DNA of 64,000 nucleotides from Nanobdellati archaeon (GTDB taxonomy: Archaea; B1Sed10-29; JAGVWA01): positions 1 through 64,000 of the forward strand of contig JAGVWA010000001.1 of assembly GCA_018304505.1 (NCBI GenBank), in the 5' to 3' direction. Under the pieces are notes generated by a model. That model was given only the letters and a program-made list of their open reading frames with translations. It was not told where the DNA came from and did not search any database. Made by a program: the position numbers and the translations under genes. This document shows, in pieces, positions 1 to 64,000 of the stretch (position 1 is the stretch's first letter; each line of letters opens with the position of its first letter).

Positions 1-42
1 AACAGAACAGCGTTGCACTGCAGGGCACAAGAAGTGACTTAA
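1..42 (+). CDS. Possible 3' end of an upstream gene (partial)
   Basis: Frame 1 is open from the window edge to a TAA at 40-42, which overlaps the ATG of the next gene as TAATG. The 13 visible codons give no recognisable motif. The overlap is typical of the tightly packed genes here, so this may be the tail of a gene cut by the window edge, but it could equally be chance. Confidence 0.3.
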   Translation, partial: NRTALHCRAQEVT

Positions 43-485
43 TGGAGATAAGAAAATCCCTAATTAAGGAACACGATTCCGTGGTGAAGCTCACCAGCCA
101 AATGGGAAAAAATTACGATGGAACGCCCGAGTTTTGCGACTTCAACAATCCGGGAAGAAAAGCCGCATTGATCAGGAGAGAATTGCAAGCGCACCCTGAC
201 GAGTTTTTGGTGGCAGAAGAAAATGACGAGATTCTCGGCTGGCTTCAGTATGCGGAAGAGGAAAAAAACGACACCACGTCAATTCATGACCTAATAGTGG
301 ATGCAAAGCACAGAAACAAGGGCGTTGCATCAGCGTTGATAGAAAAAGTCAGCGAGAACAAAAAAGAAATTCGCCTAGAAGTAAATGAAAAAAACACGGG
401 CGCCATCAAGCTTTTCGAAAAACTCGGATTCAGGCCCATGATGAAGAGCATAGGAATGTCAAGAACAGGCAGAAAAAACCAATAG
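42..485 (+). CDS. GNAT-family N-acetyltransferase
   Basis: This 147-residue protein should transfer an acetyl group from acetyl-CoA to an amine; the substrate cannot be told. The acetyl-CoA-binding motif A is visible at residues 91-96 (RNKGVA, the R-x-x-G-x-G/A loop) after a beta strand with LIVDAKH. Motif B (NTGAIKLFEKLGF) follows at 118-130, giving the normal compact GNAT length. It may be translationally coupled to a gene off the left edge through TAATG, and it converges on the permease with a 9 nt gap. The family call is firm and the specific function is open. Confidence 0.85.
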   Translation: MEIRKSLIKEHDSVVKLTSQMGKNYDGTPEFCDFNNPGRKAALIRRELQAHPDEFLVAEENDEILGWLQYAEEEKNDTTSIHDLIVDAKHRNKGVASALIEKVSENKKEIRLEVNEKNTGAIKLFEKLGFRPMMKSIGMSRTGRKNQ

Positions 486-494
486 CTTTCAGCC

Positions 495-1961
495 CTAGGG
501 CGCCTTTACAATAACGTCCTTGACGCCCGCTAACAGGGGCTGTTTCCTCTTCCGGATTTTTATGTAGTCAAACTCCACCAGATCCAGTGCGTCAAGGATA
601 ATGAAAACAACAACCCCAACGGCCAGTATTCCAACAGACATGATGAATGACTCTGAAAAGTGGACAGTGATGACATCCGTAAATTTTACAACGTAAGACG
701 CCAGGGCGAGGAAACAGGAAATCGCGCCAAGCAGCGCAAGCACAGGCAGCCTGCCGATGTTAACCGGTGACTTGAAGTACATGCACCTGTAGTTATCAGT
801 GAAACGCATCTTTATCAACGCGAGGTTGACGAAGAAGAAAACGAGGAAGATGCTGAAGTTCGTCATCTCAGCCACTGTGGAAATGTCCTTTAAAAACGCG
901 AACGCGCCTGCAATGAGAGTGCTGATAATTATCGCATTTATCGGGGTCCTATTCTTATCGTGAACTTTTGAAAGGAACTTTGGGAACATGCCCTGCTTAC
1001 TCATGCCGTAGATGATGCGCGCGTTCACGATCAGAATTATGAGGACCGTGTTGGCTGTCGCGAATAGCGCGATCAAACTCAGCAGCCCACCAGTTCCAGG
1101 TAATGCGGTTTCCGCCACAAGCCTCAGCGGGGCAGGGCTTTCTCCAAGGGCCTGCCAGTTGACTACTGATACCGCGGCCACTGCGACGAGGATGTACAAA
1201 AGCGTCGCGATTAGGATGGCCCCAACTAGCGCCCGTGGGATTGTCTTTTCCGGGTTCTTGACTTCCTCCCCCACGTTGACGATTTGCTCAAACCCAACGT
1301 ATGCAAAGAAAATCAAGGTGACAGCGCCAATAAGCCCAGATAAGCCATTTGGCATTTCAGCATAATCAATCGCCGGAAAACCATTACCGAGAATAAAAAA
1401 GGCCCCGAGGGCGATGATCAGCAACAGCCCAAAGACTTCAATCAATGTGAAAACCATATTTAGGCGCGCTGATTCCTTGATGCCAATGAAACCGATGTAC
1501 GCGAGCACTATGACAAGAATGGCCGCGATGACTGTGATGGGGCTGACCGTTATCACAGACGCCGACACAATAACCACGCCGGCCATGGCAGGCAGAAGGA
1601 GGTCTACGAAATAGCCCGAAAAACCGAGCGCCACGGTCGCGGCTGACGCGACGCCCATGGCGATCATGCTCCAGCCTACGAGGAATGATAGGAGTTTTTT
1701 CTTGAAAGCAGCCTCCACGTAGTGTGCTTCTGCCGCGGTCTTTGCCGAGATACAAGACAGCTCGGCATAGCTAAACGCGGTGAAGGTCGCGATAAGGGCA
1801 GAGATTATGAATGAAATCCAGACAGAGTTGCCAGCCATGAGCGCTGTCTTGCCGATCAGGGCGTAGATACCTGCACCAAGGATGACGCCAACGCCGTAAA
1901 CCAACAGGTCCTTGAATTCCAGTTTTCTAGCTAGTTCTGTGTCTGGTGCTGTTTCCATCAC
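495..1961 (-). CDS. APC-superfamily amino acid permease
   Basis: A 488-residue integral membrane protein with about twelve hydrophobic segments. The N-terminal stretch LVYGVGVILGAGIYALIGK is the glycine-rich first helix typical of amino acid-polyamine-organocation transporters, and a conserved FFAYVGFEQIVN segment lies near residue 220. It probably imports amino acids across the cytoplasmic membrane; the substrate is unknown. It is transcribed away from the ZIP-like gene, with a TATA-like TGTTAAATAT on the minus strand (1990-1981) about 25 bp before the start, consistent with a leaderless transcript. The first two codons are both ATG, so the start is certain to within one residue. Confidence 0.88.
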   Translation of the reverse strand: MMETAPDTELARKLEFKDLLVYGVGVILGAGIYALIGKTALMAGNSVWISFIISALIATFTAFSYAELSCISAKTAAEAHYVEAAFKKKLLSFLVGWSMIAMGVASAATVALGFSGYFVDLLLPAMAGVVIVSASVITVSPITVIAAILVIVLAYIGFIGIKESARLNMVFTLIEVFGLLLIIALGAFFILGNGFPAIDYAEMPNGLSGLIGAVTLIFFAYVGFEQIVNVGEEVKNPEKTIPRALVGAILIATLLYILVAVAAVSVVNWQALGESPAPLRLVAETALPGTGGLLSLIALFATANTVLIILIVNARIIYGMSKQGMFPKFLSKVHDKNRTPINAIIISTLIAGAFAFLKDISTVAEMTNFSIFLVFFFVNLALIKMRFTDNYRCMYFKSPVNIGRLPVLALLGAISCFLALASYVVKFTDVITVHFSESFIMSVGILAVGVVVFIILDALDLVEFDYIKIRKRKQPLLAGVKDVIVKAP

Positions 1962-2018
1962 TTGGATTTACAGCCATTGCATATTTAACAGTTCTTCTAG
2001 CATCATCTTACAGCCTAC

Positions 2019-2027
2019 TTTTTAAAT
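2019..2027 (+). promoter_or_regulatory. TATA box for the ZIP-like gene
   Basis: TTTTTAAAT lies about 25 bp before ATG 2048, the distance expected between an archaeal TATA box and the transcription start. The transcript would be leaderless. Confidence 0.6.
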
Positions 2028-2047
2028 CAAGCCGGATTATTTGCGTC

Positions 2048-2797
2048 ATGAGCCAATTGGTGTACATCGTTGCGAGCACAGCCATTGTGAGCCTCGTATC
2101 GCTAGTGGGCATTGTAACACTGTCTGTTACGGACAGGGCATTACAGCGTGTTTTGCAGCCCCTGGTGGCCTTGTCAGCAGGCGCCCTGCTTGGCGGGGCT
2201 TTGCTTCACTTGCTGCCAGAGGCTGTAGAGTTAATCGGCAACACAATCGAGGTTTATGCCACGGTGCTAATTGGCTTTTCAATGTTCTTCTTCCTGGAAA
2301 AATTCATCCAGTGGCACCATCACCACGGGTCCGCCAAGGAGCACAAGAAAAACAAGATCTCGCCGGTGTCGTACCTTGTCCTGGTTTCAGATGTTATACA
2401 CAATTTTGTTGACGGCCTAATCATTGCGGCAAGCTATCTCGTAAGCATTCCACTGGGAGTCATAACAACCGGCGCGACAATACTCCACGAGATCCCGCAG
2501 GAAATCGGCGACTTTGCCTTGCTGATTCATGGCGGCATGTCGAAAATCCGCGCGCTCAGGGTCAACTTCTTCACAGCATTGTCCAGCGTCGTCGGCGGGC
2601 TTGTTGGTTTCTATTTTGCGGGCACAATCGGGAATTCATTTGCGCTGCTGTTACCCCTAGCAGCAGGCCACTTTATTTACATCGCAGCAACTGACCTGAT
2701 GCCAGAACTGGCAAAAGAGGGCTTCAAGGAAGGCATGCAGCACTCGGCGTTCTTCATCACAGGGCTAGTCATAATGTACCTTCTCACACTCATTTGA
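2048..2797 (+). CDS. ZIP-family metal transporter
   Basis: This 249-residue membrane protein belongs to the ZIP (Zn/Fe permease) family, which moves divalent metals into the cytoplasm. It has about eight hydrophobic segments, a His-rich loop (WHHHHGSAKEHKK) after the third helix, and the ZIP signature helices HNFVDGLIIAASY and HEIPQEIGDFALL, whose H, N, D and E residues form the metal site. The open frame extends upstream to 1946 and would overlap the divergent permease. ATG 2048 is preferred because TTTTTAAAT at 2019-2027 lies 25 bp before it. Confidence 0.88.
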   Translation: MSQLVYIVASTAIVSLVSLVGIVTLSVTDRALQRVLQPLVALSAGALLGGALLHLLPEAVELIGNTIEVYATVLIGFSMFFFLEKFIQWHHHHGSAKEHKKNKISPVSYLVLVSDVIHNFVDGLIIAASYLVSIPLGVITTGATILHEIPQEIGDFALLIHGGMSKIRALRVNFFTALSSVVGGLVGFYFAGTIGNSFALLLPLAAGHFIYIAATDLMPELAKEGFKEGMQHSAFFITGLVIMYLLTLI

Positions 2798-2837
2798 AGC
2801 ACATAACTATTTATAGCAAAACACGGTAGTGAAATGC

Positions 2838-3533
2838 ATGACGATGCTGCAAATCCAGACGCAAGCCGCGGACATTCTGGGTCAAGTAAACGGGCAACAG
2901 CTTGTCCAAACGGCACAGGCACTGCAACTTTCGCCCGAGCAGACCTTCGTCATTCTGCAAAACCTCGCAATGTTCATTGTAGGCATAGCGATTTACTCCC
3001 TTGTAATATTCTATTTCTACAGATACATCGCTAAGCGGGACTTCCTAGTACTTGACTTGTCGAGATACGAAGGAAAGCGCTTTGGCCTAGCAAGGATGAT
3101 CATCCCATCTATACTATACATAGTGAGGTACGTCCTCATTGTGCCGGTAACCATCTTCGCTAGCCTATTGATTTTGTCAGGCCTGCTGCTCCTACTGTCA
3201 AGGACTACAAACGTCGCCAACGTTCTGTTGATGAGCATGGCCATTATTGGCGCAGTCCGAGTAACAGCATATGTGAATGAGGACCTATCAAAAGACCTGG
3301 CCAAGCTCCTGCCGTTCGCGCTGCTTGGCGTATTCATAATTGACGCGACGTTCTTCAACCCGCAAGCAGCAATAGATGCCCTAACGACAGAACTTGGAAA
3401 CATCGACCTCTGGGTCACGTTGACATACTACTTTGCATTCATTGTCGCGCTAGAGTTCGCCATCAGGATACTACACCTAATTGGATCAAAGCTGTTTTTC
3501 AGGCAACCCGAAACCAAGATAAAGAATAAATAA
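2838..3533 (+). CDS. Uncharacterised archaeal multi-spanning membrane protein
   Basis: I do not recognise this family. The protein (about 231 residues) has an N-terminal soluble stretch rich in Gln and Ala, then about five hydrophobic helices separated by short charged loops such as LDLSRYEGKRFGLAR, and a basic C-terminal tail. No catalytic motif is visible. A GTG at 2829 is also possible, but the TATA-like CTATTTATAG at 2807-2816 places the transcript start near 2838, so the ATG there is preferred. It sits between metal-transport and TraB genes on the same strand with gaps under 50 nt. Confidence 0.7.
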   Translation: MTMLQIQTQAADILGQVNGQQLVQTAQALQLSPEQTFVILQNLAMFIVGIAIYSLVIFYFYRYIAKRDFLVLDLSRYEGKRFGLARMIIPSILYIVRYVLIVPVTIFASLLILSGLLLLLSRTTNVANVLLMSMAIIGAVRVTAYVNEDLSKDLAKLLPFALLGVFIIDATFFNPQAAIDALTTELGNIDLWVTLTYYFAFIVALEFAIRILHLIGSKLFFRQPETKIKNK

Positions 3534-3557
3534 AACCAACAGCATTAATTGAAGCGC

Positions 3558-4685
3558 ATGGAAAAAATCACAGCCAATGGAAAGCAGATACACCTTCTTG
3601 GGGTGGCGCACGTCTCACGGCAGAGCATCCGCGACGTCAAGGACGCAATTGAAAAGGTCAAACCAGACACAATCGCGGTTGAACTGGACAAGAAACGCGC
3701 AGAGATTCTAAAGAAGAAAAAAACCTGGGACAACAAGCAGCTCTCGCACATCGTCACTGAAGGCAACACAAACCTCTTTCTGACCCAAGTGCTGCTTGGG
3801 AACTTCCAAGCCAAACTCGGAAAAGACCTAAAGGTAAAACCGGGCGCGGAAATGCTGGCCGCTGTCCGCGAAGCGGAAAAACGCGACATTCCAGTGGTGC
3901 TGGCAGACCGACCGATTGACGTGACACTGCGCCGGGCCTGGGCCGCAATGGGAATTTTCGAGAAATTCAAGCTGCTGGGTAGCCTCGTATCCGGAGTCTT
4001 CAGCAGCGAAACCATAAGCAAGGAAGAGATTGAGCAGCTCAAGAAGACAGACGTCATTACCGAGTTAATGAACGAAATGGCGCGCGAGATGCCAAAAGCC
4101 AAACACGTTCTTGTCGACGAGCGCGACGCATACCTCGCCAAGAAGATCAAAACCGCGCAAGGCAAGCGCATACTTGCTGTCGTAGGGGCCGGCCATGTCA
4201 ATGGAGTCAAACAATGGCTCAAAAAGAAAATCCCTGAAGAGCAACCCATAAGGCCAAGCAAAATCAAATACCTGCTCTGGCTCATCCCCCTCATTTTCAT
4301 TGCGATCCTCTACCAGGGCTTCACAAAAGGCGGCCTAGACTTCACGATAGACTTGTTCATGAAGTGGTTCATCATCAACGGCGCACTCAGCGCCGCAGGT
4401 GCACTGCTTGCACGCGGCCACTGGAAATCAGTATTAGCGGCGTTTGTCGCGGCCCCTTTCACTTCATTAAATCCCGGCATTAGCGCGGGCATTGTCGCGG
4501 GCGCAGTAGAATTGAAGGTGCGCATGCCGAAGGTCAAGGATGTCGAGAGCTTGAGAAAACTAAAATCATTTTCTGATTATACAAAAAACAGCGTGACGCG
4601 GGTAATGATGGTGGCCGCGTTTTCAAACATCGGCAGCACAATCGGCACGTTCTTGGCGCTACCTTATTTAGGAAGCTTGCTCTAA
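3558..4685 (+). CDS. TraB/PrgY family membrane protein
   Basis: The N-terminal half matches the TraB (GumN/PrgY-like) fold: the opening GVAHVSRQS carries the GxxH-type motif, followed by IAVELDKKR with the conserved acidic residue. A second GAGHVNGV motif occurs around residue 215. These conserved residues have led to the suggestion that the family is a metalloprotease. The C-terminal 130 residues hold three or four hydrophobic helices. Archaeal members have this same architecture and an unproven role. A TTG at 3549 is an alternative start; ATG 3558 begins directly before the first conserved strand. Confidence 0.82.
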   Translation: MEKITANGKQIHLLGVAHVSRQSIRDVKDAIEKVKPDTIAVELDKKRAEILKKKKTWDNKQLSHIVTEGNTNLFLTQVLLGNFQAKLGKDLKVKPGAEMLAAVREAEKRDIPVVLADRPIDVTLRRAWAAMGIFEKFKLLGSLVSGVFSSETISKEEIEQLKKTDVITELMNEMAREMPKAKHVLVDERDAYLAKKIKTAQGKRILAVVGAGHVNGVKQWLKKKIPEEQPIRPSKIKYLLWLIPLIFIAILYQGFTKGGLDFTIDLFMKWFIINGALSAAGALLARGHWKSVLAAFVAAPFTSLNPGISAGIVAGAVELKVRMPKVKDVESLRKLKSFSDYTKNSVTRVMMVAAFSNIGSTIGTFLALPYLGSLL

Positions 4686-4693
4686 CCCATTTC

Positions 4694-5326
4694 ATGGCAG
4701 AGAAGCGCATCGTTTTCAAGAACAGCGCCGGGCAAAAACTCGTTGGCATTTTAAATATGCCGAAACCAGGATCCCCCATAGTAGTTTTTGGGCACGGCCT
4801 GCACAGTGGCAAAAACAGTCCGCGCAACACCATGATCGCTGGCGAATTGAACAAAAAAGGAATTTCGACATTTCTGATCGACTTGCGCGGGCACGGAGAA
4901 AGCGAGGGCAACGTTGAAGAATCAACGTTGGAAGACCTAGGGAACGACCTGGCGAGCGCTGTAAAAGCGCTAGAGGACGAAGATGTTGACCTAACGCGCC
5001 TTGGGGGTTCTGGTTCTAGTACCGGCGGCGTAGTGTGTTTATTGAGCAAAGTTAAATTCAAGACCTGCGTTTTCCGGGCCACACCGTGGCAGGACTACTA
5101 TCAACTTGCCAAGGGTGTGAAGTTTCCATGCCTCTTCATCATCGGCGGCGACGACCAAATCATCCTGGACATGACGAACGAATTCCTGAACAACTTCAAG
5201 GCGCCACATGAAGTGCATATAATTCCAAATGCCGAACACTTGTTCGAGGGCCATGAAACGGAAATGCTTGATAAAACAGTGAAATGGTTCACAAAGCACC
5301 TGCTGAGTAACGACAACATTAAATAA
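4694..5326 (+). CDS. Alpha/beta-hydrolase (serine hydrolase)
   Basis: A 210-residue single-domain hydrolase. The oxyanion region is GHGLHSGKNSPRN, the nucleophile elbow is GSSTGG (the G-x-S-x-G pattern with Ser followed by Thr-Gly), the acid lies in IIGGDDQII, and the catalytic His in PNAEHLF near the C-terminus. All triad elements are present. It resembles the small acyl-hydrolase or peptidase-like branch of the superfamily, and the substrate is unknown. It starts 8 nt after the TraB gene, so the two are probably co-transcribed. Confidence 0.82.
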   Translation: MAEKRIVFKNSAGQKLVGILNMPKPGSPIVVFGHGLHSGKNSPRNTMIAGELNKKGISTFLIDLRGHGESEGNVEESTLEDLGNDLASAVKALEDEDVDLTRLGGSGSSTGGVVCLLSKVKFKTCVFRATPWQDYYQLAKGVKFPCLFIIGGDDQIILDMTNEFLNNFKAPHEVHIIPNAEHLFEGHETEMLDKTVKWFTKHLLSNDNIK

Positions 5327-5348
5327 CCCGGCGTCATTATTGAGCATT

Positions 5349-6704
5349 ATGAAGCTACGATGGTACGTGCTGTTGCTGCCAATGCTAATCCTGACGGCAC
5401 AACTTGGCTTTTCGCAGGCGAGCGTTTGCATTGACTATGAACTAAACGCGACAAATGCGCAATTACTTGGGCAGCAATCGCTGGCAGCGCTGAACTTCGA
5501 AAAGGCAGGCCTGTGCAACGCCCAGAATCTTCAACTGACACAATGCACATCGAATTACAAAAAGGCAGCAGACATCTATGTTCAACTTAAGAAAAGCCGC
5601 GAAGCTGCTGCTGATTATGACGGCGCGGCAATCTGTGCACAACAGAACAGCAAGAACACGGACTGCGCGACCCTGTCCATTAGTGCTGCGGAACTGTACA
5701 ACCAGCTTCTTGATTCCGGAAAAGCAGCTGCCGCCTACCTGCGGGCCGCGGTGTGTTATGAAAAAACAACCATGAAAACACCGACCCTTGACAATTACAT
5801 AAAAGCAGCAGAGGCCTTCAAGAACAACAACGACTACGAACAGGCTGACAAGCAATACGAAAAGGCCATAGCGCTTGTTGAAACACAACGCACGCGTACA
5901 GCACAACAGTGCAGCCTGTATGCAGAGCGCGGCGCGATTTACGAAGATGCAGGCCTGACAACAGGCGCTGCTGCATTCCATAGCCAAGCAGCAGAATGCT
6001 ACTCTGAAATCAAAGAAAGAAACCTCTGCGAACAAGCAGCAACAAAGGCAGCGCAACTCACTGCAGACTTTTCAGACATCCAAAGCACACAATATTATGA
6101 GCTCGCAGGCAAGTGCTTTGAAAACCCGGGAACTGACTTTTCATTAATACAGAAGTGCGACTACTACAACAACCTCGCGGCCACGAAATACAAAAACCTC
6201 GAAACCCTAGATAAGGCAGCAGAGGCATACAAAAACGTCGCGCTGTGCCATGCGCGCGACCAGGTAAAAACCCTCGTGTCAGATAACTATTACCTGTGCG
6301 CAGGAGCTTATCTGCAGGCCGCGCTTGAAGTCGAGAACATCCTAAACGCCCTTGACACCTATGACGAGGCCATAGCGTGCTTCATTGCAAACAAGGACAC
6401 TGAAAAGGCAGAACTTGTACGGCAGTACGTGCGGGAAATGCAAAGCACCGGCTCATCAGGCATTGACATTGTCGACCTTGCGAACAACCCCGGCAAAAGC
6501 CTGAGGCCAAAACCAGCAGCAAACGCCACAGAGCAGGAACCAGAAGCCACAGAGCCAACAGGGCCAGAGTCAACATCAAGGAGCCCCATTTTTCTCGTGC
6601 TGATTCTGATCCTCGGCATCGTCATAATACTCGGGTTTTTCTACTACCAAAGGATTAAAAAGATGAAAGAACAAGAAGACACTGAACAACCGATGCGGTT
6701 CTAG
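5349..6704 (+). CDS. Membrane-anchored TPR-like protein on the outer face
   Basis: This roughly 451-residue protein has an N-terminal signal peptide (hydrophobic core YVLLLPMLILTAQLG), then an all-helical body rich in Ala, Tyr and Cys made of tetratricopeptide-like repeats. A Pro/Glu/Thr linker follows, then one transmembrane helix near the C-terminus (IFLVLILILGIVIILGFFYY) and a short charged cytoplasmic tail. The helical repeats resemble SNAP-like TPR proteins, which act as protein-protein scaffolds. Many Cys residues are spaced across the repeats (CAQ, CYE, CSL, CYS, CEQ), suggesting disulphides in the exported part. TTG 5340 is an alternative start. Its partner is unknown. Confidence 0.75.
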   Translation: MKLRWYVLLLPMLILTAQLGFSQASVCIDYELNATNAQLLGQQSLAALNFEKAGLCNAQNLQLTQCTSNYKKAADIYVQLKKSREAAADYDGAAICAQQNSKNTDCATLSISAAELYNQLLDSGKAAAAYLRAAVCYEKTTMKTPTLDNYIKAAEAFKNNNDYEQADKQYEKAIALVETQRTRTAQQCSLYAERGAIYEDAGLTTGAAAFHSQAAECYSEIKERNLCEQAATKAAQLTADFSDIQSTQYYELAGKCFENPGTDFSLIQKCDYYNNLAATKYKNLETLDKAAEAYKNVALCHARDQVKTLVSDNYYLCAGAYLQAALEVENILNALDTYDEAIACFIANKDTEKAELVRQYVREMQSTGSSGIDIVDLANNPGKSLRPKPAANATEQEPEATEPTGPESTSRSPIFLVLILILGIVIILGFFYYQRIKKMKEQEDTEQPMRF

Positions 6705-6724
6705 CAACACAGAAGGAATGTAAA

Positions 6725-7531
6725 ATGGTAGTTTTCGAAACCATCGCAGGCATTATCATTGGGATCATCATACTCAAAGGCATAACCATAGTGAACCAGT
6801 ACGAACGCGCAGTAAAACTGAGGCTGGGCAAGTACACCGGCATACTAGAACCCGGCATGCACTACGTCATCCCATTAGTTGAGCGCATCGAAATGGTAGA
6901 CACCAGAATCATGACCATTGACATACCAAAACAAGAGGTCATGACCAAGGATAACGTGCCAGTGGGCATCAACGCAGTAATCTATGCGAAGGTCAAGGAC
7001 CCGGAAAAAGCCATCCTAAACGTGCGCGATTTTCATTATGCCGTGTCAAAATACGGCCAGACCTCATTGAGAAACGTGACTGGCGAAGCCACACTAGATG
7101 AGGTTCTTTCTGAACGAGAAAAGATAGCAAGCAAGCTAGAAAAAATCGTCGACATTGCAACTGCCCCGTGGGGCATTGATGTAACGAATATTGAACTACA
7201 GGACATCGAATTACCTGAATCGCTAAAGAGAACAATGGCGAAACAAGCAGAGGCAGAACGGGAAAAGCGAGCCACCATTATCAATGCTGAAGGTGAAGTC
7301 ATTGCAGCTGACAACGTGGCCAAGGCGGCAAGGACACTAGCAAGCGCGCCAGGAGCACTACACTTAAGGACATTGCAGACCATCAACGACTTGTCAAGCG
7401 ACCAATCAAACACCGTGATTTTCGCCGTCCCACTAGAAGTGCTAAGGGCCTTCGAAGCCGTCGCCGAGTCAAACCCCGAAGTGGCCAAGAAGTTCACAAG
7501 CGCCATTAAGAAAGCCACAAAGAAGAAATAA
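6725..7531 (+). CDS. SPFH/Band 7 (stomatin-like) membrane protein
   Basis: A 268-residue stomatin/prohibitin-type protein. A short N-terminal hydrophobic segment (IAGIIIGIIILKGITIV) is followed by the SPFH domain: YERAVKLRLGKYTGILEPG, then the typical TIDIPKQEVMTKDNVPV strand. A long charged coiled-coil (KQAEAEREKRATIINAEGE) and an oligomerisation tail complete it. Such proteins form ring assemblies on the membrane and often bind a protease. In many archaea an NfeD-type protease gene is adjacent; none is seen here. It follows the TPR gene by 20 nt and ends at a T-rich stretch. Confidence 0.9.
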   Translation: MVVFETIAGIIIGIIILKGITIVNQYERAVKLRLGKYTGILEPGMHYVIPLVERIEMVDTRIMTIDIPKQEVMTKDNVPVGINAVIYAKVKDPEKAILNVRDFHYAVSKYGQTSLRNVTGEATLDEVLSEREKIASKLEKIVDIATAPWGIDVTNIELQDIELPESLKRTMAKQAEAEREKRATIINAEGEVIAADNVAKAARTLASAPGALHLRTLQTINDLSSDQSNTVIFAVPLEVLRAFEAVAESNPEVAKKFTSAIKKATKKK

Positions 7532-7539
7532 CTCGTACC

Positions 7540-7546
7540 TTTTTTT
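7540..7546 (+). terminator. Oligo-T terminator after the stomatin gene
   Basis: Seven consecutive T residues begin 8 nt after the stop codon, the usual form of an archaeal intrinsic terminator. They separate the GC-richer operon from the AT-rich island that follows. Confidence 0.5.
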
Positions 7547-7715
7547 GAGCACGAGCAGCTTTGCACTTTAATTGACGTGATTTGTCATTGTGAACTACAT
7601 ACAAGCCGTTCCATTACACAACATTTATAAACCTATAAAATTAGAATTTTCACATCTTTAGGATTAATTACATTCAAGAATAAGTTTATATATCCTAAGA
7701 TTTTCGTCATAGTAG

Positions 7716-7955
7716 GTGATAAATATCAATATAACATTTGAGGATTCGGCAAAGGGAGAAATACTCACATTGCTAGACAAAAAAATCAATGCTGATGGCT
7801 TAATTGTTGAGAGAGCAAATCCTAATCAAAAAGTTCTAACTTTTGAGGGCGAAGAAATATCAATAAATGACTTTGGAGGCGTTAAAAAAGGCTCTGAAGT
7901 TTTTATAAAAGATAATTTAATTTCTTTAATGAAACTCTCAAAAGAAGGCATATAA
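7716..7955 (+). CDS. Small unknown protein of AT-rich island, gene 1
   Basis: A 79-residue protein beginning with GTG; the sequence is strand-rich at the start (MININITFEDSAKGEI) and ends in a short amphipathic helix. No known motif is seen. A TATA-like TTTATATAT around 7685-7693 lies about 25 bp before the start. Its stop codon overlaps the ATG of the next gene (TAATG), so the two are probably translationally coupled. Base and codon usage are far more AT-rich than in the flanking genes, which suggests horizontal acquisition. Two-gene coupled cassettes of this kind are often toxin-antitoxin or defence modules, but nothing in the sequence proves that. Confidence 0.65.
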   Translation: MININITFEDSAKGEILTLLDKKINADGLIVERANPNQKVLTFEGEEISINDFGGVKKGSEVFIKDNLISLMKLSKEGI

Positions 7956-8740
7956 TGACTTGGTTTGATAAATTAAAAGGAATTCTAAACATTGATATTA
8001 AAACCCCAATCCTTTCTCTCAATTTTAATTCTAACAACAAAGTGACTAATAAATACTATGTTAGTCTTGAAAGAGAACTTGATATTAATTTAGCGGCCCT
8101 AAGTCCGAAACAAAAGCAGGATATCAAAAAAATCTTCCCACAAATTTTAGCCAATGAAAAAACTATTTTTAAAAAAGAAACTTTAGACTTATTTGATAGT
8201 ATTAATGACTACAATAAGAATAAAGAAGGAAAACAAATATTGACATTTTTTGAGAATAAAATTCCAAAATATGATTTAGAAGCACTAAATGCTTCACTTT
8301 ACTTGAGGAGTGTATTTAGAAAAAGAAAAGATATTAAGAAATTAAAACAGGATATAAATACTACTTTTGGAACTCGCGGAAACAATATCTCAAATTTATG
8401 TACTGCAGGCTATTTTGATAATTTTTTAATGGAACTCTACAATTCTTCACCAGGAACTTTTAATGGCTTATATGAGGATATTGTTTCAAATAAGGCATTA
8501 GCTGTTTTTGTAAATGAGCATATGACTAAAGAAAAGATTACAGAAGATATTAAAAATAAATTGGATGTATCTAAAAAATATGGAATCAAATTTGTCCATA
8601 TCCATGGAATAGGAACATCCACTGTTAAAAAAATCAATGAATATATTGAAAATAAAGAAAAAAAAGATTTTGATACATTTCATCCTAAGAAAATCCTTAA
8701 GGAAGAAAATATTATCATAGTCGAATTAATATTAAAATAG
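7955..8740 (+). CDS. Unknown protein of AT-rich island, gene 2
   Basis: A 261-residue, largely helical, Lys/Asn-rich soluble protein with no signal peptide or membrane helix. I do not recognise a family. Possible landmarks are a central LYLRSVFRKRKDIKKLK basic helix, a TFGTRGNN loop, and a C-terminal segment FVHIHGIGTSTVKKI containing HxH followed by G-x-G-T-S-T. It overlaps the preceding 79-residue gene by one base and shares its strongly AT-rich composition, unlike the stomatin and deoxyhypusine synthase genes on either side. The pair therefore looks like a recently acquired cassette. Confidence 0.65.
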   Translation: MTWFDKLKGILNIDIKTPILSLNFNSNNKVTNKYYVSLERELDINLAALSPKQKQDIKKIFPQILANEKTIFKKETLDLFDSINDYNKNKEGKQILTFFENKIPKYDLEALNASLYLRSVFRKRKDIKKLKQDINTTFGTRGNNISNLCTAGYFDNFLMELYNSSPGTFNGLYEDIVSNKALAVFVNEHMTKEKITEDIKNKLDVSKKYGIKFVHIHGIGTSTVKKINEYIENKEKKDFDTFHPKKILKEENIIIVELILK

Positions 8741-8787
8741 AGTTTTAACAGATATAACTTATGTGCAAAGCCACCACAACCAAAGCA

Positions 8788-8795
8788 TTTATAAA
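8788..8795 (+). promoter_or_regulatory. TATA box for the C/D sRNA (and perhaps dys)
   Basis: TTTATAAA lies 22-29 bp before the predicted 5' end of the guide RNA at 8817, the normal archaeal spacing. It could also drive the downstream deoxyhypusine synthase gene by read-through. Confidence 0.55.
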
Positions 8796-8816
8796 CCCCA
8801 AAAACACGAATAATAT

Positions 8817-8880
8817 TGGCAATGAGGATACCGTCCCGGACTGATTTGGACACATGAAGAACGGAGTAACTACTGAGCCA
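8817..8880 (+). ncRNA. C/D-box guide sRNA (predicted)
   Basis: All parts of an archaeal C/D sRNA are present in order. A terminal stem is formed by TGGC (8817-8820) and GCCA (8877-8880). Box C is ATGAGGA (8822-8828), followed by a 12-nt guide (8829-8840) and box D' CTGA (8841-8844). After a 9-nt spacer come box C' ATGAAGA (8854-8860), a second 12-nt guide (8861-8872) and box D CTGA (8873-8876). Total length (64 nt) and both 12-nt guide lengths are typical. Boxes C and C' each differ from RUGAUGA at one position. By the D+5 rule the guides would direct 2'-O-methylation of the fifth base of targets UCCGGGACGGUA and UAGUUACUCCGU. The targets were not identified, as rRNA is not in the window. Confidence 0.75.
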
Positions 8881-8920
8881 CTGACATTAACTTGTTATCC
8901 CAACTATGCTCTGTGGTCAA

Positions 8921-9877
8921 ATGGAAAAGAAAGACCTGAAACCAATAAACGACATCAAACTAAACAAGGGCACAACCCAAGACGACATGGTACGGCAAAT
9001 GCGCGACTCTGGAGGCTTTGTTGCCAAAAAACTCGGCATTGGAGTTGACATTCTCCAAGACATGGTTTCTGATTCTGACATGCGCGTCATCCTAAGCTTC
9101 CCAGCAGCGATCATTTCTACCGGCTGCCGCGGAATAATTAAAGACTTAGTGAAGAACAAGCTTGTCGACGCCGTAATAACAACATGCGGCACGCTAGACC
9201 ATGACCTCGCCCGCGTGTGGCGCGACTACTACCACGGCGCATTTGAAATGGATGACAAAAAACTCCATCAAGAAAACATCAACCGCGAAGGCAACATATT
9301 AATTCCAAACGAATCGTATGGGGAAATTCTTGAGCAAAAAATGCAGCCGCTGCTATTGAAGTGGTACAATGACGGAGACCGCGACATGGCGCCGCATGAG
9401 CTTGTTTGGAAATTCGGCGAAGCACTGGAAAACGAAGAAAACCGAGAAGAGTCGATCACGTACTGGGCTTGGAAGAACCAAATACCAGTGTTCATTCCGG
9501 GCCCGACAGACGGAGCCTGGGGGTGGCAAATGTGGTACTTCTACCAGCAGGGCCACAAGGACTTCAACTTAAACTTAATGAAAGAAGCCGATGCTGTTTC
9601 TGATTTTGTGCACTCCTCTAAACGGCTTGGCGCACTGATGCTGGGCGGCGGAATCAGCAAGCACCACACCATCTGGTGGAGCCAGTTCAAGGAAGGGCTT
9701 GACAAGGCAGTGTACATTACAACTGCGCCGGAGTGGGACGGATCGCTCTCGGGCGCACGCTTGCGAGAAGCCGTCAGCTGGGGCAAAGTAAAAGAAGACG
9801 CCGACTACGTGACGATTGAAGGCGACGCCACTGTGCTTTTGCCCCTAATGATTGCCTCATTGTATCAGAGGTTGTGA
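8921..9877 (+). CDS. dys: Deoxyhypusine synthase
   Basis: This enzyme uses NAD and spermidine to add an aminobutyl group to a lysine of archaeal initiation factor 5A, the first step of hypusine formation. The protein is 318 residues from ATG 8921, the normal family length. The active-site segment GGGISKHH carries the enzyme-intermediate lysine (K247), and the NAD-binding and substrate regions VDAVITTCGTLDHDL and PGPTDGAWGWQMW are well conserved. An upstream in-frame ATG at 8906 is less likely. The gene begins 40 nt after the predicted C/D sRNA and may share its promoter. Confidence 0.95.
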   Translation: MEKKDLKPINDIKLNKGTTQDDMVRQMRDSGGFVAKKLGIGVDILQDMVSDSDMRVILSFPAAIISTGCRGIIKDLVKNKLVDAVITTCGTLDHDLARVWRDYYHGAFEMDDKKLHQENINREGNILIPNESYGEILEQKMQPLLLKWYNDGDRDMAPHELVWKFGEALENEENREESITYWAWKNQIPVFIPGPTDGAWGWQMWYFYQQGHKDFNLNLMKEADAVSDFVHSSKRLGALMLGGGISKHHTIWWSQFKEGLDKAVYITTAPEWDGSLSGARLREAVSWGKVKEDADYVTIEGDATVLLPLMIASLYQRL

Positions 9878-9965
9878 TTTTCGGTATATGGGCACGCGCA
9901 GGATCAGCAGACGACTACATGCTGTGATAGAAATAATTGGGCATGGCAAAACCGTTTTATATCAT

Positions 9966-9983
9966 GTAGTACATATGTACTAC
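9966..9983. promoter_or_regulatory. Perfect 18-bp palindrome, likely operator
   Basis: GTAGTACATATGTACTAC is a perfect dyad overlapping the start codon and predicted transcription start of the ribbon-helix-helix gene, just after a TATA-like TTTTATAT (9955-9962). Ribbon-helix-helix regulators bind such dyads as paired dimers, so self-repression is the natural reading (inference). Confidence 0.65.
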
Positions 9984-10217
9984 GGTGATTTTACGGCAAC
10001 AGTGCAAGTTAGGCTGACTGCTGATCTTGAAAAACTCATAAGTGCAGCTGTAAAAAAAGGATTTTATGCGAACAAGTCAGAATTCATAAGAGACGCAATA
10101 CGCGCGAGGTTTGAACCTGAACTTAGAGACGAGGTGCTTGCTGAACTCGCCAAGCGATCCAAGTCAAAGAAATTCGTTAGTCATGAAGCAATTATGCAAG
10201 AGTTCGGATTGGCATGA
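9975..10217 (+). CDS. Ribbon-helix-helix (CopG-type) regulator or antitoxin
   Basis: An 80-residue DNA-binding protein. The N-terminal strand TVQVRLTADLEKLI is followed by two helices joined by the loop KKGFYANKSEFIRDAI, the classic ribbon-helix-helix pattern with the NKSEFIR turn, and then a basic C-terminal region. ATG 9975 lies inside a perfect palindrome; a GTG at 10002, directly before the DNA-binding strand, is an alternative start. The stop codon overlaps the next small gene as ATGA, an arrangement typical of antitoxin-toxin pairs or autoregulated operons. Autoregulation through the palindrome is likely. Confidence 0.8.
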   Translation: MYYGDFTATVQVRLTADLEKLISAAVKKGFYANKSEFIRDAIRARFEPELRDEVLAELAKRSKSKKFVSHEAIMQEFGLA

Positions 10218-10354
10218 CATTCACCATAGCATGGGACTACCGGGCTTTGATCGAAATAAAACTGATCGAAAAAGAAGTAAAGGTGCAGATGATTTCTCAC
10301 AGAAAAAACATTTACAAGCGACTGGTACACATGGTGCAATCGAGGAAAAAATGA
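10214..10354 (+). CDS. 46-residue protein coupled to the RHH gene
   Basis: The ATG overlaps the stop of the ribbon-helix-helix gene (ATGA), so translation is probably coupled. The product starts MTFTIAWDYRALIEIKLI and ends in a very basic helix (SRKK). Its position is that of a toxin downstream of an antitoxin, but at 46 residues it is shorter than RelE, VapC or MazF proteins and no active-site motif can be matched. It could be a shortened toxin, a co-regulator or a decayed gene. Confidence 0.45.
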   Translation: MTFTIAWDYRALIEIKLIEKEVKVQMISHRKNIYKRLVHMVQSRKK

Positions 10355-10376
10355 GCTGCTGTGCCCCTAATCGCTT

Positions 10377-10790
10377 TTAGTGGCCCTTCTTCTTGTCGCC
10401 GTAAGTCTGATCTTCGAGAAGGATTGCGTTTACGACTCCATGCTGGCCCGGCCTGCTGGTGATCCTGGCTTTGCCCGCCTCGGTGTCAATTATGGCGCCT
10501 TTTGTGAGGATGTTTCGCCGTGCCAGATTCACATTAGCCTTGTTCTCGATCTCGGTCTTTATCTTGGCCTTCTTGTAGGCCTTTGTTTTTGGATCTAAAA
10601 CATTGGCTTCGTCAGCGTGTTTCAGCTTTATCGTCATAGCCCCACCTTTCTGTTTCTTCGTAACCTTGCTGGTCTTTCCAATAGTGGTATTCGTCGGTAA
10701 ACTGCCCATTTCGTACTTTTTCTTCTCACGAATGTAGCGCTTTCTTCCGCCTGTTGGTTTTCTTAAATCGTGCCTGTGCGTAACTGCCAT
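10377..10790 (-). CDS. rps8e: Ribosomal protein S8e
   Basis: A 137-residue basic protein of the archaeal/eukaryal S8e family in the small ribosomal subunit. The N-terminus (AVTHRHDLRKPTGGRKR) is the family signature, and the C-terminal GKARITSRPGQHGVVNAILL matches the conserved beta-barrel end. Length is normal for archaea. It converges with the 46-residue gene and is divergent from Cgi121. The shared upstream region holds a TTTTTAAA box readable in either direction (10830-10837). Confidence 0.95.
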   Translation of the reverse strand: MAVTHRHDLRKPTGGRKRYIREKKKYEMGSLPTNTTIGKTSKVTKKQKGGAMTIKLKHADEANVLDPKTKAYKKAKIKTEIENKANVNLARRNILTKGAIIDTEAGKARITSRPGQHGVVNAILLEDQTYGDKKKGH

Positions 10791-10861
10791 GCATGCTCAC
10801 CAATATAGGAATATTTTGTGCTTGGCTGGGTTTAAAAAGCTTTGCGTATATATACCCTGAA

Positions 10862-11293
10862 ATGCACAATAAGCAAATGCTCATTCAACACGTGGCCTTT
10901 GAAGAAACACCAAGTCAGGTGGCAATCCGCGGGTTTCTAGAAAAACACCCTAAAACCCAGGTAGCCAACGCCACCTTAGTGTTTGGGGAAAAGCACGCGC
11001 AGCACGCCATTATTGAGACAAGGCGCGCGTTTGCGGAGAAACGAAACATCTCTAAAACAGAGGAAATGGAATTCCTCTTACGACTAATGGGCGTCAGGCA
11101 AATCAACAAGGCCCTAGAAGCCGCTCTTCCAAACCACGAGGCGGTGTTCATCTCGTGGAGCGAGAACGCGAAAGAAAGCTATGATGATTTTCTCGCGCAA
11201 TTCGGGGCAAAGCACGCCGAGGCAAAGGCGCATACACAAGACGAAGTGCTCGACGCCATTGAGCAAACAAGCACCTTCTGGCTAAACAACTAA
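10862..11293 (+). CDS. cgi121: KEOPS complex subunit Cgi121
   Basis: Cgi121 binds Bud32 and tRNA in the KEOPS complex, which makes the universal t6A modification at position 37 of ANN-decoding tRNAs. The 143-residue protein shows the conserved pattern HAIIETRRAFAEKRNISKT (central helix) and EFLLRLMGVRQINKALE (the LxxLxGxRQIxxAL helix). Upstream codons run to 10793, but ATG 10862 lies 25 bp after the GTTTAAAA box, supporting a leaderless start. Its 3' end overlaps the convergent nuclease gene by 12 nt. The other KEOPS genes are not in the window. Confidence 0.85.
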   Translation: MHNKQMLIQHVAFEETPSQVAIRGFLEKHPKTQVANATLVFGEKHAQHAIIETRRAFAEKRNISKTEEMEFLLRLMGVRQINKALEAALPNHEAVFISWSENAKESYDDFLAQFGAKHAEAKAHTQDEVLDAIEQTSTFWLNN

Positions 11294-12001
11294 CAGCTGC
11301 TGCTTGTAATGCTCAAGCATGGCCTCGATTTCATTTTTCAAATACTTAACAGGGTAAGCCTTGCACTCGCTGCTGGATTTAGGCAGGTGTACGATAACCA
11401 AGTCATTGATTTCCAACCCCGGAATTCTGCTCTGCAAGAGCTTGGCGTATAACGATAACTGCAACGCGTACTGCGTGTAATTATTCGCGCTCAAATATTC
11501 AATAGGCGGCTTTGCATAATTCCCCCTGCCATTCGACATGTCAATCGATTTACTAGTCTTCCAGTCATATACACTAATGTTATTGCCATCCTTGACGATT
11601 AGGTCTGCGGTCCCCGCAACGCCAAAATCAACGTTAAACATTTGCACTTCAGGATGTAATTCATAACTTCTTAGCGGCTCCAGGAATTCCTTGATGGCAC
11701 CCTCGTGGGATTTTTCAATATCATCACAACCCTCATAACTTGGGTCTTTGACAATGTTCTCCGCCAGCGCATGGATCTTATGGCCATAACTGGTAGCGAA
11801 ATTCTTGTTTTGCTGCCACATGTCAAGCACCTGGGCCTTTGTCCAGCCCATCTGCTGCGCCTTGAATTCGGCCCAGTACTCTTCTTCAAAACCCGGAAAG
11901 AAAGAGTGGATAAACGTGGTCGTTGAAATCAGGGCCTTGCCGTTGTACGTGTACTCGTGCTTCTCCTCGTCAAACTCCAAGCCCTGCGACAAGAACATCA
12001 T
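11282..12001 (-). CDS. PD-(D/E)XK (RecB/Cas4-like) nuclease
   Basis: A 239-residue single-domain nuclease. The family motifs occur in order: GHKIHALAE (GxxxH-type motif I), HPEVQMF, then GTADLIV with the first acid, VYDWKTSK (the D-x-K catalytic core), and QYALQLSLYAKLL (the Q-x3-Y helix typical of RecB/Cas4-type nucleases). It lacks the four cysteines of Cas4 Fe-S enzymes, and no CRISPR locus is present, so a repair or processing role is more likely. GTG 12022 is an alternative start. It is convergent with Cgi121 and has no operon partner. Confidence 0.82.
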   Translation of the reverse strand: MMFLSQGLEFDEEKHEYTYNGKALISTTTFIHSFFPGFEEEYWAEFKAQQMGWTKAQVLDMWQQNKNFATSYGHKIHALAENIVKDPSYEGCDDIEKSHEGAIKEFLEPLRSYELHPEVQMFNVDFGVAGTADLIVKDGNNISVYDWKTSKSIDMSNGRGNYAKPPIEYLSANNYTQYALQLSLYAKLLQSRIPGLEINDLVIVHLPKSSSECKAYPVKYLKNEIEAMLEHYKQQLLVV

Positions 12002-12072
12002 ATATGTATTGGATGGGAACACGTACTAAAAGCTAACTATTTTTGGGTTGCAACAAAAATAAACCGAAGAAC

Positions 12073-12103
12073 GAGTTAACGAGTTGCAACTAGAAACCAC
12101 CAG
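12073..12103 (+). promoter_or_regulatory. PIN-locus upstream element, copy A
   Basis: A 31-bp block ending in AACTAGAAACCACCAG; 26 of 31 positions match the block at 26989-27019. It ends 47 bp before the start codon of the PIN gene, upstream of a TATA-like ACATATAAC (12119-12127). Copies precede two other PIN loci at the same distance, so it is probably an operator or activator site. Confidence 0.65.
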
Positions 12104-12150
12104 ACCGCATCGCAAAAAACATATAACTTACATTGTTTACAATACTATAC

Positions 12151-12561
12151 ATGGCGCGGTTGTACATCGACACAAACGTTCTTGTTTATGCCATAGAAGA
12201 CAGCAAAAACATTTATGGCCAAGACATCGGGAGTTCTTCATCAAAACTGTTTTGGGAAGCTGCATCTTGTAAGCATCAAGTGATTATCTCCGATTGGACG
12301 CTGAATGAATTTAGGCGAATAAGACAAGCTGAAGACCTAAAAATGCTGTACTCTATTGCAAAAAAGAAAATAATCCCCATATCATTTGCAAGAGAAGACA
12401 TTGCTCTGGCTAAACAAGAAAATCCTCATCATTTTCAAGATGAGCTTCACGGAATCCTCGCCGTACGAGCCGGTGCCGATTATATAATTACTCGAAACAC
12501 AATTGATTTCGATAAATTCAAGAACCAGATTAAGGTAGTCAGGCCAGAAGACTTATTCTAG
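12151..12561 (+). CDS. PIN-domain ribonuclease (VapC-like), locus A
   Basis: A 136-residue PIN domain, probably a metal-dependent ribonuclease. Conserved acids are visible in order: YIDTN (D7), TLNEF (Glu), FQDELHG (Asp) and ITRNTIDF (Asp). ATG 12151 lies at the TATA spacing and aligns with the start of the paralogue at 27066. No antitoxin gene lies upstream. Instead a small acidic gene on the opposite strand overlaps the last 9 bp. It shares the motifs VISDW-L-E, QDxLH and ITRN with the locus B protein, so the two are distant paralogues under a common upstream element. Confidence 0.85.
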   Translation: MARLYIDTNVLVYAIEDSKNIYGQDIGSSSSKLFWEAASCKHQVIISDWTLNEFRRIRQAEDLKMLYSIAKKKIIPISFAREDIALAKQENPHHFQDELHGILAVRAGADYIITRNTIDFDKFKNQIKVVRPEDLF

Positions 12562-12774
12562 ACCCACCCTTCGTCTTAACTCCTTTTGTAAAGCTTCCAA
12601 CCCATCTTCTCGCTCAATTCTATCAAGCTCTTCGTTCTGCTTTCGAAGTTCTTCTGGATCAGGAGCTCGCTGCAAATTCTCTAACGCAGCCTTGATTTTC
12701 CAATACAATGGATCATCAGGCTCGTCAACGACACTCAATGGAATTACAACCGATTCCTGTTTTGTATGCCCCAT
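12553..12774 (-). CDS. Small acidic helical protein convergent with PIN A
   Basis: A 73-residue, Glu/Arg-rich, probably helical protein (ENLQRAPDPEELRKQNEELDR and a similar C-terminus). No family is recognised. A TTTAAATA box about 25-30 bp upstream on the minus strand supports independent leaderless expression. The 3' end overlaps that of the PIN gene by 9 bp. It could be an antitoxin in an unusual tail-to-tail arrangement or an unrelated neighbour; locus B also has a convergent small gene, but the two are not similar in sequence. Confidence 0.6.
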   Translation of the reverse strand: MGHTKQESVVIPLSVVDEPDDPLYWKIKAALENLQRAPDPEELRKQNEELDRIEREDGLEALQKELRRRVGLE

Positions 12775-12928
12775 ACCTATTATTTACACAAACAGGTATT
12801 TAAAACACAACGCAATAAGTGAAAATACCCGTCTCATTCAATCGGCTATAATCCATAGCAGCAATGTATAAGTACCATGCCGTGCAGAACTAATGCCAAG
12901 AACTAACATAACGCTTACTTTCGAAAAA

Positions 12929-12936
12929 AGGAGGAT
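12929..12936 (+). promoter_or_regulatory. Shine-Dalgarno site of sod
   Basis: AAGGAGGA, 7 nt before ATG 12944. It fixes the start and implies a leader of about 50 nt from the TATA-like TGTATAAG near 12865, unlike the many leaderless genes in the window. Confidence 0.7.
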
Positions 12937-12943
12937 GAACAAA

Positions 12944-13543
12944 ATGGAACTGACTGTTAAACCACTAAAATACAAGGAACTGCCGGGCTTGTCAGAAAAA
13001 CAACTAAGTGAACATCACGACAAACTCTACGCGGGCTACGTAAACAAAACCAATGAAATTAGGAAGAAGCTCGAAACAGCAGACCGGGGCACTGCAAATG
13101 GAACATACAGCGACTTCAGAGAACTAAAAGTTGAAGAAACTTTTGCCCTTAATGGAGTGAAACTGCACGAGAACTACTTCGACAACATGGGTGGAAACGG
13201 AACACTTGATGGCACTATCGCAGACTGGATCGCTGCAGACTTCGGCTCATTCGAGAACTGGAAAGCCGATTTCGAAGCCTGTGGAAAAAGCGCGCGCGGC
13301 TGGGTCGTGCTGGCGTTCGACCTTGACTCTGGAAAACTATTCAACGTCCTTTGTGATTTGCACAACATCGGCGGGGTATGGAACACAATCCCCTTATTGG
13401 TAATGGACGTTTACGAGCACGCGTACTTCATAGACTACGCCACGGCGAGGCCAAAGTACATCGAGGCGTTCTTCAAAACAATTGATTACGCAGAAGTGAA
13501 CGCGCGCATCGAGAAACTAAACCTGGCACAGTACAGGCAATAG
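12944..13543 (+). CDS. sod: Superoxide dismutase (Fe/Mn family)
   Basis: Converts superoxide to oxygen and hydrogen peroxide in the cytoplasm. The 199-residue protein has the four metal ligands: H24 in EHHDKLYAGYVN, H75 in KLHENYF, D155 and H159 in DVYEHAYF. The usual DVWEHAYY motif reads DVYEHAYF here, an unusual W-to-Y change beside the metal. A strong Shine-Dalgarno AAGGAGGA (12929-12936) is 7 nt before ATG 12944, so this start is preferred over the upstream in-frame ATG 12893. The metal (Fe or Mn) cannot be read from sequence. Confidence 0.93.
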   Translation: MELTVKPLKYKELPGLSEKQLSEHHDKLYAGYVNKTNEIRKKLETADRGTANGTYSDFRELKVEETFALNGVKLHENYFDNMGGNGTLDGTIADWIAADFGSFENWKADFEACGKSARGWVVLAFDLDSGKLFNVLCDLHNIGGVWNTIPLLVMDVYEHAYFIDYATARPKYIEAFFKTIDYAEVNARIEKLNLAQYRQ

Positions 13544-13567
13544 TTTGGGCAATAGCTTACCCGTGCC

Positions 13568-13590
13568 TTTTTTTTCTTTAACCTTTTTTT
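13568..13590 (+). terminator. Double oligo-T terminator after sod
   Basis: Runs of 8 T (13568-13575) and 7 T (13584-13590) lie 25-47 nt after the sod stop codon, as in archaeal intrinsic terminators. Confidence 0.65.
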
Positions 13591-13603
13591 AATTAGACAA
13601 AAC

Positions 13604-13612
13604 TATTTATAT
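13604..13612 (+). promoter_or_regulatory. TATA box for the Zn-protein operon
   Basis: TATTTATAT about 25 bp before ATG 13633; it should give a leaderless transcript of the cluster 13633-15309. Confidence 0.55.
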
Positions 13613-13632
13613 GTGTGCATTGTTGATTAACA

Positions 13633-13773
13633 ATGGCAAAAAAAGAAGACAGCTGTTTCAAATGCGGCAAGCTCATAACAAAAAAGGGCTTTACAAAAGA
13701 CGCGTTAAAATTTTGCTCCCCTGAGTGCATTGAGAAGTACGAGAAAGACCCAAAGGTATGTGAGTTCTGTTAA
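13633..13773 (+). CDS. Small Cys-rich zinc-binding protein (46 residues)
   Basis: The product has three Cys pairs: CFKC near the start, CSPEC in the middle and CEFC at the very end. The first two form a treble-clef or TRASH-like arrangement able to bind one Zn. The final CEFC, directly at the C-terminus, resembles a redox-active CxxC. TATTTATAT lies 25 bp upstream, and the stop codon is 2 nt before the DsbD-like gene, so the two are one operon. A role in metal or thiol handling with that membrane protein is likely (inference). Confidence 0.7.
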   Translation: MAKKEDSCFKCGKLITKKGFTKDALKFCSPECIEKYEKDPKVCEFC

Positions 13774-13775
13774 GC

Positions 13776-14504
13776 ATGGTGACAACAATAGACCTGCCCC
13801 TAATTATAGGCGCAGCAATAATCGATGGAATCAACCCCTGCGCCTTCGGCGTGCTGATATTCATGATAGGCTACCTGAGCCAGGCCTTCAAGTCATCCAG
13901 CAAAAAGTTCACCCCCTCCCAAATAAACAACAAAATCCTGGTAAACGGAACGATATACATCGCCGCCGTGTTCCTGACTTACCTAGTTGCCGGCCTCATC
14001 CTACTGCCTGTAATCAGAACCATCGGCGCCGCGTCAGTTGTAGCTTACCAAGTCATAGGCGCCATTATTATACTATTCGGCCTGCTGGAAATCAAAGACT
14101 TTTTCTGGTACGGCAAGGGCCCCAGCCTATCAATACTGCCCGGCCAGTCTGCAAGGATACACGCTTACACCGAACGAGTCGGGCAAAGGAAAACCGCAGC
14201 CTTCTTACTTGGGGTATTTGTAGCGCTTGTAGAACTGCCATGCACTGGCGCAGTCTACCTCGGCGTCTTGGCATTAATGAGCTTGAGCGGATTGACGATT
14301 TCAAACCTCACGTTCCTGCTGCTCTACAACGTCATTTTCATAATCCCATTGTTCATTATCCTCGGCGCCTTCTTCAAGGGCTCTAATGTCGAGTGGCTTG
14401 AAGCCTGGAGAAAACGCCACCGGGGCCTGATGAGGCTGTTTATCGGCTCGCTTCTTGTAGGCATGGGAGTGTGGATGTTCATGATTCTGCAAACCGGAGG
14501 TTGA
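13776..14504 (+). CDS. DsbD/CcdA-like transmembrane thiol-reductant carrier
   Basis: A 242-residue protein with six hydrophobic helices. Two Pro-Cys sites are placed as in CcdA/DsbD: INPCAFGVL at the start of helix 1 (C22) and VELPCTGAVY at the start of helix 4. Such proteins pass electrons from cytoplasmic thioredoxin to thiols outside the membrane. The order of helices is the normal one, unlike the copy at 57822-58586. Neighbours are a 46-residue Cys protein and a His/Cys-containing exported protein, which are likely partners. Confidence 0.82.
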   Translation: MVTTIDLPLIIGAAIIDGINPCAFGVLIFMIGYLSQAFKSSSKKFTPSQINNKILVNGTIYIAAVFLTYLVAGLILLPVIRTIGAASVVAYQVIGAIIILFGLLEIKDFFWYGKGPSLSILPGQSARIHAYTERVGQRKTAAFLLGVFVALVELPCTGAVYLGVLALMSLSGLTISNLTFLLLYNVIFIIPLFIILGAFFKGSNVEWLEAWRKRHRGLMRLFIGSLLVGMGVWMFMILQTGG

Positions 14505-14511
14505 TAAAAAA

Positions 14512-15309
14512 ATGAAAAAGGCATTAACACTAGCAGCACTGCTTGCATTGGTTGCAGTATTACTAATTACCCCATTGGCATTGTCGCACGAAGAAGGAGA
14601 CGACACACCGGCTGGCGAGCCGCACATTAACGAAACAGCGAAGCCAGCAGGCCCGGCGATATGCGATTTTGAAAACGGATGCGCCGCTGAAAACGGCAAT
14701 GGGGCAGCAAATGCAACGCTACTTTACTTTAACTATGGCCTTGGAGGAACATGGGCCCTCATTACAACGTTGCTTATTTACTTCGCTTTTACTGGAAAGA
14801 AGAAAAAACCCAACGCCAAGGCCCTGGGAATAAACATCGCCATCGTTTCTATACTCGCAATCCTGGCGTACTTTGGGGGACAGTACGGTGGAGAAAACAT
14901 ACCAGTTGTAGTTTGCGCCGAAGGCACGTGCTACATGACAATGCACATACACTCAGAAATCACTGCACGCGTTTGCGGCGAAGCTTTCGCGTTTGGATTA
15001 GAAACCGGCGAGCTTAACGAGAGCCATACACACAAGGAATCCGGGGTAGTGCACTGGCACGACCGCCTCGAGGTAAATCCAGAAACGCAAGTTCCGTATG
15101 ACTGGGGAACATTGAGGTTGGTGAACTTCTTTGAAAACCTGGGCCTTACTTTCAATAGCACGACGTTTGATGGCTACTCAAACGGCGACGCGTGCCCCGA
15201 TGGTTCCCCCGGCGTCCTGAAAATGACCGTAAACGGGATTCCAAATAGCGAATTCGGCAACTATGTCTGGGCAGACGGCGACGTCATACAAATCGAGTTT
15301 GGGCCGTAA
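14512..15309 (+). CDS. Exported His-rich membrane protein with HIH/HTH motifs
   Basis: A 265-residue protein with a signal peptide, an acidic spacer, two transmembrane helices (about residues 65-87 and 99-123) and a C-terminal extracytoplasmic domain. That domain carries CAEGTCYMTMHIHSEI, then SHTHKESGVVHWHD, so six His residues and one Cys pair are close together. The pattern HxH...HTHxxxGxxHxH suggests a metal site. I have no named family for it. It starts 7 nt after the DsbD-like gene, so the thiol carrier may keep the CAEGTC pair reduced (inference). Confidence 0.65.
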   Translation: MKKALTLAALLALVAVLLITPLALSHEEGDDTPAGEPHINETAKPAGPAICDFENGCAAENGNGAANATLLYFNYGLGGTWALITTLLIYFAFTGKKKKPNAKALGINIAIVSILAILAYFGGQYGGENIPVVVCAEGTCYMTMHIHSEITARVCGEAFAFGLETGELNESHTHKESGVVHWHDRLEVNPETQVPYDWGTLRLVNFFENLGLTFNSTTFDGYSNGDACPDGSPGVLKMTVNGIPNSEFGNYVWADGDVIQIEFGP

Positions 15310-15348
15310 AACAACACAAGGGATAGCAACAGGACTAATGATAACAAC

Positions 15349-15720
15349 ATGAATGATAAGAAGATTGAGAATATGACTGCGGGAATTACTGGGAAACTGA
15401 CAGATAAGAAGTGCGTGCCATGCGAAGGCGGAATTCCCCCGTTGACACGCAAAGAGTTTGAACCAATGCTGGAACAAGTACCCAAATGGGGCGTTACGCA
15501 GGACGAAAAATCAATCAGCAAAGAATTCGAATTCAAAAACTTCAAGCAGGCCATGTTTTTCATCAATGCCGTTGCGTACATTGCGGAACAAGAAGGGCAT
15601 CACCCTGACATCCACTTGCACGGCTGGAACAAAATAAAATTCGAGTTATCAACGCACGCCATCAAGGGGCTCTCGGACAACGATTTTATTCTCGCGGCGA
15701 AGATTGATCATCTCCTATAG
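15349..15720 (+). CDS. phhB: Pterin-4a-carbinolamine dehydratase
   Basis: A 123-residue protein of the PCD/DCoH family, which dehydrates 4a-hydroxy-tetrahydropterins. The active-site motif EGHHPDIHLHGWNKI contains the three conserved His, followed by the typical SxxSTHAIKGLSDNDFILA segment. Residues 1-25 are less conserved, and ATG 15373 is an alternative start. No aromatic amino acid hydroxylase is in the window; archaeal members are often linked to molybdopterin or other pterin metabolism. The 3' end overlaps the next convergent gene by 6 bp. Confidence 0.88.
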   Translation: MNDKKIENMTAGITGKLTDKKCVPCEGGIPPLTRKEFEPMLEQVPKWGVTQDEKSISKEFEFKNFKQAMFFINAVAYIAEQEGHHPDIHLHGWNKIKFELSTHAIKGLSDNDFILAAKIDHLL

Positions 15721-15975
15721 CGTGGGGTTAAGCAAGTCCTGAACCTCATCTACTAATTGGGCTTCTCCTGGCCTGTGAATAAAAAAACGGTCCTCATCAG
15801 ACGTAAAGCCGCACGGGACGTGGACGAACGTTTCTTCCGACGACAAGACTTTCGTGCCTATATTCACCGTTCTTCCATTGACGCGCACCGAGCCCGGAGA
15901 CCTCTGCCAAAAAACGCCTTCATCCCAATATATATCCAACGCTGACTCTTCTGGTAGTTCTATGAGTGTCCACAT
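15715..15975 (-). CDS. MW-family small protein 1
   Basis: An 86-residue protein of no known family that aligns without gaps to its upstream neighbour at 15992-16267. Both begin Met-Trp, have a V-N-G-[KR]-x-V turn near residue 31-36, a TFV strand about 20 residues later and end with a D-E-V helix. Start ATG 15975 is chosen because GAGGTTA lies about 8 nt before it and because it aligns with the paralogue. A longer reading to 16005 would overlap that gene. A small beta-rich domain is likely and the role is unknown. Confidence 0.65.
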   Translation of the reverse strand: MWTLIELPEESALDIYWDEGVFWQRSPGSVRVNGRTVNIGTKVLSSEETFVHVPCGFTSDEDRFFIHRPGEAQLVDEVQDLLNPTL

Positions 15976-15991
15976 GTGTATTCTAACCTCA

Positions 15992-16267
15992 TTATAGGCG
16001 GGCAAGTATGTCCTTGCGCTGCGACAGCCACTCCGTTACCTCGTCCTTTACCGGAGTATTGCTGCCGTTATCAGCAGTGCGCCTGAGGCAAACTTCGGTG
16101 AGGCCCCTAAGAACCACAAAGGTGTCAGGCGATCTGGGAATGCCCTTGCTATCCATGCGTACGCGCTTGCCATTAACCTTTAAATCAACAGCAGGGTCCC
16201 AACTCGTAAGCTTATCGTTCATGAGAACCCGCGCATCACTGTTGCTAACCTCTTCGACTTGCCACAC
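15992..16267 (-). CDS. MW-family small protein 2
   Basis: A 91-residue paralogue of the neighbouring MW protein 1, which begins 16 nt after its stop codon. Shared features are the MWxVxxV start, VNGKRVRM turn, PDTFVVL strand and a final DEVTEWL helix. A strong AGAGGTGAT Shine-Dalgarno on the minus strand (about 16273-16281) suits the GTG at 16267, which also aligns with the paralogue; GTG 16276 is a second choice. Function is unknown. The tandem duplication is visible directly in the sequence. Confidence 0.65.
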   Translation of the reverse strand: MWQVEEVSNSDARVLMNDKLTSWDPAVDLKVNGKRVRMDSKGIPRSPDTFVVLRGLTEVCLRRTADNGSNTPVKDEVTEWLSQRKDILARL

Positions 16268-16358
16268 ATTAATCACCTCTAATGTTCTCTGTCATTAATT
16301 TTAATTATATTTCAGTTTTGCCCACGGGCATTTTTATACCTTGCCCATGCCCCCTGAC

Positions 16359-16610
16359 TTAACCCTTGATGTCCTCATTATACGGGCCTAAGAGGGCTTC
16401 GTGCAGGCGTGTTATTGCGCCGTCTTCATTGTTCTCCACGCCCCTTAGAAGGTCAGATGCTGATGGGGGGTAAATCCGCTCTAATTGCTCGCCCTCTGCG
16501 GGGTCAAGAATCAAGGCCTCATCAGTGTCCCCTATCTGTATTACAACTGCGGCATTGCCACTTTTTAGATGCACCTCAGCCTGTTCCATTGACGCTTTCT
16601 TAAGCCACAT
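16359..16610 (-). CDS. Small acidic protein starting Met-Trp (possible MW family)
   Basis: An 83-residue protein starting MWLKKASMEQAEVHL, with a strand-rich first half and an acidic helical second half (SASDLLRGVENNEDGAI). It shares the Met-Trp start and an early Ala-x-x-hydrophobic pattern with the MW proteins next to it, but the similarity beyond residue 20 is weak. A TTTAAATA box on the minus strand (16649-16642) overlaps the divergent phosphatase-like gene's promoter. No function is recognised. Confidence 0.55.
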   Translation of the reverse strand: MWLKKASMEQAEVHLKSGNAAVVIQIGDTDEALILDPAEGEQLERIYPPSASDLLRGVENNEDGAITRLHEALLGPYNEDIKG

Positions 16611-16641
16611 GTTTTAACCAGTTATTTTTTGCACATAATAG

Positions 16642-16650
16642 TATTTAAAG
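16642..16650 (+). promoter_or_regulatory. TATA box shared by divergent genes
   Basis: TATTTAAAG lies about 25 bp before ATG 16671 on the plus strand. Because it is nearly symmetrical it can also serve the minus-strand gene starting at 16610. Confidence 0.5.
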
Positions 16651-16670
16651 CTTCCCCGTCTCACTCATGT

Positions 16671-16961
16671 ATGAACTTGCTGTTCGTGTGCCGCGCAGGC
16701 CTCCAAAGATCGCCGACTGCAGCCAAGCTCTTTAATGGCAAGTACAGTGGGATGTACGACGTGACGAAAGAAAACGTGGAATGGGCCGACCTCATTATTG
16801 TTTTCGAGGACACGCAGGAAAACCTCATAAAATCATTGTATCCAGAGCACGCGCACAAGCTCAGGAATCTCAACATACCTGACCTGTACCCACGCGATGA
16901 CCCTGAGCTAATTCGGCTGCTGAATGAGAAGGTGCCGCAATTACTTGATTCGGGCCGTTGA
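16671..16961 (+). CDS. Low-molecular-weight phosphatase-like protein
   Basis: A 96-residue protein with the phosphate-binding loop C-x5-R-S at the N-terminus (FVCRAGLQRSPTAAKLF, Cys at residue 7), as in low-molecular-weight tyrosine phosphatases. It is shorter than the 150-residue enzymes. The segment LNIPDLYPRDDPELIRLL matches the small family whose members carry IPD-Y-DPEL at this place and presumably supplies the general acid. The substrate is unknown. It overlaps the convergent Lrp-type regulator by 21 bp. Confidence 0.78.
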   Translation: MNLLFVCRAGLQRSPTAAKLFNGKYSGMYDVTKENVEWADLIIVFEDTQENLIKSLYPEHAHKLRNLNIPDLYPRDDPELIRLLNEKVPQLLDSGR

Positions 16962-17516
16962 TGCTGCTGACGGATGAACCACGTTGCAATTGGCGCAGCT
17001 CTCTGGATTCAAGCAGTTGTTCCTCTGGACTTCCGAAACCAAATTTAGTTTGAACAGAAAATCGTTGCTCGCCGAGACAACAACATTGACGTTAATGTCT
17101 GAGACCCCCTCCTCGCTGCGGATGTGGTTAGTGATGATCTCGTCAATCTTCTTGAGACCCTCTGACACGAGGAAAACTGAAACGTTGTTCTTGCCGCTCA
17201 TTATAAAGCCGTTGACGAAGAAGCTGCATTTCCTCATTTTCTCAAGGAACATGTTGGGGTTGCTGGCCGTCAAGTCAACGCGGGCGAGGAACAAGCCCGA
17301 GTTAGTGAAACTCAAGCCCACGTGGTGGTTTAGCATCCCTGTTCTTGTAAGCTTCTGAATCCGGGCGTTGACGCTGGGCTGCGATACCTTTAATCGCTCG
17401 GCTATGTCGGCCTGTGAAATTCCAGGGTTTTCCATCATCCACGTCAGGATCTTTACGTCCCTATCATCTAGGCCAAGTTTCTGCTGAATCATACCTAGTT
17501 TCTTATTCCCCAACAT
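16941..17516 (-). CDS. Lrp/AsnC-type regulator with C-terminal Cys3His motif
   Basis: A 191-residue transcription regulator. Residues 16-62 form the Lrp-type helix-turn-helix (LDDRDVKILTWMMENPG, then SQADIAERLKVSQPSVNARI). Residues 70-160 match the alpha/beta ligand-sensing domain. The last 25 residues carry C168-x5-C174-x2-C177-x3-H181, which ordinary Lrp proteins lack and which could hold a metal or Fe-S cluster. It is transcribed divergently from sufB across 104 bp containing an inverted repeat. A role as Fe-S-responsive regulator of the suf operon is the natural inference, not shown. Confidence 0.8.
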   Translation of the reverse strand: MLGNKKLGMIQQKLGLDDRDVKILTWMMENPGISQADIAERLKVSQPSVNARIQKLTRTGMLNHHVGLSFTNSGLFLARVDLTASNPNMFLEKMRKCSFFVNGFIMSGKNNVSVFLVSEGLKKIDEIITNHIRSEEGVSDINVNVVVSASNDFLFKLNLVSEVQRNNCLNPESCANCNVVHPSAASTARIK

Positions 17517-17538
17517 ATATAAAGCTTTCTATATTTTA

Positions 17539-17563
17539 TAGGGCAATAACTTATCTTACCCTA
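17539..17563. promoter_or_regulatory. Inverted repeat between regulator and sufB
   Basis: TAGGGCAA (17539-17546) and TTACCCTA (17556-17563) form a 7-of-8 dyad with a 9-bp spacer, a size suited to an Lrp-type dimer. It lies about 20 bp upstream of the sufB TATA box and beside the regulator's own promoter. Confidence 0.5.
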
Positions 17564-17580
17564 GTTTAGATATGCACCTG

Positions 17581-17593
17581 TTTTATATATATA
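17581..17593 (+). promoter_or_regulatory. TATA box of the suf operon
   Basis: TTTTATATATATA places the transcript start near 17610-17615, giving a leader of roughly 10-20 nt before ATG 17621 or 17633. Confidence 0.6.
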
Positions 17594-17620
17594 GCCATAC
17601 AGAACTATGCTAAGCACAAA

Positions 17621-19045
17621 ATGGGGATCAACATGGCTTCACAAATGGACTCGACATTCCAGATAAACCGGGAAAACTACGACCACTACAACCCTGAGGA
17701 CCTGGCGTTCAAGGCCAAGCCCGGCATAACAGAAGAGCTGGTTAGAGAAATCTCTGCCTCCAAAAACGAGCCGAACTGGATGCTGGAAAAGCGGCTCGAA
17801 GGCTACCGAAAATTCCGCGAAATGAACATGCCGGGGTGGGGCCCGGACCTCTCCAAACTTGACTTAGACGACCTGCACTACTACATCAAGCCTAACGCCA
17901 AAGACAGCGCGACAACGTGGGATGAAGTACCAACAGACATAAAAAACACGTTCGAAAAACTCGGAATCCCCGAAGCAGAACGCAACAGCCTCGCCGGCGT
18001 CGGGGCACAGTACGAGTCGCAGACAGTTTATCACAAGCTCAAGGAAGAATGGGAAAAACAAGGGATCATTTTCACTGACTGTGACGAAGCCCTCAAGAGA
18101 TACCCTGATTTAATGAAGAAGTACTTTATGACGAGTTGCGTTCCAATCGGCCTACACAAATTCTCAGCACTGCACGCCGCGGTATGGTCTGGGGGGACTT
18201 TCATCTACATTCCAAAGGACGTCAAACTCAAAACGCCGCTACAAGCGTACTTTAGAATGAACGCGCGCAAAGGCGGACAATTCGAACACACGCTCATCAT
18301 AGTAGACGAAGGCGCTGAGTGCCAGTATCTTGAAGGGTGCAGTGCCCCAACTTACACCAAAAACGCGCTGCACGCAGGCTGCGTAGAGATCCATGTAATG
18401 AAAAACGCGCGCTGTCGTTACAGCAGCATTGAAAACTGGAGTTCCAATACATACAACCTAAACACCAAGCGCGCCGTAGTCGAGGAAAACGGCATCATCG
18501 AATGGGTAAACGGCAATTTAGGTTCAGGAGTCACTATGCTCTACCCGGCATCGATTTTGAAAGGCGACCGCTCAAAAAGCTACTTCATAGGAATCGCGTT
18601 TGCAGGCAAGAACCAGAACCAGGACACTGGAGCAAAGATAATACACATTGGCAAGAACACCAGCTCGACAACAGTTTCAAAATCAATAAGCAAGGACGGC
18701 GGAATCAGCAGCTACCGCGGCCTGCTTTCAGTAAAACCCAGCGCAAAGAACGCCAAGGCCTCGGTGAATTGCGACGCACTCATGATGGACAACATTTCAA
18801 AGAGCAACACGTACCCATCAATGGACATCAAGACAAACACGGCAAGCGTTGCACACGAAGCCACAGTAGGAAAAATTAGCGAAGAACAAATATTCTATTT
18901 AATGTCACGGGGCCTGTCCGAACAAGACGCCACGCAAATGATCGTCTCTGGCTTCATAGAACCAATAGCCAAAGAGCTCCCCCTAGAATACGCTATCGAA
19001 TTCAACCGTCTAATCCAGCTTGAGATGGAAAACAGCATCGGCTAA
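17621..19045 (+). CDS. sufB: Fe-S cluster assembly scaffold SufB
   Basis: Core scaffold of the SUF system, which builds Fe-S clusters with SufC and SufD. The 474-residue protein has the SufB-type N-terminus and a right-handed beta-helix core (KDVKLKTPLQAYFRMN, HTLIIVDEGAECQYLEGCS). The C-terminal active region contains SVNCDALMM (sulphur-accepting Cys) and HEATVGKISEEQIFYLMSR with the conserved His-Glu. ATG 17633, preceded by GGGGATCA, is an alternative start. It opens a five-gene operon with sufD, sufS, sufU and sufC. Confidence 0.95.
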   Translation: MGINMASQMDSTFQINRENYDHYNPEDLAFKAKPGITEELVREISASKNEPNWMLEKRLEGYRKFREMNMPGWGPDLSKLDLDDLHYYIKPNAKDSATTWDEVPTDIKNTFEKLGIPEAERNSLAGVGAQYESQTVYHKLKEEWEKQGIIFTDCDEALKRYPDLMKKYFMTSCVPIGLHKFSALHAAVWSGGTFIYIPKDVKLKTPLQAYFRMNARKGGQFEHTLIIVDEGAECQYLEGCSAPTYTKNALHAGCVEIHVMKNARCRYSSIENWSSNTYNLNTKRAVVEENGIIEWVNGNLGSGVTMLYPASILKGDRSKSYFIGIAFAGKNQNQDTGAKIIHIGKNTSSTTVSKSISKDGGISSYRGLLSVKPSAKNAKASVNCDALMMDNISKSNTYPSMDIKTNTASVAHEATVGKISEEQIFYLMSRGLSEQDATQMIVSGFIEPIAKELPLEYAIEFNRLIQLEMENSIG

Positions 19046-19069
19046 AGTAATTTTCAGTGATGTGGGAAA

Positions 19070-20323
19070 ATGCAGGTAACTGAACAGGAATTCGAAAACT
19101 TCATAAAACAACTAGACGAACCGGAATGGTACACACAATACCGCAAGGACTGTTTCAAGAAATTCCAAACCCTGGACATGCCAGGCTTCAAGCAAGGCCT
19201 CAACATCAAGATCCAGCCTGACTTTGACTTCAACAGTGTACGGCCAAAGGCAAAACCAGAAGTCATCAAAAAAATCACCAACCCACACGATAGAATACAG
19301 ATATACTCAGGAAACCAAATGCCGCACAACGATGAGCTAAAAGAATTCATCGCAGACAAATGGAAAGAGCCCGAAGACGAAAACAAGATCTACTACTTCA
19401 ACGAAGCATTCGCAAACGACTTCAGCATAATAACAGGAACACCAGAAAAGCCAGCAGAAATACCAACAGAAACACCAACACAAAACCAAACAGAAACACC
19501 AACACAAAACCAAACAGAAACACCAACAGAACTGAACGACTTTGCATACATAGCATATGAAATAACCGACACGCCCATAATAACAAAAACAATCATCCTC
19601 AGCAACAAGTTCATCCATGAAATAATCAACACAAAAACAAGTTCAGGAAACACCATAAAGTACACAAGCGATGACGTACGAATTCTCGGTAACGGAAATC
19701 ACGACCTTGGCTACTCAACAATACAAACCTTGGACAAACAGACCGTGCACATCCAAAAAAGAAAAGCCATCTGTGAAGCACAAATAAAGTGGAACCACTT
19801 CTGCTTCGGATCTATGTATACAAAATCAACAACCAACAGCGATGTTAATTGCCCAGGGGTGGCAAACACGAACACTACACTTTTTATTGGCGACCAAGAT
19901 CAGCAATTCGACCTATATGAAAACGTTAACAATAACGCCCCTAAAACAAGGGCGTTTATAAAAACAGTTGGCGCGCTAAAAGGTAACGCAAAGGCCCTAA
20001 CAGAAAGCCTGATCAGGGTTGACAAAAACGCTCATAATTCATATGGACATGAAGCACAGCGCACAATACTATTAAGCGAAACTGCTGAAGCGGACGCAAT
20101 CCCAAAACTTGAAATAAACAACAATGACGTCCAATGCAGCCATGCGTCAAGCGTCGGGCAAATTGATGAAGACCTGATGTTCTACCTACAAAGCAGAGGC
20201 CTAGACGACAAGACCTCGCAAAACATAGTAGTTAAAGGAACGTTCGAACCATACCTCAACATTTTCGACGAGTCTTTAGGTCAAGAGCTCGACCAAATTG
20301 TAGACAGGGCACTGAGCGGATAG
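19070..20323 (+). CDS. sufD: SufD-like Fe-S assembly protein
   Basis: Partner of SufB in the SUF scaffold. This 417-residue protein starts with a short helical domain (LDEPEWYTQYRKDCFKKF), has a divergent beta-helix core and ends with the family motif CSHASSVGQIDEDLMFYLQSRGL, which holds the conserved His. It is more divergent than SufB and carries a low-complexity insert at about residues 131-154 made of Thr/Pro/Gln/Asn repeats (TPTQNQTE units), not expected in SufD. It starts 24 nt after sufB and ends 1 nt before sufS. Confidence 0.88.
   Translation: MQVTEQEFENFIKQLDEPEWYTQYRKDCFKKFQTLDMPGFKQGLNIKIQPDFDFNSVRPKAKPEVIKKITNPHDRIQIYSGNQMPHNDELKEFIADKWKEPEDENKIYYFNEAFANDFSIITGTPEKPAEIPTETPTQNQTETPTQNQTETPTELNDFAYIAYEITDTPIITKTIILSNKFIHEIINTKTSSGNTIKYTSDDVRILGNGNHDLGYSTIQTLDKQTVHIQKRKAICEAQIKWNHFCFGSMYTKSTTNSDVNCPGVANTNTTLFIGDQDQQFDLYENVNNNAPKTRAFIKTVGALKGNAKALTESLIRVDKNAHNSYGHEAQRTILLSETAEADAIPKLEINNNDVQCSHASSVGQIDEDLMFYLQSRGLDDKTSQNIVVKGTFEPYLNIFDESLGQELDQIVDRALSG
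19460..19531 (+). repeat. 12/24-bp tandem repeat inside sufD
   Basis: Two perfect copies of a 24-bp unit (19472-19495 and 19496-19519), flanked by related 12-mers of the form ACACCAACAGAA. It encodes repeating TPTQNQTE in frame and probably expands or contracts by slippage without breaking the gene. Confidence 0.85.
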
Positions 20324-20324
20324 C

Positions 20325-21563
20325 ATGAAAATAGACAACAGCAGAGCAAAACAACTACGACTAGACTTTCCTATTCTAAATTCTAACAAAAACGGCAAGC
20401 CGATAATCTACCTCGACAACGGGGCCACGACACAAAAGCCGCAGCAAGTCATCAACGCAATCTCAGCATTCTACGAAACACAAAACGCCAACATACACCG
20501 CGGATTGTACAAACTGAGCCAAGAAGCGACAGAAGCATACGAGCAAGCCCACGCTTTTACAGAAAAATTCATCAACGCAAACCCCCATGAAGTGATCTTC
20601 ACAAGCGGCACAACCGACTCGATCAACATGCTAGCGTTCACACTCCCAGAGATTACAAATGGAAAAAACATCGTGCTAACAGAAATGGAGCACCACGCCA
20701 ACCTCGTGCCGTGGCAACAACTAGCCAAAAGAAACAGCATGAAACTTAAGTTTATCCCAATTAAAGACGACTTCACCCTAGACTACGCGGCAGCAGAACA
20801 ACTAATAACAGAGGACACTGCGATCGTTTCCATTGTGCACACATCAAACGTGCTGGGCACACAGAACGACGCCAAACGCATTTGCGCGCTCGCAAAGGAC
20901 AACAACGCAATTTCAATAATAGACGCCGCACAGTCAATTCCTCATTCAAAAATCGACGTCAAGCGCATTGACTGCGACTTCCTAGCATTTTCAGGGCACA
21001 AGATGTGCGGGCCAACAGGCACAGGGGGGTTGTATGGAAAACATGACCTTCTTGAAGAATTGCCACCATACAAAACTGGTGGGGACATGATCAGGTCAGT
21101 CAGCAAAGAAAACGCAGAATGGAACGACCTGCCGATGAAATTCGAGGCAGGCACGCCGAACATTGCCGGCGCAATCGGCCTAAGCGAGGCCATAACCTAT
21201 TTGGAAAACATCGGCATGGAAAACATAGAAGCGTGGGAAAAACAGCTGCTAAAATACGCGCTGGAAAAAACGCAAGAAGTCGGCGCAATAACAACATTCA
21301 ACCCCGGCGTAGAGAAAAGCGCCGGCATCCTCTCATTCAACATAGCAGGGATACATTCCCACGACCTGGCATCATTACTCGACGATGACAACATCTGCAT
21401 CAGGGCCGGACACCACTGCGCCATGCCCCTAATGACAAAGCTTGGCATACCCGGAACGGCAAGGGCGAGCTTCTACGTGTACAACACAACAGAAGACATC
21501 GACGCCCTCATCACTGGAATTAAACACACAAAACAAGTATTCGCAAAGGGAATACCAAAATGA
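20325..21563 (+). CDS. sufS: Cysteine desulfurase SufS
   Basis: PLP enzyme that takes sulphur from cysteine for cluster assembly. The 412-residue protein has the PLP lysine in FSGHKMCGPTGTGGLYG and the persulphide Cys in RAGHHCAMPLM, the arrangement of group II (SufS/CsdA) desulfurases. The N-terminal YLDNGATTQKP and SGTTDSIN segments are also typical. It begins 1 nt after sufD and overlaps sufU by 4 bp (ATGA). A transferase partner is provided by the adjacent SufU-like gene. Confidence 0.95.
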   Translation: MKIDNSRAKQLRLDFPILNSNKNGKPIIYLDNGATTQKPQQVINAISAFYETQNANIHRGLYKLSQEATEAYEQAHAFTEKFINANPHEVIFTSGTTDSINMLAFTLPEITNGKNIVLTEMEHHANLVPWQQLAKRNSMKLKFIPIKDDFTLDYAAAEQLITEDTAIVSIVHTSNVLGTQNDAKRICALAKDNNAISIIDAAQSIPHSKIDVKRIDCDFLAFSGHKMCGPTGTGGLYGKHDLLEELPPYKTGGDMIRSVSKENAEWNDLPMKFEAGTPNIAGAIGLSEAITYLENIGMENIEAWEKQLLKYALEKTQEVGAITTFNPGVEKSAGILSFNIAGIHSHDLASLLDDDNICIRAGHHCAMPLMTKLGIPGTARASFYVYNTTEDIDALITGIKHTKQVFAKGIPK

Positions 21564-21967
21564 GCAACATTGAAGAAACGCTATCAGAAGAAATGTACAG
21601 AGAACACATACTTGACTTGTACAAGAGCCCGCACAATTTTGGAGACCTTGAGGGTGCAACCCATAAACACAAGGGTTTCAATCCACTATGCGGCGATGAA
21701 ATAACAGTCCAATTAATAATAAAAGACGGCAAAGTACAAGCCGTAAAATTCAAAGGCCAGGGTTGTGCAATCAACATTGCATCATCATCATTACTGACTG
21801 ACGAGATTAAGGGAAAAACAACACAGGCAATTATGGAAATGAAAACGCCGGATGTCCTTGACCTGATGAAGATACCGATAAGTAGTGTAAGATTCAAGTG
21901 CGCCCTACTGGGCCTTGAGACATTGCAAAAAGCAGTACAAGGAAGTGAACCCGATGGAAATGCTTGA
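21560..21967 (+). CDS. sufU: SufU/IscU-like sulphur acceptor or scaffold
   Basis: A 135-residue protein with three conserved Cys and an Asp: NPLCGDE (C44, D46), GQGCAIN (C69) and RFKCALL (C114). These ligands bind Zn in SufU or a nascent cluster in IscU. The RFKC context is SufU-like (IscU has His-Cys), yet only 45 residues separate the second and third Cys, so the insertion of bacterial SufU is missing. It overlaps sufS by 4 bp at the start and sufC by 14 bp at the end. Confidence 0.88.
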   Translation: MSNIEETLSEEMYREHILDLYKSPHNFGDLEGATHKHKGFNPLCGDEITVQLIIKDGKVQAVKFKGQGCAINIASSSLLTDEIKGKTTQAIMEMKTPDVLDLMKIPISSVRFKCALLGLETLQKAVQGSEPDGNA

Positions 21968-22703
21968 AATCAAAGACCTGCACGTTAGTGCTAACGGAAA
22001 AGAAATCCTGAGAGGAATAAACCTGAAAATAGAACAGGGCAAGGTGACGGCGCTGATGGGCCCAAACGGCAGTGGTAAAAGTACCCTGTCAAATGTTATC
22101 ATGGGCAACCCAAAATATGAAATAACCAAAGGACAAATCCTCTTCAACGGAAGCGACATCCAGAACCTGAAACCGAATGAACGGGCGCATCTTGGAATTT
22201 TCATGTCGTTTCAGTACCCGCAAGAAATCCCGGGAGTCAGGCTCTCCAATTTTCTCAGAACAGTTCTGAACAGCTATCGAGACAAGAACGACAAACTCTC
22301 AGTAGTTGACTTCCACAACATTCTGAACGAAAAGCTTAAGCTTTTAAAAATGGACAAGGGCTTCGCAGCCAAATGGTTTTCTGGATTTTCTGGCGGAGAA
22401 AAAAAGCGGGCAGAGGTGTTGCAAATGGCAATGCTCAACCCGAAACTAGCGATACTTGATGAAACAGATTCGGGGCTTGACATCGACGCGTTAAAAGCAG
22501 TAGCTTACGGAGTCAATTCAATCATGACAAAGGACAAGGCAATACTCATCATTACGCACTACAAACGCATTCTCGATTACATAAAACCTGACCAACTCTA
22601 CGTTATGCACGATGGGAAAATAGTAAAATCAGGCACGGGCGACCTAGTAGACAAGCTTGAACAGGAAGGGTATTCTTGGATTGCCAATGAAAACGAAAAT
22701 TGA
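21954..22703 (+). CDS. sufC: SUF ATPase SufC
   Basis: ABC-type ATPase that drives the SufBD scaffold. Walker A is GPNGSGKST, the signature is FSGGEKKRAEVLQ and Walker B is AILDETDSGLDIDAL, all in SufC form; the Q-loop region reads FMSFQYPQEIPG. ATG 21954 with upstream GGAAGTG is chosen over the in-frame ATG 21915, giving 249 residues. It is the last gene of sufB-D-S-U-C. In most archaea sufC instead comes first or next to sufB, so this order is unusual. Confidence 0.94.
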   Translation: MEMLEIKDLHVSANGKEILRGINLKIEQGKVTALMGPNGSGKSTLSNVIMGNPKYEITKGQILFNGSDIQNLKPNERAHLGIFMSFQYPQEIPGVRLSNFLRTVLNSYRDKNDKLSVVDFHNILNEKLKLLKMDKGFAAKWFSGFSGGEKKRAEVLQMAMLNPKLAILDETDSGLDIDALKAVAYGVNSIMTKDKAILIITHYKRILDYIKPDQLYVMHDGKIVKSGTGDLVDKLEQEGYSWIANENEN

Positions 22704-22796
22704 CAAGAATCCGAGATGTCGGCAATCCCCAACACTTGCGACAATGCGCGAAGAAATCGGTGTACGTCGCGAATACCTTTATAAATGAAACTCAGG

Positions 22797-22808
22797 TTTA
22801 ATTATCAC
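22797..22808 (+). promoter_or_regulatory. Shared leader motif TTTAATTATCAC, copy 1
   Basis: This 12-mer lies near the predicted transcript start of the 43-residue gene (TATA-like CTTTATAAAT at 22777-22786). An identical copy occurs at 23277-23288 before the ferredoxin gene, so a shared control signal is possible. Confidence 0.35.
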
Positions 22809-22833
22809 CAACATAAAAGAAGGTGGCAAAACC

Positions 22834-22965
22834 ATGTGGCAGAACACAATTAGCGGCACCGGGCTAGAAAATACTGATCCGGACATCGAAGCAGTCTTGA
22901 GAGAATTGGACATAGGATTAAACAAAACCACACCGACCATACCCTCGGCAAAACAACTAACATAA
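22834..22965 (+). CDS. 43-residue protein with strong RBS, Met-Trp start
   Basis: A short acidic protein beginning MWQNTISGTG and containing a helix IEAVLRELDIGL. A TATA box at 22777-22786 and a Shine-Dalgarno AAGGTGG (22820-22826) about 7 nt before the ATG argue that it is translated. The Met-Trp start recalls the MW-family proteins, and it lies 28 nt before a clearer candidate member. It could be a shortened relative. No function is known. Confidence 0.55.
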   Translation: MWQNTISGTGLENTDPDIEAVLRELDIGLNKTTPTIPSAKQLT

Positions 22966-22993
22966 ATCCAATAAAACAGAAGGAGAAATTAAC

Positions 22994-23263
22994 ATGTGGG
23001 AAATTAAGCCAGTTAACAGTTTCGAAGCAATCGACTTAATAGACACCAGTAGCCCTGAAAGGCGAATGAGGTTCCAACACACGGGTCTAGACCTGAAAGA
23101 AACAATTTTCCCTGCAATTGATGGCGGCTTTGTAATACAAAGGGTATTAAACGATGGAGACGCAGTTTCGTCAGAAGCGTTTGTAGCAGAGACCGCACAT
23201 GACCTTGATCAACTTCCATCAAGCAGGGAGCCGGAAAACTGGAAGAAAGTCGAGATTTTCTAG
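22994..23263 (+). CDS. MW-family small protein 3
   Basis: An 89-residue protein starting MWEIKPVNSFEAIDL with a good Shine-Dalgarno (AGAAGGAGAAA) upstream. The pattern MW-x-[IVL]-x-x-[VL]-x4-A-x-x-[LI] is shared with the pair at 15715-16267. A glycine turn (HTGLDL) followed 16 residues later by a GGFVIQRVL strand matches their VNG...TFV segments in spacing. Sequence identity beyond these points is low. It sits between the suf operon and a ferredoxin gene, so a redox or Fe-S link is possible. Confidence 0.6.
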   Translation: MWEIKPVNSFEAIDLIDTSSPERRMRFQHTGLDLKETIFPAIDGGFVIQRVLNDGDAVSSEAFVAETAHDLDQLPSSREPENWKKVEIF

Positions 23264-23276
23264 GCAAGGCAAAAGC

Positions 23277-23288
23277 TTTAATTATCAC
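23277..23288 (+). promoter_or_regulatory. Shared leader motif TTTAATTATCAC, copy 2
   Basis: Identical to the 12-mer at 22797-22808; here 52 bp before the ferredoxin start codon. Its CTTTAATTA core may itself act as the TATA box. Confidence 0.35.
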
Positions 23289-23339
23289 TTGTGCGCCAAA
23301 GAACATCGAACCACCAAAATACAAAGGAGGAACAATAAC

Positions 23340-23597
23340 ATGGCGAAATACAAGGTAACGCTAAATCGGGAAGAATGCATCGGCGCAGGAGTCTGCGTGG
23401 CAGAAGCCCCAGAAAAATGGAAAATGAACAATGACGGAAAAGTAGACGCGCTAGATGGAACAAAAAATGGCGACAATTCGCTGCATGAATTCGAGATCAG
23501 TGAAGAGCAGCTAGACAAGGTGCTAAGGTCCGCGCAAGTGTGCCCAGTGACAGTTATACACATCAAGAACCTTGACACTGGCGAGGAACTCATCTAA
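23340..23597 (+). CDS. Single-cluster ferredoxin with three Cys ligands
   Basis: An 85-residue Pyrococcus-type ferredoxin. Cluster ligands are C13, C19 and C68 (ECIGAGVC ... AQVCPV). The position normally held by a Cys or Asp, residue 16, is Ala, which favours a [3Fe-4S] cluster or a [4Fe-4S] cluster with an open iron site. AAGGAGGAACAATAAC directly before ATG 23340 provides a strong ribosome-binding site and rules out the long upstream reading. It probably serves as electron carrier and lies downstream of the suf operon. Confidence 0.9.
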   Translation: MAKYKVTLNREECIGAGVCVAEAPEKWKMNNDGKVDALDGTKNGDNSLHEFEISEEQLDKVLRSAQVCPVTVIHIKNLDTGEELI

Positions 23598-23685
23598 ACA
23601 AAAAACCCCATTTTGAAAAAACCAAGAAAAGTATAATAACCATTAGTGATTAACTCCACTAAATAACGAAATTGGAGGGTCACTG

Positions 23686-23955
23686 ATGGCAGAAGAATCG
23701 CACTTACTGGAGTTCTATGGAGACGAATGCGGACCGTGCAAGCTAATGAAACCCATAGTCGACAAACTAAACGAAGAAGGCCTCAACATCCAACGACTAG
23801 AAGTGTGGCACGATGCAGAAAACGCCGCGCTGATGGAGAAATACGATCAAGGACGATGCGGCGGCGTTCCTTACTTTTACAACACGAAAACCGGGAAAAG
23901 CCTTTGCGGCGCGCAAGATTACGAAACAATCAAGGCATGGGCGCAGGGAGCATGA
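23686..23955 (+). CDS. Thioredoxin/glutaredoxin-like protein (CGPC)
   Basis: An 89-residue thioredoxin-fold protein with the active site CGPC at residues 15-18 and a cis-Pro loop GGVPYFYN near residue 62. It has no signal peptide and so is cytoplasmic. A Shine-Dalgarno GGAGGGTCA precedes ATG 23686. It could feed electrons to peroxiredoxin or to the membrane CcdA carriers encoded elsewhere in the window. It starts 4 nt before the lipoyl synthase gene, forming one unit with the PDH genes. Confidence 0.85.
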   Translation: MAEESHLLEFYGDECGPCKLMKPIVDKLNEEGLNIQRLEVWHDAENAALMEKYDQGRCGGVPYFYNTKTGKSLCGAQDYETIKAWAQGA

Positions 23956-23958
23956 CAA

Positions 23959-24879
23959 ATGCAGCTCACAATACTTGATCAAGGCACGCACCCATTACAA
24001 AAACCCGACTGGCTCAAACTCAAAATGCAACCCACCTGGGCGTTCAATAGCATAAAACAAACCATAAAGGAACTAGAGCTACACACCGTGTGTGAAGAAG
24101 CGCACTGCCCAAACCAGAACGAGTGCTGGTCAAGCGGCACAGCAACATTCATGGTCCTCGGCGACACGTGCACCCGGGCATGCAAATTCTGCAACATCAA
24201 AACTGGATTTCCCGGAAAACCAGTAGACCAAACTGAACCAAAAAGGCTGGCGCAAGCAGTCAAACAATGGAATCTCGATTACGTCGTCATCACGAGTGTT
24301 GACAGAGACGACCTAGCAGACCAGGGCTCGACTCACTTTGCAAACTGCATTGCTGAAATCAAAAAGCAGCGCCCTGAAACCATCATTGAAGTGCTCATTC
24401 CCGATTTCAGGGGCAGCATGGCGTGCCTCGACAGAATCATCAATGCTAAGCCAGACGTCATTGCCCATAATATCGAAGTTGTCAAAGAACTTCAAAAGAC
24501 AGCAAGAGACCCGCGGGCAAACTACACACAGTCATTGGCAGTGCTTGAATACCCAAAACTGGTAAACCCTGAAATCGTGACAAAGACCAGCATCATGCTC
24601 GGCCTCGGTGAAACCCGGAGCGAGGTAATAGAACTAATGCAAGACCTGCTTGATCATAAAGTCGACATTCTCACCATAGGCCAATACGCGCGCCCATCGC
24701 CCAAACATCTACCTGTAATCGAATACGTGCACCCAGACACGTTCAAGTTCTACGAAAAACAAGCGCTAGAAATGGGCTTCAAGTACTGCGCATCAGGGCC
24801 ATTTGTACGGGGCAGTTACAAGGCACGCGACGTATTCGATAGCCTATTAAATAAGAATCACTTAATGACAACAATATGA
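23959..24879 (+). CDS. lipA: Lipoyl synthase LipA
   Basis: Radical-SAM enzyme inserting two sulphur atoms into protein-bound octanoyl groups. The auxiliary cluster ligands are C45, C50 and C56 (CEEAHCPNQNEC), and the radical-SAM cluster is C71, C75 and C78 (CTRACKFC). The conserved C-terminal RSSY motif reads RGSY here, a one-residue variant. Length (306 residues) is normal. It overlaps the PDH E1 alpha gene by 4 bp (ATGA), so the lipoyl cofactor and its user are made from one transcript. Confidence 0.94.
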   Translation: MQLTILDQGTHPLQKPDWLKLKMQPTWAFNSIKQTIKELELHTVCEEAHCPNQNECWSSGTATFMVLGDTCTRACKFCNIKTGFPGKPVDQTEPKRLAQAVKQWNLDYVVITSVDRDDLADQGSTHFANCIAEIKKQRPETIIEVLIPDFRGSMACLDRIINAKPDVIAHNIEVVKELQKTARDPRANYTQSLAVLEYPKLVNPEIVTKTSIMLGLGETRSEVIELMQDLLDHKVDILTIGQYARPSPKHLPVIEYVHPDTFKFYEKQALEMGFKYCASGPFVRGSYKARDVFDSLLNKNHLMTTI

Positions 24880-25958
24880 CGCTCGCAACTGATTTCGACC
24901 CCATGAAAGGGAAGATGCTCCAAATCCTCGACAAGACTGGGAAGGTCATAAATAAAAAACTAGAGCCAAAACTATCAAAACAAGACTTATTGAAGATATA
25001 CAAACTCATGGCCCTCGCGCGGAGAGCAGACGACAAAAGATTAAAAATGCAGCGCACGGGCCGCATGGGAACTTTCGCAGAATCAAAAGGCCAAGAAGCA
25101 GCCCAAGTACCTGTAGTAATGCAACTGACGAAAAAAGACTGGCTAGTACCTTCATTCAGGGAACTGCCTGCGCAAATTACGTTTGGCCTGCCAATCGAAA
25201 ATGATTACCTTTATTACATGGGGAACGAAAAAGGCATGCAGCAAATCCCAAAAGACCTAAACATGGCGCCAATCAGCGTGCCAGTTGGCACCCAAACGTT
25301 ACACGCAGTCGGCATTGCGTGGGCTGAAAAACTCAAGAAAACCAAGAACGTCACGGTGTGCTATTTTGGCGACGGCGGTACAAGCGAAGGAGATTTCCAC
25401 GAAGCCATGAACTTCGCAGGCGTATTCAAAACACCAGTAGTGTTCATTTGCCAAAACAACCAATACGCTATCAGCGTGCCAAGGGAAAAACAAACAGCTT
25501 CCAAGACAATAGCGCAAAAAGCCATCGGGTACGGCATGGAGGGAATACAAGTCGACGGTAACGATCCATTGGCAATGTACGTGGCAGGAAAATACGCAAT
25601 CGAAAAAGCCCGAAAAGGCGGAGGCTCGACGCTTATCGAAGCATACACGTACCGGCTAGCGAACCACACAACAGCAGACGACGCCACCAAATACAGGACT
25701 GAAAAAGAAGTCAAGGAATGGGAAAAGAAAGACCCCATACTTAGATGGACCACATACTTGAAAGCAAAGAAAGCAATCACGGACAAGTTCATAAAAGAAA
25801 CCGATGAGTGGGTTGAACAGGAAGTGGCGCGGGCAACAAAAGCAGCAGAAGAAACCCCAAAGATCAGCATTGATGACATCTTTGATTACACTTACGAGAC
25901 AACGCCACAATACCTAGAAGAGCAAAAGCAAGAAGTGAAGAAGTACTATCCAGAATGA
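24876..25958 (+). CDS. pdhA: Pyruvate dehydrogenase E1 component, alpha subunit
   Basis: Thiamine-diphosphate subunit of a 2-oxoacid dehydrogenase complex. The 360-residue protein shows the ThDP motif GDGGTSEGDFHEAMN ending in NNQYAIS, plus the alpha-subunit loop THRLANHT-like segment YRLANHTTADD. The sequence is closest in pattern to PDH or branched-chain E1 alpha. Which 2-oxoacid is used cannot be settled from the sequence alone, though pyruvate is likely. It is coupled by ATGA overlaps to lipA upstream and E1 beta downstream. Confidence 0.92.
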   Translation: MTLATDFDPMKGKMLQILDKTGKVINKKLEPKLSKQDLLKIYKLMALARRADDKRLKMQRTGRMGTFAESKGQEAAQVPVVMQLTKKDWLVPSFRELPAQITFGLPIENDYLYYMGNEKGMQQIPKDLNMAPISVPVGTQTLHAVGIAWAEKLKKTKNVTVCYFGDGGTSEGDFHEAMNFAGVFKTPVVFICQNNQYAISVPREKQTASKTIAQKAIGYGMEGIQVDGNDPLAMYVAGKYAIEKARKGGGSTLIEAYTYRLANHTTADDATKYRTEKEVKEWEKKDPILRWTTYLKAKKAITDKFIKETDEWVEQEVARATKAAEETPKISIDDIFDYTYETTPQYLEEQKQEVKKYYPE

Positions 25959-26947
25959 CATTGCAGAGTGACTTAATGACGAAAATGAACATGGCAGAAG
26001 CATTGAACCTGGCATTGAAGCAGGAAATGCAACGCGACAAAACAGTGCTTGTGTTGGGAGAGGACGTCGGCGTAGACGGCGGAGTCTTTCGAATAACGGA
26101 CGGCCTGCTCGAAAAATTCGGGGAAAACCGCGTCATAGACACCCCCCTCGCAGAGTCTGGAATTGTAGGCACATCAATCGGCCTGAGCATGAATGGCTTC
26201 AAGCCAGTTGCTGAGATACAATTCTCTGGCTTCTCATACCTCGGTTTCGACCAGCTTGCAGAGCACGCCAGCAGAATGAGGAACAGATCCAAAGGACGCT
26301 TCAGCTGCCCAATGGTAGTTAGAATGCCGTACGGCGGCGGCGTAAGGGCGCTGGAACACCACAGCGAAAGTTACGAAACGATTTACGCTCATCCCCCCGG
26401 CTTCAAGGTAGTCATCCCGTCAAGGCCATACGACGCAAAAGGTCTCCTTATTTCAGCAATACGAGACCCCGATCCAGTAATCTTCATGGAACCAAAGCGC
26501 GTATATCGAATGATCAAGGAAGAGGTTCCAGAAGAAGAGTACACAATACCACTAGGCCAAGCCAACGTGGTACAAGAAGGCAGCGACGTGACGCTGATAA
26601 CTTATGGCTCGATGCTGCACACGTGCCTACCAGCAATGGAACAGCTCAGCAACGTCAGCATAGAACTCATAGACTTGAGAACTGTAAAACCGCTAGACAG
26701 CGCAACAGTGATAGAAAGCGTCAAAAAAACCGGGCGCTGCGTCATTGTGCATGAAGCTCCAAGGACCTGCGGCATCGCTGCCGAGTTGATTGCACGCATC
26801 AATGAAAAAGCCTTTTTCAATTTAAACGCGCCCGTGGAGAGGGTGACTGGCTACGACACGATCATCCCATTGATGCAGCGCGAACAGGAATACCTGCCAC
26901 AGCCAGCAAAAATAGTTGACGCAATAAACAGGACAATGCAATACTAA
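25955..26947 (+). CDS. pdhB: Pyruvate dehydrogenase E1 component, beta subunit
   Basis: Second subunit of the E1 heterotetramer. The 330-residue protein has the typical VLGEDVGVDGGVFRIT start, DTPLAESGIVGTSIGLS and the C-terminal domain TYGSMLHTCLPA and VIVHEAPRTCGIAAEL. It overlaps E1 alpha by 4 bp. The E2 gene is not next in line but 2.5 kb further on, past a PIN gene, a membrane protein, a thioredoxin-like gene and a rhodanese, suggesting that the PDH operon was broken by insertion. Confidence 0.92.
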   Translation: MTLQSDLMTKMNMAEALNLALKQEMQRDKTVLVLGEDVGVDGGVFRITDGLLEKFGENRVIDTPLAESGIVGTSIGLSMNGFKPVAEIQFSGFSYLGFDQLAEHASRMRNRSKGRFSCPMVVRMPYGGGVRALEHHSESYETIYAHPPGFKVVIPSRPYDAKGLLISAIRDPDPVIFMEPKRVYRMIKEEVPEEEYTIPLGQANVVQEGSDVTLITYGSMLHTCLPAMEQLSNVSIELIDLRTVKPLDSATVIESVKKTGRCVIVHEAPRTCGIAAELIARINEKAFFNLNAPVERVTGYDTIIPLMQREQEYLPQPAKIVDAINRTMQY

Positions 26948-26988
26948 TTCTAAATATCAGCGTAAATAATTAACGTTAACAAGAGATA

Positions 26989-27019
26989 GAGTAAACTAGT
27001 TAAAACTAGAAACCACTAG
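26989..27019 (+). promoter_or_regulatory. PIN-locus upstream element, copy B
   Basis: 31-bp block ending AACTAGAAACCACTAG; 26 of 31 positions equal copy A. It ends 46 bp before ATG 27066. After a 5-bp spacer it is followed by GTTCTAT, as in copy C, giving a partial dyad. Confidence 0.65.
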
Positions 27020-27065
27020 CCCCCGTTCTATGAGCTATCTATTCAATAAACCCTACTATGGGGCA

Positions 27066-27467
27066 ATGCCAAAACTAGCATACTGCGACACGTGCGTATA
27101 TCTAGATTACTATAGCGAAAGAAAACGCTCAGTAGAAGCCTTCAAATTTTTCACAGAGGTTATATCCTGTAGATACAATTTAGTGATTTCCAACTGGCTA
27201 TTAACAGAGCTCAAAAAATTCGTTGAGGCAGATCAAACAAACTCCCCCCTGTTACAGCATCTACGCAACATGAAAAAAATCGTGTGCGTTTCTGCATCTG
27301 AAGCAGACTTTGAAAATGCGAAGAGAATAAACCCAATCAATTGGCAAGATTCATTACACGCGCTCCTTGCACAAAGAGCCAGCGCTGACGTTTTTATAAC
27401 TAGAAATTTAAAAGATTTCGTGCAGTATAGCGAATTATTCGAGATTAAACTCCCTGAAGATAGCTGA
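27066..27467 (+). CDS. PIN-domain ribonuclease (VapC-like), locus B
   Basis: A 133-residue PIN protein. It starts MPKLAYCDTCVYLDY, with the first acid in YCDT, then LLTEL (Glu), WQDSLHALLAQRA (Asp) and ITRNLKDF (Asp). ATG 27066 is chosen over ATG 27030 because it aligns with the starts of loci A and C and keeps the same distance to the upstream element. No antitoxin gene lies upstream; a small gene on the other strand overlaps its 3' end by 33 bp. It is inserted between the PDH E1 and E2 genes. Confidence 0.85.
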   Translation: MPKLAYCDTCVYLDYYSERKRSVEAFKFFTEVISCRYNLVISNWLLTELKKFVEADQTNSPLLQHLRNMKKIVCVSASEADFENAKRINPINWQDSLHALLAQRASADVFITRNLKDFVQYSELFEIKLPEDS

Positions 27468-27647
27468 TCTGTTTGGGTCAAGCTCAAACTCTTCAGCAAG
27501 CTTTCTCCTAGCTACTTTGGTGAACTTTCGAATTTTTGAACTCTGAAAATCAACTAACCCAATTGCTAAAGCAGCTTCATTAGGTGATTTTTCCGTAAGC
27601 TCAAGTGCAGCCAGCTCCTGCTTTGCACTAATTGATAAACCCATCAT
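27435..27647 (-). CDS. Small basic protein convergent with PIN B
   Basis: A 70-residue protein with helical, basic character (KIRKFTKVARRKLAEEF) and no known motif. A TTTAAATATT box about 25 bp upstream on the minus strand supports leaderless expression; the first two codons are both ATG. It overlaps the PIN B gene tail-to-tail by 33 bp. It is not similar to the convergent small gene at locus A. An antitoxin role is possible but unproven. Confidence 0.55.
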   Translation of the reverse strand: MMGLSISAKQELAALELTEKSPNEAALAIGLVDFQSSKIRKFTKVARRKLAEEFELDPNRSAIFREFNLE

Positions 27648-27706
27648 TTATCTTATCACTAACCAAATATTTAAAACCTCTTAAACCATATATTAAAACT
27701 AAACTA

Positions 27707-27747
27707 TTCCAAGCAAGGAAAAAATCAGCGCTATTTCTTAGTTGGAA
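27707..27747. other. Imperfect stem-loop in intergenic region
   Basis: TTCCAA (27707-27712) pairs with TTGGAA (27742-27747), and a further AAG/CTT and AAA/TTT pair inside, around an 11-nt loop. It lies 3' of the minus-strand RnfD-like gene and may be a terminator or processing site. Confidence 0.3.
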
Positions 27748-27768
27748 TCAACTTGTTGAACCCCCATG

Positions 27769-28539
27769 TTACTTCACAAACCGATTTAGTAACGGCACAA
27801 ACAAGTCAGCCACTACAAGGCCCCCAATTACGCCCAAGCCCCACGGCGTGAACGACAAAGCGAACGTGGCAAGGGCTGCGATGCCAGCAAAAATCATCCT
27901 TCCCTTACGCCGCGGCAGCGTCATGGGCTCGACAAGCATTATGCACGCGAAGAAAAACGTTGTCGGGTCAAGCACAAAGGCCTGAACAAAACCAAAGCCG
28001 ATGGACCCTGTAGACAAAAATGCCTGCACGCCAAACAGCGCCGTTAAGATTGCAAGGAACGGCACAGTCACGCTCCATAGTGTCCTCTGGCGATACGTGA
28101 GATAGAAAACAGCCACTATGAACAACGATCCGGTGAACCACCAAGACTGGCTCGCGTTGGCGAACAGCAATGACGTAAGGAAAATTCCGAAATTTGCAGG
28201 GTTGAAAATATGCCCCTTATTTATCTTGATGATGCGCTTGCCCAACATCGCTATCGGCCCAACGAGCGCAGCTACCAAGAAGTCCTGCGTGAAAAACACG
28301 CCGCCAATGATTAGGGCGCTCACCATGGCGCTGTCGCTGACAATGAGCTTTTTTTCGTCAATGTACTTGATAACGGAATCAGACGCGAGGGTAGAGAACA
28401 CGATCAAGAGCCAGAACGGCAAATAATCGAGGCCAACGACTTGGTAATTAACAGCGCTCAGGATCAGCAGCACTACAATTAGTAAGTGCTTCAGAGGCAT
28501 CATTTTGAACTTGTTGTATAACTCACTGAGCTGCATCAC
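27769..28539 (-). CDS. Orphan RnfD/NqrB-like membrane protein
   Basis: A 256-residue protein with about nine hydrophobic helices. The segment GHIFNPANFGIFL and the later LDPTTFFFACIMLVEPMTLP match landmarks of the RnfD/NqrB family, flavin-bearing membrane subunits of ion-pumping or transmembrane electron-transfer complexes. The usual flavin-attachment SGAT motif is replaced by DPTT, so covalent FMN binding is uncertain. No other Rnf or Nqr subunit is nearby. A role in moving electrons to the outer face together with the redox genes of the window is possible (inference). Confidence 0.75.
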   Translation of the reverse strand: MMQLSELYNKFKMMPLKHLLIVVLLILSAVNYQVVGLDYLPFWLLIVFSTLASDSVIKYIDEKKLIVSDSAMVSALIIGGVFFTQDFLVAALVGPIAMLGKRIIKINKGHIFNPANFGIFLTSLLFANASQSWWFTGSLFIVAVFYLTYRQRTLWSVTVPFLAILTALFGVQAFLSTGSIGFGFVQAFVLDPTTFFFACIMLVEPMTLPRRKGRMIFAGIAALATFALSFTPWGLGVIGGLVVADLFVPLLNRFVK

Positions 28540-28557
28540 TTCTAGAAATCAGGCGTC

Positions 28558-28566
28558 TTTTAAATA
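28558..28566 (+). promoter_or_regulatory. TATA box for the thioredoxin-like/rhodanese pair
   Basis: TTTTAAATA about 25 bp before ATG 28590, giving a leaderless transcript. Confidence 0.55.
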
Positions 28567-28589
28567 CATTGCCATATACAATTAGTTGC

Positions 28590-29135
28590 ATGGTATTACT
28601 GGAAGGAAAAGGGGGCCTAGAGCTCGGAGACGAGATACCACAATTCAATTTGAAGAACATCGACAATTCACTGCTGTCTAGCGATTCCCTAAAGAAGCAA
28701 GTGAAGCTAATCGTTTTCACGTGCAACCACTGCCCATATGCGCAAGCAGGGTGGCCAAAATTAGTCCACATATACTCGAAATTCAAGGACAGGGTCGACT
28801 TCGTGGCGATCAACAGCAACGACGCGGTCAATTACCCAGAAGACAGTTTTGAAAACATGAAACCGTTTGCACAAGAACACAGCATACCTTTTCCGTACCT
28901 GCACGACGAAACCCAGGAAGTCGCAAAAGCGTATGGGGCAAAGTGCACGCCAGACGTGTACGTTTTCCACAATGACACATTGCAGTACAGGGGCAGAATC
29001 GATTCACAGTTCGACGCTCCATATTCAGAGACAGAACATGACCTCGAAAACGCACTGCAGGAAATCACACAAACAGGAAAGTTCACAGGCACATCAAAAC
29101 CATCAATGGGTTGCTCGATAAAATGGAAGACATAA
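28590..29135 (+). CDS. Thioredoxin-like (AhpC/TSA-type) protein
   Basis: A 181-residue thioredoxin-fold protein of the redoxin type: GDEIPQFNLKNIDN opening, then FTCNHCPYAQAGWPKL with a Cys-x2-Cys site, and the C-terminal GCSIKWK with a further Cys. This TCNHCPY family is common in bacteria and archaea and its reductant is unknown. No signal peptide is seen, so it is cytoplasmic. ATG 28590 agrees with the TATA spacing. It overlaps the rhodanese gene by 10 bp. Confidence 0.85.
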   Translation: MVLLEGKGGLELGDEIPQFNLKNIDNSLLSSDSLKKQVKLIVFTCNHCPYAQAGWPKLVHIYSKFKDRVDFVAINSNDAVNYPEDSFENMKPFAQEHSIPFPYLHDETQEVAKAYGAKCTPDVYVFHNDTLQYRGRIDSQFDAPYSETEHDLENALQEITQTGKFTGTSKPSMGCSIKWKT

Positions 29136-29443
29136 CAATATCCCCTTACGACGTAAAGGAAAAAATCCACAACGAGGAAGACGTTCTATTGCTCGATGTT
29201 AGGGAACCCGGCGAGTTTAAGACTGCCCAGATACACGGAGCAAAACTTATTCCGCTCAAGGAACTATCCCTACGCACAGGCGAGCTGCCAAAAGACGCCG
29301 AGATAATTGCATACTGCCACCACGGCGTAAGGAGCTTGCAAGCAGCACACCTGCTCACAAGTAAAGGCTTCAACGCGAAATCGATGGCGGGCGGCATTGA
29401 TTCCTGGAGTCAACAAATCGACGGGCATGTACCGCGATACTAA
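29126..29443 (+). CDS. Rhodanese-domain sulfurtransferase
   Basis: A 105-residue single rhodanese domain. The persulphide-forming Cys is in the loop YCHHGVRS, and the typical LLLDVREPGEF and AGGIDSW segments are present. Such proteins move sulphane sulphur between carriers. The start overlaps the thioredoxin-like gene, so the two are co-translated; the thioredoxin may reduce the persulphide (inference). Confidence 0.92.
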   Translation, partial: EDITISPYDVKEKIHNEEDVLLLDVREPGEFKTAQIHGAKLIPLKELSLRTGELPKDAEIIAYCHHGVRSLQAAHLLTSKGFNAKSMAGGIDSWSQQIDGHVPRY

Positions 29444-29496
29444 CAAAACCAATAAACAAAAAGCTTTAAATCAAACCACAGAGTAAGTGAAAAGCA

Positions 29497-30819
29497 ATGG
29501 TGTACGAATTCAAATTCCCAGACGTTGGAGAAGGCATAACAGAAGGCACAATAGTCAAATGGGTCATCAAGATCGGAGATGCGATAAAGGAAGATCAGGC
29601 ACTAGGAGAAATCGAGACTGACAAGGCAGTAGTCGAGATACCTTCGCCCAGGACTGGAAAAATACTCCAGCTGCACATTGCCGAAGGAGACAAGGTCAAG
29701 GTCGGCCAAGTCATGGTCACGATCGACGACGGAACAGGACCTGAAAAACCAGCAGCAGAGAAACCAGCACAAGCTGCGCCAGCAGAACCCCCAAAGAAAA
29801 AATCAATAGGCGTCGTAGGCGAGTTGCCGAGCGATGAAACCGAATTCACGCTGCCTATTTCTGCAAAATCTGCAAAACACGAAGCAATGAAACCGCAAGC
29901 AGCACCAGAGCCAGGAGCCACAAGACCAGCAGCTGTGAATGCGTCTCCAAAAGTTCGGAAGCTCGCGCAAGAAAGGGGAATCGACTTATCAAAGGTAACA
30001 GGAAGCGGCCCCAGGGGCGCGATAACCGAAGCTGACTTGACTGGAGAAGCAAAACAACAAGCAGCAACGCCAATAGGCGAGGTTCCGAAGTTTAAGGTTC
30101 AGAAAAAGTACGACCTATGGGGGCACGTAAAGCGAATTCCATACAAGAGCATCCGAAAAACAATTGGGGATCACCTCAGTACAGCGTGGGCAGAAGCAGT
30201 GCACGTAACGCACATTGAAGAGATCGACGTGACGCATCTTGTAGAGATCCGCGAGCGGGAAAAGAAAAACGCTGAAACAAAAGGAATCAAACTCACTTAT
30301 TTGCCGTTCGTCATGAAAGCTTTGGTAAAAGCAATAGAGGAGAACCCGATTGTTGCTTCAGAACTTGACGAGCACGATGAGGCGATCATCATCAAGGAGT
30401 ACAGAAACATCGGCTTCGCAGTCGCTACCGAGAATGGCCTTCTTGTTCCTGTGATAAAAGGCGCAGACCAAAAATCAATAATGCAAATAGCGGATGAAAT
30501 TGTGAAGCTCGCAGATGCAGCCAGGACCAGAAAGATCAACTTGAACGACATGAAGGGAGGCATCATAACCATTACCAACATCGGGGGCCTCGGAGGCATT
30601 GCAGCCACGCCGATATTGAATTACCCCGAATCAAGCATCATCTCCACAATGGCCATACGCGAATTGCCAAGGTACATTGATGGCAAGCTTGAAAAAAGAA
30701 AGGTCATGAACTGCGGAATCACGTTCGACCACCGTATTTATGACGGTGCAGAGGCAGCGCGATTTATGAACTCGCTCAAAAAATACCTCGAGGATCCCGA
30801 TTCGTTGTTGCTGGATTAA
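29497..30819 (+). CDS. pdhC: 2-oxoacid dehydrogenase E2 (dihydrolipoyl acyltransferase)
   Basis: Core of the PDH complex, passing the acetyl group from E1 to CoA. The 440-residue protein has one lipoyl domain (residues 1-78, lipoylated lysine K43 in EIETDKAVVEI), an Ala/Pro/Lys linker, the E3/E1-binding domain (148-182) and the catalytic domain with the DHRIYDG motif (H412, D416). A CTTTAAAT box lies about 30 bp upstream. It lies 2.5 kb after E1 beta. No E3 dihydrolipoamide dehydrogenase gene is in the window. Confidence 0.94.
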   Translation: MVYEFKFPDVGEGITEGTIVKWVIKIGDAIKEDQALGEIETDKAVVEIPSPRTGKILQLHIAEGDKVKVGQVMVTIDDGTGPEKPAAEKPAQAAPAEPPKKKSIGVVGELPSDETEFTLPISAKSAKHEAMKPQAAPEPGATRPAAVNASPKVRKLAQERGIDLSKVTGSGPRGAITEADLTGEAKQQAATPIGEVPKFKVQKKYDLWGHVKRIPYKSIRKTIGDHLSTAWAEAVHVTHIEEIDVTHLVEIREREKKNAETKGIKLTYLPFVMKALVKAIEENPIVASELDEHDEAIIIKEYRNIGFAVATENGLLVPVIKGADQKSIMQIADEIVKLADAARTRKINLNDMKGGIITITNIGGLGGIAATPILNYPESSIISTMAIRELPRYIDGKLEKRKVMNCGITFDHRIYDGAEAARFMNSLKKYLEDPDSLLLD

Positions 30820-30823
30820 AAAA

Positions 30824-31636
30824 CTAGAACAGCACCTTCCTCGGAATCGAGGTGCTGAGGTTCTGCTCTATCATTCGCCTCAGTGACAATTTATACTCGC
30901 TGTTTTTCAACAACTCTTTAACACGAGTCTTTTTTTCTGGAAAGAATTCTTCAACTGTTTGCTCGAACATTGGCCATGTGCTCCTCGCGATGACCGTGTC
31001 AAAATATGCATAACTTGGCTGAACTTCATTCAGCCTGCTAATCAGCCTTTCAAGATTAGTGAACAGTGGCAGTATTGGGGAAACCATGGCGTTGGCCTTA
31101 AGGCCTTTCTCAAGCACGGTTTCCATGGCTGCAAAGCGCTTTTCGATGCTGGCTGCATTTGGCTCGAAAATTCTCGTGTATGTGTCATCGTGAAACGCTA
31201 TGGATAAGCCAACTTCGTCAGTCTCATCGAGCAAATCGAGATCCCTAATAACGTTATGCGACTTTGTCAGAATGCTAATTGTGCAACCATGGTCTTTAAG
31301 CAGCTTGATGCATCGCCTAACGATTTTTTCTTTTAATTCAATGGGCTGGTACGGGTCAGTAAGGCCACTAACCAAGACCTTGCCTGGCGCGGTTTTTTCG
31401 AGTTCCCTCTCCAATTTCTGGACAAAGTCTTTCTTCACGTCAACAAAACTGCCCCATTCTTCAGTTGCATGATGGCATGCCTTTGTATACGCAGCATAGC
31501 AATACCGACACCCTGAATGGCAACCAACATAAGGATTAATTACGTAGTCCAGGCCATTTATTCTTGTTTTTGTGAAGGCGTGCTCTTGTTTGACCCTTGC
31601 GAGGATCGTTTCATGCTCTTGGACAGCTATCTTCAT
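30824..31636 (-). CDS. Radical-SAM protein (SplB/COG1533-like)
   Basis: A 270-residue radical-SAM enzyme with the cluster motif C-x3-C-x2-C in GCHSGCRYCYAAYTK, preceded by YVINPYVGC as in spore-photoproduct-lyase-like proteins. Beta-barrel landmarks VSGLTDPYQPIE and ISILTKSHN follow. The substrate in archaea is unknown; the family is named for DNA repair, but other roles are likely. It lies 6 nt from the lipoate ligase gene on the same strand, so it may belong to that transcript. Confidence 0.85.
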   Translation of the reverse strand: MKIAVQEHETILARVKQEHAFTKTRINGLDYVINPYVGCHSGCRYCYAAYTKACHHATEEWGSFVDVKKDFVQKLERELEKTAPGKVLVSGLTDPYQPIELKEKIVRRCIKLLKDHGCTISILTKSHNVIRDLDLLDETDEVGLSIAFHDDTYTRIFEPNAASIEKRFAAMETVLEKGLKANAMVSPILPLFTNLERLISRLNEVQPSYAYFDTVIARSTWPMFEQTVEEFFPEKKTRVKELLKNSEYKLSLRRMIEQNLSTSIPRKVLF

Positions 31637-31642
31637 TTCAAT

Positions 31643-32395
31643 TTACCTCGATAAGTTCCATGAATCGTTTGCATATTTCTCTTCAACAAGTTGCCATGCG
31701 CGCGTTCTCTCAGCATCAGTAAAATCCCCGATGTAGTGCTCCTTGTCTTCTGAAAAACTCTCTGCCAGGGCTTGTGCTGTTTCTTCTATCGATTTTTCGC
31801 AGAGGTTTCGGATACAAGTTACCCTTTCCTCAACTTGCGCAATGTCCTTGTCCGAGATTTTTTCCCTGCCCACATTCAGGTAGGAAAACATCTTCTCTAC
31901 ATTGAGGTCATAAAGCAGCGTGCCGTGTTGAAGTAAAACACCCTGCCGCCTCGTCTGGGCATTGCCCGAAATTTTCTTTCCGCTCTGCGTTACTATTATG
32001 TCGTTGATTGGCTTGAAATGCGCGCTGATGTTTATTTTCCCGAGGGCATTGACGACGTAGCCGCAAATCAGCTGGTATGACTCTGTAATGCCATTCGGCA
32101 TCATGCTTTCTGGCGCTATGAGTGAGTACGTTATTTCCCCGTCTTTGTCATTGTAGACCGCGCCGCCGCCGGTGATGCGCCGAATCACCTGAACGTGATC
32201 TTCAATGCACTTGTCATAATGCGTTTCTTTTTTTGCGTTTTGGAAACAACCTATTGTTACTGACGAGTTTTTCCAGCGGTAGAATCGAATTGTTGGTGGA
32301 CTATGCTTATCACGAATTGCTTCCATGACTGATTCGTCGAGGGCCATGTTCATGGTGCTGTCATTGCACTCTGGGGAGATGATGCGCCACTTCAT
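31643..32395 (-). CDS. lplA: Lipoate-protein ligase A, catalytic subunit
   Basis: Activates lipoate (or octanoate) with ATP and attaches it to E2 or GcvH. The 250-residue protein has the LplA signature RRITGGGAVYNDKDGEITY, the lysine motif GKKISGNAQTRR and LLQHGTLLYDL. It lacks the C-terminal domain of bacterial LplA, which is instead encoded by the next upstream gene, as in Thermoplasma. It overlaps that gene by 4 bp. With LipA on the same window, the cell can both scavenge and synthesise lipoyl groups. Confidence 0.9.
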   Translation of the reverse strand: MKWRIISPECNDSTMNMALDESVMEAIRDKHSPPTIRFYRWKNSSVTIGCFQNAKKETHYDKCIEDHVQVIRRITGGGAVYNDKDGEITYSLIAPESMMPNGITESYQLICGYVVNALGKINISAHFKPINDIIVTQSGKKISGNAQTRRQGVLLQHGTLLYDLNVEKMFSYLNVGREKISDKDIAQVEERVTCIRNLCEKSIEETAQALAESFSEDKEHYIGDFTDAERTRAWQLVEEKYANDSWNLSR

Positions 32396-32664
32396 TTGCC
32401 TGCCGCCTCCCGAATTAATCCCTGGATATCAGCTGCTGTTATGCCTATCAGTATTGCGTTTTTCAGTTCCAATGCGTCTATGACCGTGTCTTCTATGCTT
32501 GATTCTATGTTTTGCCCAACAAGGGCATTTTCAATGTCATAGATGCTGTCCTCAGGCATAAGGAAAAAATCCCCCGTAATCTGTATCCCGTTAATGACGT
32601 TGCCATCTAACTCAACGTTTATCCTTACCATCTTGCCCTGCGGAACCTTTTTAACCAGCTCCAT
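32392..32664 (-). CDS. lplB: Lipoate-protein ligase accessory subunit LplB (CTD)
   Basis: A 90-residue protein corresponding to the C-terminal domain of lipoate ligase, needed for the adenylation step in two-part archaeal enzymes. The start MELVKKVPQGKMVRI and the later ISIED-like segments fit this accessory-domain family, and its position directly before lplA with a 4-bp overlap supports the call. A TATA-like ACCATATAGA lies about 15-20 bp upstream of the ATG on the minus strand. Confidence 0.82.
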   Translation of the reverse strand: MELVKKVPQGKMVRINVELDGNVINGIQITGDFFLMPEDSIYDIENALVGQNIESSIEDTVIDALELKNAILIGITAADIQGLIREAAGK

Positions 32665-32696
32665 CTTATATCTATATGGTTCGATGAATAAGTAAC

Positions 32697-32711
32697 TTTG
32701 CCACTGGCAAA
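32697..32711. promoter_or_regulatory. Perfect 15-bp palindrome upstream of lplB
   Basis: TTTGCCACTGGCAAA (7-1-7) lies 33 bp before the lplB start, just upstream of its TATA region, and about 140 bp before the nrdJ TATA box. Further TGGC half-sites occur at 32767-32781. A likely operator for the lpl unit; the regulator is unknown. Confidence 0.45.
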
Positions 32712-32843
32712 TTTACCAAAAAGTAAATAATCCCCGGTCTAAAAAATCGAGAAAATAACCGAAAACATGGCCAATCATGGCAAATTTTCAAAATGGTTCG
32801 GAAAAACAACCATATTTTGCACAACAACTTTGATTTTCAAACC

Positions 32844-32853
32844 TATTTATTAA
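32844..32853 (+). promoter_or_regulatory. TATA box of nrdJ
   Basis: TATTTATTAA implies a transcript start near 32875 and a 60-nt leader ending in AAAGGAGGACCT (32922-32933), a strong Shine-Dalgarno 6 nt before ATG 32940. I see no recognisable riboswitch fold. Confidence 0.5.
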
Positions 32854-32939
32854 TAAGCCCGATTGGGTTACCTAATACTGCATGGAGACCGAACCACTCA
32901 GGATCCCAAGCAAAAAACACTAAAAAGGAGGACCTCATA

Positions 32940-35798
32940 ATGACACCAACCAAAATCGAGACAGAACAGGGATTTACAATGACACAACTTAAAACAGGCA
33001 AAATTGAAGGAAAATACGGAAACGGAGTGACTTTTGAACGCGTCTTTACCAAGCCGGGTGTGCACCCATATGACGAAATAGAATGGGAGCCCCGCGATGC
33101 GGTAATCAAGAACGAGCGCGGCGACGAGGTTTTTAAGCAGACTGGGGTCGAGGTACCAAAGTTCTGGTCACAAACTGCGACAAACATAGTGGCACAGAAG
33201 TACTTCAAGGGCATCCTTGGGACCACGACAAGGGAGTACTCAGCAAAGCAGCTAATCGACCGGGTCGCAATCACAATTACAAACTGGGGCCGCAAGGATG
33301 GATACTTCCAGACATCAGAAGACGCCGACGTGTTTGAACACGAACTCACGTACCTGCTCATAAATCAGCTGATGGCCTTCAATTCCCCTGTGTGGTTCAA
33401 CGTAGGCGCAGTTGAGCAGCCTCAATGCTCTGCCTGCTTTATCAATGAAGTGAAGGACAGCATTCAGTCAATCCTCGACCTCGCAAAAACAGAAGGCATG
33501 CTCTTCAAAAGCGGCTCAGGCTCAGGGGTGAATGTAAGTCCACTCAGGAGCAAAAAAGAATCGCTATCACTAGGAGGCACATCTTCTGGCCCAGTCAGCT
33601 TCATGAAAGGCATCGACGCAATGGCAGGCTCCATCAAGTCCGGCGGAACCACAAGGCGCGCTGCAAAGATGGTGATAATGAACATTGACCACCCTGACAT
33701 CCTCGACTTCGTCAGAAGCAAGGCCAATGAAGAACGGAAGGCCTGGGCGCTAATCGACGCGGGCTACGACAGCAGCTTCAACGGCGAGGCATATAATTCA
33801 ATTAGTTTCCAAAATGCAAACCACAGCGTCAGGGTCACTGACGAGTTCATGAAGGCCGTGGAACAAGATAAAGACTGGACTACAAAATTCGTCGTCTCGG
33901 GCAAGCCAGCAGACACGTACAAGGCCCGGGACTTGATGAAAGACATCTCGGACGCAGCATGGATCTGCGGCGACCCTGGAATGCAATACGACACCATGAT
34001 CAACAAATGGCACACATGCCCGAATACTGACATGATACACGCCAGTAATCCGTGCAGTGAGTACATGTTTTTAAACAATACTGCATGCAACCTTGCCTCA
34101 TTGAACTTGATGAAGTTCAGGACAGACGGCGGCGCCATTGACACGGGCCTCTTTAAGAAAGCAATAGCAACAACAATAACTGCAATGGAAATCATTGTAG
34201 GCAACGCAGGTTATCCAACGCCGCAGATCACGCAAATGAGCCACGACTACAGAACCCTTGGCTTGGGATACGCAAACCTCGGCGCATTGCTAATGAGCCG
34301 CGGCCAGGCCTACGACTCTGATGAAGGCCGCAATTTTGCAGCAGCGATCACAAGCTTAATGACGGGCGAAGCGTACAGGCAAAGCGCGCTCATCGCAGAA
34401 TACATGGAGCCATTCCCAGGATACAAAATAAACGAAGAACCAATGCTGCACGTTATCGACATGCACAGGCAGGCCACGAAAAAAATCGAGACAGACGGCG
34501 TGTCAGAAGAACTACTGAAAGAAGCAGAATCATCTTGGGAAGAAGCATACACCCTAGGAAAGAAACACGGATACAGGAATGCCCAAGCCTCAGTGCTCGC
34601 ACCGACCGGCACCATCGCGTTCCTGATGGACTGCGACACAACAGGAATTGAACCACCAATCGCCCTCGTTAGTTATAAATGGCTGGTTGGCGGTGGTATG
34701 ATAAAGATGGTCAACAACATCGTGCCAGAGGCCCTGCGGACACTCGGATATTCCGATGAAGAATCAACCGAGATACTAGAATACCTCGACAAGAACGACA
34801 CCATCGAGGGGGCTCCTCATTTAAAAACTGAGCACTTGCCAGTGTTCGACTGCGCCTTCAAGCCAGCAAACGGCAAGCGAAGCATACACTACCTCGGCCA
34901 TGTCAAAATGATGGCTGCAACGCAACCATTCATATCAGGCGCCATTTCAAAAACAGTTAACATGCCAAATGACGCAACGCCGGAGGAGATCTCAAAGGTA
35001 TACCTCGATGCTTGGAAACTAGGCTTAAAGGCGATCGCGATCTACAGGGACGGGTGCAAGAGAACACAGCCAGTAACTACTGACAAGAAAGGCCGCTCAT
35101 CAGAAGTCGTGCCAATGGACAGCTTCGGTACCACATCAACAAAAAAGCAAGTGCAGATACAAGAAAAAATCGTGTACAAGGCACGACGGGAGCGAATGCC
35201 GGACGAGAGAAGAAGCATAACGCACAAGTTCAGCATTGCAAACCACGAAGGGTACATCACCGTCGGGGAATACGAAGACAGCAGGCCAGGTGAATTGTTC
35301 ATAGTGATGGCAAAACAAGGCTCAACCATCTCAGGCTTGATGGACACCTTTGCCACATCAGTGTCAATCGCGCTGCAGTATGGCGTTCCGATCGATGTAC
35401 TTGTCAGGAAATTTACAAACACCAAGTACGAGCCATCAGGCGTCACAACCAACCCTGAAATACGGATGGCCAAGTCGATTACAGACTACATCTTCAGATG
35501 GCTTGCCTCAAAATACCTGAACACAAAGGAACAGCGCCTTGCTGGCCTCTATGACACGGGACAACAACTTACGCTGGCCGAGACCACAACCGTGCTAACG
35601 CCAATGCCTATCGAAAACACGGTAATGACAACGGCCATGTCTGGCATCTCCGGAAATCTGAGAAGCACTGCGAACAGCATCGTCACTTTCGAGGTAGAGT
35701 CTGACTCGCCACCCTGCCCTGACTGCGGTGCAATCATGGTGCGCAACGGGGCATGCTACAAGTGCCTCAACTGCGGATCCTCCAGCGGATGCAGCTGA
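32940..35798 (+). CDS. nrdJ: Adenosylcobalamin-dependent ribonucleotide reductase (class II)
   Basis: Makes deoxyribonucleotides using vitamin B12. From ATG 32940 the protein is 952 residues. The first redox Cys is in QCSACFINEV, the radical-site motif NPCSEYMF holds Asn, the thiyl Cys and Glu, and ACNLASLNL carries the second redox Cys. The C-terminus ends with a Cys-rich ribbon (CPDCG, CYKCLNCG, GCS) that should re-reduce the active site. No R2 subunit gene is present. An adenosyltransferase at 48120 can supply the cofactor. The frame extends upstream to 32793, but the Shine-Dalgarno decides for 32940. Confidence 0.93.
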   Translation: MTPTKIETEQGFTMTQLKTGKIEGKYGNGVTFERVFTKPGVHPYDEIEWEPRDAVIKNERGDEVFKQTGVEVPKFWSQTATNIVAQKYFKGILGTTTREYSAKQLIDRVAITITNWGRKDGYFQTSEDADVFEHELTYLLINQLMAFNSPVWFNVGAVEQPQCSACFINEVKDSIQSILDLAKTEGMLFKSGSGSGVNVSPLRSKKESLSLGGTSSGPVSFMKGIDAMAGSIKSGGTTRRAAKMVIMNIDHPDILDFVRSKANEERKAWALIDAGYDSSFNGEAYNSISFQNANHSVRVTDEFMKAVEQDKDWTTKFVVSGKPADTYKARDLMKDISDAAWICGDPGMQYDTMINKWHTCPNTDMIHASNPCSEYMFLNNTACNLASLNLMKFRTDGGAIDTGLFKKAIATTITAMEIIVGNAGYPTPQITQMSHDYRTLGLGYANLGALLMSRGQAYDSDEGRNFAAAITSLMTGEAYRQSALIAEYMEPFPGYKINEEPMLHVIDMHRQATKKIETDGVSEELLKEAESSWEEAYTLGKKHGYRNAQASVLAPTGTIAFLMDCDTTGIEPPIALVSYKWLVGGGMIKMVNNIVPEALRTLGYSDEESTEILEYLDKNDTIEGAPHLKTEHLPVFDCAFKPANGKRSIHYLGHVKMMAATQPFISGAISKTVNMPNDATPEEISKVYLDAWKLGLKAIAIYRDGCKRTQPVTTDKKGRSSEVVPMDSFGTTSTKKQVQIQEKIVYKARRERMPDERRSITHKFSIANHEGYITVGEYEDSRPGELFIVMAKQGSTISGLMDTFATSVSIALQYGVPIDVLVRKFTNTKYEPSGVTTNPEIRMAKSITDYIFRWLASKYLNTKEQRLAGLYDTGQQLTLAETTTVLTPMPIENTVMTTAMSGISGNLRSTANSIVTFEVESDSPPCPDCGAIMVRNGACYKCLNCGSSSGCS

Positions 35799-35846
35799 AA
35801 CCAGCTGCGCCCCCCATTTCTAAATTAACTCGAAGCGAGATAAACC

Positions 35847-35868
35847 AGAAACCACTAGCAGTGGTTCT
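35847..35868 (+). promoter_or_regulatory. PIN-locus upstream element, copy C (dyad)
   Basis: AGAAACCACT-AGC-AGTGGTTCT forms a near-perfect inverted repeat. The left half is the conserved core of copies A and B; the core ends at 35858, 45 bp before ATG 35904. The intact dyad here suggests that the protein recognising it binds as a dimer. Confidence 0.65.
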
Positions 35869-35903
35869 ATTGGTTTTTTATTCTAGAATCGATACGATTA
35901 GCC

Positions 35904-36050
35904 ATGTCAAAACTGGCTTACTGCGACACCTGCATTTATATCGATTACCTTGCAGAGCGAGCCAGACGCAATGAGGCATACTCCTTCTTCGCAAAGGAGC
36001 TCTCATGCAAATATAACCTTGTGGTGTCTGACTGGACCCTGCTTTTTTAA
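35904..36050 (+). pseudogene. Truncated PIN-domain gene, locus C
   Basis: The 48 residues before the stop (MSKLAYCDTCIYIDYLAER ... SCKYNLVVSDWTLLF) match the first 45 or so residues of the locus B PIN protein closely, including YCDTCxYxDY and YNLVxS-W-L. The reading then ends at TAA 36048-36050, exactly where the conserved Glu of the TEL motif should follow. No continuation is visible in any frame before the peroxiredoxin promoter. The gene has lost two thirds of the domain while its upstream element survives. Confidence 0.75.
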
Positions 36051-36097
36051 ACAGGCATAGTGAAGTTCCATCCTAAGCTATAGGTGATAACACCCCT

Positions 36098-36107
36098 CTT
36101 TATATAA
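36098..36107 (+). promoter_or_regulatory. TATA-like box upstream of peroxiredoxin
   Basis: CTTTATATAA, with a second candidate CTATTTATC at 36155-36163. A Shine-Dalgarno GGAGG (36182-36186) stands 8 nt before ATG 36195. Confidence 0.45.
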
Positions 36108-36194
36108 TTCAAGATACCGAATTAAAACCAACCAAGCAAACGACCACTAAGGTCCTATTTATCAAAAACCAAAGCAAAAATGGAGGAATAACAA

Positions 36195-36716
36195 ATGACG
36201 GTAAAAGTTGGAGAAAAAGCGCCGGAATTCGACAAAGAGGCCTACGTCAACGGCGAAATAAAACACGTCAAGCTCAGCGATTACAAGGGAAAATGGGTGG
36301 TCCTGTTTTTCTACCCACTGGACTTCACGTTCGTGTGCCCGACAGAGCTGAAGAGCTTCGCCAATGCGGTTCCTGAATTTGAAAAACTCAATACAGTGGT
36401 CATCGGCGCGTCTACTGATTCGGCACACTCGCACAAGGCATGGTTCAGCAAAGACCTTACAACAGTAAAATACCCCGTACTAGCAGACACGAACCACTCG
36501 CTGGCAAGCGACTATGGGGTGCTGATTGAAGAAAAGGGAATCGCCTTACGGGGTACATTCATAATAGACCCAGAAGGCACACTTAAATACCAAGTAGTGT
36601 CGAACAACGACGTTGGCAGAAGCGTAACAGAAACACTGCGGGTTGTAGCAGCATGCCAAACCGGCGGCTTGTGCCCGGCTGAATGGAAACCAGGACAAGA
36701 AACGCTGAAACCATAA
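36195..36716 (+). CDS. 2-Cys peroxiredoxin (AhpC/Prx1 type)
   Basis: Reduces hydrogen peroxide and organic peroxides. The 173-residue protein has the peroxidatic Cys C48 in DFTFVCPTE, the active-site Arg region LRGTFIIDPEG and the resolving Cys C160 in GGLCPAEW, as in typical 2-Cys enzymes. Strong ribosome-binding site. It complements the superoxide dismutase; its reductant may be the CGPC thioredoxin at 23686. It ends before an 8-T terminator. Confidence 0.95.
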   Translation: MTVKVGEKAPEFDKEAYVNGEIKHVKLSDYKGKWVVLFFYPLDFTFVCPTELKSFANAVPEFEKLNTVVIGASTDSAHSHKAWFSKDLTTVKYPVLADTNHSLASDYGVLIEEKGIALRGTFIIDPEGTLKYQVVSNNDVGRSVTETLRVVAACQTGGLCPAEWKPGQETLKP

Positions 36717-36757
36717 GCCCTTAGGCGTGCCCCCTGCAACCAATTTCAACCAATTTC

Positions 36758-36765
36758 TTTTTTTT
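36758..36765 (+). terminator. Oligo-T terminator after peroxiredoxin
   Basis: Eight T residues about 40 nt after the stop codon, preceded by a direct repeat of CAACCAATTT (36737-36756). Confidence 0.55.
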
Positions 36766-36795
36766 CAATTAATTTTCTTAAAGTTCCCATTAACC

Positions 36796-36802
36796 TTTAA
36801 AT
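36796..36802 (+). promoter_or_regulatory. TATA box for proline dehydrogenase
   Basis: TTTAAAT 24-30 bp before ATG 36826; supports this start over the longer upstream reading from 36727. Confidence 0.55.
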
Positions 36803-36825
36803 TCTCTCGCGCCTTTTTTTCTAGC

Positions 36826-37677
36826 ATGGATGAACGCGCACAACGGTGGGTGGCAGGCCCCAAAGTTGAAGACGCACTACAACGCGTAAAGCAACAGAAC
36901 GAGCACGGAATACGGGGAATCATCGACAAGCTCGGCGAAGGTACCAAGACGCAGGAAGACGTCTTACAAAACGTGGCAGAATACAAGAAAATCAGTGACA
37001 TGATCCGCATCGATAAAGCACAGGCAGACATTTCCATAAAGCTCACGTCCCTCGGCCTCGGCTTCGACAAGCAACTCGCGCAAAGTAGCATTGATGAAAT
37101 TGTCCATTACGCAAGCGAAAACAACATCCTGATCTGGATTGATATGGAACACTCCCAGTACACGGACAGGACGATCGAGATTTTCAAGAACATGCACGCC
37201 AAGTATCCCGACAACATCGCCATCTGCCTGCAGGCCAAATTGAAGAGGACCCCTAGGGACCTCGAAGACCTGCTCAAGACCGGGAGCAAAATCAGGTTAT
37301 GCAAAGGCATTTATTACGAAGAACCCGAAGTGGCGTTACAAGACTCCGACGAGATCAGGAAAGCATTTCTCAAGCAAATGGACACGCTGTTCGCAAAGGC
37401 AAAGGACTTCGGCATTGCAACGCACGACCAGGACATCATAGACAAGGCACTCAAAAAAGAGCCACAAAATGATCGCTTCAGGCTGCAGATGCTCATGGGC
37501 GTCAGGGATAATGAAAAAGCCGAGTTGGCAAAGAAACACGCGCTAGAAGAGTACATTCCTTACGGCGAAGACTGGAAGCCCTACGTGTCGCGCAGGGAAA
37601 TCGAGCTTAAGCGTTCACTGGAACCGAAAAAAGAGAAGCCTAGCCTACTTCATAAGATCTCGTCAAGGTTTTTCTGA
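36826..37677 (+). CDS. Proline dehydrogenase (PRODH-like)
   Basis: Flavoenzyme oxidising proline to pyrroline-5-carboxylate. The 283-residue TIM barrel shows the family markers WIDMEHSQYTDRT, RLCKGIYYEEPEVALQD-EI, FGIATHDQDII, QMLMGVR and YIPYGEDWKPYVSRR, which surround FAD and substrate. The partner pyrroline-5-carboxylate dehydrogenase is not in the window. The last 38 bp overlap the 3' end of the convergent hef gene. Confidence 0.88.
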   Translation: MDERAQRWVAGPKVEDALQRVKQQNEHGIRGIIDKLGEGTKTQEDVLQNVAEYKKISDMIRIDKAQADISIKLTSLGLGFDKQLAQSSIDEIVHYASENNILIWIDMEHSQYTDRTIEIFKNMHAKYPDNIAICLQAKLKRTPRDLEDLLKTGSKIRLCKGIYYEEPEVALQDSDEIRKAFLKQMDTLFAKAKDFGIATHDQDIIDKALKKEPQNDRFRLQMLMGVRDNEKAELAKKHALEEYIPYGEDWKPYVSRREIELKRSLEPKKEKPSLLHKISSRFF

Positions 37678-39856
37678 TCTCGCGGGCCTTCTTGTCGCCC
37701 ATGTTCTCAATTGACTTGAGTTCCTGCTCTTGTGCATTAAACACGTTTTGCACTGTACCGAATTTCTTCAGCAGTGACTTCGCCATCTGTGGACCAACAA
37801 GCGGAAGTGATTCAACGATGAACTGCAGTTGCTCATTTTGTCCAAAGGCGCGCTTTTCGCCCTGCAGCCTGACTTCACGCTGCTGTTGCAGCTGTTCACG
37901 TTTCGCAATGAACGCGATCATCTCGGCAGTCTCTTTCACAGAATTGGTTTGGAAAACCGGAATGCCGAAGTCCACCATCAATGAAGTAAGGGCACCGCGT
38001 ATGGCGTTGTCGTGAACATTACGTATTCCAAAGATCTCGCCTTCTACAATTATTATTGGCCGTTGGAAATTGCTTACCAGCTCCTGCGCCTGGTTAAAGA
38101 TCCTGCCATTGATTATTGATGTGATGAAATCATTTCCTTCTTTCCTTTCAATCGCGACCCTGTCTGAGACTAAAAAATCAGCGACAGGCAACTGCTTTGC
38201 TTTTACACGAATGTCGGGAATTTCGGAGAGCTCCTTCAAGATGCCTGAAGCGCGCTCGCGTATGTCTGTATAGATTACCGCGATCTCTTTTTCAGGCTTG
38301 TCTTCCATGTACTCTGTAATCTTCTGTTGCGCCGTCGCGGTCTTGGCGTCCATTCCTTTTAGTATTGACTTCATTTTCTTCTCCTTGTTTACGCTGCTCC
38401 AGTAGTAGGCTTCGTCCTTGGTTCCCTTGGTTATGAAAATTATGACCTTGCCCGCCCTGTGCCTCGCGGTTCTTCCACTGCGCTGTATGCTCCGGATCTC
38501 TGAGGGCACAGGCTCATAAAACATTACCGTGTCGACTTCAGGAAGGTCTAGGCCTTCTTCACCAACTGAAGTCGTTATAAGTATGCTGAATTCTCCTGCC
38601 CTAAATTTGTCGAGGATCTCTGCTTGTTTCTTCTGGGTAAAGCCCTTGTCATTTCCTCTGGTGGCCTGACCTATGAATTGGTGCGACTCTATGCCCTCTT
38701 TTTTCAGCAGATTTTCAAGATGCTTAGTCATGCCCCTGTAGTGAGCAAAGACAATTATTTTGTCTGCTGTTTCCAGTTCCTGTTTTGCTGTCTCGACTAA
38801 AGCCTTGATTTTGGGATGGTCCTGATTGTTGTTGTAAAGCCTGTCAACCAATACGCGCGCTTTTTGTATTTTCAGGTCCTCGAGTATCGCCTTGCTGGCC
38901 TTTGTCGTGTCATTCTCGAGCCTCTGGAAATATTCCCTCAATGGCTGTAGGCCTTGGGTTTCAAAGAGCTCCTTTGCGTGATTCATTTTCATCAGTGCCG
39001 CGGATACGGATAAGGCCTTATACGCATTCGGGTTCTTGTTCCTGATTTTTAGAAGATACTGCTGCAGTTTTAACAGGTCTGCCTTGTTGATGCCTCGCGT
39101 TTGGTAGTTCAAGGTTAGATTCATGTCCTTCAGTTGCGTGAACAGTTGAGTGATGTGCTCGTCAAACAGCCGCTGGATGTTCTTGAAGTCTTCTGGGAAG
39201 TCGATTTCTTTCCAAACAACGGTTTTGTCTTGCACGTACCCGATGACATCTTGGTCTTGCTCTGTTTTTATCTCGACGTTTTGGATGTAAAGGTTTGCAC
39301 AGATCTCCTGGATTTTTTCCTTTGACGCGCCGGGACTTGCTGTCAGGGCCAGAATAAATGGACGCTTGTTTTTCTTCAGATACGACTCAGCAATGTAAAC
39401 ATATGAGTAGCCCTGGACTGCCCTGTGCGCCTCGTCAAAAACGATTAATGCGACGTCCTTGAGGCTTATGTTGTCATTGTATACGTCATTCTCGATGCTC
39501 TGCGGCGTAGCGATAATTACCTGCTTCTGGTTCCATAGCCCCTGGCGTAACCCTGGAGTTACTGCCCCCGTGAACGTTGCGAATTTATCCTCTGTCACGT
39601 TCAGGACTCGCTTGAGCGACTTTTCGTGCTGTAAAACAAGTGGCTTTGTCGGCGCCAGCATCAGAATTTTTGACTCGGGGTTGTCTTTTAAAGTCTTGGC
39701 GATCACCATTGCCGCAATGTTCGTCTTGCCAAGCCCTGTTGGGGCCACGATCATTGTGTTCCCGTTTGTCAACGCGCTGGCTACTAGCACTTCCTGGTAG
39801 ACCCTTGATTCGATTTCCCCATCCCGAATGTAGGGGTGCGTGATAAAATTCGCCAT
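37640..39856 (-). CDS. hef: Hef-type helicase-nuclease (XPF/FANCM family)
   Basis: Acts on stalled replication forks and branched DNA. The 738-residue protein has an SF2 helicase domain (Walker A APTGLGKT near the N-terminus, DEAHRA box, motif VI region SIQRSGRTARHRAGKV), a flexible link, and the XPF nuclease motif ERKEGNDFITSI starting at residue 570. Helix-hairpin-helix motifs at the C-terminus (VGPQMAKSLLKKFG, MGDKKAREI) complete it. This full helicase-plus-nuclease architecture is typical of euryarchaea. It overlaps proline dehydrogenase tail-to-tail. Confidence 0.94.
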   Translation of the reverse strand: MANFITHPYIRDGEIESRVYQEVLVASALTNGNTMIVAPTGLGKTNIAAMVIAKTLKDNPESKILMLAPTKPLVLQHEKSLKRVLNVTEDKFATFTGAVTPGLRQGLWNQKQVIIATPQSIENDVYNDNISLKDVALIVFDEAHRAVQGYSYVYIAESYLKKNKRPFILALTASPGASKEKIQEICANLYIQNVEIKTEQDQDVIGYVQDKTVVWKEIDFPEDFKNIQRLFDEHITQLFTQLKDMNLTLNYQTRGINKADLLKLQQYLLKIRNKNPNAYKALSVSAALMKMNHAKELFETQGLQPLREYFQRLENDTTKASKAILEDLKIQKARVLVDRLYNNNQDHPKIKALVETAKQELETADKIIVFAHYRGMTKHLENLLKKEGIESHQFIGQATRGNDKGFTQKKQAEILDKFRAGEFSILITTSVGEEGLDLPEVDTVMFYEPVPSEIRSIQRSGRTARHRAGKVIIFITKGTKDEAYYWSSVNKEKKMKSILKGMDAKTATAQQKITEYMEDKPEKEIAVIYTDIRERASGILKELSEIPDIRVKAKQLPVADFLVSDRVAIERKEGNDFITSIINGRIFNQAQELVSNFQRPIIIVEGEIFGIRNVHDNAIRGALTSLMVDFGIPVFQTNSVKETAEMIAFIAKREQLQQQREVRLQGEKRAFGQNEQLQFIVESLPLVGPQMAKSLLKKFGTVQNVFNAQEQELKSIENMGDKKAREIRKTLTRSYEVG

Positions 39857-39958
39857 GTGTTATAGTTTGTGTTGTTTGTACTATAAAGATTAGCCCCGTA
39901 CCTTGCCCCATGCCCTGCCCGTGTCTTGTACACCCGTGGGCTGCGAGCGGTTACGAAC

Positions 39959-41143
39959 TTATGAGTAACTCTTGCCTTCTTCGCCAGGCGCTTCTTGCTC
40001 TCCGAGGACCTTGTCTATTGCGCTTTCGAAGTCCTTCTTCAACACGTGCGGCCTGTTGTTCCTAATAGCGAACATACCTGCCTCTGTGCATATCGATTTT
40101 ATTTCAGCGCCATTAGCCTCCTGCGTTTGCTCGACGAGCCATGAATGCGGAACGCGTTTCGTATTCATTGGTTCGGTATGTATTCTGAAGATCTCGTGCC
40201 TTGCGCCCTCGTCAGGCAATGGAATTTCAATAATCCTGTCAAATCTTCCTGGCCGCAGAAGAGCAGGGTCTAAGATATCGATTCTGTTAGTGGCCCCGAT
40301 TACGCGTACGTTGTCAGAGGAGTCGAAGCCGTCCATTTCCGCCAGCAACTGCATCAAGGTCCGGTTTACTTCACGGTCGCCCCCTGTTGTTTCTTCCAAT
40401 CTTTTTGTCGCCACGGCGTCGATCTCATCTATGAAAAGAACTGTTGGGGCCTTTTCCTTTGCGAGTGTGAAGACCTGCTTTACCAGCTTTGATCCCTCAC
40501 CGATAAACTTCCTTACCAATTCGCTGCCCGTGAGCTTAATGAACGTGCCACCGATTTCGTTCGCAACAGCTTTTGCCAATAGCGTTTTTCCCGTTCCCGG
40601 CGGCCCGTAGAGCAGAACGCCCTTCGGTGCCTTGATTCCAACTTTTTGGAACAACTCCGGCCGTGTTAGCGGGAGTTCTATGGTCTCCCTTATCTCGATA
40701 ATTTGATCCTTCAAGCCCCCGATGTCTGCAAACTTGATGTTGGGCTTTTCAATAACCTCTGCAGCTGTGATAAATGAGTCCTTTTCCGTAGGCAGTATTT
40801 CAATGATTGCAAGCGTGTGCTGGTTCAATCCAAGGCGTGCACCGATGTCGATTTTGTCATACAGCTCCATTGGCGTCTTGATCAGGAAATTGAGCCCATT
40901 CGGGTTTTTGACTATGAGCTTTTCGTCATCAAGCTTGTCAACTACCGTCGCTACCAATAGCGGTAAGGTCTTCAGCTTGTTTAACTCATTGCGTGCCGAT
41001 TCTAAATGAGTCCTGAGCTGGACTGTGTTGCTCTCAGCTATCTTTTTCTCGAGCTCAAGCCGCTGCACCCTCTCCTCCAATTCAAAAACGTAGTCATTCA
41101 AGTCAAAGCTTGGCCTTCCCTCAGCTACCTTCACATCTGCCAT
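39959..41143 (-). CDS. pan: Proteasome-activating nucleotidase PAN
   Basis: AAA+ ATPase that unfolds proteins for the 20S proteasome. The 394-residue protein has an N-terminal coiled coil (about residues 15-58), an OB domain (60-125) and the AAA domain with Walker A GPPGTGKT (180-187), Walker [10 protein letters not shown] and the [15 protein letters not shown] segment. The C-terminal HbYX tail that opens the proteasome gate reads SYS: the Tyr is kept but the hydrophobic residue is Ser. No proteasome core genes are in the window. Confidence 0.94.
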
Positions 41144-41147
41144 TTTT

Positions 41148-41173
41148 GCACCTGTATATACTTTAAAAGGTGC
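41148..41173. promoter_or_regulatory. Inverted repeat around the PAN promoter
   Basis: GCACCT (41148-41153) and AGGTGC (41168-41173) are perfect 6-bp arms flanking the TATA-like TTTTAAAGTATATA on the minus strand. The arm next to the start codon also resembles a Shine-Dalgarno. A repressor binding here would block the TATA box. Confidence 0.45.
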
Positions 41174-41213
41174 TTATTAAAATACTTTGTGCTCAAAATT
41201 GACGATTTACGAA

Positions 41214-41226
41214 TGACGCTACGTCA
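41214..41226. other. Short perfect dyad downstream of glyS
   Basis: TGACG-CTA-CGTCA in the 115-bp gap between the end of glyS and the PAN start. Too short for a clear terminator; possibly a protein-binding site. Confidence 0.25.
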
Positions 41227-41258
41227 GTGACTGTACCTTAGTGGCTGGTGGCTGTAAA

Positions 41259-42710
41259 TTAGCTTATCTTCTTGGCGATGTCAGAAATCTGTATGCGGCT
41301 CTGTTTTGTAGAATCGCGTTCCCTCAACGTGACCGTACCGTCCTGCATCGTGTCGTAGTCAATCGTTATGCCGTAAGGCACTCCGACCTCGTCCGCTCGC
41401 GCGTACCTTCTTCCAATGCTGCCGGCTTCATCATAAATTGCCTCGACGTGCTGCTTTCTTAATTCATTATAGACCTGCTGCGCTTTTTCTGCCAAGCCAT
41501 CCTTCTTCACCAACGGGTATACCCCCACTGGATTTGGCGCAAGCGGTTTTGGCAAACTGAAGTATGTCCTGTCCTTCTCCGTGGTGTAAGACCGGTCCAG
41601 AAAGAAGAACAAGTTCCGATCGACGCCGAACGTCATTTCAATCACATGCGGCACGAATTTCTTACCCTCTCTGTTGATGCTGAGCTCTTTTTTCGACTCG
41701 CGCGCGTGCCCTGTCAGGTCATGATCAGTACGGTAGTGCATTGCGCCGATTTCGCGGAAGTCATCAAAGCTCTCGAACCTGCCCTCGATGTCGATGTGGT
41801 ACTTGTTGTAGAACGCCTTTTCATCCTGGTTTTTTTCATAAAACCTCAGGTCATCGTTTTTGACGCCGAGGGAATCATAAAACTCCTTGAACTTGGCGAG
41901 ATAATACAGATATTTCTTAGCATAGCCTTTTTTCCGCAGTGCGTCGACCTTGACTTTCTGCGCCCCCTTGTCGCGTTTTTCAGAATCAACGAAATAGATT
42001 TCCGTGCCCTTTATGGCTTCATAATTATCGTGTTCATCTAGTGTGTCAGGGTCAAAGAAAATCTGCAGCTCTGCCTGCGTAAATTCCCTCGTTCTGAAAA
42101 GCCCCTGGCGCGGACTTATCTCATTGCGATAGGCTTTGCCAACAATCGCAAGCCCCAACGGTAGTTTTTCGCGGTTGGCCAGGTACTCCCGCTTAAAACT
42201 CAGGTAAGGGCCCTGCGCAGTCTCTGGGCGCAGGTATCCTCTGGTTTGCTTATTGCTGCCTACCTGGAAGTTGAACATCAGATTCAGATTTTCTATTTCC
42301 TTAAATGACGAACCGCACTGGGGGCACTTGGTTTTCTTATCGTGCATGTACTGATTCATTGCTTCTACAGGGGTGTTCTCAAAACTCCTTTTTTCAATCT
42401 TGCCAAGGAAATCGTCTGCCTTGTCATTGAAGTCACACTTGCTGCACTGCAACACCGGGTCTACGAAATTTTCCAAATGTCCTGATCCCCTGAAAACAGC
42501 TTCCGGCATGACATTTGTCACTTCAATCTCGTGGAAATTGTCATCCAAGTTCAGGAAGTACGCCCTCCATTGGCGTTCTAGCTTGTGCTTTATTTTTGTT
42601 CCAATGACCCCGTAGTCGTAAAAGCCTGCAAAGCTGCCGTAGATCTCACCGCTGGGGTAGAATATTCCTCGCCTGAGACAGACCTGGATTATGTCATCGT
42701 ACCTTGTCAT
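41259..42710 (-). CDS. glyS: Glycyl-tRNA synthetase (archaeal/eukaryal type)
   Basis: Class II synthetase charging tRNA-Gly. The 483-residue protein opens with the GlyRS signature RRGIFYPSGEIYGSFAGFYD. It has motif 2 elements RPETAQGPYLSF and SPRQGLFRTREFTQAEL, motif 3 HVIEMTFGVDRNLF, and a C-terminal anticodon-binding domain ending VTLRERDSTKQSRI. Two CxxC pairs (CSKC and CPQC) mark a Zn-binding insertion. It is divergent from the unknown gene at 42760. Confidence 0.95.
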   Translation of the reverse strand: MTRYDDIIQVCLRRGIFYPSGEIYGSFAGFYDYGVIGTKIKHKLERQWRAYFLNLDDNFHEIEVTNVMPEAVFRGSGHLENFVDPVLQCSKCDFNDKADDFLGKIEKRSFENTPVEAMNQYMHDKKTKCPQCGSSFKEIENLNLMFNFQVGSNKQTRGYLRPETAQGPYLSFKREYLANREKLPLGLAIVGKAYRNEISPRQGLFRTREFTQAELQIFFDPDTLDEHDNYEAIKGTEIYFVDSEKRDKGAQKVKVDALRKKGYAKKYLYYLAKFKEFYDSLGVKNDDLRFYEKNQDEKAFYNKYHIDIEGRFESFDDFREIGAMHYRTDHDLTGHARESKKELSINREGKKFVPHVIEMTFGVDRNLFFFLDRSYTTEKDRTYFSLPKPLAPNPVGVYPLVKKDGLAEKAQQVYNELRKQHVEAIYDEAGSIGRRYARADEVGVPYGITIDYDTMQDGTVTLRERDSTKQSRIQISDIAKKIS

Positions 42711-42759
42711 GGCTTAGTTAGGAATAACTCTTATTAAAAAGAACTCCGTATTATATATC

Positions 42760-43674
42760 ATGGACTTGTACGACTACTTCAATTTCATGGACCTTAATAA
42801 TGATGACAACATCATGGTTGTTGGGAATAATTCGATGATCATCGCCGCATATCTGTATGGAAAGAGCCGCGAGATCAACAAACGCCTGTTCGTAAAAGCC
42901 GTGGTACCGCCTGAGAGCAGCATAGCCAACCTGATCGTGGCCAGATCAGAAGCTGAAAAATACCCCGAAAAGAGCACCATATTCGAGGGGTTTTCCAGAA
43001 TAAGCGTCACCACTTCTGATTTTCTCAGTCTTGAAAACGGCCAATTCAACAAGATCATATTAACAACAGACGTAAGCAACTGGCTAACCCTGATCGACAA
43101 GGTAAACGAGGTGTTCACAGGCGACATAATCCTGTTTGAGCTGCCGTTTAGTTATGCCATGCCGCTGAAAACCGAGAGGCGCTTCCTGTGGCAGAAGACG
43201 CATGATTACTATTCATTCAAGCAGGTGCTCGAAAACTCAGGCGTCAAGGTCACATATTACGATGTGCATGAAGATAAACTCAGGATCGCTTGCGTGGGCG
43301 ACTTTGACAAGGTCTTCAGAGAGGCCCAGTTCCTCACACTGGGCGAGGCAGCCAAACGTGTCTATGAAGAAATCAAGAACGAGATCATGTTTGCAAAAGA
43401 CGGCAGCGGCATGGCGATCAAAAGCCAAGATGGTGAATACCTGTATGTTTGCGAGGTCAAGGACACACAGAACCGGCAGCTTACGATGAACTTTGTGTTC
43501 TTAGACGGCTCAATAACGACGCGCGCTGATGGCAAGGTGCTGCAACAGAGCAAAGAAATCAAGGTCGCGATTGTGCCGTACACGCAAACCTTTGAACGGG
43601 AAGTGCTCGACAGAACGCTCCTGATTATTGAAAAGAAAATGATCCCCTCCTTGTTTGCGGAACCAAAGAAATAA
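42760..43674 (+). CDS. Uncharacterised protein, 304 residues
   Basis: I do not recognise this family. The first half alternates strands and helices with hydrophobic strands such as NIMVVGNNSMIIAAYLYG and GDIILFELPFSYAM, which suggests a Rossmann-like fold. The second half has an amphipathic helix (AAKRVYEEIKNEIMF) followed by strand-rich sequence. It has no signal peptide. It is divergent from glyS across 50 bp and convergent with priL, so genome context links it loosely to information processing. Confidence 0.6.
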   Translation: MDLYDYFNFMDLNNDDNIMVVGNNSMIIAAYLYGKSREINKRLFVKAVVPPESSIANLIVARSEAEKYPEKSTIFEGFSRISVTTSDFLSLENGQFNKIILTTDVSNWLTLIDKVNEVFTGDIILFELPFSYAMPLKTERRFLWQKTHDYYSFKQVLENSGVKVTYYDVHEDKLRIACVGDFDKVFREAQFLTLGEAAKRVYEEIKNEIMFAKDGSGMAIKSQDGEYLYVCEVKDTQNRQLTMNFVFLDGSITTRADGKVLQQSKEIKVAIVPYTQTFEREVLDRTLLIIEKKMIPSLFAEPKK

Positions 43675-43753
43675 ACACGAACATGAATACAACATAAAAT
43701 ACAAAAATGAATACAAAACACAATCCAAAAATAAATATAAACTAACTGCCCGC

Positions 43754-44776
43754 CTATTCGTTTGCTTGCGCTGTTTCTGCCGGAGCAACTCTCTTTTTCA
43801 CTGCTGCGTAGTACGGCATTGGGTTGGGCCATCTGCACGTTTTATCGCGATAACACAACCCGTAGGATTCGATGGTTCGGCAGTTTGCAACGCTGTACAC
43901 CGTTCCTGATTTCTTGCCAGCAGCATGACGCAGATAGTAACGCGTTTTTTCCTCGTCAAAGTTAGGCTGTGACGCAAACAACTTTACACACTCGTCTTCT
44001 GGCATGCCGATGTTTGCCAGGAACGTTGCCAGAAGGAACCTGGGCTGATGGCTCACGATTTCATCGCTCTGCAAATCCTGAATAATGTGAACCATGCACG
44101 GCGGGAACGCCTCGTACTTGACTTCACCAAGGTCCTTCGAGTAGTCCTTCTGCCTCTGGAATTTGAGCTGGTCTGCAAAGTACTTGAATTCCTTTGGCAG
44201 GTCTTCGCTTTCCAGCTTCATCGAAACTATTGAGTTAAAAACGTGCTGCGCAACCAGATTTGAAAGCACGTACTTGTCAATAATAACGTGGCCTTGATGG
44301 AACTTCTGGTTTATGAGCCTAAACTGCTTGTCCTCGGGTACGTTGTTCAGGTACTCCTCGAATGGCACTGCCAAGCCGTCTTGCGTTTCTGTTACATGGA
44401 AAAACTGCCGGCTCATTTCCTCAACAACCCCGTAATCCGGTTCTAGCTGTAAGGCGTGCAGGGCCTTTTTTGCTTCATACTTCCCAAGCTTTGTCAGTAT
44501 GAATCGGTCCTTGGTGAGCGCGGCAATGATTTTCGCCAGCGGGTATGTCATCAATTCCTTTTTCAGAAATTCTTCTCGCGAATTGCCCAGCTCATTGTAT
44601 TTAGCCTTCACCCGTTCTGAATCATCAGACATGGCCTCCTTGATGCGTTCTGTCGCCAGATTTAACAGGTCAAGGTCGACCTTCTCAAAATCCCGCCCAT
44701 TGGCCTGAAGGTATTCCTTTGATTGCCGCGTAAAAGGATACTTCGCACAGTACCGCAAGTCTGCCACCGAGCCCAT
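43754..44776 (-). CDS. priL: DNA primase large subunit PriL
   Basis: Partner of the catalytic primase PriS. From the ATG at 44776 the protein is 340 residues. Four Cys in the C-terminal half should hold the [4Fe-4S] cluster: PPCMVHI, then ANCRTIESYGLCYRDKTC. The helical segment HQPRFLLATFLANIGM is also typical. An in-frame reading up to 44854 exists but is unlikely because it overlaps the Kef promoter. PriS is not in the window. Confidence 0.9.
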   Translation of the reverse strand: MGSVADLRYCAKYPFTRQSKEYLQANGRDFEKVDLDLLNLATERIKEAMSDDSERVKAKYNELGNSREEFLKKELMTYPLAKIIAALTKDRFILTKLGKYEAKKALHALQLEPDYGVVEEMSRQFFHVTETQDGLAVPFEEYLNNVPEDKQFRLINQKFHQGHVIIDKYVLSNLVAQHVFNSIVSMKLESEDLPKEFKYFADQLKFQRQKDYSKDLGEVKYEAFPPCMVHIIQDLQSDEIVSHQPRFLLATFLANIGMPEDECVKLFASQPNFDEEKTRYYLRHAAGKKSGTVYSVANCRTIESYGLCYRDKTCRWPNPMPYYAAVKKRVAPAETAQANE

Positions 44777-44809
44777 GCTACCCCTTGTGACTTTTGTTGA
44801 ATAAAAACG

Positions 44810-44818
44810 TTTTAATAT
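44810..44818 (+). promoter_or_regulatory. TATA box of the Kef-type antiporter gene
   Basis: TTTTAATAT about 25 bp before ATG 44839. Confidence 0.5.
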
Positions 44819-44838
44819 GCCTCCCTCATTGTACAACC

Positions 44839-46680
44839 ATGGCCATAGAAGCAAGCTTCACCTTTTTGTTCAACATCGCAGCGATAATGATAGGCGCCAC
44901 GATAGGCGCATACGTTACACGGCTAGCCAAGCAGCCGGTGATTCTCGGTTATGTGCTTGCAGGAGCCATCATGGGGCCATTAGCGTTAAATATTATCAGC
45001 AGCCAGGCAGAGATGCTAGCCCTGGCCGAACTCGGTATTGCATTCCTGCTTTTCGGCGCCGGTATCGAAATCGATTTCGGGAAACTCAAAGGCGTTGGCC
45101 TTGTGTCATTCTTCGCAGCCCTACTACAAGTAATATTCACGTTCGCTGCCGGTTTCTTTGCGTCAGCGAGCCTTGGCTTAAACATCATTGAAGCGCTATA
45201 CATCGGCGGCATCCTGGCATTCAGCAGCACAATGGTCGTCATCAAAATCCTCGGCGACACGCACAGCATTAACAGCCTCCACGGCAGGCTGATGATCGGC
45301 ATGCTCATTGCACAGGATCTCCTGATCATTGTTTTCATCGCCCTAGTCACCAACATAGGCTCGCTTTCTCAACAAGTTGTAATTCAAACCATGCTTAACG
45401 GCCTTGGCTTAGTCGGGATCGCATTCATAGCCAACAAATTCATATTCCCGAGCCTGCTGAAATTCGCGGCCACGTCCGAAGAGCTCCTGTTCTTGACAGC
45501 TGTCGGCACTGCATTCATATTCATGGACATCGCCAGCTTCCTCGGCTTCAGCATCGCTATCGGCGCCTTCATCGCGGGAATTGCCCTGTCAGGATTTGAA
45601 TACAACGTGGAAATTGATGGACAAATCAGGAGCCTGCGGGACTTTTTCTCGACAATCTTCTTCGTGGCCCTCGGCCTGCAGATAGGCCTGCTCAGTTCGG
45701 CATTCCTCAACCTGACATTGTGGTTCCTCATCATAGTACTCGTGTTCAAACCACTGATAACAGGTTTCATACTATACACCCTCGGCTATGACGGCAGAAC
45801 AAGCACTTACACCGGTTTTGGCCTGTCTCAAGTTAGCGAGTTCTCGTTCATACTTGCCGCAACTGGGCTTGCCGCTGGCCAGCTCTCTCCAGACCTCTTC
45901 TCGATCATTACTATAGTAACCATAATCACGATCACGCTAACGCCATACTCCTTCCGGCACGGCTTGGCCCTATACAATATATTGTCATGGCCTAAGAGGA
46001 CCCTGAAATTCGAAACCCCCTCATTTTTCAGGCGAAGAATGCCCCATGAAAAACTACCTGAAGCGCCATTGAAGAACCACATAATAATCCTGGGGTCAAA
46101 ACGAATGGGGAACCGCATCATAGCAGCCCTACACGAGAAACTGCCAATGATTGTAGTCGACCACGACCCTGACAGGATCAACACGCTGGCAAAACAGGGT
46201 ATTTACTGCATCTACGGAGACGTTTACAACGAACGGGTCATACAAAAAACCAACATACGTGACGCCATTGCAGTGATCTCAACTGTGCACGACAAGGAAA
46301 TAACCGAATCAATAGTAAAGCTCATAAGGAAACAAAACCAACACGCCATAATAATAGCACGCGCCGACCACACCAAAGACGCCGTAAAACTCTATGAACT
46401 CGGCTGCGACATAGCCTTCATTCCCGAACTCTACACTGGCAGAAAAGTAGCGCAATACCTGTCAGAGATTTTCCTCGGGGAATTCGAAGCAAGAAGCAGG
46501 AATCAGATCAGGGACAAGCTGATCAAGAACCTCATCGACGCGCTTGACTTTAAACAAGACCGCCCGACACTGGAACAGCTGAAAAAAATCCAGGCACGGG
46601 ACGAGGAACGGCAGAGGCACGCGAAAACCATGGCGTTTAAACGAAAACAAACCAAAACACGCCACAGCAAGAAAACTTAA
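44839..46680 (+). CDS. CPA2 cation/proton antiporter with TrkA-N domain
   Basis: A 613-residue Kef-type protein. The first 380 residues contain about twelve membrane helices (for example LGYVLAGAIMGPLALN and LAELGIAFLLFGAGIEID). The cytoplasmic part begins with a TrkA-N/RCK Rossmann domain at about residue 415 (HIIILGSKRMGNRII, then GDVYNERVIQ), which binds NAD(H) or nucleotide and gates transport. The last 40 residues are very basic. It probably exchanges K+ or Na+ for protons. ATG 44839 fits the TATA spacing. Confidence 0.9.
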   Translation: MAIEASFTFLFNIAAIMIGATIGAYVTRLAKQPVILGYVLAGAIMGPLALNIISSQAEMLALAELGIAFLLFGAGIEIDFGKLKGVGLVSFFAALLQVIFTFAAGFFASASLGLNIIEALYIGGILAFSSTMVVIKILGDTHSINSLHGRLMIGMLIAQDLLIIVFIALVTNIGSLSQQVVIQTMLNGLGLVGIAFIANKFIFPSLLKFAATSEELLFLTAVGTAFIFMDIASFLGFSIAIGAFIAGIALSGFEYNVEIDGQIRSLRDFFSTIFFVALGLQIGLLSSAFLNLTLWFLIIVLVFKPLITGFILYTLGYDGRTSTYTGFGLSQVSEFSFILAATGLAAGQLSPDLFSIITIVTIITITLTPYSFRHGLALYNILSWPKRTLKFETPSFFRRRMPHEKLPEAPLKNHIIILGSKRMGNRIIAALHEKLPMIVVDHDPDRINTLAKQGIYCIYGDVYNERVIQKTNIRDAIAVISTVHDKEITESIVKLIRKQNQHAIIIARADHTKDAVKLYELGCDIAFIPELYTGRKVAQYLSEIFLGEFEARSRNQIRDKLIKNLIDALDFKQDRPTLEQLKKIQARDEERQRHAKTMAFKRKQTKTRHSKKT

Positions 46681-46706
46681 TATACAACACCCCCGTATTG
46701 ATTGGC

Positions 46707-47426
46707 ATGGACAAGATTTCAAGTGGCATAACCGGTTTTGACGAGCTTACTGACGGCGGCTTCAACAAGAGCACAGTCACCGTCCTTGGAGGCACTCCCG
46801 GCACTGGAAAGACAATTTTCGGTCTGCAGTTCCTCGTAAACGGTGCCAAAAAAGGCGAAAAAGGAATTTACATCGCGCTCGAAGAGCGCATCGAAGATGT
46901 CCATGAGTTTACAGAAAGCTTTGGCTGGGATCTCATAAGCCTGGCAAAAGACGACATGATAACGCTGCACCAGTACAAGATTTCATCACTCGAGGAAAAA
47001 ATGTCGCTGGCACAGTACAAAAAAGCAGAACCCCCAACGACAAAAGACATCTTCTACGCCCTGAAACAGGAACTCGACAGCAACAAATACGCGCGCGCTG
47101 TAATAGACTCTGTTTCACTGCTCAAACTCGCAGGGGACTCTGAAAAGGAAACGCGGGCGGAACTCGCATCATTATTGAGGTACTTGAAACTGAAAAAACT
47201 CACTGTCGTTTTGATCGCCGAACGCTTGAGCAACGGCGACAATTACGACTTCGAGGACTTCCTCGCAGACTCAGTAATCCAATTACGGGACTATCCAAGC
47301 AACGAGGAACGCAAGCGCGGCATCACGGTTCTCAAAATGAGGGGCAGCAAGATCGACAGGACCACACGCCCCTATTTCATTACCGACAAGGGAATCACGG
47401 TTTACCCAACAGAGCATTTGTTATGA
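46707..47426 (+). CDS. KaiC-like RecA-superfamily ATPase
   Basis: A 239-residue single KaiC domain. Walker A is GGTPGTGKT, followed by FLVNGAKKGEKGIYIALEE with the catalytic Glu pair, and ARAVIDSVSLL as Walker B. Archaeal single-domain KaiC proteins are mostly uncharacterised and act in signalling or RNA/DNA handling, not in a clock. It overlaps the Mut7-C gene by 4 bp (ATGA), which makes a functional link with that nuclease-like protein probable. TTG 46698 is an alternative start. Confidence 0.88.
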   Translation: MDKISSGITGFDELTDGGFNKSTVTVLGGTPGTGKTIFGLQFLVNGAKKGEKGIYIALEERIEDVHEFTESFGWDLISLAKDDMITLHQYKISSLEEKMSLAQYKKAEPPTTKDIFYALKQELDSNKYARAVIDSVSLLKLAGDSEKETRAELASLLRYLKLKKLTVVLIAERLSNGDNYDFEDFLADSVIQLRDYPSNEERKRGITVLKMRGSKIDRTTRPYFITDKGITVYPTEHLL

Positions 47427-47875
47427 AACTCCTAGCAGATGCCATGCTCGCCAAACTGGGCCGCCGCCTGCGGATTCTGGGACACGACACAGACATAATG
47501 GACAGCGTCGTATCGGACACGCAAGTGTTGAACACAGCCAAGCGCGAACATCGATTGCTCATTACACGTGACAAACAGCTGCACGAGCGGGCACGGAAGG
47601 ACAAGCTCTCGTCAATCCTCATTGCACCAAAAACACTACAACCTCAGCTGAACCAAGCCTTCAGCGACCTGAAAATCCAGAACACATTTCCGGAAAACGC
47701 GCGCTGCAGCAACTGTAACGTAAAACTAAAAGAAACCGAGAGGCCAGAACTTGGGATTCCTATTCCATCAAAACGGTACTGGCAGTGCCCAAAGTGCAAG
47801 CAGTACTACTGGCAGGGCACGCATTACGAAAAAATAGAAAAAGCATTTAAGGAAGCTGAGGCCAAAGGAAAGTGA
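47423..47875 (+). CDS. Mut7-C RNase domain protein
   Basis: A 150-residue protein with a PIN-like Mut7-C domain (LADAMLAKLGRRLRILGHDT, later LLITRDKQL with the conserved Asp) and a C-terminal Zn ribbon (RCSNC and CPKC, followed by YYWQGTHYEKI). Such proteins are predicted RNases. It is sandwiched between the KaiC gene (ATGA overlap) and an 84-residue gene that follows its stop codon immediately, so all three form an operon. Confidence 0.88.
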   Translation: MKLLADAMLAKLGRRLRILGHDTDIMDSVVSDTQVLNTAKREHRLLITRDKQLHERARKDKLSSILIAPKTLQPQLNQAFSDLKIQNTFPENARCSNCNVKLKETERPELGIPIPSKRYWQCPKCKQYYWQGTHYEKIEKAFKEAEAKGK

Positions 47876-48130
47876 ATGGAACCCACAAGTGAACTCACAG
47901 ATGCCGACATCTCAGTACTGGAAAACATCAAAGATGGAAACAACGAGTTAAAAACAATACAGAAAATCCTCAACTTGGATTTTGAAGAAGCCGCCGACCT
48001 TGTAAACAACTTGGAAGCACAGGACTTTATCGACGTTGTTCGATATTACGACGACCACTACGACGATGAATTTTGGACGTGCCACCTGACGCAAACGGCC
48101 TTAGATGCGCTCAAGCTGATTAGCGAGTGA
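47876..48130 (+). CDS. Small acidic winged-helix-like protein
   Basis: An 84-residue protein. The order of short helices (LTDADISVLENI, ELKTIQKILNLD, EEAADLVNNLEAQDFI) followed by a YYDDHYDDEFW hairpin and a C-terminal helix fits a winged helix. It is very acidic, so DNA binding is doubtful. Its ATG directly follows the Mut7-C stop, and its end overlaps the convergent adenosyltransferase gene by 11 bp. It may serve as an adaptor of the KaiC/Mut7-C unit (inference). Confidence 0.6.
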   Translation: MEPTSELTDADISVLENIKDGNNELKTIQKILNLDFEEAADLVNNLEAQDFIDVVRYYDDHYDDEFWTCHLTQTALDALKLISE

Positions 48131-48635
48131 CCCACTTGTCATCCATAATGCCCACGTCCTTGTTGACCTTGCGCGCCATCATGAACAGCAAGTCACTAAT
48201 GCGGTTAAGGAACTTCACCGCATCGGGATTCACTTTTTCTTCACGCGCCAATGAAGTGACAGTGCGTTCAACCCGCCTGGAAACGCAGCGCGCAAAGTGA
48301 AACATCGCACCCGGCCCCTCGGGGAAAATGAAATTCTTCAGCTCCGGCAGCCCTGCAGCCAGTTCATCAATCTTCTTCTCAGCCCAGTCAACATCCTCGC
48401 CTGTTATGCGCGCTTCTGAATCTGGCTTGGAAATTTCAGCGCTCAGCTCGAAAAGTTTTTCCTGCAGTTCGTGCAGTGTTTGCTTGTCATGATACTGATT
48501 GCCAGCGACGCCGAGCACTGATGAGAGCTCGTCAACGTCCCCATAAGCGTGAATCCGCAAGGAATCCTTCGGTACCCTAACGCCGCCGATGAGGCTCGTT
48601 TCACCTTTATCGCCGGTTTTTGTGTAAATCTTCAT
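48120..48635 (-). CDS. Cob(I)alamin adenosyltransferase (PduO type)
   Basis: Converts reduced cobalamin and ATP to adenosylcobalamin. The 171-residue protein has the ATP-binding N-terminus KIYTKTGDKGETSLIGG and the conserved helices GDVDELSSVLG and CVSRRVERTVTSL, followed by LNRISDLLFMMAR, as in PduO-type enzymes. It can supply the cofactor of the class II ribonucleotide reductase at 32940. No cobalamin biosynthesis gene is in the window, so salvage is likely. Confidence 0.93.
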   Translation of the reverse strand: MKIYTKTGDKGETSLIGGVRVPKDSLRIHAYGDVDELSSVLGVAGNQYHDKQTLHELQEKLFELSAEISKPDSEARITGEDVDWAEKKIDELAAGLPELKNFIFPEGPGAMFHFARCVSRRVERTVTSLAREEKVNPDAVKFLNRISDLLFMMARKVNKDVGIMDDKWVTR

Positions 48636-48687
48636 GTGTATATTTAGAGCGCCATAAGTTTAAATAAACAACATGAATTATGAAAGC

Positions 48688-50004
48688 ATGGCGGGCTACG
48701 AAGACTTCATAAACACGAAATACAAACCCAAAAGCACTGACTTGCTGGTGTCTTTCAAAGTGAAAATACCTAAAGGCGTGAAGAAAGAAAAGGCCATCGG
48801 CGCAGTGGCGTCAGAAAGCAGTGTAGGAACATGGGCCAGCACAGTAAAGGGATCAGAGTACTCGCACGTGAAAAAGGTCGCCGGCACAGTATATTTTGTA
48901 ACGCAGGAATCTCCAACATCGTACTGGACAAAAATCGCATATCCACAAGACCACTTCGAGCCAGGAAACATGTCGCAAATCCTCGCGTCCATTGCAGGCA
49001 ACGTTTTCGGCATGAAGGCAGTCGACGGCCTCCGTATAGAGGACATCAAATGGCCAGCCAAAATCAGGGACAGTTTTCCAGGACCACAGTTTGGCATTGA
49101 CGGAATAAGGAAGATCTTCAAAGTGAAAAAACGTCCTTTGCTATTATCAGTGCCAAAACCAAAAGTCGGAATGACAACTCCAGAACACTGCGAAATCGGC
49201 AGGCAGATTTGGAGCGGTGGAATTGATCTGTTAAAGGATGATGAAAATTTATCATCGCAGAAATTCAACCCATTCGAAAAGCGAGTAAGAACGGCAGTGA
49301 AAATAAGGGACAGGATAGAAAAAGAAACAGGTGACAAGAAGTCATATTTGATAAACATTACTCATTCAAGCTACAAGGAAATGGAGAAACGCGCCAAGCT
49401 CATTGCAGACCTCGGCTGGGAATACGTCATGATCGACATAGTAACAACCGGATTCTCTGGAGTGCACAGCGTACGCGAGTTATGCCAAGACCTGGGCTTG
49501 GCGATCCATGCCCACAGAGCAATGCACGCCAGCTTCACTAGAAACCCGGACCATGGTTTTTCAATGCTTGCACTGGCAGAGACTTCCAGACTCTTGGGCG
49601 TTGACAACATACACATTGGAACGGCAGGCGTTGGAAAACTTGTTGGGACAAGCGACGAAGTTTTATCCATCCAAGATCACATTACAGGAAAGAAAGTGAA
49701 AGAAAACAAGAAACTCCGGACACTCGGAGAGGATTGGGGAAGGATAAAACCCGTATTCCCTGTATCCTCAGGAGGCTTACATCCTGGAGTACTGCCTGAT
49801 GTCATGAAGAAAATGGGGACAAACATAATGATACAGGCCGGAGGGGGTATCCATGGGCACCCTGGCGGCAGCCATGCAGGCGCAATCGCTGTACGTCAAG
49901 CCGTTGAAGCATACCTTGATGGAGAAACACTTGACGAGCGCGCTCGCAAGGTTCCAGAGTTACAACAGGCATTAACGCTCTGGGGAAAGAAGCACATAAA
50001 GTGA
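48688..50004 (+). CDS. rbcL: RuBisCO large subunit, archaeal form III
   Basis: Carboxylates ribulose-1,5-bisphosphate to two 3-phosphoglycerates, here in AMP salvage. Counted from ATG 48688 (438 residues), the catalytic set is intact: K157 and K159 in VPKPKVG, carbamylated K183 with D185 and E186 in GGIDLLKDDEN, HAHRAMHAS, and SSGGLHPG. The DDENLSSQKFNPFE stretch is typical of form III. ATG 48688 fits the AGTTTAAATA box at 48657-48666; ATG 48673 is possible. It overlaps the isomerase gene by 4 bp. Confidence 0.94.
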   Translation: MAGYEDFINTKYKPKSTDLLVSFKVKIPKGVKKEKAIGAVASESSVGTWASTVKGSEYSHVKKVAGTVYFVTQESPTSYWTKIAYPQDHFEPGNMSQILASIAGNVFGMKAVDGLRIEDIKWPAKIRDSFPGPQFGIDGIRKIFKVKKRPLLLSVPKPKVGMTTPEHCEIGRQIWSGGIDLLKDDENLSSQKFNPFEKRVRTAVKIRDRIEKETGDKKSYLINITHSSYKEMEKRAKLIADLGWEYVMIDIVTTGFSGVHSVRELCQDLGLAIHAHRAMHASFTRNPDHGFSMLALAETSRLLGVDNIHIGTAGVGKLVGTSDEVLSIQDHITGKKVKENKKLRTLGEDWGRIKPVFPVSSGGLHPGVLPDVMKKMGTNIMIQAGGGIHGHPGGSHAGAIAVRQAVEAYLDGETLDERARKVPELQQALTLWGKKHIK

Positions 50005-50846
50005 AACCGATGGGCATTGACGCTAATGTAAACAAGGCCTGCAGGCAAATATCTAGGCTAGAAATCCAAGGCGCGACCAACACTGCACTGTACGCACTGG
50101 CCAGCCTGAAAAAAGCCAAATTCACAAATTTGAAATCCAACGTCAGGGCATTGCGGAAAACACGGCCAACTGAACCCCTGATGCTTAACGGCCTCGCTTA
50201 CATTTCACAAGGCAGTTCACAAAAGGAAGTGACAGAACTCGCCGACAAGTACAAAATCCTTATTGAAAAATCACACGCAGGGATCGCAAAGCACGGACAG
50301 AAAATCGTTAACAGAAAACACACCGTGCTGACGCACTGCCACTCTTCTACAGTCGAAGCCATCCTTAAGACGGCAAAACCACGCGCTGTGATAGCAACTG
50401 AGACGCGTCCATTATACCAGGGCCACATAACCGCAAGAAACCTTGCGAAACACAAAATCAATGTAACGCAGGTAGTAGACTCTGCAGCAAACGCCATGAT
50501 GAAAAATGCCGATGTTGTCATTGTAGGGTGTGACGCGATAACCAAAAACGCTAGCCTGATAAATAAGATCGGAACCTCCGGTGTTGCCTTGAGTGCCGGG
50601 GAACACGGCGTACCGTTTTACGCTGCCACATCACTGTTGAAATACGACTTGCGAAACGTTCCGATAGAATACCGCGACCCGCGTGAAGTATGGGCAAACC
50701 CACCGCGGGGGGTAAAGATCCTGAATCCCTCATTTGACATAACTGAGTCAAAATTCATCACAAGCTTTATTACCGAAAAGGGATTACTTAAACCAAGGCA
50801 AGTCCCTAAAATGGCAATGAAAACATACCCGTGGATAATTAGGTAG
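50001..50846 (+). CDS. Ribose-1,5-bisphosphate isomerase (eIF2B-like)
   Basis: Produces ribulose-1,5-bisphosphate for RuBisCO. The 281-residue eIF2B-family protein has the catalytic Cys (C113 in VLTHCHSSTVEAIL) and Asp (D178 in VVIVGCDAI), plus the phosphate-binding ATETRPLYQG. It is shorter than Thermococcus enzymes by about 40 residues at the N-terminus. The start is GTG overlapping the rbcL stop, with ATG 50010 as second choice. Adjacent rbcL and AMP phosphorylase confirm this role over translation initiation or methylthioribose use. Confidence 0.9.
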   Translation: MKPMGIDANVNKACRQISRLEIQGATNTALYALASLKKAKFTNLKSNVRALRKTRPTEPLMLNGLAYISQGSSQKEVTELADKYKILIEKSHAGIAKHGQKIVNRKHTVLTHCHSSTVEAILKTAKPRAVIATETRPLYQGHITARNLAKHKINVTQVVDSAANAMMKNADVVIVGCDAITKNASLINKIGTSGVALSAGEHGVPFYAATSLLKYDLRNVPIEYRDPREVWANPPRGVKILNPSFDITESKFITSFITEKGLLKPRQVPKMAMKTYPWIIR

Positions 50847-50852
50847 ATAAAA

Positions 50853-51146
50853 ATGATGGAAAGGCACATTGTTGAAACGAAAAAAGGCGCGGCCTTGGGC
50901 TTTAAATTCAAAATGAACAAGCTGCCATTCATGATGGTAGTAGCAGATAAGGGTTACATGGTAGCGAACTACTTCGACCAGAAGGTGCTGGAGAAAGTCA
51001 ACGACTCAGCCGTACTGTTCACAAACGTAAAAAGCTTCCCGGAAATGCTCAGAGCCAAGCCCGCGTACGTGTCGAAGAAGGCCCAGAAGCTCGGAATAAA
51101 GAAAACCATGACTGGCAAACAGGTTCTGGACGAATTCATTGACTAA
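50853..51146 (+). CDS. DUF1805 family protein
   Basis: A 97-residue protein matching the DUF1805 pattern: KKGAALGFKFKM, FMMVVADKGYMVANYFD, VLEKVNDSAVLFTNVKSFPEML and a C-terminal AQKLGIKKTMTGKQVLDEF. The family's function is unknown. Here it lies in the middle of the AMP-salvage operon, 6 nt after the isomerase gene and 19 nt before AMP phosphorylase, which suggests an accessory or regulatory role in that pathway. Confidence 0.85.
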   Translation: MMERHIVETKKGAALGFKFKMNKLPFMMVVADKGYMVANYFDQKVLEKVNDSAVLFTNVKSFPEMLRAKPAYVSKKAQKLGIKKTMTGKQVLDEFID

Positions 51147-51165
51147 TAAAACTGAGTGAAAGAAC

Positions 51166-52701
51166 ATGGAAGTGAAGCTCAAGCCTAAGTTCATTGATTT
51201 GGAGAGCGGCGGAAAAAACATCGTGATAATCAACACTGAGGACGCGAAGGACATAGACGTGAGCGCCCTCGACAGGGTTTACGTACGCGCAAACGGCAAG
51301 AAAGTGACTGCACTCGTAGATACAAGTTCTACCATGGCGAAGCAGAACGAAATCGGGTTATTCAAGGAAGTCCAAAAAGAACTGCACCTAACAAAAGAAC
51401 CGCAAAGCCTCTCAATCGAAAAAATCGATAAACCAAAGTCTGTCTACCTCATCAGGAAGAAAATGGACAAGGTCCCATTGAAACAGCCAGAAATCGAGAG
51501 CATCATCGAGGATGTAATGAATGACAACTTATCTGAAATAGAACTGACGGCCTTCGTAACGGCAGTATACATTAACGGCTTGAACGAAGAAGAGACCCTT
51601 GCACTAACTAACGAAATAATCAAATCCGGCAGGACCCTCCACTTTCCAAAAAAGGTTGTCCTTGACAAGCACTCTATCGGCGGCGTTCCCGGAAACAGGA
51701 CAACCATGCTGCTGGTGCCGATTATCGCCAGTGCTGGGTTGACGATTCCAAAAACCTCATCGCGAGCCATAACCAGCCCCGCAGGAACAGCAGACGTCAT
51801 GGAAGTCCTGGCGCCAGTAAACCTGACTGAAAAACAGATCATAGACACCATAAACAAAACAAATGGCTGCATCGTCTGGGGCGGCTCAATGAACCTTGCA
51901 GCTGCTGATGACAAACTCATCAAAGTTCGTCATCCCCTAAGTTTGGATCCGCACGGCATGCTGCTTGCCTCGATACTGGCGAAAAAGAAAGCAGTAGGCT
52001 CAACGCACGTGCTCATCGATATCTCTATTGGAAAAGGTGCAAAGATATTCCTGAAGCAGGACGCTGAGAAGCTCGCTGACGAATTTATTAGGTATGGGAA
52101 CCTGCTGAACATGAACGTCGAGTGCATAATAACACCAGGTTACGATCCAATAGGGCAAGCCATTGGGCCAGCACTTGAGGCCCGCGAGATCCTTAGGATT
52201 CTTGAAGGCGAAAACGTCTCGCCTGAGCTGAAAGAAAAGGGAATAGCAATGGCCGGCCTGATGTTGGAAATGGCCGGGCGCGCAAAACACGGCGAAGGCG
52301 AGGCAACCGCACGATCAATCATCGACTCTGGAAAAGCGTTAGAAAAAATGAAAGAAATAATTAAAGCCCAGGGTGGGGACCCTAGTGTTAGTTCAAAAGG
52401 CATAAGGATCGGCAAGAAATCCATGACGATAAAAGCAACGCAAGCTGGCAGGATTCATTACATGAACACACGTGACTTGTCAACTATTGCGCGGGCTGCT
52501 GGGGCTCCAAAAGACATAGGCGCTGGAATTTACTTGTACGTTGAAAAGGGTGACAAAATAACTAAAGGCCAAAACATATTCACGATTTACGCAGAAAGCG
52601 ACAGCAAACTAAAGGCTGCAGAGGAATTGATTGACAAACTGCAACCTGTAGAACTGGAAAAAACCATAATCGGTACTGTATTCAGCAAACACAAAAGCTG
52701 A
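51166..52701 (+). CDS. deoA: AMP phosphorylase
   Basis: Cleaves AMP (and other NMPs) with phosphate to give ribose-1,5-bisphosphate and base, the first step of the pathway with R15P isomerase and RuBisCO. The 511-residue protein has an N-terminal domain of about 85 residues absent from bacterial thymidine phosphorylase, then the family signature VLDKHSIGGVPGNRTTM and SRAITSPAGTADVME. The C-terminal barrel-sandwich domain ends the protein (MTIKATQAGRIHYM). Confidence 0.94.
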   Translation: MEVKLKPKFIDLESGGKNIVIINTEDAKDIDVSALDRVYVRANGKKVTALVDTSSTMAKQNEIGLFKEVQKELHLTKEPQSLSIEKIDKPKSVYLIRKKMDKVPLKQPEIESIIEDVMNDNLSEIELTAFVTAVYINGLNEEETLALTNEIIKSGRTLHFPKKVVLDKHSIGGVPGNRTTMLLVPIIASAGLTIPKTSSRAITSPAGTADVMEVLAPVNLTEKQIIDTINKTNGCIVWGGSMNLAAADDKLIKVRHPLSLDPHGMLLASILAKKKAVGSTHVLIDISIGKGAKIFLKQDAEKLADEFIRYGNLLNMNVECIITPGYDPIGQAIGPALEAREILRILEGENVSPELKEKGIAMAGLMLEMAGRAKHGEGEATARSIIDSGKALEKMKEIIKAQGGDPSVSSKGIRIGKKSMTIKATQAGRIHYMNTRDLSTIARAAGAPKDIGAGIYLYVEKGDKITKGQNIFTIYAESDSKLKAAEELIDKLQPVELEKTIIGTVFSKHKS

Positions 52702-52723
52702 TTCCCATTGCGAGTTCGCTACG

Positions 52724-53332
52724 CTATTTCTTTGAGACGCGTTGCTTCAACAGCTTCACAAAAGACTCCCCATCGATGAAGCGAATGCCCCACTTGTTGG
52801 CCCAGTGCTTTATGCCCTCATCCTGAGTAACTACCCCTGCGTTGAGTTCCTTTGCCAACAGCAACACTTCAAGGTCCTCCGTTGAGTCAAGCATGCCTTG
52901 GCGTATGGCGGTTTTGTATTTTTCCCTCAGCTCGCGGATGATGTCACCCGCGTCTTCCTCTTTGCCCTTTGCGCCTTTAATGACGGCTTTTTCTGCTTCC
53001 CGCAAGCCCCTGTAAAACCTGTTCCTGACTTCATTAACATACTGGTAGATGAATTCTGCCGGTGCCTGCATTTCCAGCGTACTAGGCGACTTCTGGATCG
53101 TGCTGGCGTCCAAGTCCTGGATGATCCTCTTTGGGACTTTTTTGGTGCGCAGCATTTCACTCAGTTCTTGCCAAACAACCGGGGGCGTGTAACACGAAAC
53201 ATTCTTTCCCCTAGCTGCGCTTATCAACTCTGTCATGTCCTTGATGTGCTTCATTATCTGCGCTTTGTTCTTTGTGCCAATGCCTGTAAATGCCGATGTA
53301 TCGAGTACGAAGTACTCTTTTGTTTTCGCCAT
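52724..53332 (-). CDS. RNA ligase partner protein (PIN domain)
   Basis: A 202-residue PIN-fold protein of the archaeal RNA-ligase-partner family. It has the acids of the PIN site (YFVLDTSAFTG, VVWQELSEML, DSTEDLEVLLLAKEL and VTQDEGIKHWA). The long central helices with VRNRFYRGLREAE are specific to this family. The ATP-dependent RNA ligase gene that usually sits beside it is not in the window, and the neighbours are AMP phosphorylase (convergent) and a hypothetical gene. Confidence 0.85.
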   Translation of the reverse strand: MAKTKEYFVLDTSAFTGIGTKNKAQIMKHIKDMTELISAARGKNVSCYTPPVVWQELSEMLRTKKVPKRIIQDLDASTIQKSPSTLEMQAPAEFIYQYVNEVRNRFYRGLREAEKAVIKGAKGKEEDAGDIIRELREKYKTAIRQGMLDSTEDLEVLLLAKELNAGVVTQDEGIKHWANKWGIRFIDGESFVKLLKQRVSKK

Positions 53333-53380
53333 GAACTACAAAAGTATCCTGGATTTAAAAGCATTCGTCTGCCATGCAAG

Positions 53381-53722
53381 TCAAACCGATATTAGCGTTT
53401 GTATCAGCTTCTTTACTTGATCTTTTTTAGCAAGCACTTGCTTCGCATGTTTTATCGCGTGCAGCATGTCCTCTTCAGTGTGCAGTTCCTGGGTGTGCGG
53501 CTCAACATAAAAAAAGTCCTCGTCCTCTTTCAGGCCTTGCAGCCTTTGAAAAATTTCTTTCTCGCTTTCAGAAAGTTTTTTCTCAACGGAGTGCGCGTTT
53601 TTTATGAGCGCTTCCCAAGTATACAATTCATAGAAGCGTTTTTCACCGCAGTATTCCGCTAACTGATCAATTAGGTCATAGTACTTGTTGAACAACTCCT
53701 GATTCCGGATGTCTTCTTCCAT
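53381..53722 (-). CDS. Uncharacterised small helical protein
   Basis: A 113-residue, mostly helical, acidic protein with an aromatic segment (DEDFFYVEPHTQELHTEEDM) in the middle. No known domain is seen. It lies between the aminotransferase and the RNA-ligase-partner gene on the same strand with gaps of 29 and 48 bp, so it is probably co-transcribed with them. Confidence 0.6.
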   Translation of the reverse strand: MEEDIRNQELFNKYYDLIDQLAEYCGEKRFYELYTWEALIKNAHSVEKKLSESEKEIFQRLQGLKEDEDFFYVEPHTQELHTEEDMLHAIKHAKQVLAKKDQVKKLIQTLISV

Positions 53723-53751
53723 TTAATCACATAATTCTAATCACGCAAGCT

Positions 53752-55050
53752 TCACACGCTGACTTCTGAGTAACGCTCGGCTCTGGTAATGCGTTTTGGG
53801 TGTTCCCATATCTGCACCAGCGACTCTTCTATTACCCTCATTGCGGCATTGGCGTCCTCTTCTGTAATGATGTACGGCGGAATTAATCTAACTCCTTGCT
53901 TGCCCGCACCCAAAATCAGCAGCCCCCTGCGAACTGATTCAGCAACAAGCTTGTCCCTCGCGTCTTTTGAAGGCATATCGAAGGCCATCTTCAAATCAAT
54001 GCCGCGAATGTTCGTGATTTCCGGATGGCGGGTCTGCATGTCCTCTAAAACTTTCTTAATGTACGCTCCCATCTTTTCATTGTGCTGCAGTAGCTTTTCC
54101 TTTTTTATGATTTTTATTGTCTGCAAACCAGCAACAAGGTCAACCAATTGACCGCCACCCCACGTTGAACTGATGACGCCTGGCTGGTTCGGGAACATGC
54201 TCTTCGACGCGATCGTGGCCCCAACTTGCAGCGCCTTGGCAGCTGTCATCACGTCCGGCTTGATGTCAAAGTGCTCGTGGGCCCACCATTTTCCAGTGCG
54301 CCCCATGCCTGCTTGCACTTCATCCATAATCAACGGAATGCGATTACGCTTGGTGATCCTACGAATGCCTTGCACCATCTGCTTACTCGGAATGTTGTAG
54401 CCGCCTTCTCCCTGTATTGGCTCCATCATCACAAATGCAATGTTGCTCGCATCAACTTCCTCTAAGACAATGCGCTCTAACACATCCGACGCCTTATCGG
54501 TAAACGGCAGCCTGAACATTGGCAGCATCGGGAAGTCCTGGCTGTATATCTTTTTCGAATTCGTCAATGACAATGCGCCGAGGGTGCGGCCGTGGAACGC
54601 GCCCTCAAAACCAATGCCCACCTTGGCTTTTTTTTCTTTTTTATAGCATATTTTCATGGCGTTCTCGACAGCCTCGGCCCCGCTGTTAATGAAGAAAGCA
54701 GCATCCATGCCCTTTGGCGTTATAGTTAGTAGTTCTTCCAGTAGGTCGAGGTGTTCCTTGATGACGTAATCGGGCGCAGCGACCTTCAACGGGTAAACAC
54801 TGCGGCAAATGTCCTCCGTGACAATGCGCATTTCAGGATGGTTGTACCCCAAGGGTGAACTGGCAATATGCGAAGCGAAATCCAAAAAGACGTTGCCGTC
54901 GAGGTCTTTCAGGTACGCGCCTTCACCTTGTTTACTCATGACCAATGGAAACGGCATGCCGTAGCCGCCATCGAGCTTCTTCATTTTTTCTAAAATGCGC
55001 GCCGACTTCGGTCCAGGAAGCTTCTTGCCGACTTTTATTTTCCACGCCAT
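53752..55050 (-). CDS. Class III aminotransferase (GABA/ornithine type)
   Basis: A 432-residue PLP enzyme of the ornithine/4-aminobutyrate family. The cofactor-binding segments are present: INSGAEAVENAMKIC, the aspartate in LIMDEVQAGMGRTG and the Schiff-base lysine in TAAKALQVGA. The substrate cannot be decided; archaeal relatives include GABA, lysine or ornithine aminotransferases and amino-acid racemases. It is divergent from the thioredoxin lipoprotein gene at 55129. Confidence 0.9.
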   Translation of the reverse strand: MAWKIKVGKKLPGPKSARILEKMKKLDGGYGMPFPLVMSKQGEGAYLKDLDGNVFLDFASHIASSPLGYNHPEMRIVTEDICRSVYPLKVAAPDYVIKEHLDLLEELLTITPKGMDAAFFINSGAEAVENAMKICYKKEKKAKVGIGFEGAFHGRTLGALSLTNSKKIYSQDFPMLPMFRLPFTDKASDVLERIVLEEVDASNIAFVMMEPIQGEGGYNIPSKQMVQGIRRITKRNRIPLIMDEVQAGMGRTGKWWAHEHFDIKPDVMTAAKALQVGATIASKSMFPNQPGVISSTWGGGQLVDLVAGLQTIKIIKKEKLLQHNEKMGAYIKKVLEDMQTRHPEITNIRGIDLKMAFDMPSKDARDKLVAESVRRGLLILGAGKQGVRLIPPYIITEEDANAAMRVIEESLVQIWEHPKRITRAERYSEVSV

Positions 55051-55097
55051 AGCCTAATCAATCCCTCGAATAATAAATAACCTATGGTACACGCAAC

Positions 55098-55108
55098 TTT
55101 TTTAAATA
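55098..55108 (+). promoter_or_regulatory. TATA box of the exported thiol-redox operon
   Basis: TTTTTTAAATA about 25 bp before ATG 55129; probably drives the run of closely spaced genes from 55129 to 61230. Confidence 0.55.
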
Positions 55109-55128
55109 ACTGACGAATAACACCACTA

Positions 55129-55680
55129 ATGAAAGTAATGAAAGGTTTATTGTTACTGCTTCTTGTGCTGTTAGCCGTGGCTGCGGGATGCGTGCAACCC
55201 GCAAGCACCCAAAAAACAGCTCCTGGCGACAACATTAGCTACGGCCCTGATAACTGGCGGAACATCGAAGTCACTGATGTCACTACTGGAGAAACATTCA
55301 CGCTGAGCGACTTCAGTGGCCAATACTTGCTCATCGAAACCTTCGCAGTGTGGTGCCCAACCTGCCTAAGCCAACAGATAGAAATCGCGAAGATGCGGCA
55401 AAGCAGTGATGATCCGGCATTGCATTTTTCGCTTGACGTTGACCCAAGCGAAGACGAGAACCGAGTTAGGGAACACCTGGAGAGGTATAGCTTTGACTGG
55501 GTTTTCGTTGTAGCTCCAAGGGAAATGTCGCAGTCACTTGTTGACGAATTCGGCGTAACTATCGTTAATGCACCAAGCGCCCCAATGATCCTAATGTGCC
55601 CTGACGGATCTGCACGGCTCTTGAGAACCGGCGTGAAGCCAGCAGGCGAACTGGCAAGCGAAATAGAAAAAGGCTGCTGA
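55129..55680 (+). CDS. TlpA/ResA-like thioredoxin lipoprotein
   Basis: A 183-residue exported thioredoxin. A basic start and Leu-rich signal end in a lipobox-like VAAGC, with C21 as possible lipid anchor. The mature domain has the active site WCPTC (C76, C79) and a later VNAPSAPMIL cis-Pro region. It should keep extracytoplasmic thiols reduced with electrons from the CcdA protein encoded 10 nt downstream. It is the first gene of the island. Confidence 0.85.
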   Translation: MKVMKGLLLLLLVLLAVAAGCVQPASTQKTAPGDNISYGPDNWRNIEVTDVTTGETFTLSDFSGQYLLIETFAVWCPTCLSQQIEIAKMRQSSDDPALHFSLDVDPSEDENRVREHLERYSFDWVFVVAPREMSQSLVDEFGVTIVNAPSAPMILMCPDGSARLLRTGVKPAGELASEIEKGC

Positions 55681-55690
55681 TGATGATATC

Positions 55691-56368
55691 ATGGTGAATT
55701 TTTTAGTTGACATAACGACATCATTCATACTGGGCTTGCTGACGCCAACAACAGCAGCATGTGTATTACCATTGTATCCTGGATTCCTGGTTTATTTAAC
55801 AGCGGCGCTTGGCGAGAAGTCAAACAAAAAACGGCTGGCCACCTTTGGCTTGGTCATCAGCAGCGGCGTTGTTGTGTTCATGCTTCTCCTTGGCCTGATT
55901 TTCAGCACCATTCTCCAAGTTTCACTAACAAACGTCATAGGCATCGTGTCGCCCATCGCGTTCTTTATCCTACTAATAATTAGCCTGTTGCTGATTTTCG
56001 ACATCGACATTGGCAGCAAGTTGCCGAGAATCGCTACGCCAAGAACCAAAAATCCATTAGCACATGCTTTCATTTATGGTTTCTTTTTCGGCGCCATTGT
56101 CGTGCCATGCAATCCGGCTTTCATCGCAGCAATGCTAGCCCGGACTGCAGCTGTAATGAACTTTATCGCCAATGTATTCAACTTCTTGGCTTTTGGGGTT
56201 GGAATGGCTGCGCCCCTAATAGCGTTTTCCCTGCTATCAACAACAAAAACGCAATCGATAATAACCTTCTTGGCAAAGAACACGCGCAAGATAAACTTAG
56301 CGTCAGGTTTAATAATGCTCGGCGTTTCTGTTTACTACCTGGTATTCGTATTCCGTGTGCTTGGGTAA
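55691..56368 (+). CDS. ccdA: CcdA-type thiol-reductant carrier (normal order)
   Basis: A 225-residue six-helix protein of the CcdA/DsbD-beta family. Helix 1 carries TPTTAACVLPLYPGFLVYL (Cys where the usual motif is PCVLPL, with Ala replacing Pro) and helix 4 carries IVVPCNPAFIAAML. It passes electrons from cytoplasmic thioredoxin to the lipoprotein encoded just upstream. This gene keeps the standard helix order and so serves as the internal control for the permuted copy at 57822. Confidence 0.88.
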   Translation: MVNFLVDITTSFILGLLTPTTAACVLPLYPGFLVYLTAALGEKSNKKRLATFGLVISSGVVVFMLLLGLIFSTILQVSLTNVIGIVSPIAFFILLIISLLLIFDIDIGSKLPRIATPRTKNPLAHAFIYGFFFGAIVVPCNPAFIAAMLARTAAVMNFIANVFNFLAFGVGMAAPLIAFSLLSTTKTQSIITFLAKNTRKINLASGLIMLGVSVYYLVFVFRVLG

Positions 56369-56386
56369 TAATTATAGGGGGATAAC

Positions 56387-56767
56387 ATGAATTTAATGAA
56401 ACAGTATGAAGACACATCGAAAAAAATCTCGCGGGAGAGCTACAGGCTCCTGATTAGCGGAAAATTCATCGCAGTATTCGCCATCGGCGCAATGCTGAGC
56501 AGGCAACTGTTCCTGTACGCGTATTTCATAATGATGGCGTCAGTGCTTCTCGTTTTGGCTTACACGCAGATCAGCCTTGTACATTGGCATGGAAATCAAA
56601 AAACGCCATACAAGACGCATGTGATAGGCAGCCTCGGTGCCATGTTGCTTGTGCTATTCTTCGGAATCCAATCTCCACAAATGCCCTACCCGATATATGT
56701 CCTCCTGCTAGGGGTTCTATTCGGCATTCCCGCGTTACGCGACATTCTAAACCGGAGTAAAAAATGA
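56387..56767 (+). CDS. Small membrane protein of the thiol-redox operon
   Basis: A 126-residue protein with three or four hydrophobic helices (SGKFIAVFAIGAMLSRQ, LYAYFIMMASVLLVLAY, HVIGSLGAMLLVLFFGI, IYVLLLGVLFGIP) and no Cys. No family is recognised. It starts 18 nt after ccdA and overlaps the DUF3179 gene by 4 bp (ATGA), so it belongs to the operon. Confidence 0.65.
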   Translation: MNLMKQYEDTSKKISRESYRLLISGKFIAVFAIGAMLSRQLFLYAYFIMMASVLLVLAYTQISLVHWHGNQKTPYKTHVIGSLGAMLLVLFFGIQSPQMPYPIYVLLLGVLFGIPALRDILNRSKK

Positions 56768-57816
56768 AAGCATGGATACTACTCACTATTATCCTGCTAT
56801 CGTCGGCTTGCGTAGCTCCAACAACGGGAGAACCGACCTACCCAAGCTTGCCTGAAGGCATACCCCCCGTGTTTGACAATGACATAAGCACGCCGGGAGA
56901 CGTTGACATGCCGACAGACACGTCAATTATGAATGAGCGCGTAAGGCAAGACGAAATCAAGATCACGGGGCGCGGAGTAAAATACTTAATCGAGCCGAGC
57001 AAAATCATGAGCGGCGGGCCACCAAAAGACGGCATACCAAGCATTGACAACCCGAAGTTCATCTCGGTGGAAGAAGCAGACAAATGGATACAAGACAACG
57101 AACTGATACTCGCAATCATACACAAAGGCGTCACGCGGGTTTACCCGTTGCAGATACTGGTGTGGCATGAAATAGTCAATGACGAAATCGCCGGGGACCC
57201 ATTGCTTATTACATACTGCCCGCTATGCGGCTCGGGAATCGCCTTTGAAGGGAAAATCGACGGCCAGCGCGTAGAGTTTGGCACATCTGGAAAATTGTAC
57301 AACTCAAACCTGGTGATGTATGACCGGAAAACCGATTCTTACTGGACACAAATAGATGGCCTAGCAGTCGTTGGGCCATTGGCAGGGACGAAATTAAAAC
57401 CAGTATCCATAGACACGGTTTCATGGCGAGACTGGAAAGCCGCACACCCAGATTCACAGGTGTTATCACAAGACACTGGCCACGCACGGCCATATGGCGT
57501 CGATCCTTACGGCAACTACTATGAAGACAGCTTCTTGCTGTTTCCAGTCGAGAACTCTGACGACCGGATACACCCAAAGACCCAAGTATTCGGAATCGAA
57601 ATAAACGGTGTATACAAGGCTTACAAGGAAGACGACTTAAAAGAACTTGGAACAATTACCGACAGGGTAAACAACGTCAACATCAAACTAGAAAGAATGA
57701 GCGATGGCAGGGTCAGCGTAACCAATACAGACGCGGGCGAGGAGATTGTGAAAGAAGTTGACTTCTGGTTCGCGTGGTACGCCTTCCACCCAACAACAGG
57801 ACTATACGAAAGGTGA
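56764..57816 (+). CDS. Exported DUF3179 protein
   Basis: A 350-residue protein with a signal peptide and possible lipobox (LLSSACVAP). It belongs to DUF3179: DNPKFISVEEADKWI, IIHKGVTRVYPLQILVWHEIVND, the double-Cys motif TYCPLCGSGIAFEGK, TSGKLYNSNLVMYDR and SYWTQIDG-AV are all family landmarks. Function is unknown. The CPLC pair could be a redox or metal site that depends on the thiol carriers encoded beside it. Overlaps the previous gene by 4 bp. Confidence 0.88.
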   Translation: MKAWILLTIILLSSACVAPTTGEPTYPSLPEGIPPVFDNDISTPGDVDMPTDTSIMNERVRQDEIKITGRGVKYLIEPSKIMSGGPPKDGIPSIDNPKFISVEEADKWIQDNELILAIIHKGVTRVYPLQILVWHEIVNDEIAGDPLLITYCPLCGSGIAFEGKIDGQRVEFGTSGKLYNSNLVMYDRKTDSYWTQIDGLAVVGPLAGTKLKPVSIDTVSWRDWKAAHPDSQVLSQDTGHARPYGVDPYGNYYEDSFLLFPVENSDDRIHPKTQVFGIEINGVYKAYKEDDLKELGTITDRVNNVNIKLERMSDGRVSVTNTDAGEEIVKEVDFWFAWYAFHPTTGLYER

Positions 57817-57821
57817 TTTGG

Positions 57822-58586
57822 ATGACAAAGAAAATTCAACAAAAGCGCGATCAAAAAAAGCGAGACTGGAACCTATTCATTAACAGCATGTTCTTCGTCT
57901 TAGGCTTCTCAGTAATATTCTCCATACTCGGCGTGTTGCTACAGAGCACGCTTTCAAGCGCGTCTTACGAAATCCAACTCTGGCTTGGCCGCATCGGAGG
58001 CACTGTAATCATCTTGTTCGGCATCTACCTACTCGGATTAATCCGAATTCCATTACTTGAACAGGAACACAAGTTCCAGATCAAAAGAAAATTCAAGTAT
58101 TCCTACCTAACGAGTTTTGTTTTCGGCGCAGCATTCGCCGTGGGCTGGACACCATGCGTCGGGCCGATACTCGGCGCGATCCTGGGCTTGGCAGTAACGC
58201 AACCAGGAACAGCATTCTTGCTAATGCTTTCCTATTCATTGGGCTTAGGAATCCCATTCCTCGTCGTAGGCTTGTTTGGGGATGAAGCAAAACGATTTGT
58301 GCAAACACCACCAAGGTGGCTCGGATACCTTAACACCGTATTCGCCATATTATTGATACTGTTAGGCATTCTGGTTTTCACGAACATGCTCAATCTAATT
58401 GCGAGTTTTCCGTTGGCTTCCAAAATCCTCTTAGACCTTCAAGTCGCAACAGCTGTCACGTCTAGCACTTTGAACATTGGCATTGCCTTCTTTGCTGGCC
58501 TTGTATCATTCTTGAGCCCCTGCGTTCTACCGTTAATTCCAGCATTCCTAGCCTACTTGGCAAGCACTGGTGCGAAAAAACGATGA
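57822..58586 (+). CDS. Circularly permuted CcdA-like protein
   Basis: A 254-residue CcdA-family membrane protein whose first helix is at the wrong end. It opens with what is helix 2 in normal CcdA (FFVLGFSVIFSILGV, residues 24-38), continues through helix 4 with GWTPCVGPILGAIL (C112), and ends with NIGIAFFAGLVSF and LSPCVLPLIPAFLAYL (C234), the usual helix 1. Both Pro-Cys sites are intact. A GTG and an ATG upstream in frame add no helix. It overlaps the next gene, a DipZ-like thioredoxin, by 4 bp. Confidence 0.85.
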   Translation: MTKKIQQKRDQKKRDWNLFINSMFFVLGFSVIFSILGVLLQSTLSSASYEIQLWLGRIGGTVIILFGIYLLGLIRIPLLEQEHKFQIKRKFKYSYLTSFVFGAAFAVGWTPCVGPILGAILGLAVTQPGTAFLLMLSYSLGLGIPFLVVGLFGDEAKRFVQTPPRWLGYLNTVFAILLILLGILVFTNMLNLIASFPLASKILLDLQVATAVTSSTLNIGIAFFAGLVSFLSPCVLPLIPAFLAYLASTGAKKR

Positions 58587-59686
58587 TAAGCGACACAGTT
58601 AAATTGGCATTCATAGTTATCCTCATAATCGGAACTATATCCTACTTAGAAGCAACAAAATCTAAGATCGTTCCAATAACAGCAATCGGCCCAGACGGGG
58701 GAGATTTGTTGAAAGAAATGATGTACAAAAAAGCGCCCGAACTGGTTGGCATTTCAGGTTACCTCAACACAGACGAAAAAGAAATCAAAATTAGCGACTA
58801 CAAAGGAAAAGTAGTACTGATCGACTTCTGGACTTACACATGCATTAACTGCATCCGGACACTGCCGCACTTGACAGAGTGGGACCGCAAGTATCGTGAC
58901 CAAGGACTCGTCATCATTGGAGTGCATACGCCAGAATTCGCGTTCGAGAAAATCCGCGAGAATGTTGAAAACGCTATACATGAACACAACATAGAATACG
59001 CTGTGGTGCAAGACAACGACTATGCTACGTGGAGGGCCTTCCAGAACAGGTTCTGGCCGCACAAGTTCCTGATAGACAAAGACGGCTTCATTCGTTATGA
59101 CCACATTGGCGAGGGAGCCTATGAAGAAACCGAAAGACAAATCCAGTTGCTGTTATCCGAAACAGGGGCAGAAACAGAAGGCATGAATCTAACGGGTCTG
59201 AAAGACGAGACCCCCCGCGTGCTATTGACCCCTGAATTGTATGCAGGCTACAATTTCGCTATCCCACGGGGGCAAAACATTGGCAATCCAGGGGGCATGA
59301 AGCCCGGACAAACAATAAAGTACGAACTGCCTGCCACGGTAAGGAAAGACATTATTTACTTAAAAGGAACGTGGCTCAGCAATCCAGATGACCTACATGC
59401 CCAGGATTCAGAAGGTGCCGAGATCGTACTTGATTTTACTGCCAGCAAAGTCAACATAGTAGCAGATTCTGTAAACGGCCCGCTCGAATTAGAAGTACTC
59501 ATCAACGACGCGCCTGCAACACAAACACAACTCGGTAGCGACGTGCAAATCATTGGCGGCAAGGCCATCATGACCGTTGACAGACCCAGATTATACAACG
59601 TCATCAACGGAGAATATGGAAACTACAAACTGACACTGAGGGCAACTAACACGAACTTTATTTTCAGCGCCTTCACGTTCGGGTAA
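58583..59686 (+). CDS. Membrane-anchored DipZ-like thioredoxin
   Basis: A 367-residue protein with an N-terminal anchor helix (LAFIVILIIGTISYL), a thioredoxin domain with active site CINC (C87, C90 in FWTYTCINCIRTLPHL), and a C-terminal beta-rich domain of about 150 residues (from GYNFAIPRGQNIG). This matches the C-terminal half of mycobacterial DipZ, in which CcdA, thioredoxin and a carbohydrate-binding-like domain are fused. Here the CcdA part is the separate, permuted gene upstream, coupled by ATGA. Confidence 0.88.
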   Translation: MISDTVKLAFIVILIIGTISYLEATKSKIVPITAIGPDGGDLLKEMMYKKAPELVGISGYLNTDEKEIKISDYKGKVVLIDFWTYTCINCIRTLPHLTEWDRKYRDQGLVIIGVHTPEFAFEKIRENVENAIHEHNIEYAVVQDNDYATWRAFQNRFWPHKFLIDKDGFIRYDHIGEGAYEETERQIQLLLSETGAETEGMNLTGLKDETPRVLLTPELYAGYNFAIPRGQNIGNPGGMKPGQTIKYELPATVRKDIIYLKGTWLSNPDDLHAQDSEGAEIVLDFTASKVNIVADSVNGPLELEVLINDAPATQTQLGSDVQIIGGKAIMTVDRPRLYNVINGEYGNYKLTLRATNTNFIFSAFTFG

Positions 59687-59710
59687 ATTACTTATACAAC
59701 AACACACATA

Positions 59711-60166
59711 ATGAAGAGCATGAAGCTAACAAGCAACGCGTTTCAACACAACGGAAACATTCCGGAAAAATACACCTGCGAAGGCGCCAACGTGTCTCCG
59801 CAACTCGAAATCTCGCAAGTGCCGGAAAACACAAAGACTCTGGCGCTGATTATGGACGACCCTGACGCCCCTGCGGGCACGTGGGACCACTGGGTATTGT
59901 TCAATATGCCAGCAAACACAACCTCAATACCAGAAGGCACCGAGCCACAAGGCATTCCTGGCAAGAACTCATGGGGAAAAACCGGCTACGGAGGGCCATG
60001 CCCACCAGACAGGGAACACAGGTACTTCTTCAAGCTCTACGCACTAGACGCTGAACTTGACTTGCATAATGGGACCGCAAAATCGCAGTTAGAACGCTCA
60101 ATGCAAGGCCACATACTCACAAAGACAGAACTGATTGGCAAGTACAACAAGAAAGCTAATAGATGA
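59711..60166 (+). CDS. YbhB/PEBP family protein
   Basis: A 151-residue phosphatidylethanolamine-binding-protein homologue: NGNIPEKYTCEGANVSPQL, then LALIMDDPDAPAGTWDHWV with the ligand-pocket Asp-Pro-Asp, and GYGGPCPPDREHRYFFKLYAL. The bacterial/archaeal members have no settled role. No signal peptide is seen. It overlaps the next gene by 4 bp (ATGA). Confidence 0.92.
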   Translation: MKSMKLTSNAFQHNGNIPEKYTCEGANVSPQLEISQVPENTKTLALIMDDPDAPAGTWDHWVLFNMPANTTSIPEGTEPQGIPGKNSWGKTGYGGPCPPDREHRYFFKLYALDAELDLHNGTAKSQLERSMQGHILTKTELIGKYNKKANR

Positions 60167-61230
60167 CTTACCGAAATGATCAAATGAACAAGACAATTAG
60201 CGTCCTCGCGCTTCTACTGCTTGCACTGGTTTTTCTGGTGCTTCCAAAGCCGGTCCAGGAAAAGGGTTTCGAAACGCAAGTAGTGCTTGAAAGCCTAGAC
60301 ACTGTCTGGAGCATCGATTTTCTTCCAGATGACACGATGATTTTCACAGAGCGCCCGGGCCGAGTCAACTTGTACGACATGCGCGAGAAGAAAATCATTG
60401 CCACAATCCAAATCAAGGAGACCGCAGAATCCGGCTTGCACGGAGTCGCTGTTGACCCAGAGCACAGTGAAAACCGCCACATATACCTCTATTACGGCTA
60501 CGACGACAACAGGGGAGTGACGAACCGGGTTTCACGATACACATTAAACAACAATGAACTTCTTGATGAAACCATTCTCGTTGACGGCATTCCGGGCGCG
60601 CAGATTCACGACGGGGGCCGTTTGAAGTTTGGGCCTGACGGCAAGCTCTACGTAACAACTGGCGATGCAGGCATTCCTGATTTGGCGCAGGACACAAATT
60701 CAGTAGCGGGAAAAGTACTGCGGATGAACAAAGACGGCAGTGTGCCTGAAGACAATCCATTTGGAAACTTAGTCTGGAGTTACGGCCACAGGAACCCACA
60801 GGGCATTGCGTTTCACCCCACAACCGGAATCTTGTTTGAGTCAGAGCACGGGCCATCAATGCACGACGAAGTCAACATCATACAGCCAGGGAGAAATTAC
60901 GGTTGGCCAACCACGTGCGGCAATGAATTGCCTGGACACGAGAAACCGATAGCTTGTTACCCTGACTTCACTATCGCGCCTGGGAGCATAGCGATTTTCG
61001 ATAAATTTATTTTCATTCCAGGGCTACGGGGAAACCAGCTGCGTAAATTGGCCCTGGCTGATGACTACAAAACCGTTATCAGTGAAGAGGCGTTGTTTAC
61101 TGACATCGGCCGGGTCAGGGAGGCGACGGTGCACGATGGCTACTTGTACATTGGAACCAGCAACCGTGATGGCAGGGGCCTGCCTCAGCTGAACGACGAC
61201 AAAATAATAAGAATTAGAATAATAGACTAA
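60163..61230 (+). CDS. Exported glucose/sorbosone dehydrogenase-like protein (PQQ type)
   Basis: A 355-residue beta-propeller of the soluble aldose dehydrogenase family (YliI/Asd-like). A signal peptide (ISVLALLLLALVFLVLP) begins at ATG 60184. Catalytic His lies in GAQIHDGGRLKFGPDG, with further family motifs YGHRNPQGIAFHP, FESEHGPSMHDEVN and PGRNYGWP. Relatives oxidise sugars outside the cytoplasm with PQQ. No PQQ synthesis gene is in the window, so cofactor import or another cofactor must be assumed. Confidence 0.87.
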   Translation: MTYRNDQMNKTISVLALLLLALVFLVLPKPVQEKGFETQVVLESLDTVWSIDFLPDDTMIFTERPGRVNLYDMREKKIIATIQIKETAESGLHGVAVDPEHSENRHIYLYYGYDDNRGVTNRVSRYTLNNNELLDETILVDGIPGAQIHDGGRLKFGPDGKLYVTTGDAGIPDLAQDTNSVAGKVLRMNKDGSVPEDNPFGNLVWSYGHRNPQGIAFHPTTGILFESEHGPSMHDEVNIIQPGRNYGWPTTCGNELPGHEKPIACYPDFTIAPGSIAIFDKFIFIPGLRGNQLRKLALADDYKTVISEEALFTDIGRVREATVHDGYLYIGTSNRDGRGLPQLNDDKIIRIRIID

Positions 61231-61241
61231 GCGAGGCAGAA

Positions 61242-61841
61242 TCAGCAAAACGAGCTGCCACAGCCGCATGTTGCCCTTGCGTTGGGGTTGCTGAACTTAA
61301 AGCCGCTCTCATTCAGGCCGTCTACGTAGTCTACCGTGACGCCTTTCAACAGGTCGAAGCTATACGGGTTCACGAATATTTTTAGGCCGTCTCGTTCTAG
61401 CACCGTGTCACCATCTGCTGGTTTTTCTTCAAATTCCATTATGTATGACAAACCTGAGCAGCCCCCGGCATGCACGCCGACCCTGAGTCCATGGTCTGCT
61501 TTTCCTTCAGATTCAAGTAGGGCCTTAACCTTGGAAATGGCCTTTGGCGTTAATGTAACCTCTGCTAGTTGTTCTTGTTCGTTTTGTTCACCCACATCTG
61601 TTGACACGATAGCGTTGAGGTCCATGACCAGCGAGTCGAGATGGTCATTTGTCATGCCATGACCAAGGACACCTTCTTCAAGCGTTTCGAAAACCGCGGC
61701 ACCGCAGCCCACACAGTGCAGGCCTGCGTTGGTCATAGTTTCCGCGAGTTCCATTACCTTGTCTGGATGTGATTCCAGAATTGTGGCTATGGTCATCTTT
61801 GGATCGATTTTTTGAATTTGATTTTGAACTTCAGTAGACAT
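61242..61841 (-). CDS. DUF1858-HesB/IscA fusion (A-type Fe-S carrier)
   Basis: A 199-residue two-domain protein. Residues 13-78 form a DUF1858 domain with its Cys pair (GLHCVGCGAAV; C43, C46). Residues 94-199 are an A-type Fe-S carrier with the three ligands in GGCSGLSYIMEF (C128) and CGCGSSF (C192, C194), plus a terminal Cys. The carrier hands clusters to target proteins. A GGTGGTGAT Shine-Dalgarno precedes the ATG. The fusion may couple cluster delivery to a second Cys-based site. Confidence 0.9.
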   Translation of the reverse strand: MSTEVQNQIQKIDPKMTIATILESHPDKVMELAETMTNAGLHCVGCGAAVFETLEEGVLGHGMTNDHLDSLVMDLNAIVSTDVGEQNEQEQLAEVTLTPKAISKVKALLESEGKADHGLRVGVHAGGCSGLSYIMEFEEKPADGDTVLERDGLKIFVNPYSFDLLKGVTVDYVDGLNESGFKFSNPNARATCGCGSSFC

Positions 61842-61920
61842 TAAATATCACCACCAGAATTATGATTATAGGGATATATAAACCTTCTTGCAAATTCATT
61901 ATATTGATTGCCGCGTTACG

Positions 61921-63594
61921 TTAATACCCTGGTCTCTTTTGCGTTATCTTCGCAAACAACCAGATTACGCCTACGAGGAAAACCAGCATGAAAATTAAGA
62001 ATGACAGGGAGGGTAAGCCTTCTATCCTGGGCACAACCCCCGAATCAACGATGAGCGCTGCTGCTATGATAAGGCTTGCAATGATGACTGAGAATGAAAC
62101 GTCGCTGCTAGATCGCTCGATGCTTGAGGCCATTGACTCAAGTCCTCGGTGTTCAAACTCAATCGGAATTACGCCTTCACTAAGGCGCTCTGTGATCCTA
62201 TCAAAGCGCTTTGGCAAGATGCGGAGAAGCTGCGTTGTGTCCAACAGGGTCTCACGGCCGATTTCGACAAGCTGCTCTGCAGTCACGCGGCTCCTAAGAG
62301 CTTTTATGAAATATGATTTTGATGCACGAGTAAAATTGAAACCCGGGTCTATCTCCCTGCCAAGACCCTCGATTTCCACCACGGTCTTGAAGAGGATTGA
62401 GAATTCCGGCGGAAGTACCATGTTGAACTTTTCTATCATTTCTTGAACTTCCTGCATAAACTCATTTAGCGGAACCTCTTTTAGTGAGACGTCATAGAAG
62501 TTCTCAACAAGATCTGAAAGTTCACGCCGTATTTCTTGCGGCTTTGCGTCTGCGGGCAGCGCGGCAATCGTCATTATTTCCGTGACCGCCTTGTCAACGT
62601 CCCTGGCCGTGACTGCATATAGCAGCCTTGATAGCGATTTCCTAGCTTGAGGGCCGATTGTGCCTACCAAGCCAAAGTCTATAATGCCGATCTTGTCAGC
62701 GCCTATGATAAACAGGTTCCCGGCGTGGGGGTCTGCCTGGAACAAACCGTCTTCGAAGATTTGCTTCAGGTATATCGCGGTTCCCTTTCGCGCGATCTTC
62801 TCCCGTGTTTTTTTCGATACGCGTTTTTTCATCCATTGCGTTAGCGGTGTTCCGTGGATTTTGTTCAGCGTGAGAACCTTTCTTGTTGTATAATCCCAGT
62901 GCACGTCTGGTATTACCACGTCCTTATCGCCCTTGAAGTTTTCCCTGAAACGGGTGTACATCCTTGCTTCTCTTAACAAGTTAGTTTCTTTTGATACTGC
63001 CCGGGAGTACTCTGCAAGGATGTTGGACAAGTTGATTTTCTTTGCCTCTGTTATTGTGGCTTCTGCTGTGCCTGCGAGAATCCTCAGGGCCTCAAGGTCG
63101 ATTTTTATGTGCTCCTCAACATTTTTCCTGAGCACTTTTACAACAACACGGTCTCCTTCAAGCGTTTTTGCTTCATGGACCTGGCTTAGCGAAGCCGAAG
63201 CTATTGGCTGTTCATTGAATTCACGGAATACTTCATTTAGGGGCATCTTGAATTCGGATTCAATTTGCGCTTTCACTTCGCTAAACGGCACCGCAGGGGC
63301 ATGATCTACTAGTTTTGAGAATTCTTCTATGATGTCCCTTGGCAACAAATCAGGGCGAGTTGACAAAATTTGCCCGAACTTGATGTACAATGGACCAAGG
63401 TCTTCGAGAACACGGCGCGCCCTTACCCCCCTTGAGACAACAAAGTCCTCTGGCATTTCGAGGCCCAGCCGCTCTTTTATCGGGATGTATTTGCCCAGGC
63501 GCATCTTCGTCAGTAAGAAGCCAAAGCCATGCTTAGCTAAAGTACTAACTACGTCGCTGTATCTCTGCAGTACCTGCTTTTCAGGTATGGCCAT
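61921..63594 (-). CDS. ABC1/UbiB-family atypical kinase
   Basis: A 557-residue protein kinase-like protein. The UbiB hallmark KFGQILSTRPDLLP (KxGQ loop) lies near residue 73. The Ala-rich nucleotide loop is ASASLSQVHEA, the catalytic loop is QADPHAGNLFI and the metal motif is GIIDFGLVG. Two hydrophobic helices at the C-terminus anchor it to the membrane. In bacteria the family supports quinone synthesis; archaeal substrates are unknown. It starts 6 nt after the Lys/Ala-rich gene. Confidence 0.92.
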   Translation of the reverse strand: MAIPEKQVLQRYSDVVSTLAKHGFGFLLTKMRLGKYIPIKERLGLEMPEDFVVSRGVRARRVLEDLGPLYIKFGQILSTRPDLLPRDIIEEFSKLVDHAPAVPFSEVKAQIESEFKMPLNEVFREFNEQPIASASLSQVHEAKTLEGDRVVVKVLRKNVEEHIKIDLEALRILAGTAEATITEAKKINLSNILAEYSRAVSKETNLLREARMYTRFRENFKGDKDVVIPDVHWDYTTRKVLTLNKIHGTPLTQWMKKRVSKKTREKIARKGTAIYLKQIFEDGLFQADPHAGNLFIIGADKIGIIDFGLVGTIGPQARKSLSRLLYAVTARDVDKAVTEIMTIAALPADAKPQEIRRELSDLVENFYDVSLKEVPLNEFMQEVQEMIEKFNMVLPPEFSILFKTVVEIEGLGREIDPGFNFTRASKSYFIKALRSRVTAEQLVEIGRETLLDTTQLLRILPKRFDRITERLSEGVIPIEFEHRGLESMASSIERSSSDVSFSVIIASLIIAAALIVDSGVVPRIEGLPSLSFLIFMLVFLVGVIWLFAKITQKRPGY

Positions 63595-63600
63595 TAGAAT

Positions 63601-63987
63601 CTACTTCTTTCGCTTTGCCTGCTTCTTCGCCCTTGTGGCTTTCTTTGCTGCGGGTTTTCTATTTGCGGCTTTCTTTTTAGCTGCTGGCTTTGCCTTTGCT
63701 GCTTTTTTGACGTTCCTCGCTGACGTTCGGACTTGCTTCTGCATTGCCGTGAGTTCTTTTATCGATGTCGAAAGAACACTGTTGACCTTTATGTCGATTT
63801 TCTTTGCCTCTGCAGTCGTGTCTTTTATCAGCTTTGTTGCCAGCCTTTTGCCTTCCTTTTTGTCAAAGAAGCCTTCCTCTACAAGGAAGTCTGTATAGTC
63901 CTTGAAGAGATCCCTAGCGATTTCCACCATGCCCATGGGTATGAGGATTGCTTTTTTTGCTGCGCTTGTCGATTTTTTTGCTGCCAT
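63601..63987 (-). CDS. Phasin-like protein with Lys/Ala-rich tail
   Basis: A 128-residue protein. The first 90 residues are amphipathic helices (MVEIARDLFKDYTDFLVEEGFF, then a coiled-coil-like stretch), resembling phasins that coat polyester granules. The last 35 residues are an AAKKK/KPAAKK-type tail like histone H1 or PhaF. It precedes the UbiB gene by 6 nt in one operon. Granule coating, membrane attachment or nucleic-acid binding are all possible; the phasin link rests on pattern, not on firm homology. Confidence 0.65.
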   Translation of the reverse strand: MAAKKSTSAAKKAILIPMGMVEIARDLFKDYTDFLVEEGFFDKKEGKRLATKLIKDTTAEAKKIDIKVNSVLSTSIKELTAMQKQVRTSARNVKKAAKAKPAAKKKAANRKPAAKKATRAKKQAKRKK

Positions 63988-64000
63988 TTTCTTTAATCAC

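Follow-up and report, generated by a model that had tools for sequence, protein, structure and literature searches.

A CcdA with its first transmembrane helix moved to the C-terminus: a circularly permuted family of small-genome archaea and Patescibacteria that probably arose more than once

The protein encoded at 57822-58586 of the window, by which we mean the whole 64,000-nucleotide stretch of DNA analysed, is a CcdA whose helices run from TM2 to TM6 and end with TM1. The circular permutation put forward in the original prediction is thereby confirmed, on three counts: the helix order read in the translation, a swapped alignment with the CcdA 5vkv, and a match to a doubled profile. By its sequence the protein is a member of the CcdA family with a helix order outside the family's usual description; the order TM1 to TM6 from the N-terminus is not met, and the two intramembrane cysteines, in TM1 (xPCxLP) and TM4 (xPCxx), are both present, as C234 and C112, and invariant in the alignment of permuted proteins. 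We are confident, short of certainty, that we are dealing with a functional circularly permuted CcdA, a six-helix thiol-disulfide carrier that arose by duplication and did so more than once, where electron transfer is inferred and there are no biochemical data. Natural circular permutations in helical membrane proteins have very rarely been documented, VKOR/DsbB being the only precedent we found. The original prediction knew of no description of a permuted CcdA, and none of a permuted CcdA or DsbD was found in the searchable literature, which leaves out subscription journals; a study of the LysE superfamily that includes DsbD makes no mention of permutation (PMC4608589).

The permuted protein begins MTKKIQQKRDQKKRDWNLF and ends SPCVLPLIPAFLAYLASTGAKKR, and GGTGAT lies upstream of its ATG, at 57812-57817 (features in the table). 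The first motif, FFVLGFSVIFSILG, occupies residues 24-37; it had been placed at 24-38, and the position holds except that the motif stops one residue earlier. TM4 carries its Pro-Cys in GWTPCVG (P111-C112) and TM1 in FFAGLVSFLSPCVLPLIP at residues 223-240 (P233-C234), so that both Pro-Cys motifs can be read intact in the translation, as predicted. The PCVLP helix is indeed the last one, but the stop does not come right after residue 240 as had been stated, because a 14-residue tail, AFLAYLASTGAKKR, intervenes. The tail at the other end would be a remnant of the TM1-TM2 loop side. There is no TM1 hidden upstream of the start, where the DUF3179 gene stands.

Table. Features of the permuted ccdA locus, in coordinates of the window
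Feature	Position	Strand	Details and basis
Thioredoxin-like lipoprotein before the normal CcdA	55129..55680	+	Redoxin
Normally ordered CcdA-like paralogue	55691..56368	+	Frame and family search
DUF3179 protein just upstream	56764..57816	+	E = 9e-99
Permuted ccdA	57822..58586	+	Open reading frame, ATG start; 254 aa, order TM2-TM3-TM4-TM5-TM6-TM1
N-terminal tail MTKKIQQKRDQKKRDWNL, positively charged	57822..57875	+	Predicted cytoplasmic from the positive-inside count over 78 permuted proteins
TM2-TM6 core, residues 19-188	57876..58385	+	Aligns with 5vkv 40-209; Pfam DsbD_TM positions 40-217
TM4 Pro-Cys motif TPCVG (C112)	58149..58163	+	No change at P111 or C112 across 78 permuted proteins
New TM6-TM1 linker, residues 189-216	58386..58469	+	Predicted outside; length fits the old C-tail joined to the old N-terminus
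TM1 moved to the C-terminus, residues 217-249	58470..58568	+	Aligns with 5vkv residues 3-34
TM1 Pro-Cys motif SPCVLP (C234)	58515..58532	+	No change at S232, P233, C234 or P237 across 78 permuted proteins
DipZ-like thioredoxin, TlpA/AhpC-TSA domain with CINC and C-terminal Thioredoxin_10	58583..59686	+	Overlapping start ATGA

Several comparisons place the helices in this order. A phmmer alignment with the CcdA of T. thermophilus (5vkv; E = 4e-35) puts residues 217-248 of the window protein on residues 3-34 of the chain and residues 19-196 on 40-209. The match of Pfam DsbD_TM to residues 14-188 begins only at profile position 40 and so lacks the first helix. PF02683 matches all 78 permuted proteins of our first set, the window protein with 57.2 bits against a cut-off of 27.1. 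We also built a profile from 29 normally ordered relatives and doubled it head to tail, the check originally proposed. The window protein matches the doubled profile in a single stretch (339.6 bits, model 39-275 of 472) and the undoubled one in two pieces in swapped order (285.6 and 49.5 bits); 77 of the 78 permuted proteins, that of the window included, cross the joint in one match, and the mean best match of the permuted proteins rises from 269.5 bits with the single profile to 321.0 with the doubled one. Profile annotation that assumes TM1 first reports such proteins as partial. Set beside the CcdA/DsbD transmembrane domain (PF02683, TC 5.A.1; 5vkv), the window protein shares this sequence similarity, the six helices, the SPCVLP and TPCVG motifs and a thioredoxin-like partner gene; it departs from it in that TM1 comes last, that both ends are predicted to lie inside, and that there is a new TM6-TM1 linker and no TM1-TM2 loop.

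What had been treated as a single odd protein is instead a widespread form, with 83 distinct permuted relatives read (78 in the first set and five later ones, L187, L188, L192, L193 and L198). This recurrence bears on whether an assembly error, a frameshift or an annotation fault has merely joined two gene fragments, the outcome named at the start as the one that would overturn the prediction. Nothing beyond the oddity of the protein speaks for such an artefact, and because the swapped order recurs in 83 distinct relatives from many species, among them one in the one-contig genome G037 and one in the complete genome CP011209.1, and with a conserved neighbour, we regard it as excluded for all practical purposes. 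The CcdA of G037 is 51% identical to the window protein, and after it the swapped order was met in six genomes of the same phylum. Scanning 84,980 species gave 324 relatives, and sorting by helix order showed 66 of the best 80 of these loci to be permuted. Mapping hosts and neighbours, as had been suggested, leads to small-genome archaea and Patescibacteria and to a DipZ-like thioredoxin as the next gene in 60 of 72 loci. The archaeal hosts are Woesearchaeota, other Nanoarchaeota, a Pacearchaeon and a Diapherotrites archaeon, and those in Patescibacteria are Taylor-, Nomura-, Wolfe-, Ryan-, Lipton-, Kaiser-, Sungi- and Staskawiczbacteria, the complete genome CP011209.1 being among the latter; in all these organisms the permuted form of this core redox carrier is common, yet undescribed. 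Normal-order relatives are present in the same phyla. Since the patterns used in the scan derive from the permuted family itself, absence outside these groups cannot be claimed.

Frequencies in genome sets are rough, resting on a match that reaches residue 249 or beyond. Permuted CcdA was counted in about 33 of 371 genomes of the Woesearchaeota phylum, in 6 of 87 of the Diapherotrites phylum, in 8 of 394 archaea and, among 379 Patescibacteria, only in the one used as centre. Two scans of viral contigs gave no relative by criterion; a third, with the TM6-TM1 part as sole query, gave three short TM1 matches whose helix order is unsorted. Plasmid records gave 338 matches, and among the matches listed the ends fall before TM1. 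The plasmid match H1, more than 80% covered, was rejected: it is a normal CDS, and the match extends beyond the CDS end. In the window's own phylum (19 genomes) the permuted gene occurs only in the window's genome, and the window protein is 63-67% identical to proteins from Woesearchaeota. From that identity we infer that gene transfer is likely.

Two features of the permuted loci deserve separate mention. In a permuted subgroup, mostly from Patescibacteria (L069, L075, L078, L082-L095, L097, L098, L102, L111, L113-L115 and L121), the TM4 motif reads GW[TS]PCVS, once with GWTPCVT-type variants, and the others have GWTPCVG; this is a lineage-specific change directly after the TM4 cysteine. A Liptonbacteria contig (L093) carries at 1730-2098 a truncated normal-order CcdA of about 122 aa, covering TM1-TM3, which is followed downstream by a DUF3179 gene and by a permuted ccdA that is intact; another permuted copy, L090, is present in that genome.

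How could one helix have changed ends? Normal-order proteins have on average 25.3 residues between the TM6 motif and the stop and 18.0 between the start and the TM1 Pro-Cys, together 43.3, and the joined stretch from TM6 motif to TM1 Pro-Cys in permuted proteins averages 51.2; the normal TM1-to-TM2 stretch has 38.6 residues versus 43.4 for the two permuted tails summed. These linker and tail lengths agree with a tandem duplication in which the copies fused and the outer parts were lost, in our judgement the most likely route, though an inferred one. A normal ccdA of the DipZ-partner type would first have been duplicated in tandem and in frame, after which the first copy lost TM1 and the second TM2-TM6. 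No tandem, seven-helix or TM1-at-both-ends intermediate was seen among the 159 ORFs sorted; the six ORFs left unsorted have normal order with a changed motif.

To count these events we built trees on the TM2-TM6 core, leaving out the moved helix. They need three order changes in two taxon sets and four in a set with extra archaeal groups, and the starred, well-supported branches alone force at least two, so that there are at least two order changes and probably about four. Deep branches are short and partly weakly supported, and support for the window's clade (A) differs between taxon sets (43/41 with one, 96/87 with another). It is also possible that the permutation had a single origin, with no independent events, and that the normal order was later regained or that the tree misplaces some groups. 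The short deep branches leave room for this, as does the one breakpoint, in the TM1-TM2 loop, common to all permuted members, and constraining clade A together with the Diapherotrites group f29 is not rejected (p-AU 0.20). A single clade of all permuted rows is, however, rejected in both AU tests (p-AU 0.012 and 0.003). The f47 pair nests within normal-order Diapherotrites (support 100/99 and 100/96), and its TM1, which is outside the tree data, agrees, being 69% identical to normal Diapherotrites TM1 and 57-59% to other permuted TM1. A return to the normal order would itself need a second permutation. A single origin thus seems unlikely to us, if not negligibly so, and we favour the reading, with reasonable but not strong assurance, that the single-helix permutation arose independently several times (about four) in small-genome archaea and was passed to Patescibacteria, and that its products are working carriers. 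The five later proteins form two more permuted groups from other archaeal families, one being L187 (genome G915) and the other L188, L192, L193 and L198 (G1168, G977, G961 and G979). This second group forms a clade with full support (100/100), has a TM1 motif of its own, TFLSPCILPLLPAYFSYMAGT, and possibly represents another origin.

The authors of the VKOR/DsbB study call their case the first in which distant helical membrane proteins are related by circular permutation; they propose duplication plus deletion, are unable to say in which direction it went, and suggest that the unit is a pair of helices (PMC4555120). Permuted CcdA is alike in being a naturally permuted membrane thiol-disulfide enzyme for which duplication and outer-helix deletion are proposed. 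In VKOR/DsbB, however, the shift is of two helices, lies between two distant families and is too old for its direction to be told (PMC4555120), whereas in CcdA one helix has shifted within one family, apparently repeatedly, with a predicted flip of both ends. Here identity between the permuted and normal forms exceeds 50%, and the two occur in related organisms. The direction and the joint can be read, and the origins can be counted. If true, repeated permutation would amount to a naturally repeated experiment in membrane-protein refolding.

Normal CcdA, of the DsbD family, has six helices and both ends outside. In the permuted form both ends are predicted to be cytoplasmic, unlike those of normal CcdA, a prediction that rests on charges only, with no topology experiment. 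Averaged over the 78 permuted proteins, lysines plus arginines number 2.9 in the N-terminal segment, 5.4 in TM3-4, 2.3 in TM5-6 and 1.8 in the C-terminal segment, all predicted inside, and 0.3, 0.0 and 1.2 in the loops predicted outside. The two ends would have switched sides because one helix, an odd number, was moved. The original argument that the moved helix 1 keeps its orientation and that both ends share one side was right and can be made more precise: both ends move from outside to inside, in agreement with the charges. One moved helix thus appears to reverse the side of both termini and yet seems to keep the machine, and the family offers a test of how far helix order matters for the insertion and folding of inverted-repeat membrane proteins.

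Whether TM1 sits in its usual seat beside TM4 is supported only indirectly, and the TM1-TM4 contact, being unmeasured, remains an inference. It rests on three things. Both Pro-Cys motifs are invariant in the 78-row alignment. Per-column conservation of TM1 is alike in the permuted and the normal proteins only when the two are compared in register (Spearman 0.82 at shift 0), and the correlation has helical side peaks at +-3/4. Finally, AlphaFold2 with the 78 relatives gives a confident model (pLDDT 81, pTM 0.77, last helix about 81-88), for which Foldseek finds CcdA 5vkv as the sole match with E <= 0.001. The structural match to 5vkv (Z 6.8, rmsd 5.5) covers TM2-TM6 only (model 15-213), because the aligners used are sequential. 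One could imagine instead that the C-terminal TM1 reaches into a neighbouring subunit, the working unit being a domain-swapped oligomer, which the long linker before TM1 (mean about 28 residues) would permit. We think this very improbable, as the joining of the two old ends accounts for that linker length as well and the single chain is predicted with confidence (pTM 0.77; contacts uninspected).

The chain starts at TM2 and the Cys-bearing TM1 comes last; every helix would keep its orientation, and for that reason TM1 and TM4 could still present C234 and C112 to one another. Electrons would most likely pass from cytoplasmic thioredoxin through permuted CcdA to the co-encoded, membrane-anchored DipZ/TlpA-like thioredoxin outside; delivery to such a partner is the most likely function, inferred from motifs and neighbours. 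The partner (AhpC-TSA 57-172, Thioredoxin_10 216-367) is coupled to the permuted gene by the predicted ATGA overlap (ATG at 58583, TGA at 58584-58586). A TlpA/DipZ-like homologue likewise follows close normal-order relatives, the count for permuted loci given above being among those with enough sequence; the f29 protein of G037 is preceded instead by a lipoprotein thioredoxin, and the f47 pair is flanked on either side by thioredoxin genes. A changed job, with a different partner or direction (oxidation or transport in place of TlpA reduction), is conceivable. The archaeal lineages with permuted CcdA are not known to make cytochrome c; the same window holds a second, normal CcdA-thioredoxin pair, and the Diapherotrites f29 group has no DipZ-like neighbour. 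The family moreover belongs to the LysE superfamily, with its varied substrates (PMC4608589). We nevertheless give this reading little credence, since neither Cys-Pro motif varies and the next gene usually encodes a redox-active protein of the thioredoxin fold, as with normal-order relatives.

In DipZ, CcdA, a TlpA-like domain and a C-terminal domain are fused. The window's neighbour has the corresponding thioredoxin and Thioredoxin_10 domains but, unlike DipZ, the locus consists of two separate overlapping genes and is not a single chain. Because its ends are predicted to lie in the cytoplasm, permuted CcdA would not be directly fusable to an outside thioredoxin. The normal-order CcdA noted earlier at about 1.5 kb upstream is there, at a distance of 1.45 kb, and the lipoprotein thioredoxin and normal CcdA form a pair, so that two CcdA types stand side by side in this genome. 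The normal one has an unusual TM1 (TTAACVLPLYP) and TM4 (VVPCNPAF). The DUF3179 protein contains a conserved CPLCGSG stretch, and the gene immediately upstream encodes DUF3179 in 10 of the 78 permuted loci and in 5 of the 57 normal ones, an adjacency that hints at a common redox role on the outside. The same strand carries downstream, at 59711-61230, a PEBP-like protein and a PQQ-type sugar dehydrogenase-like protein, both named by reading the sequence, and the run of outside-redox genes spans 55129 to 61230.
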